Part shown: positions 1-64,000 of the stretch, one piece after another
How the letters are laid out: each line of letters starts with the position of its first letter
Numbering within the stretch: position 1 is the stretch's first letter
Source of the DNA: Candidatus Nanopelagicales bacterium
GTDB taxonomy: Bacteria > Actinomycetota > Actinomycetes > S36-B12
DNA length: 64,000 bases
NCBI GenBank assembly: GCA_018402235.1
Contig: JAGYJJ010000002.1
Location: forward strand, 28,069 to 92,068
Direction: 5' to 3'
Program-made: the position numbers and the translations under genes
Notes under the pieces: model-generated
Told to the model about the DNA's origin: nothing
Seen by the model: the letters and a program-made list of their open reading frames with translations, nothing else
The model's database searches: none

Positions 1-1
1 C

Positions 2-493
2 CCCATGGGAGCGATGATCGCCAGCGACCGACTCTTCGAACCGTTCAAGGACGGCACCAACGCGTTCCTCCACGGCTACACCTGGGGAGGCCACCCTGTC
101 GGGGCTGCCGTTGCCCTGGCGAACCTGGACATCTTTGAGCGTGAGGGCATTAACGAACACGTCCGCGAGAACGAGGGCAAATTCCGGCAAACCCTCGAAA
201 AATTAAAGGACCTACCCATCGTGGGAGATGTTCGTGGTGCTGGCTACTTCTATGGCATCGAACTCGTGAAAGACAAGGAGACCAGGGAGTCGTTCAACGA
301 CGATGAATCCGAGCGATTGCTGCGCGGCTTCTTGTCCAAGGCCTTGTTCGACAACGGGTTGTACTGCCGCGCTGATGACCGCGGCGATCCAGTGATCCAA
401 CTCGCTCCCCCACTCATCATTGGTCAACCGGAGTTCGATGAGATCGAAAGAATTCTGCGAAAGGTGCTGACCGAGGCATGGTCGATCCTGTAA
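2..493 (+). CDS. Class III (PLP) aminotransferase, C-terminal part; 5' end truncated by window edge
   Basis: Translation HGYTWGGHPVGAAVALANLDIFEREG...VRGAGYFYGIELVKDKETR is typical of the C-terminal half of omega-/class III aminotransferases; frame open to the window start. Confidence 0.88.
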   Translation, partial: PMGAMIASDRLFEPFKDGTNAFLHGYTWGGHPVGAAVALANLDIFEREGINEHVRENEGKFRQTLEKLKDLPIVGDVRGAGYFYGIELVKDKETRESFNDDESERLLRGFLSKALFDNGLYCRADDRGDPVIQLAPPLIIGQPEFDEIERILRKVLTEAWSIL

Positions 494-1143
494 CCGGGTC
501 CTTGAGCGCCCGAACAAAGATTCGCCGGCTTCCGGACAAGGCAGTTACCGAACGATCGGCACTTGATTCGATCCTCGACGAAGGATTGGTCGCGCACGTA
601 GGCATCATTGATGGCGAGCAGCCGTTCGTGCTACCAGTTGGCTATGCCCGACGCGGCGATGAAGTGATCGTGCATGGCTCTAGCGGATCACGACTCTTTC
701 GAGCCCTCGCAGATGGTGCACCAGCATGCTTGACGGTCACTTTGCTCGACGGTTTGGTCTATGCGCGCAGCGCGTTTGAATCCAGCATGAACTACCGCTC
801 GGCGATGATCCTCGGATCCACGCACCGCCTCACCGGCGATGACGAACTCGATGCCCTTCGCGTTCTTAGTGATCATCTCCTACCTGGCCGCTGGGATGAA
901 GCACGCCAGCCGAGCAAAAAGGAACGGGTCGCAACCATCACCGTGGCACTGCCGCTCACCGAGTGGTCGGTCAAGGTGAGCGAGGGCGCCCCCGATGACG
1001 ACCCCAGCGACTTACAGAACGAACCCTGGCGAAGCATCTGGGCTGGGCACGTGCCCCTGACCCAGGTGATGCTCCCGGCCGTTACTGATCAGTACGTTCC
1101 GGGAAATGTTCCGGTACCGGACTATGTCCAGCAACGCTTATGA
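478..1143 (+). CDS. Pyridoxamine 5'-phosphate oxidase-like flavin-binding protein
   Basis: ORF 221 aa; ...GLVAHVGIIDGEQPFVLPVGYARRGDEVIVHGSSGSRLFRAL pattern of the PPOX-like split-barrel family; overlaps upstream stop. Confidence 0.8.
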   Translation: MVDPVTGSLSARTKIRRLPDKAVTERSALDSILDEGLVAHVGIIDGEQPFVLPVGYARRGDEVIVHGSSGSRLFRALADGAPACLTVTLLDGLVYARSAFESSMNYRSAMILGSTHRLTGDDELDALRVLSDHLLPGRWDEARQPSKKERVATITVALPLTEWSVKVSEGAPDDDPSDLQNEPWRSIWAGHVPLTQVMLPAVTDQYVPGNVPVPDYVQQRL

Positions 1144-2531
1144 CCAGCGCCTCGGACATGCTGGATCGAGTTCTGTGGTGGGACGCACTCCCCGAGCAGT
1201 TGCGTGAACCCCTGGGTGAACCCCTCGTTGGCCAGGTGGATGCCGATGTCGCGATCATCGGCGCTGGATACACAGGCCTGTGGACCGCCTACTACCTCCA
1301 ACAGCAAGTTCCCAGCCTGCGCATAGCGATCGTGGAAAAGCACATCGCCGGTTATGGCGCTAGCGGCCGCAACGGTGGTTGGGCTTCGGCGCTCTTTCCC
1401 CAGGACCACGAGGCAATTGCCAAACGTGCGGGTCTACCTGCAGCAATCGCGATGCAGCAAGCCATGAACCACAGCGTCGATGAAATTGGTCGCGTGGCCG
1501 CGGATCACGGCTGGGACATCGACTGGGCCAAAGGCGGCACGATCGTCGCGGCGCGAAGCCTCGCCCAGTGGAACGCAATGCGTGAACGAGAGGCGCACCT
1601 GCGTGCCGCAGGCATCGACTCCGATGAACGCTTACTGGATGCACAGCAAACGCTCGACATGATGCACGCCACCGATGTGGTGGGGGGCGTGTACACACCA
1701 CACTGCGCGGCCATCCAGCCAGCGAAACTGGTACGCCACCTTGCCCAACATGTGGTCGAATCGGGTGCGCAGCTTTTTGAGACCAGCCCTGCCCTCGCGG
1801 TGGAACCGGGAATCGTGCGCACTCCCACCGGCAGCGTCCGTGCTCGGTACGTGATCCGAGCAACCGAGGGCTACACCGCCGAAATCCCCGGACAGCGCCG
1901 CACGTTGCTGCCGTTCTATTCGCTGATGGTTGCCACCGAGCCGCTCCCGGAGAGCACCTGGGATCAGATCGGACTGGCAGACCGACCCACATTCTCCGAC
2001 GGTCGCCATCTGGTGATCTACGGCCAGCGCACTGCCGACAATCGGCTCGCCTTCGGTGGACGCGGCGCCCCCTACACCTTCGGTTCCAAGATCCAGTCCC
2101 AAACCGAACTCGATGGCCGCATCCACCGAATGCTCGAGGCGACATTGGTCGATCTGTTCCCGGTCGTGCGGCAGCACCGCTTCACGCATGCGTGGGGCGG
2201 CACGCTTGGTATCTCCCGTGATTGGTGGGCCTCGGTGGGCCTTGACCCGGTGACCGGCATGGGCTGGGCCGGTGGCTACGTGGGCGATGGCGTGGGCACC
2301 TCCAACCTCGCTGGTCGAACGCTGGCGGCACTCATCGCGGGGCGCACCGGCGATCCCCTACTAACGCTGCCCTGGGTAGACCACCGGTCACGTGCATGGG
2401 AGCCAGAACCCCTGCGTTGGGCCGCCACCACCATCGGGCTCAAGGCCACCGAAGCCGCCGACGCGATCGAATCCAAGACCGGCAAGCCGTCGGTTTTCGG
2501 ACGACTCGTCGGCTCCCTCACCGGCCACTAA
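1140..2531 (+). CDS. FAD-dependent oxidoreductase (DAO family, gamma-glutamylputrescine oxidase-like)
   Basis: ADVAIIGAGYTGLWTAYYL dinucleotide-binding motif; GYGASGRNGGWAS motif of DadA/PuuB-type oxidases; ATG overlaps preceding stop. Confidence 0.88.
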   Translation: MTSASDMLDRVLWWDALPEQLREPLGEPLVGQVDADVAIIGAGYTGLWTAYYLQQQVPSLRIAIVEKHIAGYGASGRNGGWASALFPQDHEAIAKRAGLPAAIAMQQAMNHSVDEIGRVAADHGWDIDWAKGGTIVAARSLAQWNAMREREAHLRAAGIDSDERLLDAQQTLDMMHATDVVGGVYTPHCAAIQPAKLVRHLAQHVVESGAQLFETSPALAVEPGIVRTPTGSVRARYVIRATEGYTAEIPGQRRTLLPFYSLMVATEPLPESTWDQIGLADRPTFSDGRHLVIYGQRTADNRLAFGGRGAPYTFGSKIQSQTELDGRIHRMLEATLVDLFPVVRQHRFTHAWGGTLGISRDWWASVGLDPVTGMGWAGGYVGDGVGTSNLAGRTLAALIAGRTGDPLLTLPWVDHRSRAWEPEPLRWAATTIGLKATEAADAIESKTGKPSVFGRLVGSLTGH

Positions 2532-2557
2532 CCTGATAGCAACGACGGGAGAGTCCC

Positions 2558-3733
2558 ATGAACCAACACGGCACGCATCCACTCGATCTCATCGCCTTCG
2601 ACGATCTGCTCAGCGAAGAAGAGCGCAGCATCCAAGATGTGACGCGCACGATTGTGGACGACGTCGTTCGTCCCAAAGTGGCCCACTGGTGGGAAGAAGG
2701 TGAGGTCCCGGCACGGGACTTGATGGCCGCTTTCGGTGAAGCCGGATTGTTGGGCATGCATCTTGAGGGCTACGGCTGCGCGGGAACAACCGCCACGGCC
2801 TACGGGCTTGCCGCCATGGAACTCGAGGCGGGCGACTCTGGCATTCGTTCGATGGTGAGCGTGCAAGGTTCGTTGGCGATGTATGCGATCCATCGTTTTG
2901 GTAGCGAGGAGCAACGTGAGCGCTGGCTACCGGGCCTAGCAAAGGGAAGCCTCATCGGCTGCTTTGGACTAACCGAAGCCGACGCGGGCTCCAACCCCTC
3001 ATCGATGCGCACTCGAGCGCGTCAAGACGGCAGCGACTGGGTGCTCGATGGCAGCAAGATGTGGATCACCAACGGATCGGTGGCCGACGTTGCGATCGTA
3101 TGGGCGCAGACCGACCACGGCATCCGAGGCTTCGTGGTTCCCACGGACACTGCAGGATTCCAGGCGAACGTGGTGCACCACAAGGTTTCCCTGCGGGCAT
3201 CCGTTACCAGCGAATTGGTTTTTCGCGACATGCGTCTGCCGGCCGAAGCGGTGCTGCCCGATGTGACCGGACTCAAAGGTCCCTTGAGTTGCTTGAATGA
3301 AGCTCGATTCGGGATCGTCTTCGGCACCATGGGTGCAGCTCGCGAGTGTTTGGAAACAGCCCTTCGGTATGCCGAAGAACGTGAGCAGTTCGACAAACCA
3401 ATCGGGGCCTTTCAACTCACCCAGAAGAAGCTCGTCGATATGACACTGGAACTTGATAAAGGCATGTTGCTCGCACTTCACCTAGGGCGCCTCAAAGATT
3501 CCGGGAAGATTACCCCTGAGCAGATCAGCGTGGGCAAACTCAATAATGCACGTGAGGCGCTCACGATTGCACGCGAATGTCGATCAATTCTGGGCGGGAA
3601 CGGAATCACCCTGGAGTATCCGGTGATCCGGCACATGAACAATCTGGAATCGGTGTTCACCTACGAGGGCACGAATGAAATGCACACTCTGGTGGTCGGT
3701 CAGGCGCTGACCGGTATCCCGGCATTCCGGTGA
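2558..3733 (+). CDS. gcdH: Acyl-CoA dehydrogenase, glutaryl-CoA dehydrogenase type
   Basis: GCFGLTEADAGSNPSSM, SLRASVTSELVF, RQ/FDKPIGAFQLTQKKLVDM, LGGNGITLEYPVIRHMNNLESVFTYEGTNEMH; resembles glutaryl-CoA dehydrogenases. Confidence 0.85.
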   Translation: MNQHGTHPLDLIAFDDLLSEEERSIQDVTRTIVDDVVRPKVAHWWEEGEVPARDLMAAFGEAGLLGMHLEGYGCAGTTATAYGLAAMELEAGDSGIRSMVSVQGSLAMYAIHRFGSEEQRERWLPGLAKGSLIGCFGLTEADAGSNPSSMRTRARQDGSDWVLDGSKMWITNGSVADVAIVWAQTDHGIRGFVVPTDTAGFQANVVHHKVSLRASVTSELVFRDMRLPAEAVLPDVTGLKGPLSCLNEARFGIVFGTMGAARECLETALRYAEEREQFDKPIGAFQLTQKKLVDMTLELDKGMLLALHLGRLKDSGKITPEQISVGKLNNAREALTIARECRSILGGNGITLEYPVIRHMNNLESVFTYEGTNEMHTLVVGQALTGIPAFR

Positions 3734-3800
3734 GTGGTGCACTCGGCCTTCAACCACGGGTAAACGTCGGGGGCGCGAGTGTCGACACCAACCACTTTCA

Positions 3801-4076
3801 CTACTCGAGGGCGATTCGCTTGCGCCTGTTTTGCAACATGGCGAAAAGGAACAAAACCCCAGCAATTAGGAACAGTGCCCAGCCGAGCAGAGTTTCGAAG
3901 GCGAAAGTCTCAGCTATCCCAAGGTCAATCACATCCGAGATCAAGGTGATCAGACCCACACCGATGAACACCCCAGCCACGGCACCCATGATGATTTCGC
4001 CGTTCCATGCTGTCACGTACTGCCGAACCTCCGCGCGCGTCATGAATTGATCGTTGTCGTCCGTCATGCAAGACAC
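3801..4076 (-). CDS. Small predicted two-TM membrane protein, unknown function
   Basis: 91 aa ORF with two hydrophobic segments (IIMGAVAGVFIGVGLITLI; LLGWALFLIAGVLFLFAML). Confidence 0.6.
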   Translation of the reverse strand: MSCMTDDNDQFMTRAEVRQYVTAWNGEIIMGAVAGVFIGVGLITLISDVIDLGIAETFAFETLLGWALFLIAGVLFLFAMLQNRRKRIALE

Positions 4077-4163
4077 CTCCAGCTTTGTTCGCTATCGAAC
4101 TTGCAGGCTAACGCTCGTTTCGCTGGCACCACCCACTGCCGTGGATCTGTCCGACTATCGGGC

Positions 4164-6047
4164 TTATGTTTTCTGACGTAAAACGTCCACGAGCGCGTCG
4201 AGGACCGCAGGATCCTCAATAGTGCTCGGGACTGGTTCATCGCGTCCAGCGGCGATTCCGCGCATGGTTCGGCGCAGGATCTTGCCCGAGCGAGTCTTCG
4301 GTAGCGCCGGCACGATCACCACTTCCTTGAATGCCGCCACCGGCCCTATCTCCTCGCGTACCGATTGCACGATCCGCGCCTGCAACTCGTCTGGATCTGG
4401 ATCCTCTCCCGCTTTCAACACTACGAAGGCACGAGGAATCTGACCTTTCAGATCGTCGTGAACACCGATCACCGCACACTCGGCTACCGCAGGGTGCGCA
4501 GCTACCACGGCCTCCATCGACCCAGTTGAAAGCCGGTGGCCTGCCACGTTGATGACGTCGTCGGTGCGACCCATCACGTACAGGTAGCCGTCCTCGTCGA
4601 AGAATCCACCGTCACCGCTGGTGTAGTAGCCGGGGTGGTCGCTGAGGTAGGACGCGACGTAGCGATCATCGTCTCCCCACAAGGTGGGCAGCGTTCCTGG
4701 AGGAAGCGGCAGTTTGATGGCGATATCTCCCTCACCACCAACCGGCACGTCCTGGCTCGCCGGATCCAAGATCTGTACGTCGTACCCCGGTACCGGGAAA
4801 CTCGGTGAACCCGACTTGATGGGTAAGGGTTCGAGGCCGCGTAGGTTCGCCGCAATCGGCCAACCGGTCTCGGTCTGCCACCAGTTGTCGATGATCGGCA
4901 CGTGGAGGTGCCCACTCGCCCACTCGAAGGTGTCCGGATCCAGCCGCTCGCCGGCAAAGAAGAATGTTTCAAGGGAACCGACGTCGTACTTCACTAGATG
5001 CTCGGCATTCGGGTCTTCCTTTTTGATCGCACGGATTGCCGTGGGCGCGGTAAAAACTGCCCTGACGCGATGCTGCTCAATCAACCGCCAGAAGGCACCG
5101 GCGTCGGGGGTGCCCACCGGCTTGCCCTCATAGAGCACGGTTGTTGCCCCGCTGATGAGTGGGGCGTAGACGATGTAGGAGTGACCGACCACCCATCCCA
5201 CGTCCGATGCCGACCACCAGACATCGCCGGGATTCATCCCGTAGACATGGCGAAAGGACCAGGCCATCGCCACGGCATGACCGCCGTTGTCGCGGACGAT
5301 TCCCTTGGGCCTTCCGGTTGTTCCCGACGTGTACAGGATGTAAAGCGGATCGGTTGCCGCAACCGATACTGGATCTGCTGGCACTGCCGAGGAAACGGCA
5401 TCGTTCCAGTCCACATCGCGCGCCCCCAACTCCGCTGTGACCTGGGGGCGTTGGAACACGACCACTGCCTGCGGCGCATGTTCACTCATCTCGATGGCCG
5501 CATCAACAAGGGGTTTGTATTCGATGATTCGCGCGGGTTCAATACCGCAACTCGCCGTAAGGATCACCCGTGGCTTTGCGTCATCGATCCGGGCACTAAG
5601 TTCCGCGGGTGCAAAACCACCGAACACTACTGAGTGGACAGCCCCGATACGAGCACTTGCGAGCATGGCAACCACGGTTTGGGGAATCATCGGCATATAG
5701 ATGACGACGCGATCCCCGTGACGCACCCCGAGGTCGGTCAAGACGCCCGCAAACCGCGCAACGTGATCGAGTAATTCGGCGTAGGTGATTGTCTGTTGAG
5801 TTTCGGTAAGAGGGCTGTCGTAGATGATGGCCGGTTGGTCTCCCCGACCATCGCGCACGTGACGATCGACTGCGTTGACGCAAGTATTTAGACGTGCATC
5901 AGGAAACCATCGATACAGCGGAGCCTGTGAATCATCAAGAATGCGGGAAGGATACGTTTCCCAGTCGATGGCCTTAGCTGCTTCACGCCAGAAACTCTCC
6001 GGTTCGCGGATGCTCGCTTCGTAGGCTTCCCGATAAGCACCCATCAC
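4164..6047 (-). CDS. prpE: Propionyl-/acetyl-CoA synthetase (AMP-forming acyl-CoA synthetase)
   Basis: YTSGTTGRPKGIVRDNGGHAVAMAWSFRHVYGMNPGDVWW and C-terminal PKTRSGKILRRTMRGIA; PrpE-like. Confidence 0.88.
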   Translation of the reverse strand: MMGAYREAYEASIREPESFWREAAKAIDWETYPSRILDDSQAPLYRWFPDARLNTCVNAVDRHVRDGRGDQPAIIYDSPLTETQQTITYAELLDHVARFAGVLTDLGVRHGDRVVIYMPMIPQTVVAMLASARIGAVHSVVFGGFAPAELSARIDDAKPRVILTASCGIEPARIIEYKPLVDAAIEMSEHAPQAVVVFQRPQVTAELGARDVDWNDAVSSAVPADPVSVAATDPLYILYTSGTTGRPKGIVRDNGGHAVAMAWSFRHVYGMNPGDVWWSASDVGWVVGHSYIVYAPLISGATTVLYEGKPVGTPDAGAFWRLIEQHRVRAVFTAPTAIRAIKKEDPNAEHLVKYDVGSLETFFFAGERLDPDTFEWASGHLHVPIIDNWWQTETGWPIAANLRGLEPLPIKSGSPSFPVPGYDVQILDPASQDVPVGGEGDIAIKLPLPPGTLPTLWGDDDRYVASYLSDHPGYYTSGDGGFFDEDGYLYVMGRTDDVINVAGHRLSTGSMEAVVAAHPAVAECAVIGVHDDLKGQIPRAFVVLKAGEDPDPDELQARIVQSVREEIGPVAAFKEVVIVPALPKTRSGKILRRTMRGIAAGRDEPVPSTIEDPAVLDALVDVLRQKT

Positions 6048-6643
6048 GCGTTTCCGTCTCCACCTGCTGCGTCCGCTTGTTCGCGTCGCTTCCCCTCGCG
6101 CGCCTGACGTGCTCGTTGTGCAGCTCCAGTGAACACCTTGATGATGACAGCAAGGAAGCCCAGTCCGAGAGCCATTTGCAACATCACGATGAACCGCGCT
6201 GCGTCAGTAACCGCGGTGATATCTCCGAAGCCAACGGTAGCTAAAACGGTCAAGGTGAAGTAAGCGGCTGTGAAGTGAGTGATCGGCTCGGAGAAGGATC
6301 CGGGATTGTCGCCTTCGAGGATCACATAGATGGCACTGAAGATTGCGATGAACAGCCCGGCACTCAAGATGAGCGACTCTGCAGCTACCAGGCCCGGGCG
6401 CTTGGACTTCACCACGCGCTTAAGCTGCCACCGCAGAACCAACCCGTAGATGACCATGCCGATAAGCAACAGCGTGACCGGGATGGATATTCGTGGGTCG
6501 CTTTCTTCGGGAACCAGGCTCAGTACCCAGAAGATGAAAATCAGACCAAGGACAGTACGCAGCGCCGAGAAGATCACCTCGACCCACATAGGGCGATCAG
6601 TTTCGGTTACCAGGGATTCCTCCATGGCCGGTGAGTCTTCCAT
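6044..6643 (-). CDS. Two-pore-domain-type potassium channel family protein
   Basis: Hydrophobic helices flanking selectivity-filter-like TVGFGDI. Confidence 0.82.
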   Translation of the reverse strand: MEDSPAMEESLVTETDRPMWVEVIFSALRTVLGLIFIFWVLSLVPEESDPRISIPVTLLLIGMVIYGLVLRWQLKRVVKSKRPGLVAAESLILSAGLFIAIFSAIYVILEGDNPGSFSEPITHFTAAYFTLTVLATVGFGDITAVTDAARFIVMLQMALGLGFLAVIIKVFTGAAQRARQAREGKRREQADAAGGDGNA

Positions 6644-6655
6644 GAAACCCGATGA

Positions 6656-7747
6656 TCAGGCCTCGAGTGCAGCCAACTGGCCGCACGCGCCATCGATTTC
6701 CCTACCGCGGGTGTCCCGGACGGTCACAGGCACGCCCGCCTCTCGCAGTGCCGCCACGAATTCCCTCTCCGCCTGGGGCGTAGACGCCGTCCACTTGGAG
6801 CCCGGAGTGGGATTCAGCGGGATCAAATTCACATGCACCAGATGACCCGCGAGCATCTCCCCCAGCAATTCCGCTCGCCAACGTTGATCGTTAATGTCTT
6901 TGATCAGCGCGTATTCGATGCTGGCCCGACGCCCGGTTTGCTCAACATAGAACCAGGTAGCGTCGAGGACTTCTGACACTTTCCAGCGATTGTTGATCGG
7001 CACCAAGGTGTCGCGCAGGTGATCGTCGGGTGCGTGCAAAGACACCGCGAGGGTGACCGGCATCCCCTCGTCTGCTAGCTGGCGGATACGCGGAACCAAG
7101 CCAACAGTCGAGACCGTTATTCCGCGCGCACTCATGCCCAGACCCTCCAGCGGCGGATCAACAAGGCGATGCAGCGCACCCACCACATTTCGGTAGTTAG
7201 CTAACGGCTCCCCCATGCCCATAAACACGACATTGCTTACCCGGCCCGGCCCCCCAGGCACTTCCCCCGCGGCAAGCGCTCGAGCTCCTGCCAGCACCTG
7301 ATCCACGATCTCTGCCGTAGACAGGTTGCGGGTGAGACCAGCCTGTCCGGTGGCACAGAACGGACAGTTCATGCCGCACCCAGCCTGCGATGAGATACAC
7401 ATCGTCACTCGATCCGGATAACGCATGAGCACCGACTCAACAAGAGAACCATCGTGCAATCGAAATAGAGATTTGACCGTGGTGCCGTCGTCGCATGCCA
7501 CAGTGCGGATGGGATCGAGCAAGGTAGGTAAGACGCTGCGCAGCGTTGTGCGATCCGTGGCGTTGATATCGGTCCAGGTGTCCGGGTCATCTTGCAAGTG
7601 CACGAATAGGTGCGTGGATACCTGATCGGCGCGAAAGGCCGGTAATCCCAGCTCAGCCATGGCATCACGACGTTCACTTCGCGACATATCAAGAAGATGC
7701 TGCGGTGGCTTTCCTCGGGCTGGCGCCTCCAGCACTAAATCCACCAT
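6656..7747 (-). CDS. rlmN: 23S rRNA (adenine(2503)-C(2))-methyltransferase, radical SAM
   Basis: [26 protein letters not shown] motif; [14 protein letters not shown]; start chosen at internal Met overlapping cdsA stop. Confidence 0.95.
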
Positions 7748-8619
7748 CACAGACCCGTCCCACCAGAGCCGAGGAACACCGTGAACAGCGCCCAAGAGGC
7801 GAACGCATTCGGCACAAGGGAGTCCAAGCGATCCATCATGCCGCCGTGACCGGGCAAGAACGACCCCATGTCTTTGATCCCCAAATCACGTTTGATGGCA
7901 CTCTCGGCAAAGTCTCCGCCCGTAGCGGTGATAGTGAGAACCAATCCGGCGATCACCCCCTGCCACCACGGAGCATTCAGAAGGAATGCGAAGGAAAGGC
8001 CGCCAACAACCGCTTGCATGAGCACCGAGCCGGCAAAACCCTCCCACGACTTCTTCGGGCTGATAGATGCCGCGATCGGATGTTTGCCGTAAAAGATTCC
8101 AGCGAAGTACCCACCGATGTCGTTGGAGACAGTGAGCAAAATGAAAACGATCACCCGCCACGGGCCATCGTCGGTGGCCAGGGTCAACATCAAAAAGCCC
8201 GCCATGAAGGGCAGATAAACGATCACGAAGATTGATGCGGTGATGTCGCGGACGTAGCCATCGACACCGCGACGAATACGCCACAACGTGGCCAGAAGCA
8301 CCAGAGCACCGGTTGCCACAAGCTGCCAGATGGGACCCGCGAAATATGCAACTGTGGGCAACAAGATTACCGAGCCGTAGGCCGGAACGCGCGCGATCTT
8401 AATGTTGCGCGAGCCGAAGGCCTGCACCATCTCCCGCATGGCGATTGCCAAAGCTGCGATCACCACAAGTCCAAAAAGCGCTTTGTACGTGAAAAGACTC
8501 GCGATCACGATGACCGCCAGTACTACCCCGGAGGCAACGGCCGCCGGAAGGTTGCGCCCCGTACGCGAAGGTTTTCTACGTCGGGACTTGTCTTCGTCCC
8601 GGTCTGACGTTGATCCCAC
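7747..8619 (-). CDS. cdsA: Phosphatidate cytidylyltransferase
   Basis: Multi-TM protein with C-terminal [34 protein letters not shown] signature. Confidence 0.94.
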
Positions 8620-8621
8620 CT

Positions 8622-9188
8622 TCAGACCTCGAGCAGTTCGGCCTCTTTGTGCCCCAGGACCTCATCGACGTGCTCCACGTGCTTGTGGGTGAGGTCATCG
8701 AGCTGCTTCTCCGCGCGACGAACATCGTCCTCGCCGGCGTCGCCGTCTTTTTGCAGTTTGTCGAGGGCTTCCTTGGCGTGCCGGCGAATATTGCGAATCG
8801 CAACCCGGCCATCTTCGGCCTTGGCTCGGGCCTGCTTGATGTACTCCTTGCGACGCTCTTCGGTCAACTCGGGTAACACCACGCGGATGATTACGCCATC
8901 TGTATTGGGATTAATGCCCAGATCGCTGTCACGCAGCGCCTTCTCGACCGCAGGCATCGCACCCTTGTCGTAGGGACTGATGACGATCATTCGAGCTTCC
9001 GGGACCTGGAACGAGGCAAGCTGATTGAGCGGTGTGGCAGTTCCGTAGTAGTCCACGGAGATCTTGTTGAACATCGAGGCGTTCGCTCGTCCGGTGCGGA
9101 TGGTTCCAAAGTCCTCGCGGGTTACTTCGATGGCCTTGTCCATCTTCTCGGTAGCCTCGAGCAGGATCATGTCGATGTCTTCACTCAC
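8622..9188 (-). CDS. frr: Ribosome recycling factor
   Basis: EKMDKAIEVTREDFGTIRTGRANASMFNKISVDYYG...; synteny. Confidence 0.97.
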   Translation of the reverse strand: MSEDIDMILLEATEKMDKAIEVTREDFGTIRTGRANASMFNKISVDYYGTATPLNQLASFQVPEARMIVISPYDKGAMPAVEKALRDSDLGINPNTDGVIIRVVLPELTEERRKEYIKQARAKAEDGRVAIRNIRRHAKEALDKLQKDGDAGEDDVRRAEKQLDDLTHKHVEHVDEVLGHKEAELLEV

Positions 9189-9198
9189 AAGGATCTCC

Positions 9199-9990
9199 TT
9201 AAGTGTTCGATGAGACTAACGTGCCTATTCGCTCGCCCCGGGCCGCACGGGCGATGTTGCCTTCGACTAGCAAGTTGAAGACCACGATGGGCAGAGCGTT
9301 GTCCCGGCACAAACTGATCGCAGTGGCATCCGCCACTTTCAGATCCTGCGCCAGAACCTGATCACATGAGAGATGGTCGTAACGGTGTGCGTTCGGGTTG
9401 GTACGAGGGTCGGAGTCGTAGACACCATCTACACCCTTGGCCATCAGCACCACCTCTGCACCGATTTCGAGCGCTCGCTGAGCAGCGGTTGTGTCGGTCG
9501 AGAAGTAAGGCTGACCGAGTCCGGCGCCAAAGATGACAACGCGACCTTTGTCCAGGTGGCGCATTGCCCGACGCGGCACGTACGGCTCGGCCACCTGACC
9601 CATGGCGATGGCCGTCTGAACTCGGGTGTCCAGGCCGACCTTCTCGCAGAAGTCTTGCAAGGCCAGACAGTTCATAACCGTTCCGAGCATGCCCATGTAG
9701 TCAGCTCGCGCGCGGTCCATGCCGCGTTCGGATAACTGTGCTCCACGAAAGTAATTGCCGCCACCGATCACCACGGCCACTTCGGTGCCGGACGCGGCGA
9801 CATCGGCAATCTGCCGGGCGATGGAGGCGACAACATCGGGGTCTACTCCCAGACCACCGCCGCCAGCGAAGGCCTCGCCGCTGAGCTTGAGCAGTACGCG
9901 GCGCCACCCACCCTCGGGTACCTGCGACCAGGTTTCGATCGTGCCTTCCAGGGATGGCTGAATCGGCTCCGATGCTCTGGACCGATCCAT
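9199..9990 (-). CDS. pyrH: UMP kinase
   Basis: [25 protein letters not shown]..., [35 protein letters not shown]. Confidence 0.97.
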
Positions 9991-10024
9991 TCGCTCTCCC
10001 TCGCCTCGACCTGTGGATCCGGCG

Positions 10025-10843
10025 CTACGCCTGACCCGGCTCGAACCTAGCGAATGCCCGGATCGTGGTGCCGCTCTCGGTCAGGACGTCTGTCACGGAC
10101 TTCTTGTTATCCACCACGCTCGGCTGCTCGAGCAGCACATTGTCCTTGAAGTAGGCATTAACCCGACCCTCGACGATCTTGGCGATCGCCTGCTCGGGCT
10201 TGCCTTCCTCACGGGCCGCGGTCTCGGCGATGTGACGCTCGTTTTCGACTGTATCGGCAGGCACCTCATCACGGGTGAGGAATTGTGGTCGCATGGCGGC
10301 TATTTGCATCGCCACTCCGCGAGCCGCCTCCTCGCTGCCGTCGTAGGCCACGAGAACGCCCACCTGAGGCGGGAGATCCGATGCGCGGCGGTGCAGGTAG
10401 GTGGCTACCGGTGCTTGCAGGACCGCCACCTGACCGAGTTCGATCTTCTCGCCGATTACGCCTGCCATCTCCGCGACGGTGTCTGCGACGGTCTTGCCGG
10501 TGTCCAACGTGGCCGCCAGCAATGCGTCGCGGTCGCCGATTTGACCATCGAAGGCCGCCTGGGTGAGCGTTCCAGCGAGGGCTTGAAATTCCTCGCCCTT
10601 GGCCACGAAGTCGGTTTCACACAGCAACTCGACCATCGCGTTATCGACGGCGGCAACGATGCCGTTCGAAGCCGTGCGCTCTGCGCCACGCTTGGCAGCC
10701 TTCGCCGCTCCGGAGATGCGAAGTGCCTCAACAGCCTTGTCGAAGTCACCATCGCTTTCCTCAAGCGCCTTCTTGCACTCCATCATGCCGGCGGAGGTCA
10801 TCTCGCGTAGCCGCTTAACATCCGCGGCGCTGATCGTTGCCAT
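10025..10843 (-). CDS. tsf: Translation elongation factor Ts
   Basis: [30 protein letters not shown]. Confidence 0.97.
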
Positions 10844-10896
10844 GTTCTTCCTTCAGATCGTTGTGGTGGGAAAGCGAACGTACGGGCGGCCGTTCC

Positions 10897-11724
10897 TTAA
10901 GCCTGTTCGGTTGCGGTCTCAACTGCAACCACCTGTGCAGCGGCTGCTTCATCGGCAGCACCTGCGCCAGCGAGCAGCTCGCGCTCCCACTCGGCCAATG
11001 GCTCCTCGGGCGTTCCCGCGGCGCTAGCTCCGCCAGCGCGCGCCATGAGACCCTCGGCCACGGCGTCGGCAATGACCCGCGTGAGGAGTGCAACCGAGCG
11101 AATAGCGTCGTCGTTTCCTGGAATCGGAAAGTCGACCTCGTCGGGATCGCAATTGGTGTCGAGCATTGCAATGACGGGGATACCAAGTTTGCGCGCCTCA
11201 CCGACGGCGATGTGCTCCTTCTTGGTGTCCACGACCCAGATGGCACTGGGAATCTTGGCCATATCGCGAATGCCACCGAGTGTGCGCTCGAGCTTGTCCT
11301 TCTCGCGGCGCATCATGAGCAATTCCTTCTTGGTCTTGCCCGAACCAGCGACGTCGTCGAAGTTAATCTCTTCGAGTTCCTTCATCCGCTGCAAGCGCTT
11401 GTGCACGGTGTTGAAGTTGGTCAGCATTCCACCGAGCCAGCGCTCGTTGACGTACGGCATCCCCACGCGAGTGGCCTGCTCGGCAATGGCCTCCTGGCCT
11501 TGCTTCTTGGTGCCAACGAACATAACCGAACCACCATGGGCGACGGTTTCCTTCACATACTCATAAGCCCGATCGATGTAGGACAGCGACTGCTGCAGAT
11601 CGATGATGTAAATGCCATTGCGCTCGGTGAAGATGAAACGCTTCATCTTGGGATTCCAGCGACGGGTCTGGTGTCCGAAGTGGACACCGCTTTCCAGCAG
11701 CTGGCGCATCGTGACGACGGCCAT
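10897..11724 (-). CDS. rpsB: 30S ribosomal protein S2
   Basis: [45 protein letters not shown]. Confidence 0.98.
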
Positions 11725-12052
11725 GGTCGTACTCCTTCGGTGGGCGCGCGCGCCCGTTGGCGGTGCTTGAGCACATCAAGGCACCGCATTCGGTTGCCGG
11801 TCCATCCGGTGGACGGACCCCTGGTGACCTCGGCCCACCCGCCTGCCGGAGCAGGACCATCGGCTGGGACCGGCCATGCTGGGCATAGCAACAGGTCACG
11901 CGAAATATGTCTTCGTGTGGGGCACTACTTGGATACTGCCCTCACGAAGCGCCCCGAGTCTACGCCGACTGTCCACAGCCCCCGTGCGCACCCTCCCCAG
12001 GTGGAAATCAGACCCTGGCGGGGGCACCCGCGAAGGCACGAGTGTGAGGGGT

Positions 12053-12549
12053 ATGTGGACCTCGATTTCCTCTATCCTCCTGGCCGGGATCATGGCTGCC
12101 GGGACACCGATCAGCCCGGTGGGTGCCACCTGGGTCCCTCCCTTGGCAACCGGGCTCAGCGGCACCGTGCACGGTTTCGAACGGCCAACGAATCGTTTCG
12201 CATCAGGGCATCGGGGAGTGGATTTCGCAGCCCCGATAGGAACCCCGGTGCGATCCATCGGCGATGGGACTATCACCCACGTCGGGAAAGTGGCCGGGGT
12301 TGCATCCGTCACGGTGGACCACCAGGTCGTGCGCTCGAGCTACCTGCCCATCGACGCGGCGGTGGCTGAGGGGATTACGTAACGGCCGGGGATGTGATCG
12401 GCTTCGTGGCCGGTCAGCACTGCCCCGTGGCGTGCCTGCACCTAGGAATTCGCCGGCCCGCTTGGGAAAGACTCGACGCCCTGACCGACCCGTACCTCGA
12501 TCCGATCGCCTGGCTTCGGCGTATTCCGGTACTCAAGCCCCTGGCATGA
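12053..12549 (+). CDS. M23-family peptidase (secreted, LytM-like) interrupted by an apparent 1-nt deletion
   Basis: Signal-peptide-like MWTSISSILLAGIMAAGTPISPVGA, GHRGVDFAAPIGTPVRSIGDGTI; stops at TAA 12380-12382, but the next frame continues D-Y-V-T-A-G-D-V-I-G-F-V-A-G-Q-H-C-P-V-A-C-L-H-L-G-I-R-R...KPLA* to 12549. An M23 gene beside rpsB is a conserved actinobacterial arrangement. Confidence 0.8.
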
Positions 12550-12578
12550 ACTCGACGGCTTTGATTGCAGTACCCGCG

Positions 12579-13502
12579 TCAATTACCTGATCGCGGATGC
12601 GCCTGTTCGAATGTGGAACGCAGCCGTTCCACGGACACGTGCGTGTAGCGCTGGGTGGTAGCCAAGTTGGCATGTCCGAGCAGTTCTTGCACCGAGCGCA
12701 GATCGGCCCCACCTTCGAGCACGTGGGTAGCGGCGCTGTGCCGCATGCCATGGGGGGCAACAACTGGCACGCCCGCGGCCTCGGTCAAGGTGCGCACCAC
12801 GTTTCTTACCACTCGCGAATCGATCCGAAAACCACGTTCACCAACGAAAAGCGCGTGAACTGACGGCAGCGCCATCTCCCCCCGAACACCCAGCCATGCG
12901 TCGATCGCTCGCTGTGCAGGAACTCCATACGGGACAACCCGTTCCTTGTCCCCCTTGCCGACCACCCGCAACGTTCGATTACCTGCATCCACATCGTCTA
13001 CGTCGAGGCCACACAGTTCGGCAACACGGATCGCCGTTCCATACAACACCTCAAGGATCGCCGCATCACGGATGGATCGGTGCGAACCATTGTGCCTACC
13101 CGCATATTCGAGTACCTGCAGCGCTTGACCTTTGTCCAGCACGGCGGGCAATCGGTTACCCACCCGTGGACTCACCAGCCGATGACCGGGGTCCGTGGCT
13201 GCCGACCCTCGCCGGTGACACCACGCCGTGAATGCTCGCGCCGATGCCGCTCGTCGCGCGATGGTCGAGCGCGATAGCCCTTCGGTGGTTGCCGAAGCCA
13301 ACCAGGCCCGCAAGGCAGCCAGATCTACGTCGGCTGGTTCGACGATGCCACGTTGCGCGCAGAAACAACTCAGGTCACGGACATCGGCAACGTAGGCACG
13401 CACCGTATGGGGGCTTCGAGCGCGCTCGTCGCGCAGGTGCGTTGTGAATCCCTCAAGCGCTTCATTCCACGCCGCGCCCGGGAGTTCTTCCATATGGGAC
13501 AT
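12579..13502 (-). CDS. xerC: Tyrosine recombinase XerC-type
   Basis: Catalytic LYGTAIRVAEL..., HGMRHSAATHVLEGGADLRSVQELLGHANLATTQRYTHV. Confidence 0.93.
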   Translation of the reverse strand: MSHMEELPGAAWNEALEGFTTHLRDERARSPHTVRAYVADVRDLSCFCAQRGIVEPADVDLAALRAWLASATTEGLSRSTIARRAASARAFTAWCHRRGSAATDPGHRLVSPRVGNRLPAVLDKGQALQVLEYAGRHNGSHRSIRDAAILEVLYGTAIRVAELCGLDVDDVDAGNRTLRVVGKGDKERVVPYGVPAQRAIDAWLGVRGEMALPSVHALFVGERGFRIDSRVVRNVVRTLTEAAGVPVVAPHGMRHSAATHVLEGGADLRSVQELLGHANLATTQRYTHVSVERLRSTFEQAHPRSGN

Positions 13503-13529
13503 GGTGGCAACTCTTGGCCGATCGCAGCA

Positions 13530-14678
13530 TCAGGCTCGCCCAGGATTGTCCATGTAGACCCACAAACCGTCATCGGAGCAACGCGCGTAGCCCGCCAACT
13601 GCGCAGCGAGCAGCCACTCACGAGTCTGGTGCGGATCGAGTCCGCATCGCACGGCCGTTGCGTCCACGCTTAGTCCACGATTGTGGGAACCGGGCAGGGC
13701 ATCAAGCACTTCTTGCAACCCGGCCGAAAGCTGCGGATCTTCGTTCGAAGTAGGAAGACTGACGCGAACGGGTTGAACGCCAGTTCGCAAATCCTCAACA
13801 TCACTGGCCAAGATCGCCACGCGGTCTTGGATCAAGCGATGCGTACCCACCGAGGTTTCTGAGGTGACAGGACCGGGAACGGCATAGACCTGGCGATTCA
13901 AATCAGCGGCGTAGGCGGCGGTCCTGGAGGAACCGGATCGGCGCGAGGCCTCAACAACACAGGTAGCGGTTGCCAGGGCAGCGATCACCCGGTTGCGAGT
14001 AAGGAAACGACGACGACGAACCGTCTCGCCCAGCGGCGCTTCGCTGATCACCACACCGCGCTCCACGATCTGGGTGAATAGACCCTCGTGTCCGCGCGGA
14101 TAGGCCTGGTCAACGCCGCCTGCGACCACACAAATGGTGCTGCCATCGACCGCTAGCGCCCCACGATGTGCAGCGGCGTCGATTCCGTATGCGCCTCCGG
14201 AGATGATCGATATGCGCTCACTGGCAAGTGCTGCGGACCATTCGCGCGCAACCACCTCGCCGTACCTGGTACACGCTCGAGCTCCAACCATGGCCACAGA
14301 GTTCAAGGCGTGCAGCCGTAGGTTCGCTTCACCCCAGCACCACAGGGCCAGTGGTCGATTTGCTCCCAGATCATCGAGTTGACCGGGCCATTCGAGTTCC
14401 CCCGGCACCACGACGCGCACACCTAGTTCCCGGGCGCGCGTCAGTTGTGCATCGAGGTCCAATTCGGCCAAGCGCGCGCCGATCGAGGCGGCTCGAGGGA
14501 TACGCACCGGTGCCCCCGAGAGCAAGGCGGCTACTACAGCGGTGGGTCCGCGGCTGTCGATGAGATCGGCGAGCCCGGCTTCACCAGGCTCACATACGCA
14601 CGCCAAGGCGATACGTGCGCGGGTAATGATGTCCCGATCATCACAGTCCGGGTCGGCTTCGAGCGCACGAGCTTTCAT
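13530..14678 (-). CDS. dprA: DNA-processing protein DprA
   Basis: ALWCWGEANLRLH...VAMVGARACTRYGEVVAREWSAALASERISIISGGAYGIDAAAHRGAL. Confidence 0.94.
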   Translation of the reverse strand: MKARALEADPDCDDRDIITRARIALACVCEPGEAGLADLIDSRGPTAVVAALLSGAPVRIPRAASIGARLAELDLDAQLTRARELGVRVVVPGELEWPGQLDDLGANRPLALWCWGEANLRLHALNSVAMVGARACTRYGEVVAREWSAALASERISIISGGAYGIDAAAHRGALAVDGSTICVVAGGVDQAYPRGHEGLFTQIVERGVVISEAPLGETVRRRRFLTRNRVIAALATATCVVEASRRSGSSRTAAYAADLNRQVYAVPGPVTSETSVGTHRLIQDRVAILASDVEDLRTGVQPVRVSLPTSNEDPQLSAGLQEVLDALPGSHNRGLSVDATAVRCGLDPHQTREWLLAAQLAGYARCSDDGLWVYMDNPGRA

Positions 14679-16198
14679 GCCGCCTCATCCCCCAGTGGCT
14701 GATGCCACTCGATTGCTTCGTTCACGTGGCGCGCATTCGGTCGTGATCGACCGTCCATATCGGCAAGAGTCCAGGCGAGTTTGGCAATGCGATGGGTCGA
14801 GCGCATCCCTCCGCTGCCGCGCAGGTGATCTGCGATCACGTCCTCGGCGCCATCCTCCATCGGATAGGCAGCCAAAGTGCCCGGGCTTACGCGAGCGTTG
14901 GCCGATCCCCACCGCCGCTCGGCTCGATCCCGCGCTTGCAGGACCCGCGCGGCCACCTGAGCACTGGATTCGCCGCGTTCAGCGCTGCGTACTGGCTGCA
15001 GACGAAGGCGAATATCGATGCGATCAAGCAAGGGACCGGAGATGCGTTGGGCGTAGGCGCTCACCGACGTTGGTGGGCAATCACAGTGGCGCCCAAAACT
15101 GCGCGGCGTGTGCCGGTATCCGCACGGGCACGGGTTTGCAGCAAGGATGAGTTGGAAATCGGCTGGCACATCACCGCTCCAGGCGGCCCGATGCAAACTA
15201 ACCGTTCCACTTTCCAACGGTTGCCGTAGCGATTCAAGTGAGTTACGCGGAAACTCCGGTGCTTCGTCGAGGAACAACACGCCCCGGTGGGCCAGCGATA
15301 CCGCCCCCGGACGCACAGAACCTGCCATCACCGAACCGAGCAGCGCAGCGGGGCTTGACGAGTGGTGCGGCGATTGGAACGGCGGGCGGCCATCCTCACC
15401 GATCACCACTAACCCAGCTCCTGGGCTCGATACCAAGGCGTGCACGGCCATGACATCCACCACGTGTTCGGGACTCAAGTCCGGAAGGATGCTCGGGATT
15501 CTTTCGGCTAGCAAGGTTTTTCCAACGCCCGGTGGACCAACCATCGCCAGACTGTGTCGACCCGCAGCTGCGATCTCCAGCGCGCGCCGGCCTTCACTTT
15601 GACCCAGCACCTCCGCCAGATCGGGTCCACTTACTACGGGGGCCACCGACATCGGCATGCCAGCACGCACACCATCGTCGTCGCCGAGCAAAACATGCAC
15701 GGCTTGCAAAAGCGATCGCACACCGATCACTTCAACGCCTGGAACGCGCGCGCACTCGTTCACGTTCTGAACTGGTACCACTATTCGCCGAAAGCCTGCT
15801 TGCTGCACTGCGCAGGTGACCGTGATTGCTCCAGGGATCGGGCGCACCTGACCGTCGAGTCCGAGTTCGCCAACGAAGACCGGCTGATCGTCGCTTTGCG
15901 TCATGGCAGGAATTTGCTCATCGGCCGAGAGCACACCGATGGCGATGGGCAGATCCAAACCCGTTCCGTGCTTGCGAACGTGCGCGGGCGACAGTCCAAT
16001 GGTGACGCGCCCCAAAGGCCACGAGAGCCCCGTGTTGCCTACTGCGCACCGAGCCCGATGGCGCGCTTCGCCGATCGACGTGTCGGCCAAGCCGACAAGA
16101 CCTACGGCCGGCAACCCCTGGGCAACATCAACCTCGACCGTTACGACCGTTCCGCTGACTCCGGACACCACCGCACCGTGCACCTGCGCAAGCGCCAC
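14675..16198 (-). CDS. comM: YifB/ComM-family Mg-chelatase-like AAA+ ATPase
   Basis: MVGPPGVGKTLLAERIPSILPDL, HRGVLFLDEAPEFPRNSLESLRQPLESG, LDRIDIRL. Confidence 0.94.
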   Translation of the reverse strand: MALAQVHGAVVSGVSGTVVTVEVDVAQGLPAVGLVGLADTSIGEARHRARCAVGNTGLSWPLGRVTIGLSPAHVRKHGTGLDLPIAIGVLSADEQIPAMTQSDDQPVFVGELGLDGQVRPIPGAITVTCAVQQAGFRRIVVPVQNVNECARVPGVEVIGVRSLLQAVHVLLGDDDGVRAGMPMSVAPVVSGPDLAEVLGQSEGRRALEIAAAGRHSLAMVGPPGVGKTLLAERIPSILPDLSPEHVVDVMAVHALVSSPGAGLVVIGEDGRPPFQSPHHSSSPAALLGSVMAGSVRPGAVSLAHRGVLFLDEAPEFPRNSLESLRQPLESGTVSLHRAAWSGDVPADFQLILAANPCPCGYRHTPRSFGRHCDCPPTSVSAYAQRISGPLLDRIDIRLRLQPVRSAERGESSAQVAARVLQARDRAERRWGSANARVSPGTLAAYPMEDGAEDVIADHLRGSGGMRSTHRIAKLAWTLADMDGRSRPNARHVNEAIEWHQPLGDEAA

Positions 16199-16199
16199 C

Positions 16200-16583
16200 T
16201 CACACCGCCCGAAGGTGTTCGATAACCGGCTGACCGACCGGTGGGATGGTCACGGCTACAACGTCGAAGCGCAGCCGCGGAGCGTGAATGGATCGATGCT
16301 CCAACCAGGCGAGCGCAAGGGATCGAAGGGTCCGCATCTTGCGCGTGGTGACCGCCTCCACAGGTGAGCCGTATGCAAGAGATCGGCGTGTCTTGACTTC
16401 TACGATGACGAGTTCATCGCCATCGCGAGCAACCAGATCGAGTTCACCGCGAACGCCTTGACCGCGAGGGCGCCAGTTGCGATCCAGCACCACCAGGCCG
16501 CAAGAACGCAGATAGTCCATAGCGAGTTGTTCACCGCGCTGGCCCAGTGCGAACCGATCATCTATTTTCTCGGGAATCTGCAT
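16200..16583 (-). CDS. YraN/UPF0102 family endonuclease-like protein
   Basis: LGQRGEQLAMDYLRSCGLVVLDRNWR...GELDLVARDGDELVIVEVKTR. Confidence 0.92.
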   Translation of the reverse strand: MQIPEKIDDRFALGQRGEQLAMDYLRSCGLVVLDRNWRPRGQGVRGELDLVARDGDELVIVEVKTRRSLAYGSPVEAVTTRKMRTLRSLALAWLEHRSIHAPRLRFDVVAVTIPPVGQPVIEHLRAV

Positions 16584-16650
16584 GCAGGTAAGACTGCGCC
16601 CTGCTCACGCCACTTCGCCAGAGGGAATCTTGCGCCTGTGGACGGGCGGA

Positions 16651-17301
16651 TCAGTGGTTGGGGATAGACATCAGCCGCCACGTTGTGCGGTGGTAGCTGG
16701 TGACTCCATGCTCCTGCAGCGCGCGTCGATGCTCAGTGGTTCCGTACCCAGCATTGCGGTCCCACCCGTAGGCCATGTGCTCGTGATGCAAATCTCGCAT
16801 CACTGCATCGCGATGCACTTTCGCGATAATCGATGCCCCCGCAATGCTCGCGCACGACGCATCACCTTTCACGACGGTGTGGACCTGCCACGTGTCATTG
16901 ACGGGGGTCAGGAAATCGTGGTGACCGTCGAGTAGAACTACAGCGGGTGCATCAGCACAGGCCAAGGCAACAATGGCGGCAACTGCTGCTGCCCCCTCTC
17001 CCAATGCCTGCACGATTCCCACGTGATCAATCCGGCTGGCGGGAATATCAACAACCGCACTCGCGCGTGCCCACTCATGAATCGCCGGCACCAAGAATTC
17101 GCGTCGCTTCGCAGACAGCGCTTTGGAATCACGCACTCCCGCCGGAGCGCCGCCGGTGTGTGCATCGATGGCAACAGCACCGAGGGTCACCGGTCCCGCG
17201 AGTGCTCCGCGCCCCACTTCGTCGATAGCGATAACGATCTGCGCCGAGCTCTTCGCCAGGAGACCTCGTTCGATGTCCACACCAGGATCGGATCGGCGCA
17301 C
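16651..17301 (-). CDS. rnhB: Ribonuclease HII
   Basis: IAIDEVGRGALAGPVTLGAV, VRDSKALSAKRRE, VVKGDASCASIAGASIIAKVHRD. Confidence 0.95.
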   Translation of the reverse strand: MRRSDPGVDIERGLLAKSSAQIVIAIDEVGRGALAGPVTLGAVAIDAHTGGAPAGVRDSKALSAKRREFLVPAIHEWARASAVVDIPASRIDHVGIVQALGEGAAAVAAIVALACADAPAVVLLDGHHDFLTPVNDTWQVHTVVKGDASCASIAGASIIAKVHRDAVMRDLHHEHMAYGWDRNAGYGTTEHRRALQEHGVTSYHRTTWRLMSIPNH

Positions 17302-17312
17302 AACAACCTCGT

Positions 17313-18014
17313 TCAGTCCAGCGCGGGGTTACCGAAGATGGAGGGAATCGTCTCGATAGCCAGACGATCGAAGGGCCACAGCACCAAGATGACCCGACCC
17401 ACCGCGTTATCGACCGGGACAGCCCCGTCGTTCATGTCCAGGTGGTAGCGGGAGTCTCGTGAGTCGCCACGGTTGTCGCCGAGAACGAACATGCCATCGT
17501 CAGGAATCGTCACATCGAAACGAACCTGGTCCGTCGGCCCGATGATGTAGTCCTCATCTAACGGAACCCCATTCACCACGATGCGGCCCTCGGCATCACA
17601 GCACGCAACTCGATCTCCCCCGATGCCGATGACCCGCTTCACGAGATCGTCGCCGGAATCACTGGGCAATACGCCGATGAACGTGAGCCCCTGCCGGAGC
17701 GTGGTGCGCCAATCGTCAGCCGGAGGTAGCGGTTCGGGTAGCCAGTTCCCCGGATCCTTGAAGACGACGATCTCACCGCGCTTCACACCCGAGAGGGTGG
17801 TGGTGACTTTCGAGGCAATGATCCGATCACCGGGTCGAAGTGTGTCCTCCATCGATGCACTCGGCACGTAAAACGCCTGCAATAGGAATGCGCGAATCAG
17901 CGCTGACAATGCGAGGGCAACAACCACAATGACGGTCACTTCGCGCAGTCCCCGCCAAAACGGGTGGATCTGCCTCTTCTCGCGGGCGTGCTTGCCGCGC
18001 TGATCCTGTGCCAC
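17313..18014 (-). CDS. lepB: Signal peptidase I (copy 1)
   Basis: VPSASMEDTLRPGDRIIASKV (Ser), DLVKRVIGIGGDRV (Lys), VLGDNRGDSRDSR. Confidence 0.95.
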   Translation of the reverse strand: MAQDQRGKHAREKRQIHPFWRGLREVTVIVVVALALSALIRAFLLQAFYVPSASMEDTLRPGDRIIASKVTTTLSGVKRGEIVVFKDPGNWLPEPLPPADDWRTTLRQGLTFIGVLPSDSGDDLVKRVIGIGGDRVACCDAEGRIVVNGVPLDEDYIIGPTDQVRFDVTIPDDGMFVLGDNRGDSRDSRYHLDMNDGAVPVDNAVGRVILVLWPFDRLAIETIPSIFGNPALD

Positions 18015-18691
18015 TAGTTGTTCGAGCTTTCCCGGACATCGGCGCCGTAGTCTGGCAGCGGAATATTGGAAATACGGTTCAACGGCCAGACAACTGTCAT
18101 AGCTCGACCCACCACCGCATCCTCAGGGACGAAACCGCCTCCGGGATTACCCAAGTAAACGCGCGAATCCGCCGAAGCAGAGCGATGGTCGCCCATGACC
18201 CACAGTTTGCCTTCTGGGACTTCCACATCAAAGGGTTGCAAACTCGGCGCGTCACCGGGGAACAGATAGTCCTCCTCGAGCGGCTCACCGTTGACCAGAA
18301 TGCGCCCTTGCTCGTCGCAACAGGTAACCCGATCACCGCCCACGCCGATTACCCGCTTGATGAAATCGGTGGAATCGGGTGCTACCAATCCGAAGGATTG
18401 CCCCACCCACACGAGCGCCCCAGTGATCGGGTCCCGATCAGGCGTGACCTGGGCGGGAACGAAGGATCCTGAGCCGTCGAACACCACCACATCGCCCCGC
18501 TCAATATCTCGGAAGCGATACACCATTCGGTTGACGAGAACGCGGTCACCGATCTGCAAGGTGTTCTCCATCGAACCAGACGGAATGGAGAACGGTTTAA
18601 CCACAAAGGTGGTGATCAGCAGAACGACAGCCAAAGCGATGGCGATCGTGACCGGAATATCCCACCAGGATTGCCGCTCCCGGTCGGCCAA
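18014..18691 (-). CDS. lepB: Signal peptidase I (copy 2)
   Basis: IPSGSMENTLQIGDRVLVNRM, DFIKRVIGVGGDRV, VMGDHRSASADSR. Confidence 0.95.
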   Translation of the reverse strand: MADRERQSWWDIPVTIAIALAVVLLITTFVVKPFSIPSGSMENTLQIGDRVLVNRMVYRFRDIERGDVVVFDGSGSFVPAQVTPDRDPITGALVWVGQSFGLVAPDSTDFIKRVIGVGGDRVTCCDEQGRILVNGEPLEEDYLFPGDAPSLQPFDVEVPEGKLWVMGDHRSASADSRVYLGNPGGGFVPEDAVVGRAMTVVWPLNRISNIPLPDYGADVRESSNN

Positions 18692-18693
18692 GG

Positions 18694-19104
18694 TCAGCTC
18701 TCCGTTTGCGCGGTGTCTGCCTGATCCACTTTCTCAGGCTTACTGGAAGCAACTGGCGTGTTGTCGCGACGCTCGCGGATCTTTGCCGCCTTGCCGCGCA
18801 GCCCGCGCAGGTAGTAGAGCTTGGCGCGGCGAACATCACCCTTGGTGACTAGTTCGATCTTCTCCACCACAGGAGAGTGCAACGGGAAAGTGCGCTCGAC
18901 GCCCACGCCGTAGGAAACCTTGCGAACGGTGTACGTCTCACCGGCGCCCGAACCCGAACGAGCGATAACCACACCCTGGAAGACCTGCACACGGGTCTTG
19001 TTACCTTCCACGACCTTCACGTGAACTTTCACGGTGTCGCCAGCGCGGAATTCGGGGAGGTCGTCGCGCAGAACTGCGGCGTCGACGGAATCGAGGGTCT
19101 TCAT
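18694..19104 (-). CDS. rplS: 50S ribosomal protein L19
   Basis: [47 protein letters not shown]; internal Met preferred over ORF start 19143. Confidence 0.96.
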
Positions 19105-19179
19105 TGCTGCTTCTCTTCTCTGCAAGCGCCACAAGTCGCCCACGGTTAGGTGGAGTGGTGTGCCCTCATGCGTCCCTTG

Positions 19180-19228
19180 TGGCAGACATCGGGCGAAGGT
19201 GTCGAAGGCTCACAAGTCTGCCACACCC
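19180..19228. repeat. Inverted repeat in rplS upstream region (TGTGGCAGAC ... GTCTGCCACA)
   Basis: Direct reading: ttgtggcagacatcgggcgaaggtgtcgaaggctcacaagtctgccacaccc; 10-bp perfect arms. Confidence 0.75.
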
Positions 19229-19231
19229 GCA

Positions 19232-19344
19232 CGAACCTCCCCGCCGGGGGCCGCGAACCTCCCCGGCGAGGACATCGAGCCTCCCCGCCGGGGAGGCTCG
19301 ATCAAACGCCCGGGGAGGTTCGAAGAGCCCGGCGGGGAGGTTCG
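19232..19344. repeat. Nested palindrome cluster between trmD stop and rplS
   Basis: Outer arms CGAACCTCCCCGCCGGG (19232-19248) / CCCGGCGGGGAGGTTCG (19328-19344) perfect 17 bp; middle arms 19254-19268 / 19307-19322 near-perfect; inner hairpin ATCGAGCCTCCCC-GCC-GGGGAGGCTCGAT (19274-19302) perfect 13 bp. Confidence 0.9.
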
Positions 19345-19347
19345 CGG

Positions 19348-20048
<701 letters not shown>

Positions 20049-20049
<1 letters not shown>

Positions 20050-20558
20050 CAGACGTCCTCGTCGAGCAACCCGTCGGGGGGCGTGATGACAATCCGCCGT
20101 GCCGCGATGTCCACGGACGGCACAAACTCTTCGATGAACGGCACCAACACTTCGCGATCGTCTTCGGTGCGGATAACAAGCATGTCGTGCGCCGGTAGGT
20201 GCGACACCTCTCGAACCGAGCCGATCGCGGTGCCGTCGCTGTCGAAGACTTCACAGCCGACCAGAGCTGAGTCATAGAACTCTTCGGGATCCTCCGGTTG
20301 CTCATCATCGGGACGATCCACGCTCAGGATCTGATTGCGCAGTAGTTCAATGGCATTTCGATCGTCGTACCCCTCAAACGTCAGCAATAACCGACCGCTA
20401 TGCCAGGTGGACGAGGTGACTACCAGCTCACTTCCTGCGTCCGTGAGGAGTCGGGCACCGACGGCAAAGCGACGATCAGGTTCGTCTGTGCGAACCTCGA
20501 TACTGACCGCTCCCCGAACACCGTGAGGACGACCAATACGCCCCACCACGACGAGCAC
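20049..20558 (-). CDS. rimM: 16S rRNA processing protein RimM
   Basis: VVVGRIGRPHGVRGAVSIEVRTDEPDRRFAVGARL; synteny rpsP-khpA-rimM-trmD. Confidence 0.93.
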
Positions 20559-20569
20559 GGCGGAGGGTC

Positions 20570-20809
20570 TTAGCGTTCGCCGACGTCGAGGAAGTCAACC
20601 CGCACGCCGCGACCGTCGTTGATGGCTGTGATGACGGTGCGAAGAGCTGTGGCGGTGCGACCATTGCGACCGATCACCCGACCCATGTCCTCCGGATTGA
20701 CGCTGACCGCGAGCGTGGTGCCGCGACGACCCGAACGCTCGGTGACCGAGACGTCGTCCGGGCTATCGACGATCCCACGAACCAAGTGGCCGAGAGCCTC
20801 ATCGAGCAT
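20570..20809 (-). CDS. khpA: KH-domain RNA-binding protein
   Basis: EDMGRVIGRNGRTATALRTVITAI KH motif; located between rpsP and rimM. Confidence 0.93.
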   Translation of the reverse strand: MLDEALGHLVRGIVDSPDDVSVTERSGRRGTTLAVSVNPEDMGRVIGRNGRTATALRTVITAINDGRGVRVDFLDVGER

Positions 20810-21387
20810 TAGTCGGTCTTCTCGGCTTCGGCCACGACCTCTACTTCGTCAACGACGACGGGTTCGTCCTTCTTGCCCTCGACAGCGTCGACGGCGTCTT
20901 CGACGACCTCTTCGACCTTGTGAACGACAGCCTCGACAACTTCTTCGACCTTCTCGGCAACCGTCTCGACTACTTCTTCGACCTTCTCGGCCGCCTCTTC
21001 CACCTTTGACTCAACCTTCTTGCGGGTTGGGGTCTTGGGCTCGCTGGCAGCTTCCTTCACGGCAGTTTCGTAAGCGACCTTCTTGTCGGCCTTTGGTTCG
21101 GCGACCTTCAACGTGCCTTCGGCACCGGGCTCGCCCTTGAACTTCTGCCAATCGCCGGTCACCTTCAAGATGGCGGCAACAGCCTCGGTGGGCTGCGCGC
21201 CCACTCCGAGCCAGTACTGGACGCGCTCGGAGTCCACCTTGATCAGGCTTGGCTCTTCGAGCGGCTGGTAGATGCCGATCTCCTCGATGGCGCGGCCGTT
21301 ACGGGCGGTGCGCGAATCGGCGACAACGACGCGGTACTGCGGTGCGTGGATCTTGCCCACGCGCTTCAACTTGATCTTGACTGCCAC
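20809..21387 (-). CDS. rpsP: 30S ribosomal protein S16 with long acidic C-terminal extension
   Basis: [42 protein letters not shown], then about 100 aa of E/K/V-rich repeats. Confidence 0.95.
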
Positions 21388-21556
21388 GGGTGGCTGCTCT
21401 CCTGACGTATGGGTGACGGCTCCGCTTCAGCGTGGGGTGCCACGCGGGACCGACGAGTGGACCGCCGTAAGCGAGGTGAGAGGGCCACGCTTTCGACGAG
21501 AACCCCAAAAGTGTGCCAGAACGAACGACGACGCCCACCGCCGGGGGCGCAGGACG

Positions 21557-23086
21557 CTAGGACAGCAGCTTTTTGAGGTCGTCGGGGAGTTGGGAAAGAT
21601 CCGGCGGGGTCATCTGGTCCGGCGCCTGCTCTGCAGACTCCACACCCGAATCCTGCGCGGCCCGTTTGGCCGGGTTGCCGCTGCGGCCCTTCTTGCCCTT
21701 GCGCACGTTTTGTTTGGGCATCTTGCCCTTACTCTTCTTACCCCCACCGGTACCCGGCATGCCCGGCATGCCCGGCATACCGCCACCCTTACCCATCTGA
21801 CGCATCATCTTCTGCGCCTCGCCGAACCGTTCGATCAAGCCGTTCACGTCACTTACCTGCGTTCCCGAGCCGCGGGCAATACGCGTGCGGCGCGAGGCGT
21901 TCAATATCTTCGGGTCCTGACGTTCCCCGGGAGTCATCGACTGGATGATCGCGGCTACCCGGTCAAGTTCTCGGTCGTCGACCTGATCGAGTTGTTCTTT
22001 CATATCCCCCATGCCTGGAAGCATTCCCAGGATCTTGCCCAGTGAGCCCATCTTCTTGATGGACTGCATTTGCTCGAGGAAGTCTTCGAGGGTGAAGTCC
22101 TCACCGGTTTGGACCTTGCGGGCCATCTTCTCTGCCTGTTCGGCGTCGAATGCCCGCTCGGCCTGCTCGATCAAGGTCAAGACATCGCCCATGTCCAAGA
22201 TGCGGTTGGCCATGCGGTCGGGGTGGAACGCCTCGAAGTCGTCGAGTTTCTCTCCCACGGATGCGAACATGATCGGCTTGCCGGTAACGGTCACGATGGA
22301 CAAAGCCGCGCCGCCGCGGGCATCGCCATCCAGTTTGGTGAGCACCACCCCGTCGAAACCCACCTGCTCACCGAATTGCTCGGCGGTAGCGACGGCGTCC
22401 TGGCCGATCATGGCGTCGACCACCAGCAGGACGTTGTCCGGCTGCACCGCATCGCGTACCTGGCGAAGCTGATCCATCAGTTCCAGATCGATCGCCAATC
22501 GTCCCGCGGTATCGACGATCACTACATCGTGCAGCGCAGTCTCTGCGTGCTTTCGCGCATTGCGCGCTACTTGAACTGGATCCCCCACACCATTGCCTGG
22601 TTCCGGGGCGAAGACGGGAACGCCGGCACGTTCGCCGACCACTGTCAATTGATCGACGGCGTTCGGACGCTGCAAATCAGCAGCAACAAGAAGTGGGGTG
22701 TGGCCATCGTTCTTCAGATGCGCCGCTAGCTTGCCCGCCAACGTGGTCTTGCCGGCACCTTGCAAACCGGCAAGCAGGATGAACGTTGGCCCGGTCTTGG
22801 CGAACTGGAGCTGCCGGGTCTGACCACCCAGAATGCCCACGAGTTCTTCGTGGACGATCTTGACGACCTGCTGTCCAGGATTGAGGGCGCCCGATACTTC
22901 CGTGGACATCGCACGTTCCTTGACCCGCGCGGTGAAGGCACGCACCACGGGCAACGCAACATCCGCTTCAAGCAAGGCAATACGGATCTCACCGACGGTC
23001 GTGTCGATGTCTGCTTCGGAGAGTCGGCCCTTACCGCGTAGCCCCTTGAAAGTCGCAGAGAGGCGATCCGACAGCGACGCGAACAC
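21557..23086 (-). CDS. ffh: Signal recognition particle GTPase Ffh
   Basis: GLQGAGKTTLAGKLA, VVIVDTAGRLAIDLELMDQL, TKLDGDARGGAALSI, M-domain MLPGMGDM. Confidence 0.97.
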   Translation of the reverse strand: MFASLSDRLSATFKGLRGKGRLSEADIDTTVGEIRIALLEADVALPVVRAFTARVKERAMSTEVSGALNPGQQVVKIVHEELVGILGGQTRQLQFAKTGPTFILLAGLQGAGKTTLAGKLAAHLKNDGHTPLLVAADLQRPNAVDQLTVVGERAGVPVFAPEPGNGVGDPVQVARNARKHAETALHDVVIVDTAGRLAIDLELMDQLRQVRDAVQPDNVLLVVDAMIGQDAVATAEQFGEQVGFDGVVLTKLDGDARGGAALSIVTVTGKPIMFASVGEKLDDFEAFHPDRMANRILDMGDVLTLIEQAERAFDAEQAEKMARKVQTGEDFTLEDFLEQMQSIKKMGSLGKILGMLPGMGDMKEQLDQVDDRELDRVAAIIQSMTPGERQDPKILNASRRTRIARGSGTQVSDVNGLIERFGEAQKMMRQMGKGGGMPGMPGMPGTGGGKKSKGKMPKQNVRKGKKGRSGNPAKRAAQDSGVESAEQAPDQMTPPDLSQLPDDLKKLLS

Positions 23087-23132
23087 TTCGGCTCCTTGCT
23101 ACGACGACGATACGAATAACGACGCCGTCAGA

Positions 23133-25465
23133 CTAACGCGCCTCCAAGGACGCCTGCACCGTGGTGCGGACCGCATCTGCGTGATCATCACCCAGCGGCG
23201 AACCAAACCGATCCGTGATGAAGAAGGCATCCACAACCTCTGAACCCAAGGTGTCGATCTTCGCTCCGGTCACGACGGCATCAGCGGCCACGAGGGCCTT
23301 GGTGATGCGAAACAGCAGCGCGGGTTCGTCGTGGGCTCGAACCTCCACGACGGTGTGGGTCTGCGGGGTGCGGTCGAGCAGCACTTTGGGCGAAACCCAT
23401 TCCTGCCCCACCGAGGCAGGCGGTTCTCGCCTCTTCAGGCGGTCATCAATATCTAGAGTCCCCGACCAGCGCAGCACGAAGGTCGGATGCAATCGCCTTT
23501 TGCGTCCGGTGGCTCACCGAAGAGTGGGCGCACAAACCACTGCTGCGCAGCGCGCTCATTCTGGGAACGAACTCGTGCCCCACGGATATGCAATCGGTGC
23601 ATGGATAGCACGCCGGCAACGGTGCTCAATATGCCGAATCGTTCGGGGGTGGAAACAACGATCGAACATCCATCGGGCGCCGACGCGACGGCAACTTCCG
23701 TGAGGCCCGTCTGCGTGAGCGCGGAATCCAAAACCTTCGACTCCTCGACGTACCCGCTCTCGTCTCCACGCAAGGCAGCCGCGCATCTATCAACCAACTG
23801 GGCAATCAGTTGCCGGCGCCAGGGAGTTCGAACACTCGGACCAGTTGCCTCGGCGTCGGCCCAGGTCAACGCGTGCAGAAGTTCCAAGGTGCGTGCGTCG
23901 TGGATATGTTCGATGACCGACTGAATCGTCGCCGGGTCCTCCAGGTCTCGGCGGGTCGCTACATCGGGAAGAAGCAGGTGGCGGCGCACCAGCGTTTCGA
24001 CAATGCAGACATCAGCGTCATCGAAACCCATTCGCGTGAGGATGTCCCGCGCAATAGGTGCACCAACTTCACTGTGATCGCCGGGGAAACCTTTTCCGAT
24101 GTCGTGCAGCAGTGCCGCGACGAGCAACAGATCGGGGCGATCGACATCTCGAGCCCGGGCGGCCGCATGGACGCAAGCCAACAAAAGGTGTCGATCGACC
24201 GTGTATTCATGTATGGCATTGCGCTGCGGCAGCGATCGAACTGCGCGCCACTCGGGAATCCAACCCTCAAGGATTCCCGACTGATCAAGTGCTTCGAAGA
24301 TCGGCAGGTTCCCTTCCCCGGCACCGAGCAGCGAAACGAAGGACTCGCGCATTTCCTGCGTCCAGACCAGATCAGCCGGGTTTACGGCAGCTAGCCGTTC
24401 GACGGTGGTGGGAGCGAGAATCACCGATGCCTGGGCAGCGGCAGCCGCGGCCCGCAGCGTGATTCCTGGATCGGTATCCGGCGCAGCTCCTCTGGCTAAG
24501 AGAACCTCCCCCGCGCTGAGTACAACCCCCTCGGCAAGCGGCGTGCGTTCGGGTTGACCAGCGGGTGGGCGCCTGCCAAGACGGCGAATGACTCGTGGCG
24601 TGAGGCCAGATGGCTTTCGCATTGTCCGAAGTGCCCGGTACCAGGCAACATCACTGGTGAATGCGATATCGCGCCCGGCGAGGTAAACAGTTCTCAGTAA
24701 CTGGTCCGCGTCCTGAACACCTGGGAGTGAACCACCCAATTGGATAGCCACCTCATCTTGTTCTTGCATGGTGAGGCGATCGCGCATACCTCGACTGTGT
24801 AAGGCATCGCGCACATCCAGAAGCAACGAAGTTGATGCCGGCCAGGTGGTACGAGGAACATCCACAACCCACGATGCGGACAATGCGCGCAGAACAACTG
24901 CGTCGCGCAGACCTCCGTAAGCCTCTTTGATCTCCGGCTCCAGAAGTTGCGCCAGATCACCGACCCGCTTGCGCCGCTTCGTAACTGAGTCGTGCAATTC
25001 CAACAACCTGGTGGCCGCACCCGATCGCCAATCACCCAACACACCTGCGCGCAAGGTGTCGAGCAGCATCGAGTTTCCTGCGACCAGCCGGGCATCGATC
25101 AGTCCGATGAGAACCTTGAAGTCGTCATGGGCAAGCCGTCGAGCCTGCGGAACGGTTCGCACCGCATGATCGAGGGCTATGCCGGAGTCCCACACCGGGT
25201 ACCACAGGGCCGAGGCGACCTCTTCGACTTTTCTGGCTCCCGGCTCGTGGAGCAAGAAGACGTCGATGTCGCTTCGTAGCGACATCTCCGCGCGGCCGTA
25301 ACCCCCGACAGCTACCAGGCAGAAGTCCGAGGGATCCACCGCTTGACCTTCAACGGCCGCGGCAAACAGCCCGCGAAGCCAGTCGTCGGTGGATGCGGTC
25401 AGCAGTGCGCGGCGCTCAGACCCCGTAAGGTCCGAGCGCCGCGCAATCTGCAGCCGATCTTCCAT
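23133..25465 (-). CDS. glnD: GlnD-type PII (nucleotidyl/uridylyl)transferase, split by two apparent frameshifts near the C-terminus
   Basis: VAVGGYGRAEMSLRSDIDVFLLHE nucleotidyltransferase motif, HD motif LLHDIGKGFPGDHSEVG, ACT domains; main ORF ends with unrelated GDCIRPSCCAGRGL* while ORF 23133-23492 carries the last ACT domain (VEVRAHDEPALLFRITKALVAADAVV). Confidence 0.9.
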
Positions 25466-25469
25466 ACCG

Positions 25470-27107
<1,638 letters not shown>

Positions 27108-27181
27108 ATAGCTACCTCCTGTTGTGTGGCCTCAGCCGCGCCAACAGTGGTGGCAACGCGTTTCATCAGGTAGCGCGCAAC

Positions 27182-27228
27182 GTTTCGCGTCGGTGACGAA
27201 ATCACCTTCCGTGTTTCGAGTGCGTTAC
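27182..27228 (-). promoter_or_regulatory. Two GlnR-like boxes upstream of amtB
   Basis: Minus strand GTAAC-gcactc-GAAAC (27228-27213) and GTCAC-cgacgc-GAAAC (27197-27182); both match the actinobacterial GlnR consensus gTnAC-n6-GaAAC. Confidence 0.75.
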
Positions 27229-27237
27229 ATATGCCGA

Positions 27238-28452
27238 CTACGCCAGCAGAGCGTCGACGAACTCCGCGGGCTCGAAGGGCGCAAGGTCATCTGGACCTTC
27301 TCCCAGGCCTACGAGCTTGACTGGGACGCCGAGCTCCCGCTGAACCGACACCACGATGCCCCCCTTGGCTGTGCCGTCCAGCTTGGTCAGCACGATGCCC
27401 GTCACATTCACCACCTCGGCAAAAACCCGTGCCTGCACCAGTCCGTTTTGACCGGTGGTGGCATCGAGAACCAGCAGTACTTCGTCGACCTCGCTGTTTT
27501 TCTCCACAACCCGCTTCACCTTGCCAAGTTCGTCCATCAGGCCGGTCTTCGTATGCAGGCGGCCGGCCGTATCAATCACCACGGCGTCTACACCCGCTTG
27601 GGCGGCTACATCCACCGCTTCGAAGGCAACCGCCGCTGGGTCCCCTCCCTCAGGTCCACGCACCACCACGGCCCCCACCCGATCGCCCCAGGTCTGCAGT
27701 TGGTCTGCGGCTGCAGCGCGGAAGGTATCCGCGGCGCCGAGGAGGACGGTTCGACCATCGGCAACCATCACTCGCGCGAGTTTGCCCGTGGTGGTCGTCT
27801 TGCCGGTTCCATTTACTCCCACCACCAAGATCACCGCCGGGCGCCCCGTGGCTTTGGTGGTGACCGAGCGATCCATCGCCGGATCCACCAATGCCAGGAG
27901 TTCCTCGCGCAGGACGGCGCGGACAGCATCGGGGCTGCTCGCTCCTTCCACCTGGATGCGGTTACGCAGTTGCTCCATCAGTTGCATCGTTGCCGCCACA
28001 CCCAGATCTGCGGTCAGCAGGACTTCTTCGACCTCATCCCACGTGGCATCGTCGATGTCACCCTTGGACAACAGCGCCAACAGGCCCTTGCCGAGCGCAG
28101 TGTTCGATCGCGCGAGTCGCTCGCGGAGGCGATGCAAGCGACCCTTGGTTGGTTCGGGTACTTCAACTTCCCATAGTCCGGGTTCTTCAAGAGCCTCAGG
28201 TTCGGGGATGATCTCCGCCACCGGAGGTTCATCCAGCAGGGTCGAGCCGATCTGATCGACGTTGCGGCGCTCGGTGTCGCGGGGAACAGAATCGTCATCC
28301 CCAACACCCGGCGCATAGTCGATGCCCGGGCGCGGTTTGTCCTTTCCAGTCGGAGCCTTCTTGCCGCTTCGGCGAGTGAGCGCGAAGCCGGCTCCGATGG
28401 CGAAGCCGAGAAGGACGACGGCGATGACGAGATACCAGGTAAGCGAGTCCAT
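27238..28452 (-). CDS. ftsY: Signal recognition particle receptor FtsY
   Basis: GVNGTGKTTTTGKLARVMV, VIDTAGRLHTKTGLMDELGKV, TKLDGTAKGG. Confidence 0.96.
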   Translation of the reverse strand: MDSLTWYLVIAVVLLGFAIGAGFALTRRSGKKAPTGKDKPRPGIDYAPGVGDDDSVPRDTERRNVDQIGSTLLDEPPVAEIIPEPEALEEPGLWEVEVPEPTKGRLHRLRERLARSNTALGKGLLALLSKGDIDDATWDEVEEVLLTADLGVAATMQLMEQLRNRIQVEGASSPDAVRAVLREELLALVDPAMDRSVTTKATGRPAVILVVGVNGTGKTTTTGKLARVMVADGRTVLLGAADTFRAAAADQLQTWGDRVGAVVVRGPEGGDPAAVAFEAVDVAAQAGVDAVVIDTAGRLHTKTGLMDELGKVKRVVEKNSEVDEVLLVLDATTGQNGLVQARVFAEVVNVTGIVLTKLDGTAKGGIVVSVQRELGVPVKLVGLGEGPDDLAPFEPAEFVDALLA

Positions 28453-28466
28453 AGCGGCTTATCCTC

Positions 28467-31400
28467 TCAGGCGCTGACCGCCTCGCGGATTCGCTGCCCG
28501 ATCACCTGGGTGACGCCGTCGCCGCGCATCGAGACTCCATACAGGGCGTCGGCGATCTCCATCGTGCGCTTTTGGTGGGTGATGACGATCAGTTGGGAGG
28601 AATCTCGCAGTTCCTCGATCATGTCGATCAATCGGCCCAGGTTGACGTCGTCGAGGGCTGCCTCGACCTCGTCGAGGACATAGAACGGACTGGGCCGCGA
28701 CTTGAACAATGCCACCAAGAATGCAACGGCCGTCAAACTTCGCTCCCCACCGGACAGCAGGGATAGTCGCTTAACGCGCTTACCCGGTGGCCGGGCTTCG
28801 ACATCGATGCCGGTATTCAACATGTCCGAGGGGTTCGTGAGAACGAGTCGTCCCTCACCACCCGGGAACAGCCGCGCGAACACCTGCTCGAACTCACGCT
28901 CCACATCGCGGTAGGCCTCGGTGAAAACCTGCTCTACGCGTTCGTCTACTTCCTTAACAATGTCCAAGAGATCGTCGCGGGTGCGCTTGAGGTCGTCGAG
29001 TTGCTCGGTTAAGAAACGATGACGCTCCTCCATGGCCGAGTACTCCTCAAGCGCAAGTGGGTTCACCTTGCCCAGGACTGCAAGCCCGCGCTCGGCTTGC
29101 TTCAAGCGCTTCTCCTGCTCAGCACGCACGTATGGATACGGCTGCGGCTCGGGCTCACCTTCGGGGATTTCATCGCCGGGGGCACGCGGCGAGGGGGGCA
29201 CCAACTGATCGGGTCCGTATTCGGCGATAAGGACGTCGGCTTCGATGCCGAAGTCCTCAAGGGCCTTGGCTTCGATCTGCTCGATCCGCATCCGCTGCTC
29301 GGCCCGGGCGAGCTCATCGCGATGCACGCTGTCGCGCAACCCCTCGAGTTCGGTGGCCAATGCACGTAACTTTTCACGCACCACCACGAGTTCATCGGCG
29401 CGTTCGCGTGCCGCCCTTTGCAATTCGCTACGAACGCGCTGGCCTTGCGCAACGGACACGTCAACATGGGACCGAACGATCGTGACGGCTTGCACGATTG
29501 CCTGCGCAACTACCAGGTCGCGGGCACGGCGTTCGCGTCGCTCCGCAGCAGCCTGGCGGGCACGGCGTTCAACCTGGGCGTCGTTTTCTAGTGCAACAGC
29601 GCGATCGGTCACGGCCGTCATGCGTTCTTCGGCTGTTCGCATCGCCAGGCGGGCATCCACTTCCTGGGTGCGTGCGCTCTGCGCGGCCTGTTCAAGCTCC
29701 GGGCGCCGATCCGCCCCCGGATCTGCGAGTGGCTCCCCTTGCATCGCATCGAGGCGTGCGCGCAACTGAGTCAGAGCCGCTTCGTCTGCTTCTAGGCCTT
29801 GTCGGGCGGCCATGAGGGCCTGCGCAAGTCGATCGCCTTCCCCTGCGGCCGCACGCGATGCCTGCCCGAGGTTGCCCAATTGCTCGGCAACAGCCGCCAT
29901 CTCCGCGTCGGATTCGTGCAATCGCGCAAGGGCGCGTTCAACCCCCGCCGCGGCTTCGGCTTGGCTGTCGCGCGCTGCGGCGAGATCGAAGCGAAGGCGT
30001 TCACTGCGCTGGATGAGATCGTTCAGTTCGGCCTTGGCTTGGTCGTAGGCGGTTTGGACTTCTACCAGCGATTCGCTGACGCTTGACCCGCCGCGCACCA
30101 CCCCGCGGGCCACAACATCTCCGGCCGAGGTGACCCACGTGAGGTGACCGGCCGACCGATGCCCTGCCATCGCTGCAGCAACATCGTCCACCAGGGCCGC
30201 GTTGTTGAGCAGCGAGTCGACAACCGGACGGACCAGGTCATCACACCGCACGAAGTCGCGAAGCCACCGGCCGTTCGGTGGCGCGGAAACCGCGGTGGAA
30301 GACGAGGGTGAATCATCGACAACCACGAGCGCGGCCCGCCCCGCATCGGTTTCCTTCAAAAGCGCCACGGCCTCGATCGCAGCCGATTGGCCGCGCACCA
30401 CGATGGCGTTCGCAAGATCACCCAAGACTGCAGCCACCGCGTGCTCAGCCCCGCCGTCGATGTGCAGGTGCTCGGCCAGTGCTCCGATAACTCCCGGCAG
30501 CCCGGCGCCCATCACCGAGGCGCCCGCATCGCTGCGCTTCATGCTCAACTCCAGCGCCTGGCACGTGGCATCGGCAGCAGCCCGCGCCCGCTCAATCCGC
30601 GCCTCTTCAGTACGCAATTCCTCCACGGCAGCATCTGCGGAAGCCAGCGCCGACTGCGCCCGCTCATGCGCCTCGTCCAGCCCTAGTTCACCTTGGTCCA
30701 AACCGACGATGTCGACCTCAACGCGGGCGAATTCAGCCTGTGCCTGGTCGGCGCGTTGCCGAGCTTCAGCAATCTGGTCATCGAGCCGTGCAATCTCCGC
30801 AGCGCGCGCATCGCGGCGAGACACCGCGGCGTTCACCTTGCCTTCGATGGTGGCAAGGCCTTCTCGACGATCGGCCGCGGCCGCCTCTACTGCCTGAATG
30901 CGGCGCTGTTCAGCGGCGAACTCTTCCTCCGCGCGCAGTCGTGACGACTCAGTGGCAGCAAGCGCATCGCGCAATCCTTCGACCTCGCGACCGAGTTCGA
31001 ACTCCTGTGCACGCAAGGAACGCGCTTCGGCTTCCAACTGCTCTGGATCGCGGCCCGATACGTGCTCGTCTTCTTCCTCTGGCTGCAAGTGGCGAACGGT
31101 TGCGCGGGCGAGTTGCTCGAGGCCGTGGAACCGCTCACCTGCCGCCGATAGCGCGAACCAGGTGTCTTGGCGCTGAACTCAACTCAGGTGCCTGCGTGCG
31201 TTCTTGTTCTTCGAACTGCGCTTCCTTTGCCTGTAGTTCGCCGATCGAGGTTTCCACCTGGGTCTGGCGTGCACGCAGCGACGTTTCGTCGGCAACTTCG
31301 GCTTCGAGTGTTTCGCGGAACTGCCCGAGATCGTCGGCCAGCAAACGCAACCGAGCATCACGGACATCGGTTTGGATCACCACGGCGCGGCGGGCAACCT

Positions 31401-32065
31401 CTGCTTGCCGGCCAAGCGGCTTGAGTTGGCGGCGCAATTCACTTGTGAGGTCCTGCAAACGAGTGAGGTTGCCCTCCATCGAATCGAGCTTGCGCAGCGC
31501 TTTCTCCTTGCGCTTGCGGTGCTTCAGAACACCCGCTGCCTCTTCAACGAACCCGCGCCGATCCTCCGGAGTGGCGTGCAAGATCGTGTCGAGTTGTCCT
31601 TGACCCACAATCACGTGCATCTCGCGGCCGATACCCGAATCAGAGAGCAACTCCTGGATATCGAGCAAGCGGCACTGCTCACCGTTGATGGCGTACTCCG
31701 AGCCACCGTTACGGAACAGCGTGCGCGAGATCGTCACCTCGGAGTACTCGATCGGCAAGGCGCCGTCGGTGTTGTCGATCGTCAAGGAGACCTCGGCGCG
31801 ACCCAAGGGCGCGCGGCCCGACGGTCCCGGAGAAGATGACGTCTTCCATCTTGCCGCCGCGCAGACTCTTGGCGCCCTGCTCACCCATCACCCAGGCAAG
31901 GGCATCGACCACATTGGACTTACCCGAGCCGTTGGGACCCACCACGCAGGTGACCCCGGGTTCGAATTCCAAACTGGTGGCCGAGGCGAAGGACTTGAAG
32001 CCCTTAAGGGTCAAAGTCTTGAGGTGCACAGGTGGTCCGTCTCCCTCTCGAAGTCGACACGCCAA
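28467..32065 (-). CDS. smc: Chromosome segregation protein SMC, split into three ORFs by two apparent frameshifts
   Basis: N-term [47 protein letters not shown] (31709-32065), middle ORF 31135-31884 ([21 protein letters not shown]...), C-term ORF 28467-31088 with [37 protein letters not shown]. Confidence 0.94.
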
Positions 32066-32125
32066 GGTGGCGGGCCGAGATCTACTGATTCCAGCGTGTG
32101 CGGGGAAGGCGCCCTCGGACTCTAC

Positions 32126-33040
32126 CTACCCTCCGTGGCCGCGGTGGGTAGCACGCGCGGCCTCGTCGGAGCTGACCGCTCCGCCGCCACGCCGCGGCGC
32201 TACTTGGCACCTTGCGCACCGGTAGCTCGACCGGTTCATGAAGGCCTCGCGCTTGATTGGAGCGCCGCAACGCCGGCACGGCTCCCCCTCGCGGCCGTAG
32301 GCATCCAGTGATCGCTCGAAATACCCGGATTCTCCGTTCACGTTGACGTACAGGGAGTCGAAGCTGGTGCCGCCTTGGGCCAGGGCCTCTTGCATTACCT
32401 CGCGGGCATGCTCAATGAGGCCAATCGCCTCCTTGCGGCTCAACTTCGATGCAGGCTTGCGTCCGTTGACCTTGGCTCGCCACAGGGCTTCGTCGGCGTA
32501 GATATTGCCGATGCCGGAGATAACCGACTGATCGAGAAGCACACGCTTGATTTCTGTGTCCTTTCCGCGTATTCGCTTCGCGGTGGCGACGTCGTCGAAA
32601 TCAGGGTCGAGCGGATCGCGAGCAATATGCGCGATGGTTGCGGGAACGCCGTCGACTGAGAGTGAGTCCAGATACACCCCACCGAAAGTGCGTTGATCGA
32701 CAAAACGCATCTGGCGTTTGGCATCGGTGAAGTGCACGCGAACCCGCAGGTGCTTTTCATCGATCGACTTGGCCGGCTGCATCAGCACCTGACCGCTCAT
32801 GCCTAGGTGAATGACGAGCGCTAGGTCTGGTGAGTTCTTGAGCGGCAGCCACAGGTACTTGCCGCGCCTGCTGGCACACCGGAAGGAATCCGTGGTGAGC
32901 GCATCGATCAAGGCCCCGGCGCCACCGGGACTACGCCTGATGGACCGCGGGTAGAGGACGTTGACGGTTTCGATGGTGCGACCGGTGGCCCAGCGATCGA
33001 TGCCGCGACGGACAACCTCAACTTCGGGAAGTTCAGGCAT
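32126..33040 (-). CDS. mutM: Formamidopyrimidine-DNA glycosylase
   Basis: [18 protein letters not shown]-terminus, zinc finger [25 protein letters not shown]. Confidence 0.96.
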
Positions 33041-33046
33041 GTAACT

Positions 33047-33787
33047 TCAGGAATCGGGTGCGCCGCTGAGCGCGGCGTACGCCTGCGCAGCCGCTTCTTG
33101 CTCTGCCACCTTCTTGCTCCGTCCGTGACCTAGACCGAGGATCTCACCGCTGATGACCGCCTGGGCCGTGAATTCCTTCGCGTGGTCTGGGCCCGAGTCG
33201 GTCACGTGATATTCGGGTACTCCCTTATCCAATTCCGCTGAACGTTCCTGCAAGGAGGTCTTCCAATCCAACCCTGCGCCCAACGTTGCCGACGACGTGA
33301 TGAGCGGACCGAAGATCCGCTCGATGAACGCCCGGGAAGTTTCTAGGTCCGTGGACATATACATGGCACCGATGACCGCTTCCATGGAATCGGCCAGGAT
33401 CGAGGATTTGTCATGCCCCCCGGTGCTCTCCTCGCCTTTACCGAGCAAGAGATAACTCCCCAAGCCCAGCGCCCGTGCCACATCGGCCAAAGCGGTTGCA
33501 TTCACCACGGCGGCGCGCAACTTGGCGAGTTGGCCTTCGGGTTCATCGGGGAAATCCCGATACAACCGCTCGGTTACGACCAGGCCGAGCACCGAATCTC
33601 CCAGGAACTCAAGCCGCTCGTTGGTGGGAAGACCACCGTTTTCATACGCGAAGGAACGGTGCGTGAGCGCTTGACGAAGCAAAGTGGGGTCGAGTCTTTG
33701 CCCGAGGGTCTGCATCAAGGACTCCACTGCGGAATCGTCGACCCCGGTCACAACGACACTCCCCTTTCGGTCAGGTATTTCCATCAC
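33047..33787 (-). CDS. rnc: Ribonuclease III
   Basis: [25 protein letters not shown] signature plus C-terminal dsRBD. Confidence 0.96.
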
Positions 33788-34038
33788 ATATTCGCCTGCA
33801 AACGACTACTACGCGATGACGTGACGATAGCGATCACGTCGGCGATTGTCGTGACTTCCGAAGTATCGGGTGGGTCGGTAGACATCGACGCTCCCAGATG
33901 ATCAGCCGCCAATAGCCAATCGGTGGCCGACCCTGTCCAACCGAGCATGGTGAGCGGGGTATCCGCGCGAACATCATCGGGATCGACATCGAATGCTTGA
34001 GCGATGGCCGCAACGTGCTCACTGTTAATAGGTGTCAC
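33784..34038 (-). CDS. Acyl carrier protein-like (degenerate)
   Basis: GTG start overlapping plsX stop; [41 protein letters not shown]...[12 protein letters not shown] resembles ACP helices, but canonical DSL motif absent; genomic position plsX-ACP-rnc. Confidence 0.65.
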
Positions 34039-35037
34039 GATGCCTCGCCCCGAGAGTTCAGCGGTGAAAAGCGCGTAAGTGATTCGCGAACACGCTCCAC
34101 GACGTGTCCTGCGTGCATGGCGGCCGCGCGTTGGATGCACGCCAAGACTTCGGCAGCCGACGACGCACCATGTCCCACCACCACGTTGCCAGGCAAACCC
34201 AACAACGCCCCACCGGACAGAAAGTGCGACGTGCGCAAAACTTCACGCGCAGGCTCGATTTGGCCATACGCGCTCGCCATCGCCGAAACCGACCAGCGCA
34301 ATGCCCCTTCCATCGATTTCAACGCCACATTGCCGGTGAACCCGTCCACCACCACTACGTCGGCCTGCGGTTCACCCACGAGATCGTGACCTTCCACCGG
34401 ACCGGCGTACGCCTGGGAAAAGGCGTCCTCGAGGAGTTCGTCCGCACGTTTACGTGAGGTGATCACCCTTGCCGCGCTCACCTCCGATACTCAGCAAGCC
34501 AACGCGCGCTTGTGTTACTCCCAGCGCTTCGCTGTATGCCTTACCGGCCGCGGCGAATCTCACAAGATCCTCGGCCGTGGCGTGCGGAGCCGCTCCGCAG
34601 TCCAACAAGATCACCGGACCTCGCATGCTCGGCAGTTCAACGGCTAAGCCGAGCCTGCCCATTCCCGGCAATCGACCAAGACCGAAAGCACTTGCAGCAA
34701 CTGTGGCGCCGGTGTGACCTATGGATACAAAGGCATCAGCGCGACCGGTCCGCACGGCATCAACGCCCACAACGCTGGTGAGGTCCGACCGCTGGCGCAG
34801 CAGGGCGACGGTTTCGTGGCTGGTTGCCGCCATCGGTACGCAATCGTCGGCATGCAACACGTCAATGCGCTGATCGAGATCGATTCCGCGTTCGGCGAGC
34901 AACTCGCGAGCAACGTGGTCCGGCCCCACGAGGCACACGCTGCCACCATGGGGTTGATTCAGGTAGGCGGCCAGCGCATCGGCCACAATCGCGGGCCCTG
35001 CGTCGCCTCCGAGTAGGTCGATGGCGATGCGGGGCAT
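34035..35037 (-). CDS. plsX: Phosphate acyltransferase PlsX, split by an apparent frameshift
   Basis: N-term ORF 34450-35037 (MPRIAIDLLGGDAGPAIV...SIGHTGATVAASAFGLGRLPG) and C-term ORF 34035-34481 (EGHDLVGEPQADVVVVDGFTGNVALKSMEG). Confidence 0.92.
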
Positions 35038-35041
35038 GTTC

Positions 35042-35215
35042 CTAGACGTCGAGGACGCGCCGCTTGGCGTAGGTGCCGCACGTGGGGCACGCGGTGTGGG
35101 CGGGGCGCTTTTCCTTGCAGCGGGCGCAGGTCACCAACGTGGGGGTACTGGCTTTCCACTGCGAGCGACGGCTACGCGTGTTGGAACGGGACATCTTGCG
35201 CTTGGGGACTGCCAC
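35042..35215 (-). CDS. rpmF: 50S ribosomal protein L32 (below the ORF-track size cutoff)
   Basis: Own translation from [60 protein letters not shown]; CxxC...CxxC zinc form. Confidence 0.95.
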
Positions 35216-35244
35216 GATTCTTCCTCTTCTCGGGTGGCCGCAGC

Positions 35245-35850
35245 CTAACGGACCGAGTCAGGGTCCCCCTCGGGCGGGTTTTGCCCAGGATCGGAGAGCA
35301 AGGACTCCAGGGCCGACCAACGAGGGTCGGTGACCGGGTGGTTGTGGGGATTACCTTCCAAACGTTCCCCGCATTCGACGCAAATCCCGGCGCAATCGGG
35401 TGAGCACAGCGGCGCCAGCGGCAGGGCAAGCACGATGGCATCTCGCAAAGTCTCTTCCAGATCGATGGTGTCGTCCACCACCACTGGGGTGTCTTCGTCC
35501 TCGTCGCCGGATTCGATGATCGCCCCGCGAGCGTCAGTTGCCGGATACCGATACATCTGCTCAAGTGCCACGGATTCTGACCACGAGGTCTCTTCCAGAC
35601 ATCGCGAACACTCCGCAAGGACTTCGACGTCGGCTATTCCACTCACCCAGATGCCTTCCATCACCGATTCAAGGGTGATGTCGAGATCTAGCGGCGAGCC
35701 CTCGGGAACGCGGGCTAAGGCAACCACCATGTCCGCCGGCGCCGGCAACTCCTTGGCGACCGGCAGCATCGAGCCCGGTTGCCGCGAGAGTCGAGAGACG
35801 TCGACGATGGTGGCTTTGACCCCGCCGGCCGCCGAACGCGGACCGGCCAC
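35245..35850 (-). CDS. YceD/DUF177 family protein
   Basis: [10 protein letters not shown]...[16 protein letters not shown]; adjacent to rpmF as usual. Confidence 0.9.
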
Positions 35851-35852
35851 GG

Positions 35853-36371
35853 TCAGTACTCCCCGCGGCCTTGATCGACGTTGGCGTCGAAGAAGTCATC
35901 ACCTTCGACGGGGGCGAGGTCCTCGTACATTTGGCTGCGAATGCGTTCGCGACCTCGATCAACCGTCTGCAAGGTCTTTTGCAAAGTGATCTCGAAACTC
36001 GCCAACTTCGCGTCGATGTAATCGTCGGTCTCTTGGCGCATCCGGCCGGTGTCTCCGATGGTGTCGGTGCGCAAAGCCTCGGCCTCGGCCACTGCCGCCA
36101 GGTACACCTCATGTTCGGACACCATTTTGTCCGCTTCGGTTCGTGCCCGCTCGAGGATGCGATCTGCTTCGCGCCGGCCGTCTTGGACAACAGCCTCGCG
36201 ATCGGCGAGCAGCTCATCGGCCCGGTGCACCGACTCCGGCAGCAACTGGCGGATCTCGTCGATCAAATCCAGCACCTGGGTTCGGTTCACCACACACGAT
36301 GCCGACAACGGCATGGACTTGGCATCCTCGATGAGGACCGTCAACTCATCGAGCCTCTCTTGGACGTCCAC
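35853..36371 (-). CDS. Coiled-coil DivIVA-like protein (SepIVA-like by sequence type and position)
   Basis: Heptad-rich DELLADREAVVQDGRREADRILERARTEADKMVSEHEVY; next to DUF177/rpmF and coaD. Confidence 0.65.
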   Translation of the reverse strand: MDVQERLDELTVLIEDAKSMPLSASCVVNRTQVLDLIDEIRQLLPESVHRADELLADREAVVQDGRREADRILERARTEADKMVSEHEVYLAAVAEAEALRTDTIGDTGRMRQETDDYIDAKLASFEITLQKTLQTVDRGRERIRSQMYEDLAPVEGDDFFDANVDQGRGEY

Positions 36372-36445
36372 TCCTAGCCCCTCCTGTTACTCGCCACTAT
36401 CGCGCAGCGGCATCTCGTGATACCGACCGATGTTGACACCGGCTC

Positions 36446-36925
36446 TCACATTGTGTCGGAGAACTTGGCCGGGAGGCGCTCCAACACGGCTTGCGGAACC
36501 AAGCCCTCCACATCGCCTCCATAGCGGGAGATCTCCTTGATCAGGCTGGAGGATAGGAAGCTGAATTGCGGGTTGGTGGATACGAAGAGCGTCTCCACAT
36601 CGGCCAGGCGATAGTTCATCTGGGCCATCTGTAGTTCGTAGTCGAAATCGCTGATTGCTCGAAGACCCTTGACGATCGCTTGGATCTCGTGCTCGCGGCA
36701 GTAGTCGACCAGGAGGCCGTGGAAGGAGTCGACTCGCACGTTGGGCAACGACGACGTCACCTCACGCAAGATTTCCATTCGCTCATCAACGGAGAACAAG
36801 CCCGACTTCGTGCGGTTCACCAGCACCGCAACGGTCACTTCATCGGCGATCTGCGCTGCGCGCTTGAACACGTCGAGATGTCCATTGGTGACAGGATCGA
36901 AGGATCCCGGACAGATCACTTTCAC
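36446..36925 (-). CDS. coaD: Phosphopantetheine adenylyltransferase
   Basis: VKVICPGSFDPVTNGHLDVFKRA; GTG start overlapping rsmD stop. Confidence 0.95.
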   Translation of the reverse strand: MKVICPGSFDPVTNGHLDVFKRAAQIADEVTVAVLVNRTKSGLFSVDERMEILREVTSSLPNVRVDSFHGLLVDYCREHEIQAIVKGLRAISDFDYELQMAQMNYRLADVETLFVSTNPQFSFLSSSLIKEISRYGGDVEGLVPQAVLERLPAKFSDTM

Positions 36926-37525
36926 GCGGACCTCACAGCGGCTTCGCTTTGCTTCTCGGGCACTCGACCGTACCAAAGCGCGGTGTCGCCGTACCGGCGT
37001 TGCTCGACCTCGTGAACCATCACCGGGAAGGGCGAACCCGAACGGATGCTGCGTTCGACGATGATCACTGCCTCGTCTGCGAACCACCCGGACGCATGCG
37101 CAACCGCCAGGTCCGTTGCGACCGATGCATCCGACACCTCGTAGGGAGGGTCCGCGAACACAACATCGAAAGGCCCACCAGGCGGCGGTCCTGCTATGGC
37201 TGCGGCGATGCTGGATCGCACCACGAGCACGCCCCCGGCCCCGAGGTTCGCGACGTTTGCTTCGATGACATCAACCGCTGCTTTTGCCTTGTCAATCGCC
37301 AGTATCCGATCAACACCCCTGCTCCATGCCTCGAGCGCAACCGCACCTGAGCCGGCCCACAGATCACCCACGCTCACATCCGTCCAGTGGCGGCCCGTCC
37401 GCTAGCAGCTTCGACTCAATCGTGGCGAACATCGCTTCGCGCACTCGATCCGACGTTGGACGCGTCCCAGACGTGGGTACCGAGAGTCGACGACCTCGGG
37501 CGCTCCCGGCGATGATGCGCGTCAC
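36922..37525 (-). CDS. rsmD: 16S rRNA (guanine(966)-N(2))-methyltransferase RsmD, split by an apparent frameshift
   Basis: Own translation of 37525-37382: VTRIIAGSARGRRLSVPTSGTRPTSDRVREAMFATIESKLLADGPPLD, then frame change into ...VGDLWAGSGAVALEAWSRG...VVFADPPYEV (ORF 36922-37377). Confidence 0.88.
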
Positions 37526-39807
37526 GCCTTTTCCAAAAAATCGGCCTGTTCGGCATCCAATGTGGTCATCGCCGCACGCAACTGGGGATGCTCGGTCAAT
37601 CCTGGATCAGTATCAAGGATCTGCTCGGCTACCTCACGCGCCTGTTCGATCACCGCGACATCTTCGACTACCCGCAGTAAGCGCAGCGACGAACGCATCC
37701 CCGATTGGGATCCACCGAGCACATCGCCCTCACGCCTGATTTCCAGATCACGCTGGGCTAACTCGAAGCCATCACGAGTACTAGCCACCGCGTCAAGTCG
37801 TTCACGCGTGGGGCTGCCGTGCAGTGCGGAGCTGACCAGCAGGCACACACCTGGCAATGAACCACGGCCAATGCGGCCGCGCAATTGATGCAACTGCGAG
37901 ATGCCGAAGCGATCGGCGTCCAAGACCACCATCATGGTTGCGAGCGGAACATCCACTCCCACCTCGATCACTGTGGTCGACACAACCAGATCTATCGCAC
38001 CACTCGCCAGACCAGCCATGACGGTGTCCTTTTCTTCAGCGGACAACCGGCCGTGCAGCGGTTCGATCCGCGCATCCGGCAGCCGGGTGCGCGCCTGGAT
38101 CAAAACCTCCTCCACCGTGGCGACATCACGAGAAGTTGTCTCCGATTCCTCGTCGGCATCTTTGGCGTCGATGCGCGGGCACACCACGAATACTCGGTGC
38201 CCCGCGGCTATCTCCTCCCCCGCGCGTTCCCACAACCGGTCCACATGGCGCGGCTGGGTACTTGGGTCCACCACGTGGGTGGTCACCTCAGCACGACCAG
38301 CGGGCACTTGAGCGAGAGTTGAAATATCCAGATCACCGAACACTGTCATGGCAACGGTGCGCGGAATCGGTGTTGCGGTCATCACCAGAACATGTGGGTG
38401 CGTGCCATCAGGGGCTCGCTGAGCCAACGCCGCACGTTGTTCAACCCCGAATCGATGCTGTTCATCGATGACCACCAAACCGAGGCGATGGAACTCGACA
38501 CTTTCTTCCAAGAGCGCGTGCGTGCCCACGATCAATCCTGCCCGGCCAGAGGCGATTGCATCGAGTGCATCACGTCGCTGGGCGGACCTCGCTGATCCGG
38601 TGAGGAGGACCACGGATGTGCCGCCATCGAGCCCACCACCCATCAGTGAGTCCGATTCGGCTAACGGACCGAGCAGGCGGCGGATACCCGCAGCGTGTTG
38701 CCCAGCGAGCACCTCGGTGGGTGCAAGCAGTACCGCCTGCCCACCTGCCGCCACCACATCCAGCATTGCTCGAACGGCCACCACGGTCTTGCCGCTACCC
38801 ACGTCGCCTTGGAGCAGCCGCTGCATCGGCACATCGCGGGCGAGGTCGATCGAGATTTCCGAACCGACATCGCGCTGACCTTCGGTCAAGTCAAAAGGAA
38901 GTGCATCATCGAAGGCCGCACGCAGATCAGAGCCTGCCGCCGGCTGGACACTCGCGCGATAGCCGCTGGACAGGCTTCGACGCTCCACCAGCGTCGACTG
39001 CAGCACCAATGCTTCTTCGAAAGCAAGACGATGACGAGCACGCTCAACGTCAGATAGGGCGCTGGGCCGGTGAATTCCCTCGAGCGCGGTAACGACGTCC
39101 ACAAGTTCGAGGTCCGAACGAATGTGATCGGGGATCGCATCGGGGACAGCATCCGCGGTCAAGGTGTCCAAAACCAGCCCGATCGAGGATTGGATCTGCC
39201 AGCTAGTGATCGATTTGGAGGAGCGATAGACGGGGATGATGGCTCCAGCGAAGCGATCCACTTGGTCGTCGTCTGTCTTAGATGCGTCGTCGGACAAGAG
39301 CAGATACTGCGGATGCGCGAGTTGTCGTTTGTCGCGGTAAGAACTGATGGTTCCTGCGAACAGACCCCGATCCCCCACGCGCAGTTCGCGCTCACGCCAC
39401 GGTTGGTTGAAGAACGTGATGGTCAAGGAATCCGTGCCATCGCTCACCAAGACCTCGAGGACCGAACCCTTTTTGGCGCGCATCCGGCGCGATGTGACCG
39501 AGGCGATGTCCGCGACGATCGTTACGTGGTCGCCGTCGTGCAGCCCCGCGATCGCGGTCAACTCGCCCCGCTCGGCGTAGCGCCGGGGATAGTGGTGAAT
39601 CAGATCACCCACGGTGGTCAGACCCAGCCCACGCTCGAGGGCCCCGGCAGTCCGACCGCCCAGGACTCCGCGCAGTTTGGTGTCTACCCACGCCGTCACA
39701 GCCTGGACGCTACCGGCGCACGGGGGGCTGCCGGCCGCCGAGCGCGCCGGATCGGTTATCCTTACGCGGCTTGGATACAAACTCTCAGAACCAACCCTCA
39801 GAACCAA
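37522..39807 (-). CDS. recG: ATP-dependent DNA helicase RecG
   Basis: QRLLQGDVGSGKTVVAVRAML, VIDEQHRFGVEQRAAL, TATPIPRTVAMTVFGDLD. Confidence 0.96.
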   Translation of the reverse strand: MVLRVGSESLYPSRVRITDPARSAAGSPPCAGSVQAVTAWVDTKLRGVLGGRTAGALERGLGLTTVGDLIHHYPRRYAERGELTAIAGLHDGDHVTIVADIASVTSRRMRAKKGSVLEVLVSDGTDSLTITFFNQPWRERELRVGDRGLFAGTISSYRDKRQLAHPQYLLLSDDASKTDDDQVDRFAGAIIPVYRSSKSITSWQIQSSIGLVLDTLTADAVPDAIPDHIRSDLELVDVVTALEGIHRPSALSDVERARHRLAFEEALVLQSTLVERRSLSSGYRASVQPAAGSDLRAAFDDALPFDLTEGQRDVGSEISIDLARDVPMQRLLQGDVGSGKTVVAVRAMLDVVAAGGQAVLLAPTEVLAGQHAAGIRRLLGPLAESDSLMGGGLDGGTSVVLLTGSARSAQRRDALDAIASGRAGLIVGTHALLEESVEFHRLGLVVIDEQHRFGVEQRAALAQRAPDGTHPHVLVMTATPIPRTVAMTVFGDLDISTLAQVPAGRAEVTTHVVDPSTQPRHVDRLWERAGEEIAAGHRVFVVCPRIDAKDADEESETTSRDVATVEEVLIQARTRLPDARIEPLHGRLSAEEKDTVMAGLASGAIDLVVSTTVIEVGVDVPLATMMVVLDADRFGISQLHQLRGRIGRGSLPGVCLLVSSALHGSPTRERLDAVASTRDGFELAQRDLEIRREGDVLGGSQSGMRSSLRLLRVVEDVAVIEQAREVAEQILDTDPGLTEHPQLRAAMTTLDAEQADFLEKA

Positions 39808-39817
39808 CCCTAAGAAC
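39784..39817. repeat. 13-bp tandem repeat upstream of rpmB (CTCAGAACCAACC x2 + partial)
   Basis: ctcagaaccaacc|ctcagaaccaacc|ctaagaac read directly. Confidence 0.85.
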
Positions 39818-39856
39818 GATTCCCCGGCTATGGCCGGTTATCTCAAGGAGTGCACC

Positions 39857-40045
39857 GTGGCTGCCACCTGCGACGTCTGCGGCAAGGGACCCGGCTTCGG
39901 GCACAACATCTCGCACTCCCACCGCCGGACCAAGCGCCGCTGGAACCCGAACATCCAGCGCGTGCGCACCCTCGTCGGTGCCACCCCCAAGCGGATGAAC
40001 GTGTGCACCTCGTGCATCAAGGCCGGCAAGGTCACCCGCGCCTAG
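39857..40045 (+). CDS. rpmB: 50S ribosomal protein L28
   Basis: VAATCDVCGKGPGFGHNISHSHRRTKRRWNPNIQRVR...CTSCIKAGKVTRA; SD caaggag. Confidence 0.96.
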   Translation: MAATCDVCGKGPGFGHNISHSHRRTKRRWNPNIQRVRTLVGATPKRMNVCTSCIKAGKVTRA

Positions 40046-40075
40046 CGTCGCGTTCCACCGGCTCGCGGATGCCGA

Positions 40076-41053
40076 TCACGTGAAATGCGTGAATCCAGCT
40101 GAACCCTCGAATTCGGCCAAATCCACCGTGACTTGGGCTGGACCATCGCTCACAACGCCGATCGCAACGAACCCCTTCGGCAGTTTCTTCTTTGCCGGCA
40201 GGCACGCAACCAGTGCATGGTCGTCTCCGCCGGTCAACATCCAGATCCGCGGGTCGACGTTGTAGGCCGAAGCTGCAGCCTGCAGCGGTTCGGGTATCTC
40301 GAGCTCTTCGCCTCGCACGTCGATGGAAACCCCAGACGCGTGCGCAATGTGGCCAAGGTCGGCTAGCAGTCCATCGCTTACGTCGATCATGGCTGTCGCT
40401 CCCGCCGCAGCTGCGCGCGGGCCTGCCGTGTAGTCGATCACCGGGTACCGGTGAGCATCGACGAGAAGTTTGGGTGACCGAAAGCCGCGACCCAAGACGG
40501 CAAGGCCGGCGGCGGCTCAGCCCAGCCGACCACAGACCGCCACCACATCCCCCGGGCGAGCCCCTCCCCGCGTGACGGCCGACCGATCCTCCAGCGAGCC
40601 GAGAGCGGTAACAGAGAACACGACCGCATCGGCTTCAGTCGTGTCCCCGCCGACCAAAACCGCTCCGGCTCGTTCTGCTTCTTCTTTCAGGCCTGCGGCT
40701 GCCTCGATCAACCAGGTTGCTGGCAGGTCACCGGGCGCGGCAACGCCCACGAGCAGCGTGGTTGAGACCGCGCCCATGGCGTTGATGTCGGACAGGCTCG
40801 CTGCAGCAGCCCGGCGTCCGATGTCAATCGAGGTGGACCAATCACGACGAAAGTGTTTGCCCTCGACGAGTACATCGACACACGCCACCACTCGGCCGTC
40901 GGGGCACCTCACAACAGCAGCATCATCGCCGGGACCAATCTCAACGACGTCGGAGGCAGGGACGTCCGAGATCAGACGCTCGATAAGTGCGAACTCACCA
41001 ACATCGCGCAGCGTTCTTTCACTGCTTCCCTCGCGTGTTCGCTCGTCCGCCAT
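40076..41053 (-). CDS. thiL: Thiamine-monophosphate kinase interrupted by an in-frame TGA
   Basis: N-part 40517-41053 (VEIGPGDDAAVV, VLVGGDTTEADAVVFSV) ends ...VCGRLG-TGA; same frame continues AAAGLAVLGRGFRSPKLLVDAHRYP...MIDVSDGLLADLGHIA to 40076. Confidence 0.92.
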
Positions 41054-41081
41054 AACCCCACCTTCGAAGTACGCTGCTGCA

Positions 41082-41510
41082 GTGATCGCGTCAGCCTATG
41101 TCGTGCACGGTGCAATCATCGCGAGCGTGGGCATCCTGACACTGTCGGGATGTTCTAGGCCGGTCGCGGTCCAAGCACCAGCCACCACATTCGCTTGTGA
41201 GCCGGTCTTGGCGGCCGCTCCCATACGACTTTTAGGCGAACTGCAGCGCGAGACGACTCCACGCGAGGCTGCCGCAGTCGCCTGGGGGGATCCGCCGATC
41301 GTGATCGTGTGCGGTATCGAGTTTGAGACTCCACCCGATGCCCAAGTGCTCACCATCGAAGGTGTCGACTGGGTGGTGGAAATGACCGAGGCCGGAAGCG
41401 TGTTCACAACCGTGTCCTCCCAGCCCACGGTCCAAGTCCGAGTACCTGTGGCCTACCGCCCTGAGATCGATGCCGTGGTGGAGATCACCCCCACCCTGCC
41501 TATGCGATGA
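41082..41510 (+). CDS. DUF3515-like predicted lipoprotein
   Basis: GTG start; VIASAYVVHGAIIASVGILTLSGC lipobox; thiL-lipoprotein-ddl order conserved in actinobacteria. Confidence 0.7.
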   Translation: MIASAYVVHGAIIASVGILTLSGCSRPVAVQAPATTFACEPVLAAAPIRLLGELQRETTPREAAAVAWGDPPIVIVCGIEFETPPDAQVLTIEGVDWVVEMTEAGSVFTTVSSQPTVQVRVPVAYRPEIDAVVEITPTLPMR

Positions 41511-41517
41511 TCGGTAG

Positions 41518-42108
41518 ATGCCTCGGATCGAAGCACCCACGATCGCTGAACACCGCGATCAGCGCCGCGCCGCCTTGTTAGCGGCGGGCCATGAGTTGGT
41601 TCTATCCGGCGGCCCCCGGGCGGTCACTATGACTGCCGTCGCCGCCCGCGCCGGACTGTCTCGAACGGCCGTCTATGAGTACTTCGCCTCGACCGAGGAT
41701 CTGCTGGCGGCCGTGCTGGGTGAGCGCATGACAGCGTGGACCGCGGAGGTTGAAGGTGAACTCGCTGCGGCTCAAAACCCACAGGAGAAGGTCGCTACAT
41801 ACGTCCGGGTGTCGCTGGAGTTGATCAAGGATGGAAGCCACGGTCTGCTCGTGCTTTTGAGCGCCGAGACATTACCCACGCACGTGCGGCGCCAACTGTC
41901 CGAATTGCACGCGACGTTGGCCGCACCTTTAAGTTCGGCTGTCCGAGACCTCGGCGTGCCCGACGTTGATCTTGCTACCCGATACGTCCAAGGCGTGGTG
42001 GAGGCTGCCGCGCGCAGAATCGAACCCGGTCAAGACATCTTCGCCGAGACATCCACGGCCACTCAGTTCGTGATTGCTGGCGTGCAGGCATTGGCGAGCG
42101 ACTCCTAG
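41518..42108 (+). CDS. TetR/AcrR family transcriptional regulator
   Basis: N-terminal HTH AAVTMTAVAARAGLSRTAVYEYFASTEDLLAAVL. Confidence 0.9.
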   Translation: MPRIEAPTIAEHRDQRRAALLAAGHELVLSGGPRAVTMTAVAARAGLSRTAVYEYFASTEDLLAAVLGERMTAWTAEVEGELAAAQNPQEKVATYVRVSLELIKDGSHGLLVLLSAETLPTHVRRQLSELHATLAAPLSSAVRDLGVPDVDLATRYVQGVVEAAARRIEPGQDIFAETSTATQFVIAGVQALASDS

Positions 42109-42118
42109 CACTCACGCT

Positions 42119-43207
42119 TCACCGCAAGCCCGGTGAACGCCCCAATGCCTGTTGGACGAGATCGACCACGAGCTCGGTGTAGCCCACCCCCGACTCCTGC
42201 CACATGCGCGGAAACATCGAGATGGGCGTGAACCCCGGCATCGTATTGAGTTCGCTTACCACCACACCGTCACTGGTGATGAAGAAGTCCACGCGCGCGA
42301 GCCCCTCACAACCTGTTTCAATGAAGCACCGCCTCGCCAACTCTCTGACGGATTCACTGATCGGCGTTGGAATGTTCGCCGGCACAATCAATTCAGCGCC
42401 CTCGGCAACGTACTTGGCGTCGAAGTCATAGAAGTTGAAGCCTTCCTTGACTTTGATCTCAGCGCACACGCTGACATCGATTTCCCCATCACTACGTTGT
42501 CGAAGTCCGCACTCAATCTCTCGCGCATCGGCCATGGCAGTCTCCACGATTACTCGTGGGTCGTGTGCTCGCGCCGCTTCGATGGCGCCCTCGAGTGCAT
42601 CATCTCCGTCGCTAGCCCTATCCACACGGGTGATACCCATAGAAGATCCTGCGCGCGAGGGCTTGACGAACACGACCGATCCGAGCCGATCGATTTCGGC
42701 GAGCACCTTCGCCCGATGGGAGTACCAGGCGCGGGAATCGACATAGACCCAGTCGGGAACAGCAACGCCGGCGGCACGTAGAACCGTCTTGAGTGTGACC
42801 TTGTCCATGCACAATGCAGATGCCAGGACACCGGACCCCACATAGGGCAATCCAGCGAGTTCGAGCAGCCCTTGGACGGTCCCATCTTCACCCCATGGAC
42901 CGTGGAGCACGGGGAAGACGACATCCACCTGCTCCAGCTTCCCGTCGATCAATACCCCGGCTACGGATGGATCACTAGGAATCAGCACATCAGCGGCACC
43001 TGAGTCGACAACCGGCAGCGGCACGGCGCGCAACTGTTCGGGTGATCCGTCGTATCGGACCATCCCGGCGGAAGGCGTTACCGCAATAGGCACAACGTCG
43101 TACCCCGCGTCTGCCAGCGTTTGCCATACGGCCGCCCCGCTGATGCACGAGATCGAGTGCTCGCTGCTGCGTCCACCGAACAGGACGGCCACACGAACCG
43201 GGGACAT
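42119..43207 (-). CDS. ddl: D-alanine--D-alanine ligase
   Basis: VAVLFGGRSSEHSISCISG, VFPVLHGPWGEDGTVQGLLELAGLPYVGSGV, ELNTMPGFTPISMFPRMW. Confidence 0.96.
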   Translation of the reverse strand: MSPVRVAVLFGGRSSEHSISCISGAAVWQTLADAGYDVVPIAVTPSAGMVRYDGSPEQLRAVPLPVVDSGAADVLIPSDPSVAGVLIDGKLEQVDVVFPVLHGPWGEDGTVQGLLELAGLPYVGSGVLASALCMDKVTLKTVLRAAGVAVPDWVYVDSRAWYSHRAKVLAEIDRLGSVVFVKPSRAGSSMGITRVDRASDGDDALEGAIEAARAHDPRVIVETAMADAREIECGLRQRSDGEIDVSVCAEIKVKEGFNFYDFDAKYVAEGAELIVPANIPTPISESVRELARRCFIETGCEGLARVDFFITSDGVVVSELNTMPGFTPISMFPRMWQESGVGYTELVVDLVQQALGRSPGLR

Positions 43208-43263
43208 GGCGGCACGGTAGCGGTCGTGGACCCCGTTCTCGCACGCCCCACTACGGTCCCACC

Positions 43264-44334
43264 ATGGAACGCATCGACCTGTCTACCGTCGCGGTGACCG
43301 CCGGGCGCCCCGCGCGGGTGCCCGATGCCCCGCTGAATACCCCTATCGTGCCCGCTTCATCATTCGTGGCCGGCGGACCAACGGAATACGCGCGCGAAGG
43401 TGGTCCCACCGTGGAGGCCTTCGAATCACTCGTTGCCGGTCTGGAATCGGTGAACCTGCCCCACGCCGCCCAAGCGATCGCCTTCTCCTCAGGCATGGCA
43501 GCCGCCGAGGCCGTCCTCGACCTTGTGCCCCTACACGGTCGGGTCATCGCACCGACCACCACCTACACCGGTGTAGCAGTTCGACTGCGCGAACTGCACG
43601 CCAAAGGGACCATCGAGTTAACGCTCGTCGACGTCACCGAAACCGCACGCATCGGAAGCGAACTCGCGGCAGGTGCCGATCTGCTGTGGTTGGAATCGCC
43701 CACCAATCCGCTGCTAGAAGTAGCAGACCTACCCAGGCTCCTCGCAGCGGCACAGGCGGCCGGCGTGCGTTCGGTAGTGGACAACACGTTCGCCACCCCG
43801 GTGCTGCAACGACCATTGGAAATGGGTGCGGATCTTGTTCTGCACAGCGCCACGAAGGGACTGTCCGGGCACTCGGACCTTTTGATGGGAGTGCTGGTCA
43901 CCAGCAGTACCGAGCTGCTCGAGCAGTTGCATGTGCGCAGAGTGCTACTCGGTGCCGCTCCCAGCCCATTCGATACCTATCTGGCGATCCGGGGCATACG
44001 AACGCTCGCACTACGCGTTGATCGCGCCCGGCACAGCGCTGAATTACTCGCTATTCGACTCGCCGAGATTTCGAGTGTCAGCAACGTTCGTCAGTTCGGC
44101 ACGATGATCTCGATCGAATTGGGCGGTAACGTCGAACTGGCCGAGAAGTTTTGCTCGCGCACAAGCATCTGGGTACACGCCACGAGTTTGGGTGGGGTGG
44201 AGTCATCACTGGAACGACGACGACGCTGGTCCCTGGAATCAGAGCACGTGCCTGAGGATCTCGTGCGGCTGTCCGTGGGAATCGAAGATCCAGAGGATTT
44301 GTGGGCAGACCTTCGTCAGGCCATCGAGGGCTAA
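43264..44334 (+). CDS. Trans-sulfuration-type PLP enzyme (cystathionine gamma-synthase/lyase-like)
   Basis: AFSSGMAAAEAVLDLV, WLESPTNPLLEVADL, VVDNTFATPVLQRPLEMGADLVLHSATKGLSGHSD. Confidence 0.9.
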   Translation: MERIDLSTVAVTAGRPARVPDAPLNTPIVPASSFVAGGPTEYAREGGPTVEAFESLVAGLESVNLPHAAQAIAFSSGMAAAEAVLDLVPLHGRVIAPTTTYTGVAVRLRELHAKGTIELTLVDVTETARIGSELAAGADLLWLESPTNPLLEVADLPRLLAAAQAAGVRSVVDNTFATPVLQRPLEMGADLVLHSATKGLSGHSDLLMGVLVTSSTELLEQLHVRRVLLGAAPSPFDTYLAIRGIRTLALRVDRARHSAELLAIRLAEISSVSNVRQFGTMISIELGGNVELAEKFCSRTSIWVHATSLGGVESSLERRRRWSLESEHVPEDLVRLSVGIEDPEDLWADLRQAIEG

Positions 44335-45338
44335 CTCAAATCAGACTCAGCCTTGGTGTCGCGCGCCATGAATGCCGCGGCCATCACCGTGGGCGAGTGC
44401 CCATGGTGCAAGACGTTCACCACCTGTTCGGTGATAGGCATCTCGACCCCATGCGCACGCGCCAACTCCAAAATTGGCGTGCAGCTCTTGTAGGCCTCAC
44501 AGGTTTGTCGGGTGATATCGATCGTCTCCTGGACGGTCAGGCCGGAACCGATGTTCTCCCCGAAAGTGCGATTCCTCGATAGCGGCGACTGACAGGTCGC
44601 CACGAGGTCACCAACCCCTGCCAAACCCTGAAAGGTGAGTGGATCGGCACCCAGAGCAACTCCAAGCCGAGCCATTTCCGCCAAGCCGCGGGTGATGAGA
44701 GATGCCTGGGAGTTCTCACCCAGTCCCATACCCACCGCCATGCCGTTGGCCACCGCGATCACGTTTTTGACCGATCCACCGATCTCGGTGCCCACCACAT
44801 CCGCCGTCCAGTAGGGGCGGAAGTAGTTGGTGGTGCACAGGCTCTGCACGCGCATCGCGGTAGCAGCATCCGCGCAGGCCACAGTGGTGGCGGTTGGTTG
44901 TCGTTGAGCGATCTCGCGAGCGAGGTTCGGACCGGAGACGACTGCCACGTTCCCCGGGGCCGTACCCAACACCTGTTCAATGACCTGACTCATGCGCATC
45001 GAGGTTCCGATCTCGATGCCCTTGATGAGCGAGATGATCACAGCAGACGAGGCTATCGAGTCTTGCCACTGCACCAGGTTCGCCCGAACCACCTGCGACG
45101 GCATGGCCAATACCACATACTCGGCGCCCGCCAATGCATCCTCTGCGGACAAGGTGGCCGAAACATTGGGTGGTAACTCAACACCGGGATGATACGTGCG
45201 GTTTTGGTGGAGCGTAGTGATTTGCTCAACGGTCTTGGGATCACGCGACCAGATCGTGACGTCACAGCCAGCGTGTCCGAGCACCATGGCGAAAGCCGTT
45301 CCCCATGAACCCGAACCGAGCACGGCAACGCGTGTCAT
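44331..45338 (-). CDS. gpsA: NAD(P)-dependent glycerol-3-phosphate dehydrogenase
   Basis: VAVLGSGSWGTAFAMVLGHAGCDVTIWSRD, SGPNLAREIAQRQPTATTVA, GSVKNVIAVANGMAVGMGLGENSQASLITRGLAEM. Confidence 0.96.
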   Translation of the reverse strand: MTRVAVLGSGSWGTAFAMVLGHAGCDVTIWSRDPKTVEQITTLHQNRTYHPGVELPPNVSATLSAEDALAGAEYVVLAMPSQVVRANLVQWQDSIASSAVIISLIKGIEIGTSMRMSQVIEQVLGTAPGNVAVVSGPNLAREIAQRQPTATTVACADAATAMRVQSLCTTNYFRPYWTADVVGTEIGGSVKNVIAVANGMAVGMGLGENSQASLITRGLAEMARLGVALGADPLTFQGLAGVGDLVATCQSPLSRNRTFGENIGSGLTVQETIDITRQTCEAYKSCTPILELARAHGVEMPITEQVVNVLHHGHSPTVMAAAFMARDTKAESDLS

Positions 45339-46105
45339 GCGGGCACCTCTCCATCATTGGAGCCGCTCGTTCGGCGACGACCCGGGCGATGACGCTCAGC
45401 GGGTGGTTGCTCGTCGCGGATCTCAGCCAACAGAGCCGTCATTGCATCGACGATCCGATTCGTGGCAATCTCAAGCGTCGCTTGGTCCATGGGTAGATCG
45501 GCCAGGTCCGAAAAATCGATGGCCTTTCCCACACGAACGTGCATCGTCTTTCGCGGAAGGATCCGAAGTTCTTTCTTATACGGCCGAATCACATCAATCG
45601 CCCCCCACTGCGCCATCGGGATCACCGGCCGGCCGGTTGCCAGTGCTATTCGTGCGGCGCCGGTCTTGCCCGCCATCGGCCACATATCGGGATCCTTTGT
45701 GATCGTGCCTTCGGGATAGACGACAACGCATTCACCGGCGTTAACTGCAGTGATGGCATCGCGCACTGCTGCCACCGCTTCGCGTGTTTCTCGATAAACA
45801 GGAATCTGACCAGCGCTGCGGATGATCGCGCCGGCAATCGGCACGCGGAAGACAGATTCCTTGGCCAGGAATCTCGGCGGTCGATCGTTGTCCCACAAGG
45901 CATGGGAAATGACCAACGGATCGAACCAGGAAATGTGATTGACAGTGACGATGATGCCGCCATCATCGGTATTCACATTTTCCAAGCCTTGCCAGTCACG
46001 CTTGGTGAAGGCCATCATCAACGGCCACAGCAAGAACACCGCGATGCGATAACCCGGTCCAAGCCGCCACTTGCGGCGCACGCCGGGAACTCGCCTGCCA
46101 GACAC
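45335..46105 (-). CDS. 1-acyl-sn-glycerol-3-phosphate acyltransferase family protein
   Basis: VNHISWFDPLVIS (HX4D), VYPEGTITKDPDMWPMAGKTGAARIAL. Confidence 0.93.
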   Translation of the reverse strand: MSGRRVPGVRRKWRLGPGYRIAVFLLWPLMMAFTKRDWQGLENVNTDDGGIIVTVNHISWFDPLVISHALWDNDRPPRFLAKESVFRVPIAGAIIRSAGQIPVYRETREAVAAVRDAITAVNAGECVVVYPEGTITKDPDMWPMAGKTGAARIALATGRPVIPMAQWGAIDVIRPYKKELRILPRKTMHVRVGKAIDFSDLADLPMDQATLEIATNRIVDAMTALLAEIRDEQPPAERHRPGRRRTSGSNDGEVPA

Positions 46106-46178
46106 CCCGGCAGGCTAGTGGGTATGGCCCACGACAGGTGGATCCCATCGGTATCTGCTCCTGGACGTCACCCTTGCG

Positions 46179-46913
46179 TTGGCTATGGCGTTCAATGGGC
46201 CAGTGAATGGGCCAGTGAATGGGACAGTGAATGGGACAGTGAATGGGCCAGTGACTGGGACAGTGAACAGTGAAGTGCCGGCGGATCCAGCGTGGACCGC
46301 GATCATCCCCATTCGTTCCTTCTCAGAAGGCAAGACCCGGCTTCAGACACCGGGCGTCCACACCCCCTCGGTGATCGAAGCCTTCGCTCAGGACGTCATC
46401 ACTGCGTGCCTCACGTGTCCACACATTGCCCGAACCCTGGTCGTGTCACCCGACACGAGCGTGTTGAAACTCGCTATAGACCACGGCTGCGAAGTTGTCC
46501 GCCAAGAAAGCCCGGACGGTATCAACGAAGCGATCTCGCTGGCGCGCCACCTGGTAACCGGTCCAGTAATCGCTGTACTCGGTGATACGCCCTGCCTGAC
46601 AGCGGCAGTCCTCACCATGGTGGTCACGAGCGCACAAGAATGCGACGTTTCCTTCGTCGCCGATACGTCGGGGGTCGGATCAACTATGTGGTGCGTCAAA
46701 GAGGACTCCCCCGCCAGATCCCATTTCGGGCATCACTCCCGAGCAGCGCACCGAAATCACGGAGCCGTAGAACTCGGCGTGGGTAACGCCTCACCCGAAT
46801 GGGCGCGCGCTCGGCGCGACGTCGACACCGACATCGATCTGTGGGACGCCAGCCGCTTGGGTCTAGGGTCAGCGAGTTCGCAGCTACTAACCGGCATGGT
46901 TCGGCAGGAATAG
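46179..46913 (+). CDS. cofC: 2-phospho-L-lactate guanylyltransferase CofC-like, with N-terminal tandem-repeat tract
   Basis: AWTAIIPIRSFSEGKTRLQTPG..., VIAVLGDTPCLT; divergently placed beside gpsA/plsC as in actinobacteria. True start within/after the repeat is uncertain. Confidence 0.82.
   Translation: MAMAFNGPVNGPVNGTVNGTVNGPVTGTVNSEVPADPAWTAIIPIRSFSEGKTRLQTPGVHTPSVIEAFAQDVITACLTCPHIARTLVVSPDTSVLKLAIDHGCEVVRQESPDGINEAISLARHLVTGPVIAVLGDTPCLTAAVLTMVVTSAQECDVSFVADTSGVGSTMWCVKEDSPARSHFGHHSRAAHRNHGAVELGVGNASPEWARARRDVDTDIDLWDASRLGLGSASSQLLTGMVRQE
46194..46265 (+). repeat. 12-bp tandem repeat (AATGGGNCAGTG), about 6 copies
   Basis: Six consecutive 12-mers: aatgggccagtg x2, aatgggacagtg x2, aatgggccagtg, actgggacagtg. 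Confidence 0.97.
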
Positions 46914-46966
46914 AAAGTCCGGGGATCACCGAAGCGATCCCCGGACACAGATGACGGGGGAAGTCT

Positions 46967-47389
46967 CTAGCGACGCGTCGTCTTCTTCACAGCCTTCTTG
47001 GCCGTCTTCTTGGCGGCAGCTTTCTTCGGAGCAGCCTTCTTGGCGGCAGCCTTCTTCGGAGCGGCCTTCTTGGCGGTCTTCTTCGCCGGCTTGCTCGGCT
47101 CGGTGACCTTCTTTGCACCCGAAACGATGCCCTTGAACTCCGCGCCAGCGCGGAACTTGGGCAGCTTCGTTGCCTTGATCTTCACCGTTTCGCCGGTCCG
47201 CGGATTGCGGCCCAGGCGCGCCTTGCGAGCAGCCGCCTCGAAAACACCAAAACCGCTGATGGCGACCTTCTCGCCCTTCGCAACGGCCTTCTTGGTTTCG
47301 TGGATGAAGGCGTCGACGATGTCGGTCACGTCCTTCTTGCTGTGACCCAAACGGTCGGAAACGCTATCGATTAGATCTGCTTTGTTCAC
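46967..47389 (-). CDS. hup: HU-family DNA-binding protein with Lys/Ala/Pro-rich C-terminal tail
   Basis: MNKADLIDSVSDRLGHSKKDVTDIVDAFIHETKKAVAKGEKVAISGFGVFEAAARKARLGRNPRTGE, then KKAAPKKAAAKK repeats. Confidence 0.95.
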   Translation of the reverse strand: MNKADLIDSVSDRLGHSKKDVTDIVDAFIHETKKAVAKGEKVAISGFGVFEAAARKARLGRNPRTGETVKIKATKLPKFRAGAEFKGIVSGAKKVTEPSKPAKKTAKKAAPKKAAAKKAAPKKAAAKKTAKKAVKKTTRR

Positions 47390-47571
47390 GAGTGGTACCC
47401 CTCCGGAGGGTTTAACGAGATCGACCGGGCGGTCGACACTTCGAATCTAGTGTGCTGTCCACCACTTCGCTCTCCGGCGCGCCGGTGATTTCTGTTGCGT
47501 TATAAGGGATTTGCGTCACATCCGACTGGGTATGCGTGCAGAGGTGACGCGCAGAGGTGAATAGTGAGTTA

Positions 47572-48159
47572 CTACTGCGTGACGGGCTTGAATGCCGGTC
47601 GAGAACCTTCAAAATCAGTGATCGCCTCGGCGTACTGCAAGGTGATGCCGATATCGTCCAGTCCCTCCAGCAGCCGCCAGCGGACGTAGTCGTCTACCTC
47701 GAATTCCGCAACGAGGTTGCCTGCAGCCACGGTGCGGGCCTCGAGATCCACCGTGACCTCGGTACCCGGATCGGCCTCGACCATGTCCCACAACTGCTCA
47801 ATGACCTCTTGGGGGACTTGACCGGTCAGCAGACCACCTTTTCCTGAATTGCCACGGAAGATATCCGCGAAGCGCGAGGACAGGACAACGCGGAAGCCGT
47901 AGTTCTGCAGCGCCCATACAGCGTGTTCGCGGGAGGAGCCCGTGCCAAAATCGGGGCCTGCGATGAGCACGCTCACGCCCTGGTACTGCGGCTGGTTGAG
48001 AACAAAATCCGGGTCCTTGCGCCAGGCCGAGAACAGTCCGTCTTCAAAGCCATCGCGGGTGATCCGCTTCAAGTACTCCGCGGGGATGATCTGATCGGTA
48101 TCGACATTGCTGCGTCGCAGCGGTGCTGCAGTTCCGACATGACGGGTGAACGCTTCCAC
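47572..48159 (-). CDS. leuD: 3-isopropylmalate dehydratase small subunit
   Basis: [36 protein letters not shown] start chosen. Confidence 0.95.
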
Positions 48160-48169
48160 GAACTGCTCC

Positions 48170-49570
48170 TTAATCCAGATCCGCTGGCGACGACAAGTGG
48201 CCGGTAATGGCGGTGGCGGCGGCGACTGCCGGAGACACAAGGTGCGTTCGACCACCGGGGCCCTGTCGGCCCTCGAAGTTGCGATTAGAAGTTGATGCGC
48301 TGCGCTCTCCTGGCGTGAGCTTGTCCGGATTCATACCCAAGCACATAGAGCAGCCAGCACCGCGCCACTCTGCGCCAGCATCCAAGAAGATCGTGTCGAG
48401 ACCCTCGGATTCGGCTTGCAAACGCACGCGCGCCGAGCCGGGTACCACCAACAGGCGCAATCCGTTGGCAATGGTTCGTTCGCGCAAAATATCCGCCGCC
48501 ACCCGCAGATCCTCGATTCGCCCATTGGTGCACGAACCGATGAACACGGTGTCGATCGCGATATCGCGAAGCGGGGTGCCCGGCGTGAGGTCCATGTACT
48601 CGAGCGCACGTTCGATCGCGACCCGATCGACGTCGTCGCTGGCGTCGTCGGGAGAAGGCACCGACGCGCTTAGCGGCAGACCTTGACCCGGATTGGTACC
48701 CCACGTAACAAAGGGTGAGAGCGTAGCGGCGTCGAGAGTTACTTCAGCATCGAAGATGGCATCGGAGTCGGTGAACAGCGTGCGCCAATACGCCACTGCT
48801 GCATCCCACTCATCACCCGTGGGCGCATGGTCGCGACCCTTGACGTACTCGAATGTGGTCTCGTCTGGTGCAACCATGCCCGCACGCGCGCCCGCCTCGA
48901 TGGACATATTGCAGATGGTCATACGACCTTCCATGGAAAGCGCCCGAATCGCTGAGCCGCGGTACTCCAGAACGTAACCCTGGCCACCTCCGGTGCCGAT
49001 CTTGGCAATCACGGCCAAGATGATGTCCTTCGCGGAAACGCCGTCGGGAAGGTCTCCATCTACGTTGATAGCCATCGTCTTGAACGGCTTGAGCGGCAGG
49101 GTTTGGGTGGCGAGCACGTGCTCGACCTCGCTGGTGCCAATACCAAAAGCGAGCGCCCCAAAAGCGCCGTGGGTGCTGGTATGCGAATCCCCGCACACGA
49201 TGGTCATGCCTGGCTGAGTAAGACCCAACTGCGGTCCTACTACGTGCACGATCCCCTGCTCGATGTTTCCCAGTGAGTACAACGGGACTCCGAAATCTGC
49301 GCAGTTCTTGCGCAGGGCTTCCACCTGCGCCCGAGACACCGGATCGGCAATGGGCTTGTCCACATCGATGGTCGGGATGTTGTGGTCTTCGGTGGCGAGG
49401 GTCAAGTCCGGACGACGGACGGGACGGCCGGCTGCGCGCAGACCGTCGAAGGCCTGCGGGCTGGTCACCTCGTGGACAAGGTGCAGGTCGATGTAGAGCA
49501 GATCCGGCTCACCATCGGCCTGCCGAACTACATGGTCCTGCCAAAGTTTTTCGGCCAGGGTGCGTCCCAC
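48170..49570 (-). CDS. leuC: 3-isopropylmalate dehydratase large subunit
   Basis: [15 protein letters not shown]..., [38 protein letters not shown] start at 49570 preceded by GGAGG. Confidence 0.95.
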
Positions 49571-49632
49571 GAAATCCTCCACCGATTGACACCACGAACG
49601 GACAACAAAGGAAAGTCTAAGGATCAAGTACA

Positions 49633-49658
49633 AGGGCCCTCCCTGCAGGGAGGGCCCT
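49633..49658 (-). terminator. Perfect 26-bp palindrome downstream of tRNA-Glu, probable terminator/processing hairpin
   Basis: AGGGCCCTCCCTGCAGGGAGGGCCCT equals its own reverse complement; just 3' of the tRNA on the minus strand. Confidence 0.65.
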
Positions 49659-49660
49659 CG

Positions 49661-49733
49661 TAGCCCCGACGGGATTCGAACCCGCGCTACCGCCTTGAGA
49701 GGGCGGCGTGCTAGGCCACTACACAACGGGGCC
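49661..49733 (-). tRNA. tRNA-Glu (CUC)
   Basis: Minus: GGCCCCGTTGTGTAGTGGCCTAGCACGCCGCCCTCTCAAGGCGGTAGCGCGGGTTCGAATCCCGTCGGGGCTA; cloverleaf arms, GGTTCGAATC T-loop, anticodon CTC. Confidence 0.95.
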
Positions 49734-49766
49734 TTGCGTTACTCCACCGGTGCTGGCGCACCGTCG

Positions 49767-49838
49767 CTGGGGTACCAGGACTCGAACCTAGACTAACTGG
49801 GCCAGAACCAGTCGGGCTGCCAATTACCCCATACCCCA
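49767..49838 (-). tRNA. tRNA-Gln (CUG)
   Basis: Minus: TGGGGTATGGGGTAATTGGCAGCCCGACTGGTTCTGGCCCAGTTAGTCTAGGTTCGAGTCCTGGTACCCCAG; anticodon CTG. Confidence 0.95.
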
Positions 49839-49857
49839 TGGGACCGCACAAGTGTAG

Positions 49858-51327
49858 TCATGCACCGCGCAGCGCAGCGATCCGGGCGAGGGAAGTGTCC
49901 GGGCCCAGCAGGTCCATCGACTCAAACAGCGGTGGTGAAACCCGCCTACCGGTCACGGCCAGACGAACCGGACCGAATGCCACTTTCGGCTTCAGTCCCA
50001 AGCCATCGATCAGCGCAGCACGCAAAGCTGCCTCGATGGACTCCGTCGACCAATCGGATAGTTCCGACAGCGCTTCATGAGCAGCCCCCAGCACCTGAAC
50101 GGCCTCCTCGCCCATGATCTTCGCTGCGTCGTCGGGGTCCACCACAACCTCATCGACAAACAGGAATCCGACCATGCCGCTGGCCTGACCCAAGGTCTCC
50201 ATCCGCTCGGAGATGAGGGGAACCACGGCGCGCACCAGATCCACCTGCGCCGGTGAGGGCGGATCGGACACCACACCATCGCGCACCAGATACGGCAGCA
50301 GCCGATCGACCAATTCCTGCGCCCCCAGGCTGCGAATCCAATCGCCATTAATCGCCGTGCACTTCTTTAGGTCAAAGCGCGCCGGATTCGGGTTGACCCG
50401 CTCGAGTGTGAACGACTCTGCCATCTGCTGCTTGCTGAAGAATTCAACATCCCCGCCCGGCGACCACCCGAGCAACGCGAGGTAGTTCACAAGACCCTCG
50501 GGCAGGTATCCCTCATCCCGGTACATCTGCAATGACGACTCCGGGTCCCTCTTGGACAGTTTCTTGTTGCCCTCGCCCATCACGTACGGCAAGTGGCCGA
50601 ACTGCGGCACTGGGCCGGCGAATGCGTCGATCTCGATCATCGCCTCATACAGAGCAATCTGCCGGGGCGTAGAAGAGAGCAGATCCTCACCTCGCAACAC
50701 GTGCGTGATGTGCATTGCGGCATCGTCCACCGGGTTTACCAACGTGTACAGCGGTTCGCCGTTGGCACGTTGCAGCACATAGTCCGGAACCTGGCCGGCT
50801 GCAAACGTGATGTCGCCTCGGATGAGGTCGTTCCAGGTGAAATCGCGGTCGGGCATTCGAAAGCGCACCACGGCCTCACGACCCTCCGCTGTGAAGATCG
50901 CGCGCTGCTCTGCGCTCAGATCACGGCAATGACCGTCGTATCCCGGGGCACGCTTTTCCGCCATCGCTTGCTTGCGACGCACCTCAAGTTCCTCGGGGCT
51001 GCAAAAACACTCGTAGGCATGACCGGATTCCAGGAGCCGTTGCACCATCGCGGAGTAGTTCTCTCGACGTTCCGATTGACGGTAAGGCCCATACGGCCCA
51101 CCAACCTCCGGACCTTCATCCCAATCCAAACCGAGCCACCGCAACGCAGCCAGCAGCGCGTCGTATGACTCCTCGCTATCGCGCGCGGAATCGGTGTCCT
51201 CGATCCGAAAGACGAAAGTGCCCCCGGTGTGCCGGGCGAACGCCCAGTTGAACAACGCCGTGCGCACCATTCCTACGTGGGGATTGCCGGTGGGCGACGG
51301 GCAGAAGCGAACGCGGACGTCGCTCAC
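49858..51327 (-). CDS. gltX: Glutamate--tRNA ligase
   Basis: [55 protein letters not shown]. Confidence 0.97.
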
Positions 51328-52118
51328 GGGGCTTCACTCCTTACTGGATTGGTCAAGGTTCCGATGCCCGAGATCTGCACGCCCACCGAATCACCACGGT
51401 GCAGCGGTCCAACACCTTCGGGAGTACCCGTCAAGATGACATCGCCGGGGAGCAAGGTCATGCAGGAACTGATGTAAGCGACCAGCGCACCTACCCCGTG
51501 CACCATCGCATCGATACCCGAACGCTGACGCACCTCACCGTTCACGCGAACTGTGACGTCGGCATCCTCGGCGCGCAGCTCAGTTTGAATCCACGGGCCA
51601 AGAGGACAGAAAGTGTCAAAGCCCTTGGCGCGCGTCCATTGCCCATCGGACTTTTGCAGATCGCGCGCAGTGACGTCGTTGGCGCAGGTGTAGCCGAAGA
51701 TCACCTCACCCACCCGCTCGACCGGGACGTCCTTGCACATCCGTCCGATCACCACCGCGAGTTCACCCTCGTGGTCTACACGCTCAGATTGCCACGGTAG
51801 ATCGATCGGATCACCGGGACCGATCACCGAGGTACTGGGCTTGAGAAACAGCAGCGGCTCACTGGGCACTTCACTGTCCATCTCGGCTGCATGGGCGCGG
51901 TAGTTCTTACCAACGCACACCACCTTCGACGGCAGCACCGGAGCCAGGAGGCGGATATCGGCCGCCTTCAGGACGCTGCCCTCAGGTCGGATCTCCACGA
52001 ACGGGTGGCCGGCCATCGGCGCAACGATGGTGTCCTCGGTGATCTCATCATCGTCGCCGAGGCCATCGAGGGCCCCGTACCAAATGTCATCACCCGCAGC
52101 GAACCGGCAGATCAGCAC
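51324..52118 (-). CDS. Fumarylacetoacetate hydrolase family protein
   Basis: [41 protein letters not shown]...[22 protein letters not shown]. Confidence 0.93.
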
Positions 52119-52150
52119 CGTTCCACCCTAGTTGTTCTCCCTAGTGAGGC

Positions 52151-53770
52151 TTAGTCCCTCGAATCGCGCAGCAGCCCGTAGGTCAAGGCATCCTCGAGTG
52201 CCCGCCAGGACGCTGCGATCACATTCTCATGCACGCCCAGGGTGGTCCATTCGCGGTTGCCGTCGGACGTGGACACAAGTACACGCGTCACACTGGCTGT
52301 GCCCGAGGTGTCGGCGCGCGAGGTGTCCGAAGCGCCCTTCTCCAGAATGCGCACCTTGTAATCGATGAGCTCGAGCGGCTCGAGTTGCGGATACAACGAG
52401 ATCACCGCCGAACGCAATGCCTTGTCCAACGCGTTCACCGGCCCATTGCCCTCCGCAGTACTGATCATCCGCTCGCCCTTGGCCCGCACTTTGACCGTCG
52501 CTTCGGTTCGGACCTGCCCATCGGCGTCCTGCTCCACGATGGTGCGCCAGGACTCCACCTCGAAACGCCGTTCCTGCTCATCGGCACCCATCAAGATCAA
52601 TTCGAACGACGCATCGGCCGCCTCGAAAGTCCAGCCCTTGGATTCGAGGTCCTTGACCGTCTCGACCACACGCATCACGCGGTCCTTGTCCCCGCTGAGG
52701 TCGTAACCCAGTTCCCTACCCTTCATCTCCACAGAGGCTCGGCCAGCCATTTCGGTGACGAGAACTCGTTGATCGCCACCCACTAACGCCGGATCAATGT
52801 GGTTGTAAAGCTCAGGGTTTATCTTCAGCGCCGATGCATGCAACCCGGCCTTATGGGCGAAGGACGAAACGCCTGCATACGCCTGATGCGTATCGGGTGC
52901 GATGTTCGCAATCTCAGCGATCGCATGAGCTATCCGTCGGGTCTGGGCAAGTTTGCCACCCGGAAGACACTCAATGCCCATCTTCAATTCCAGATTCGCC
53001 ACGACAGAGAACAGATCGGCGTTGCCGGTTCGCTCCCCGTAGCCGTTCGCGGTGCACTGAACGTGTGTGACACCAGCCGATACAGCTGAAACGGTGTTCG
53101 CAACCGCGCACGCAGTGTCGTCTTGACAATGAATGCCCAGACGCACGCCCGAACGCTGTGCAACATCGTTGACGATCTCGGCCATGCCCAGCGGCAGCAT
53201 TCCGCCGTTCGTGTCACACAGCACACCCACATCCGCGCCCGCTTCAGCGGCTGCCACCAACAAGCGCACGCCGTAATCCGAATCGTGCTTGTACCCGTCG
53301 AAGAAGTGCTCCATATCCACGAATACGCGTCGGCCCTCGCCCACCAGGAAGGCCACGGTGTCGCGGATCATCGCTTCATTCTCATCAAGCGTGGTCTTGA
53401 GTGCCTGCTCCACATGCCACACATCGCTTTTCGCCACCAACGTGATGACCGGTGCTCCCGAATCCAGCAGTGCCCGCACCTGCTGGTCCTCGTGAACCGC
53501 CACCCCCGCCTTGCGCGTAGCGCCGAAGGCAACGAGCTGGGCGTTATTCAAGGTCAACTCCGTCTGCGCGCGAGCGAAGAACTCGGTGTCCTTCGGCAAT
53601 GCACCAGGCCAGCCGCCCTCAATGAAACCCACGCCGTAGTCGTCCAACAACCGCGCCACCGCGAGTTTGTCGTTCACCGAGTACGAGATCCCCTCACGCT
53701 GGGCACCATCGCGCAGCGTGGTGTCGTACACGTGAAAGGCATCGCTTGGCTTGTGCAGCGCGCTGGTCAT
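52151..53770 (-). CDS. cimA: (R)-citramalate synthase
   Basis: FHVYDTTLRDGAQREGISYSVNDKLAVARLLDDYGVGFIEGGWPG, HCQDDTACAVANTVSAV; CimA/LeuA family, start at 53770 after GAAGGAAGC. Confidence 0.92.
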   Translation of the reverse strand: MTSALHKPSDAFHVYDTTLRDGAQREGISYSVNDKLAVARLLDDYGVGFIEGGWPGALPKDTEFFARAQTELTLNNAQLVAFGATRKAGVAVHEDQQVRALLDSGAPVITLVAKSDVWHVEQALKTTLDENEAMIRDTVAFLVGEGRRVFVDMEHFFDGYKHDSDYGVRLLVAAAEAGADVGVLCDTNGGMLPLGMAEIVNDVAQRSGVRLGIHCQDDTACAVANTVSAVSAGVTHVQCTANGYGERTGNADLFSVVANLELKMGIECLPGGKLAQTRRIAHAIAEIANIAPDTHQAYAGVSSFAHKAGLHASALKINPELYNHIDPALVGGDQRVLVTEMAGRASVEMKGRELGYDLSGDKDRVMRVVETVKDLESKGWTFEAADASFELILMGADEQERRFEVESWRTIVEQDADGQVRTEATVKVRAKGERMISTAEGNGPVNALDKALRSAVISLYPQLEPLELIDYKVRILEKGASDTSRADTSGTASVTRVLVSTSDGNREWTTLGVHENVIAASWRALEDALTYGLLRDSRD

Positions 53771-53792
53771 GCTTCCTTCTCTCTTCGTCATC

Positions 53793-53820
53793 AAAAAAGC
53801 CCCTCGCTGGGCGAAGGGCT
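53793..53820 (-). terminator. Intrinsic terminator of the predicted cimA attenuator
   Basis: Minus: AGCCCTTCGC-CCA-GCGAGGGGCT-TTTTT; 10-bp stem with one G-T pair followed by a U tract, immediately before cimA. Confidence 0.85.
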
Positions 53821-53843
53821 GCGCGTCGAGGTGAATCGACGCG

Positions 53844-53909
53844 CTAGGTAATGATGATGATGGTGCTGGTGATCGCGGACGCGATCACGCTGGAGCGGGG
53901 GGTTCTCAC
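53844..53909 (-). promoter_or_regulatory. Predicted Ile/Thr-rich leader peptide (attenuator) upstream of cimA
   Basis: GTG AGA ACC CCC CGC TCC AGC GTG ATC GCG TCC GCG ATC ACC AGC ACC ATC ATC ATC ATT ACC TAG = (V/M)RTPRSSVIASAITSTIIIIT*; followed by hairpin GCGCGTCGA/TCGACGCGC and the terminator. Confidence 0.8.
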
Positions 53910-53913
53910 GCCC

Positions 53914-53929
53914 CAAGTCTGCCACACCC
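53914..53929 (-). promoter_or_regulatory. Candidate promoter motif GGGTGTGGCAGACTTG, identical to one upstream of rplS
   Basis: Identical 16-mer at 19213-19228, same orientation; TGTGGCAGACT resembles an actinobacterial extended -10 (TGTGnTAnnnT, with CA for TA). Confidence 0.5.
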
Positions 53930-53930
53930 C

Positions 53931-54029
53931 GCGAACCTCCCCGCGTGGAACCGCGAACCTCCCCGCGTGGAACCGCGAACCTCCCCGCGTGGAACCGCGA
54001 ACCTCCCCGCGTGGAACCGCGAACCTCCC
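53931..54029. repeat. 22-bp tandem repeat GCGAACCTCCCCGCGTGGAACC, 4 full copies plus partial
   Basis: Units at 53931, 53953, 53975, 53997 identical; partial at 54019. Confidence 0.97.
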
Positions 54030-54032
54030 TTT

Positions 54033-55155
54033 TCAGCAGATGGCGTGCAGCCAGTTGTGACGATCGGGGATCGCACCGGTCTGAATGTCCAAGAGTTCTT
54101 GCCGAAGACGCGAGGTGACCGGGCCGGTGCCACCGTCGCCCACCAGCCACGAGCCGCTCATGCGCGACTTCACTTCTCCCACCGGGGTGATGACAGCCGC
54201 CGTTCCGCAGGCGAACACCTCTGTGATCTCCCCCGACGCACATCCGCTTTTCCAGTCCTCGACGCTGATCTCGCCTTCATCGGCTCGGATGCCAAGATCG
54301 GCAGCAACCGTCAGGAGCGAATCGCGCGTGATGCCCGGCAGCAAGGATCCGGTCAGGCGCGGGGTGAGTAGTCGCGCGGAATCACCTGAGCCCGTAAACG
54401 AAGTACAGGTTCATGCCACCCATTTCCTCGATCCACTTGCGTTCTGCGGCATCGAGCCACACCACCTGATCGCAACCGTGCTGGGCAGCTTCCGCCTGCG
54501 CGATTAATGATGCGGCGTAGTTCCCAGCGCACTTCGCTTCACCAGTGCCACCTGGTGCAGCCCGCACGTAGTCGTCGGACAACCACACACTCACCGGCTT
54601 CACGCCCTTGGGGAAGTACGCGCCAGCGGGCGAGGCGATTAATAAGTACTCATAAGCATTCGCCGGCTTCACGCCCAAGCCAATCTCGGTCGAGAACATG
54701 AACGGACGCAAATACAACGACTTCTCCGCGTCCCCTGGCACCCAGTCGCGATCAGCCCGCACCAGCGCCTCGATGCTGCCGACGAACAACTCCTCGGGAA
54801 GTTCGGCCATCGCCAGACGCCGCGCAGATGCAGCGAAACGCTGGGCGTTACGGAACGGCCGGAAGGTCTTGATGGAGCCGTCGGCGTGACGGTAGGCCTT
54901 CAGGCCCTCGAAGATCGCTTGCCCATAGTGGATGAAATTCGTAGCCGGATCGAGCAAGAGGGGTCCGTACGCGACCAGTTCAGCGTCGTGCCAGCCCCTG
55001 TCAGCAGTCCACTTGACCCGAACCATGTTGTCGGTGAAACGGCGCCCGAACCCGGGATCCGCAAGAACGGCCTCGCGCTCAGCAGCAGGCAAAGGAGAAG
55101 CAGATGGGTTGAGCGTGATGTCCCACAGCCCTGTGCCAGCGTCGGTCGCGGTCAT
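54033..55155 (-). CDS. ilvE: Branched-chain amino acid aminotransferase, split by an apparent 1-nt frameshift
   Basis: N-part 54382-55155 ([35 protein letters not shown]... [13 protein letters not shown]) and C-part 54033-54344 ([19 protein letters not shown]); joined reading [31 protein letters not shown]. Confidence 0.93.
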
Positions 55156-55164
55156 AGCGGAAAC

Positions 55165-56217
55165 TTACCGGCCGGCGGTAGCCAGCGCTCCTGCTGCGAG
55201 CGCATCACCGATCTGCGACGTCGAACGAACGACATCGCCCCGCGATTCAAGGTCGGCCGCCACGGCAGCCTCGACCCAGCCAGCCGCCTCGGTCTCACCC
55301 ACGTGATCAAGAAGCATTGCCAGCGACATGACGGTGGCAGTCGGATCGGCCTTACCTTGGCCCGCAATATCGGGAGCCGAACCGTGCACCGGCTCAAACA
55401 TCGACGGATTCGAGCGAGAAGGATCGATGTTGCCGCTTGCGGCAAGTCCGATTCCCCCGCCAATGGCTGCACCGATGTCGGTCAGGATGTCGCCGAAGAG
55501 GTTGTCGGTCACTACAACGTCGAATCGATCCGGATTGGTGATGAAAAACATCGACGCCGCATCGACGTGCTGGTAATCCGTGGCCACTTCGGGATACTCC
55601 GCGGCCACCCGATCGAAAGTCCGCTTCCACAGGGAACCGGCGTTCACCAGCACATTTGTCTTGTGAACCAAGGTCACGTGCTTGCGTCGCTTCATTGCCC
55701 GATCGAAGGCATCGCGCACGATGCGTTCCACACCGAACGCAGTATTCAGACTCTCTTCGACGGCTACTTCCTGCGGAGTGTCCTTACGCAGCACTCCGCC
55801 AGCGCCTACGTAGGGCCCCTCAGTACCTTCGCGACAGACGACGAAGTCGATTGTCTTGCCACCGGCGAGCGGACCGGTGATACCTGGGTACAACTTCACT
55901 GGTCGCAGGTTCACGTGGTGGTCCATCACGAAGCGCAGCGGCAGCAGTACGCCACGCTCCAGGACACCTGGCGGTACCGATGGATCTCCGATTGCACCGA
56001 GCAAGATCGCGTCGAACGTTCGTAATTCCTCGACCACCGATTCCGGCAGCAGGTCGCCTGTGGAGTTGTAGCGACGTGCCCCCAGGTCGTACTCCGTGGT
56101 GGTCACCTCAAGGCCGGCTGCTGGGGCGATGACCTCCAGCACCTTCATGGCCTCAGCCACCACCTCTGTGCCAATGCCGTCACCAGGGATCAATGCGAGA
56201 TTCAGATTGCGCGCCAT
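55165..56217 (-). CDS. leuB: 3-isopropylmalate dehydrogenase
   Basis: [54 protein letters not shown]; internal Met start. Confidence 0.95.
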
Positions 56218-56298
56218 GGGGCGCAAGGGTAACGACCCACGAAGGAGCACAATGTTTGCATAGTCGAAGACCCCAACAGATGATGGAAGTGATACGCC

Positions 56299-56511
56299 AT
56301 GGCTCGCAAACGTTGGACTGACCTCACGCCAGGACAACAGACAGCCGTCCTTATTGGGGCTTCCGTCCAACTGTCGCTCGCCGCCACCGCATGGGTGGAC
56401 CTCGCCAAGCGCCCCAGAGATGTCGTCCGCGGACCCAAGCCGCTCTGGGCCGCCGCCATCGCGGTCAATTTCCTAGGGCCGATCGCCTACTTCGTCGCTG
56501 GCCGGCGCTGA
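56299..56511 (+). CDS. Small membrane protein resembling the PLDc N-terminal domain
   Basis: [70 protein letters not shown]; two TM helices. Confidence 0.7.
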
Positions 56512-56523
56512 TAGCCTCTGCGC

Positions 56524-56565
56524 ATGCGTTCGTTCCTGCTCCTTCGCAGCCGCGGCGAGGCCTAG
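56524..56565 (+). promoter_or_regulatory. Predicted Leu-rich leader peptide (attenuator) upstream of leuA
   Basis: ATG CGT TCG TTC CTG CTC CTT CGC AGC CGC GGC GAG GCC TAG = MRSFLLLRSRGEA*; TAGCCT hexamer at 56512-56517, 6 nt upstream. Confidence 0.82.
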
Positions 56566-56597
56566 ACACCGGCCTCCTCGTCGCGGGGGTGCTGCGT

Positions 56598-56616
56598 GGC
56601 CGGTTCCCGGCCCTTT
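56598..56616 (+). terminator. Terminator-like hairpin before leuA
   Basis: GGCCGG-TTC-CCGGCC followed by CTTTCT; competes with ACCGGCC (56568-56574)/GGCCGGT pairing. Confidence 0.6.
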
Positions 56617-56625
56617 CTCACCTAG

Positions 56626-58380
<1,755 letters not shown>

Positions 58381-58390
58381 TCTTCGGGGG

Positions 58391-59980
58391 CTACGCGGAC
58401 AACGAGACGAACCGACCAGAGTGCGCCCCGATCTTCTCGGAAATCGAGTCCACCAACTCGGCTGGAATGGCCGAGTCGACGCTCAACACCATGAGCGAGT
58501 GATCGGTGTCGTCCCGGCTCACCTGCATACCGCCGATGTTGATGTCTGCTCCGCCCAGAAGGTTGCCAACGATGCCTACAACACCGGGCTTGTCGTGATA
58601 GCGGTAGAAGGCAAGGTGGTCGTTGACCGGGACATCCACATCGAAGCCATCCACCTCGACGATCTTTCCCTGGTGGCGTGGGCCCGCAACGGTGCCACCC
58701 ACGCACACCTTCACGCCATCCGTGAGCGTCAAAAGAACGCGGACCAGCGAACGGTGATCTCCGCTATTCGCATCCGTCGTGAGCGCCACTTCCACTCCGC
58801 GTTGCTCGGCGATAACAGGTGCGTTCACGTAAGAAACGGGATCATGAACGAGCATCTGGAAGACACCCTTGAGGGCGGAGAGTTCCAGAACGCGCACGTC
58901 GTGTTCGACAACTTCTCCCAGGACCTCGATGTCGACCCGCTCGACTGCTGCAGGTGCCAGTCCGCACGCGATCGCACCGATTTGCTCAGCCAGCGGCAGT
59001 AACTGCTTGACGTCGTCCTCGATCTGACCGCCTTGGACGTTCACCGCGTCCGGCACAAGTTCGCCAGCGAGCGCTAAGCGAACAGACTTGGCAACAGCGA
59101 TGCCGGCCTTCTCCTGGGCTTCGTCAGTCGATGCCCCAAGGTGCGGAGTTGCGACGACGTTTTCAAGGGTGAACAGCGGCGAGTCAGTACAGGGCTCTTT
59201 CGCATACACATCCAGACCCGCACCGGCAACGCGCCCATCGGCTAGCGCCTTGTAGAGAGCATCTTCGTCGATGATGCCACCGCGGGCCGCATTGATGATG
59301 TGAACGGTCGGCTTGACCTTGGAAAGCGCTTCGTCGCCGATGAGACCTACCGTTTCGGGTGTCTTGGGCAGATGAACGGTGATGAAGTCGGCCTCGGCAA
59401 GGAGTTCATCCAAAGTGACCATCCGCACACCCAGTTGCGCCGCACGGGCCGGCTGAACGTAGGGGTCATAAGCGATGAGGTTCACCCCGAAAGCCGCTAG
59501 CCGCTGCGCAACCAGGATGCCGATCCGACCCAATCCCACAATGCCAACGGTCTTGTCTGCAACCTCAACACCGGTGTACTTCGAGCGCTTCCACTCTCCA
59601 CGGTGCAGGGCGGAATTTGCGGGAACGATGTTTCGAGCGCTCGCGAGCAGAAGACCCACGGCCAGTTCGGCTGCGCTAACAATGTTGGAGGTGGGCGCGT
59701 TGACCACCATCACCCCGGCTTGGGTTGCCGCCTTGACATCGACGTTATCTAGCCCGACGCCGGCCCGGGCTATCACCTTCAGGCGCTTGGCAGCTGCGAT
59801 CGCCTCGGCATCGACCTTCGTAGCCGAGCGCACCAAGATGGCGTCGACATCGACAATTGCCGGCAACAGTTCATCGCGGTTGGCTCCATCGCATTGAATG
59901 ATCTCGAAATCCGGACCTAGTGCCTCAACTGTGGCAGGAGACAACTCTTCAGCAATAAGAACGCGTGATGTGGGCACCAA
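58391..59980 (-). CDS. serA: D-3-phosphoglycerate dehydrogenase
   Basis: RAGVGLDNVDVKAATQAGVMVVNAPTSN, VGIVGLGRIGILVAQRL, C-terminal ACT domain. Confidence 0.97.
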   Translation of the reverse strand: MVPTSRVLIAEELSPATVEALGPDFEIIQCDGANRDELLPAIVDVDAILVRSATKVDAEAIAAAKRLKVIARAGVGLDNVDVKAATQAGVMVVNAPTSNIVSAAELAVGLLLASARNIVPANSALHRGEWKRSKYTGVEVADKTVGIVGLGRIGILVAQRLAAFGVNLIAYDPYVQPARAAQLGVRMVTLDELLAEADFITVHLPKTPETVGLIGDEALSKVKPTVHIINAARGGIIDEDALYKALADGRVAGAGLDVYAKEPCTDSPLFTLENVVATPHLGASTDEAQEKAGIAVAKSVRLALAGELVPDAVNVQGGQIEDDVKQLLPLAEQIGAIACGLAPAAVERVDIEVLGEVVEHDVRVLELSALKGVFQMLVHDPVSYVNAPVIAEQRGVEVALTTDANSGDHRSLVRVLLTLTDGVKVCVGGTVAGPRHQGKIVEVDGFDVDVPVNDHLAFYRYHDKPGVVGIVGNLLGGADINIGGMQVSRDDTDHSLMVLSVDSAIPAELVDSISEKIGAHSGRFVSLSA

Positions 59981-60011
59981 CTGATCCTAGCGGCGGCTGA
60001 ACGTTTCGCAT

Positions 60012-61241
60012 TCAGCGGCGATCGCCGCGTGACTTAGACCACGCCGTGAAAGACGTGATGGAGCCCGAGTGGGGACGGCGCAGCCAGGGCCACGGTTGAA
60101 CCTGCGAAGGTTGTGCAGTTGATGTCACGCGCCGCCAACCAGGAACTGGCGTGAATGTCACAGCGAAAGCGCCGAGCGATATCAGCACCTCTGCTACATC
60201 ACCTCGATAGATGTGCAGCGACCGGCGCTGCGCTAGATCGGCGAGCGCTTCGGTAAGGAACACCAGACGCAGGTACGACAACCGCAGCCGGCGAAGAAGC
60301 GGTTCGTCGAAGATGAATACCACCGGCACATGGGGATTGGCCCGCAGCGCTGGGTCGTCGTCCCCCAGACTCTCTGCGGTCAACCACACGAAGCCGGGAT
60401 CAGCGACGGTGACGGGCTCGCGTGGGCCAGCTGTTGCCTCAACGTCAGTGTCGCGACGCATACGCGGGTCAACGAAGGACCGCGGTTCGGGGACTATCTC
60501 GTCGGGCCACCCCTCGATCGGACAGTCGCTGGCTAGTGGACACCTACCGCACAGCTCAGGAGCGCGTTTGCGCACCTGCCACCGTGAGAAGCCGTAGGGC
60601 TTACCGGTCAAGGCTCCGACCGTCCACTGCCAACCCGACCGATTGGCTGCGCGCGAACCATCGAGCAGATGCCGGAAGAAAAGATCCTCTCCGTCGCGCC
60701 AGCCCCAGCCCTCGCGCACCGTCCAGTGGGATGCCAGCCACATGCGCGCCTGATTCGTCAGATACCCAGCTCGCGTCAGTTCCTGCCACGACTCCTGCAG
60801 GCACGCGGCCTCGGTGTCCCAGGGATTGCGTTCGGGAGGTCCGTCCTCACGCACCGTATAACGCAACGAACGTTTAGTGGCATCCCCCAAACGGGCGTAG
60901 AGATGGCGGGCGTACTCCTGCCACAGCAGTTCATCGCGGAACTTCTCAACATCGACGCTGGGTCCACCGGCAACGAAGTCGTAGACGCGAGGCAACTGCA
61001 GCAGACCATGGCGAATGTAGGGCGACAGACCCGAGGCCCCGCGGGCCGCAACAGGCAGCACCGTGTTCCTGCGCCGCGCATAGCCGGCTACGTCAAATGC
61101 TTGTAGTGCCGCATCGGCCGCTTGCTGTCCGCCGTGTATCGGAGCACCCGCGGGATCACCACTGGCCAGATCCCCCAGATGCTCGCGCACCCACGTGAGA
61201 ACGTTCTGGCGACCCAGATCCGGCGTGGGTAGCGACTTCAT
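60012..61241 (-). CDS. Photolyase/cryptochrome-related flavoprotein with FAD-binding domain first and photolyase alpha/beta-like domain last
   Basis: FAD-binding-7-type ...FRDELLWQEYARHLYARLG...LTRAGYLTNQARMWLASHWTV...LFFRHLLDGSRAANRSGWQWTVG...; then CGRCPLASDCPIEGWP; then VWLTAESLGDDDPALRANPHVPVVFIFDEPLL...FLTEALADLAQRRSLHIYRGDV. Confidence 0.85.
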   Translation of the reverse strand: MKSLPTPDLGRQNVLTWVREHLGDLASGDPAGAPIHGGQQAADAALQAFDVAGYARRRNTVLPVAARGASGLSPYIRHGLLQLPRVYDFVAGGPSVDVEKFRDELLWQEYARHLYARLGDATKRSLRYTVREDGPPERNPWDTEAACLQESWQELTRAGYLTNQARMWLASHWTVREGWGWRDGEDLFFRHLLDGSRAANRSGWQWTVGALTGKPYGFSRWQVRKRAPELCGRCPLASDCPIEGWPDEIVPEPRSFVDPRMRRDTDVEATAGPREPVTVADPGFVWLTAESLGDDDPALRANPHVPVVFIFDEPLLRRLRLSYLRLVFLTEALADLAQRRSLHIYRGDVAEVLISLGAFAVTFTPVPGWRRVTSTAQPSQVQPWPWLRRPHSGSITSFTAWSKSRGDRR

Positions 61242-61251
61242 CACTGCACCT

Positions 61252-61632
61252 TCATGGTCGGGCCTTGCGAATCCGGATTGGCCCCTTGGCGGTCGACGGA
61301 TCGACCACTTGTCCCTTCTGGGTGATCTCCACATTGCCGGATGCAACAAGCCTGCGCGCTGCGCGGCGAGCCGGCTCCATCAAGGTGCGCCAGTCGTCTC
61401 CCCCAACCGCTTGCGCTGCTTCGCTCGGACAGATGCTCGCATCGTGCGCCCGCGCTTCCAGCAACTCGATGATCGTGTTCTCAAGAACCACATCGGCTTC
61501 GCTCACCCGACGCTTGCGGCACGCGTCAGAGCAGAAGCGCACGTCATCCCAGTTACGTTCCCAGGACTTGCGCCAGGCCATTTCCCGGCCACAGGACTTA
61601 CATACCTTCGTGTCCCCTGCTCGGCCAGGCAT
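61252..61632 (-). CDS. DUF2256 + DUF3253-like zinc-ribbon protein
   Basis: [34 protein letters not shown] (DUF2256-like) followed by winged-helix-like [48 protein letters not shown] (DUF3253-like). Confidence 0.8.
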
Positions 61633-61650
61633 GTAGTGGTTGCCAGCGCC

Positions 61651-62712
<1,062 letters not shown>

Positions 62713-62732
62713 CTATCGGGGCACGGGGTGAG

Positions 62733-63257
62733 TCACGCCGTGCGGTCGACCGGTCGCAGCGACCGTTCGCTGATGGAGCGCGAACCTCGGCCCACCGCCA
62801 CCAGCCCCGACTTGACCAGCTCGGTCACGCCGAATGGCTCGAGAACCCGCAAGAGAGCTTCGAGTTTGTCGTGCGCACCGGTGGCTTCGATGGTCACTGC
62901 ATCGTTGCTGACGTCGACCACTTTCGCCCGGAACAACTGCACCGTCTCCAGGATGTGCGAACGGGTGTCGAGATTCGCCTTGACTTTGACAAGCATAATT
63001 TCTCGCTGAACGGAGGAGTCCTCATCGAGCTCCACGATCTTGAGCACGTTGATGAGCTTGTTGAGCTGCTTGGTCACTTGCTCGAGCGGCAGCCGGTCCA
63101 CGTTCACCACGATCGTCATTCGAGAAACATCGGGCAGTTCGGTGGGCCCCACAGCGAGCGACTGGATGTTGAATCCGCGGCGAGAGAACAAACTTGCAAC
63201 CCGCGCGAGCACGCCGGGCTTGTCCTCTACGAGGACGGACAGTGTGTGCCTGGTCAT
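62733..63257 (-). CDS. ilvN: Acetolactate synthase small (regulatory) subunit
   Basis: [40 protein letters not shown]. Confidence 0.97.
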   Translation of the reverse strand: MTRHTLSVLVEDKPGVLARVASLFSRRGFNIQSLAVGPTELPDVSRMTIVVNVDRLPLEQVTKQLNKLINVLKIVELDEDSSVQREIMLVKVKANLDTRSHILETVQLFRAKVVDVSNDAVTIEATGAHDKLEALLRVLEPFGVTELVKSGLVAVGRGSRSISERSLRPVDRTA

Positions 63258-64000
63258 CAGTCGTCACTTCCCCACTCGGGAGCCATAGCGCGGGCCACCA
63301 TGAGTTCGTCGTTACTCGTGCCCGCCGCAACCATGGGCCAGACCATCGCGTCCTTGTGAACCTGGAAGTCGATAACCACGGGGGCATCGTTAATGCCCAT
63401 CGCCTTCTCGATAACCGAATCGACTTCGTCGGCGCTCGTAGCCTGCAGGCCGTAGCACCCGTACGCCTCGGCGAGCTTGACGAAATCCGGGAAGGAGTGC
63501 GAGTGCAGATCGGTATTGGAGTAGCGCTCGTTGTAAAAGAGCGTCTGCCACTGGCGCACCATGCCCAGTGAAGAGTTGTTGATCAGCGCCACCTTGATGG
63601 GGATGTTGTTGATCGAACAGGTGGCGAGCTCCTGATTGGTCATCTGGAAGCAGCCATCGCCGTCCACGGCCCACACGGTCGTGTCGGGTCGACCCACCTT
63701 GGCTCCCATAGCAGCGGGTACGGCGTAGCCCATGGTCCCCAGACCCCCGGAGTTCAACCAGGTAGCTGGGTGTTCGTAACCGATGAACTGCGCAGCCCAC
63801 ATCTGGTGCTGCCCCACACCTGCGGTGTAGATCGACTCCGGTCCGGAGATTTTTCCGAGTCGTTCGATCACGTACTGCGGGGACAACGTTCCGTCGTCGG
63901 GCAAGTCATAGCCAAGAGGATAGGTGTCGCGCAGCCGATTGAGCTGACCCCACCAATCCGCGTAATCGGGCTTGGCGCCATCGGCCATCTCCGCTTCGAT
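63257..64000 (-). CDS. ilvB: Acetolactate synthase large subunit, C-terminal part (runs off window end)
   Basis: [71 protein letters not shown]. Confidence 0.96.

Follow-up and report, generated by a model that had tools for sequence, protein, structure and literature searches.

The question raised by this locus is what kind of enzyme is encoded at positions 60012-61241 of the window, the 64,000-nucleotide stretch of a Candidatus Nanopelagicales contig that was analyzed, where an FAD-binding domain precedes a segment resembling the photolyase antenna domain. These positions correspond to exactly one open reading frame, running from ATG to stop on the minus strand and encoding 409 aa. The preliminary description, made from the sequence alone, had proposed an uncharacterised, circularly permuted photolyase/cryptochrome subfamily of unknown substrate, possibly carrying a metal or Fe-S site. 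Our analysis indicates that the gene product is very probably an Fe-S short photolyase-like enzyme of the SPL / NewPHL type, with the FAD domain first, that carries out light-driven repair of cyclobutane pyrimidine dimers (CPDs). The features on which the argument is built are as follows.

60012..61241, minus strand: gene for the probable Fe-S short photolyase-like (SPL / NewPHL-type) protein, 409 aa, ATG start at 61241
60507..61130, minus strand: N-terminal catalytic FAD-binding helical domain, about residues 38-245
60930..60932, minus strand: E104, equivalent of A. nidulans photolyase Glu283, invariant in 95/95 relatives
60753..60755, minus strand: N163, equivalent of A. nidulans photolyase Asn349, invariant in 95/95 relatives
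60801..60803, minus strand: C147, predicted first [4Fe-4S] ligand, aligned with the FeS-BCP cysteine that precedes the CxxC by a long stretch
60522..60551, minus strand: C231-x2-C234-x5-C240, lying between the two domains and predicted to supply the other three [4Fe-4S] ligands
60033..60392, minus strand: C-terminal alpha/beta (Rossmann-like) domain, residues 284-403, a homologue of the DNA_photolyase domain that is N-terminal in canonical photolyases
61252..61635, minus strand: DUF2256 (zinc-finger-like) plus DUF3253 gene, directly upstream of the photolyase, a recurrent neighbour

A scan of a genome collection yielded 250 stretches encoding relatives, the best 80 of which were taken as loci, and further loci were added from whole-genome searches of the host's relatives and class. 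The FAD-first layout was common to at least 110 loci, mostly actinobacterial, and 95 distinct relatives aligned over essentially the whole length of the protein, which makes the FAD-first order a conserved trait of the family and not an artefact. A frameshift, a chimera or a chance fusion was ruled out by these intact full-length relatives with the same layout. A phage origin was likewise rejected, as viral contigs contained no relative and phage records matched the FAD domain only. Several records titled Rubrivirga, Bifidobacterium breve, Myxococcota or Binatia (L062, L067, L075, L100, L091 and L134) carried close relatives of the actinobacterial gene, and the Rubrivirga record (L062) also had the ilvC-serA context described below; at least some of these six are likely to be mislabelled records or mixed bins.

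The N-terminal position given to the FAD-binding helical domain in the preliminary description was confirmed by Pfam, which placed FAD_binding_7 at residues 152-209 (E 1.3e-8) and detected it in all 35 members scanned. In sequence searches of NCBIfam and the PDB, the top matches were CPD photolyases whose alignments were confined to the FAD half. When the family profile was compared with solved sequences, class I CPD photolyases were closest, with an E-value of 1.4e-23 for the A. nidulans photolyase-CPD-DNA complex (1tez), as opposed to 0.003 for the FeS-BCP PhrB, though the latter was aligned through residue 238. The lesion-site residues were mapped through alignment to 1tez, in which Glu283, Trp286 and Asn349 are the residues contacting the CPD. 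In addition to E104 and N163, W107 aligned with Trp286 and was invariant (95/95), and M167 aligned with Met353 and was methionine in 89 of the 95 relatives. Residues D194, N200, W204 and W181 were also invariant in the 95 relatives, and the second aspartate of the DGD motif of the FAD site was replaced in every one of them by serine (S196); the third tryptophan of the canonical chain was not evident in the family sequence. The (6-4)-type His-His motif was absent from all relatives, which instead contained G-[YW]-L-x-N-Q with the CPD-type asparagine. The host's own FeS-BCP carries His-His in GYSHHIIRLM, where the protein studied here has NQ. Judged from these residues, the lesion site appears to be of the CPD type, and CPD repair is the best reading of it. 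The substrate is thus less open than the preliminary description held, given a lesion site of CPD character and published relatives that repair CPDs. Xu et al. reportedly purified an Fe-S- and FAD-containing, CPD-repairing SPL from Rhodococcus fascians.

The linker motif of the protein, CGRCPLASDC, contains C231, C234 and C240. The CxxC...C motif between the domains had been correctly recognized in the preliminary description, which missed its fourth partner, C147. All four positions were cysteine in 95/95 distinct relatives, a finding that strengthens the earlier idea of a metal or Fe-S site, and in an alignment they coincided with the four cysteines of the host's own FeS-BCP. Four Fe-S cysteines occur in a subset of SPLs. 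They are present in every Phr4 and Phr6 (PMC9426592). Synechococcus RS9916 Phr4 has cysteines C169, C254, C257 and C263, which were assigned to an Fe-S complex, and the spacing of 84/3/6 in the family compares with 85/3/6 in that protein (PMC9426592). Because the cysteines match the FeS-BCP ligands and their spacing is nearly that of Phr4, a [4Fe-4S] cluster predicted at C147, C231, C234 and C240 is well supported by the sequence.

The same cysteines give rise to an alternative reading, in which the cluster marks a domain-swapped relative of the FeS-BCP, or prokaryotic (6-4), photolyases, and the enzyme is a (6-4) photolyase. In its favour, the four cysteines occupy the positions of the FeS-BCP ligands, and Phr4/5/6, which are similar, were proposed by the authors of an mBio 2022 study to have (6-4) activity (PMC9426592). 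For Phr4/Phr5, this proposal was drawn from the cysteines and from UV-C phenotypes, and the light dependence of the protection of E. coli in that study was not significant (PMC9426592). Against this reading stand the replacement of His-His by the CPD-type motif in all relatives, the far closer similarity of the family profile to class I CPD photolyase than to PhrB, and the presence of a separate FeS-BCP in the host genome. The FAD-domain tree, which covered the family, FeS-BCP, class I photolyases and the FAD-first proteins of Deinococcus and Alphaproteobacteria, pointed in the same direction. A fully supported branch (100/100) had FeS-BCP on one side and, on the other, the family together with the remaining groups. 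Class I CPD photolyases formed a clade of their own (100/99), with the family outside it, and a single clade of all FAD-first proteins (the family and the Deinococcus and alphaproteobacterial proteins) gave a p-AU of 0.353. We therefore consider (6-4) repair improbable and retain CPD repair as the preferred reading. In a mechanism of CPD repair, the helical domain would bind FAD, and W204 and W181 would form a short Trp chain for its photoreduction; from excited FADH-, an electron would pass to a CPD that has flipped into the pocket of E104, W107, N163 and M167, and it would return once the dimer has split. The [4Fe-4S] cluster that the four cysteines are predicted to hold, at the junction of catalytic domain and linker, would probably be structural. 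By analogy with published NewPHLs, the enzyme probably acts on single-stranded DNA.

The photolyase gene sits between ilvC and serA, directly downstream of the DUF2256-DUF3253 gene on the same strand, and the order ilvC - DUF2256/DUF3253 - photolyase - serA (58391-62676, minus strand) was kept across the genus and in parts of the family. The repair cassette is thus placed between two amino-acid biosynthesis genes. Photolyase and DUF gene are also immediate neighbours in the culturable relative Ornithinimicrobium sediminis (L115). The DUF gene was located upstream, on the same strand and within 70 bases, in 45 of 110 loci and downstream in 7 of 110, and it was found in none of the 35 comparison loci. 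Of the genomes in the class sample, DUF3253 was present in 11 of the 17 that had a strong match to this photolyase and in 35 of the 230 that did not, a count that ignores phylogeny. DUF3253 went unmentioned in the part of the literature covered by our search, and the two papers there that mention DUF2256, as judged by their titles, were not about photorepair. The DUF2256-DUF3253 protein is a candidate partner of the photolyase. The host encodes two further photolyases, an FeS-BCP (C3:184134-184577, L145) and a class I CPD photolyase (C3:1068971-1069549, L001), giving three in a 2.2 Mb genome. At three other loci, the FAD-first photolyase had an FeS-BCP-type (prokaryotic 6-4) photolyase gene no more than about 4 kb away (L096, at 1546-3021 on the plus strand, L091 and L147).

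The repeated coupling to an uncharacterised zinc-finger-like gene, together with the two other photolyases of the host, could be taken to mean that the protein no longer repairs DNA and acts as a cryptochrome-like light sensor, signalling through its DUF2256-DUF3253 neighbour. This we regard as very improbable, since lesion-contacting residues invariant across 95 sequences are unexpected after a loss of repair, and the neighbour is missing from about half of the loci. Light-driven CPD repair remains the reading that we carry forward.

The C-terminal domain was the boldest point of the preliminary description, and one that Pfam by itself does not decide. The Pfam check of domain order gave a divided result: FAD_binding_7 lay above the cut-off, and DNA_photolyase was placed C-terminal to it, at residues 298-356, with an E-value (0.024) under the cut-off; a weak match of this kind was found in 5 of the 35 members scanned, with 0.024 as the best. 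The C-terminal placement of the alpha/beta domain was nevertheless supported by three kinds of comparison. The hhalign score of the domain against 18 canonical N-terminal domains was 34.8, compared with a maximum of 18.6 in 100 column shuffles and 10.9 for the reversed profile, and Deinococcus relatives with the same layout reached a score of 47.7 with a probability of 93.9% over about 100 columns. When a profile of residues 278-409 was searched against all PDB sequences, 9 of the 10 matches were photolyase/cryptochrome N-terminal domains (best E 0.053). When the domain was modelled by itself with AlphaFold2 (pLDDT 85.6) and compared by Foldseek, the six best PDB matches were all photolyases or cryptochromes (probability 0.99-1.00, query TM 0.54-0.64), and no match had an E-value < 0.001.

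An AlphaFold2 model of the full two-domain protein, as called for by the preliminary description, was confident (pLDDT 94.1, pTM 0.92). Foldseek matched this full model to photolyases with a query TM of only about 0.30-0.47, a low value that would fit an aligner that follows sequence order and so mostly matches one of the two swapped domains. In such an arrangement, the C-terminal alpha/beta domain would pack on the FAD domain in the place of the usual N-terminal domain, and it may shield FAD or hold an antenna. That the segment is instead an unrelated domain with a chance likeness to the antenna domain, as might be argued from the sub-threshold Pfam matches and from the C-terminal domain of alphaproteobacterial NewPHL-like proteins, for which profile comparison found no detectable match to either the actinobacterial or the canonical domain, is the least probable of the alternatives in view of the shuffle controls, the PDB profile matches and the Foldseek matches. 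Since no permutation event or mechanism was demonstrated, “inverted domain order” is safer wording than “circularly permuted”; the inverted order itself stands. FAD-first, four-cysteine photolyases are also encoded on Deinococcus plasmids (L137, L138 and L144). In their C-terminal domain, they resemble the canonical alpha/beta domain more than the actinobacterial family does, and they are possible intermediates.

Several published systems resemble the family in part. A passage of PMC13274461 citing Emmerich et al. 2020 describes NewPHLs/SPLs as repairing CPDs in ssDNA and as having an inverted domain topology. As far as they are described there and in PMC9426592, NewPHLs share with the present family the N-terminal catalytic domain, followed by a C-terminal domain, and the CPD repair that is predicted here. 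The alphaproteobacterial NewPHL-like proteins differ in that they do not contain the CxxC...C cluster motif, as observed in the FAD-first photolyases L139, L140 and L141, and in that their C-terminal domain, the “Z-domain” of the literature, has no detectable similarity to the domain here. According to a passage of PMC9649867 on Xu et al. 2021, SPL is a CPD photolyase and contains an Fe-S cluster. As described in PMC9649867 and PMC9178010, the class resembles the present family in its CPD-type FAD domain, in the Fe-S cluster attributed to it and in having no N-terminal alpha/beta domain; it is described there as lacking an alpha/beta domain, whereas a homologous one is C-terminal here, a difference of description and not of compared sequences. 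Phr4/Phr5 and Phr6 of marine Synechococcus / Cyanobium, like the present family, have an FAD domain followed by a DNA photolyase domain, that is, a reversed domain order, and four Fe-S cysteines at almost identical spacing; unlike the actinobacterial family, they are cyanobacterial, consist of two ORFs in many strains and were proposed to be (6-4) enzymes (PMC9426592). Phr7 has a C-terminal Z-domain and no cysteines (PMC9426592). FeS-BCP (PhrB, 4dja) shares the four cysteine ligands at equivalent positions of the FAD domain and differs in its canonical domain order, its His-His (6-4) active site and its separate, distant clade. Class I CPD photolyase (A. nidulans, 1tez) is closest in FAD-domain sequence and shares the lesion-pocket Glu, Trp and Asn, but has the alpha/beta domain first and no Fe-S cluster.

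Because NewPHL, SPL and Phr4/5/6 are already FAD-first in the literature, the protein does not represent a new kind of photolyase. These published groups, some with four cysteines, already define FAD-first photolyases, and the novelty claimed in the preliminary description, which was to fall if the family was already characterised, does not hold. The architecture was described in 2020-2022; what is new here is an uncultured actinobacterial member.

It has been proposed that FAD-first Fe-S photolyases are the nearest to the ancestor from which the photolyase/cryptochrome superfamily arose. A further-reaching interpretation, which we put forward tentatively and regard as unlikely, is that the family constitutes a distinct actinobacterial lineage of Fe-S CPD photolyases, in which the alpha/beta antenna domain has been preserved C-terminally and not lost, with the DUF2256-DUF3253 protein as a dedicated partner in cluster assembly or lesion recognition. 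The name SPL implies loss of the alpha/beta domain; if this interpretation is true, the domain would be preserved at the C-terminus in the actinobacterial family. The family shows that an antenna-type domain can be C-terminal with its homology still recognisable, a point relevant to whether SPLs lost the domain, never had it or swapped it. The family also bears on the conflict in the literature over the four-cysteine cluster and (6-4) repair: because the predicted four-cysteine cluster co-occurs here with a CPD-type active site, the cysteines alone would be no sign of (6-4) repair.
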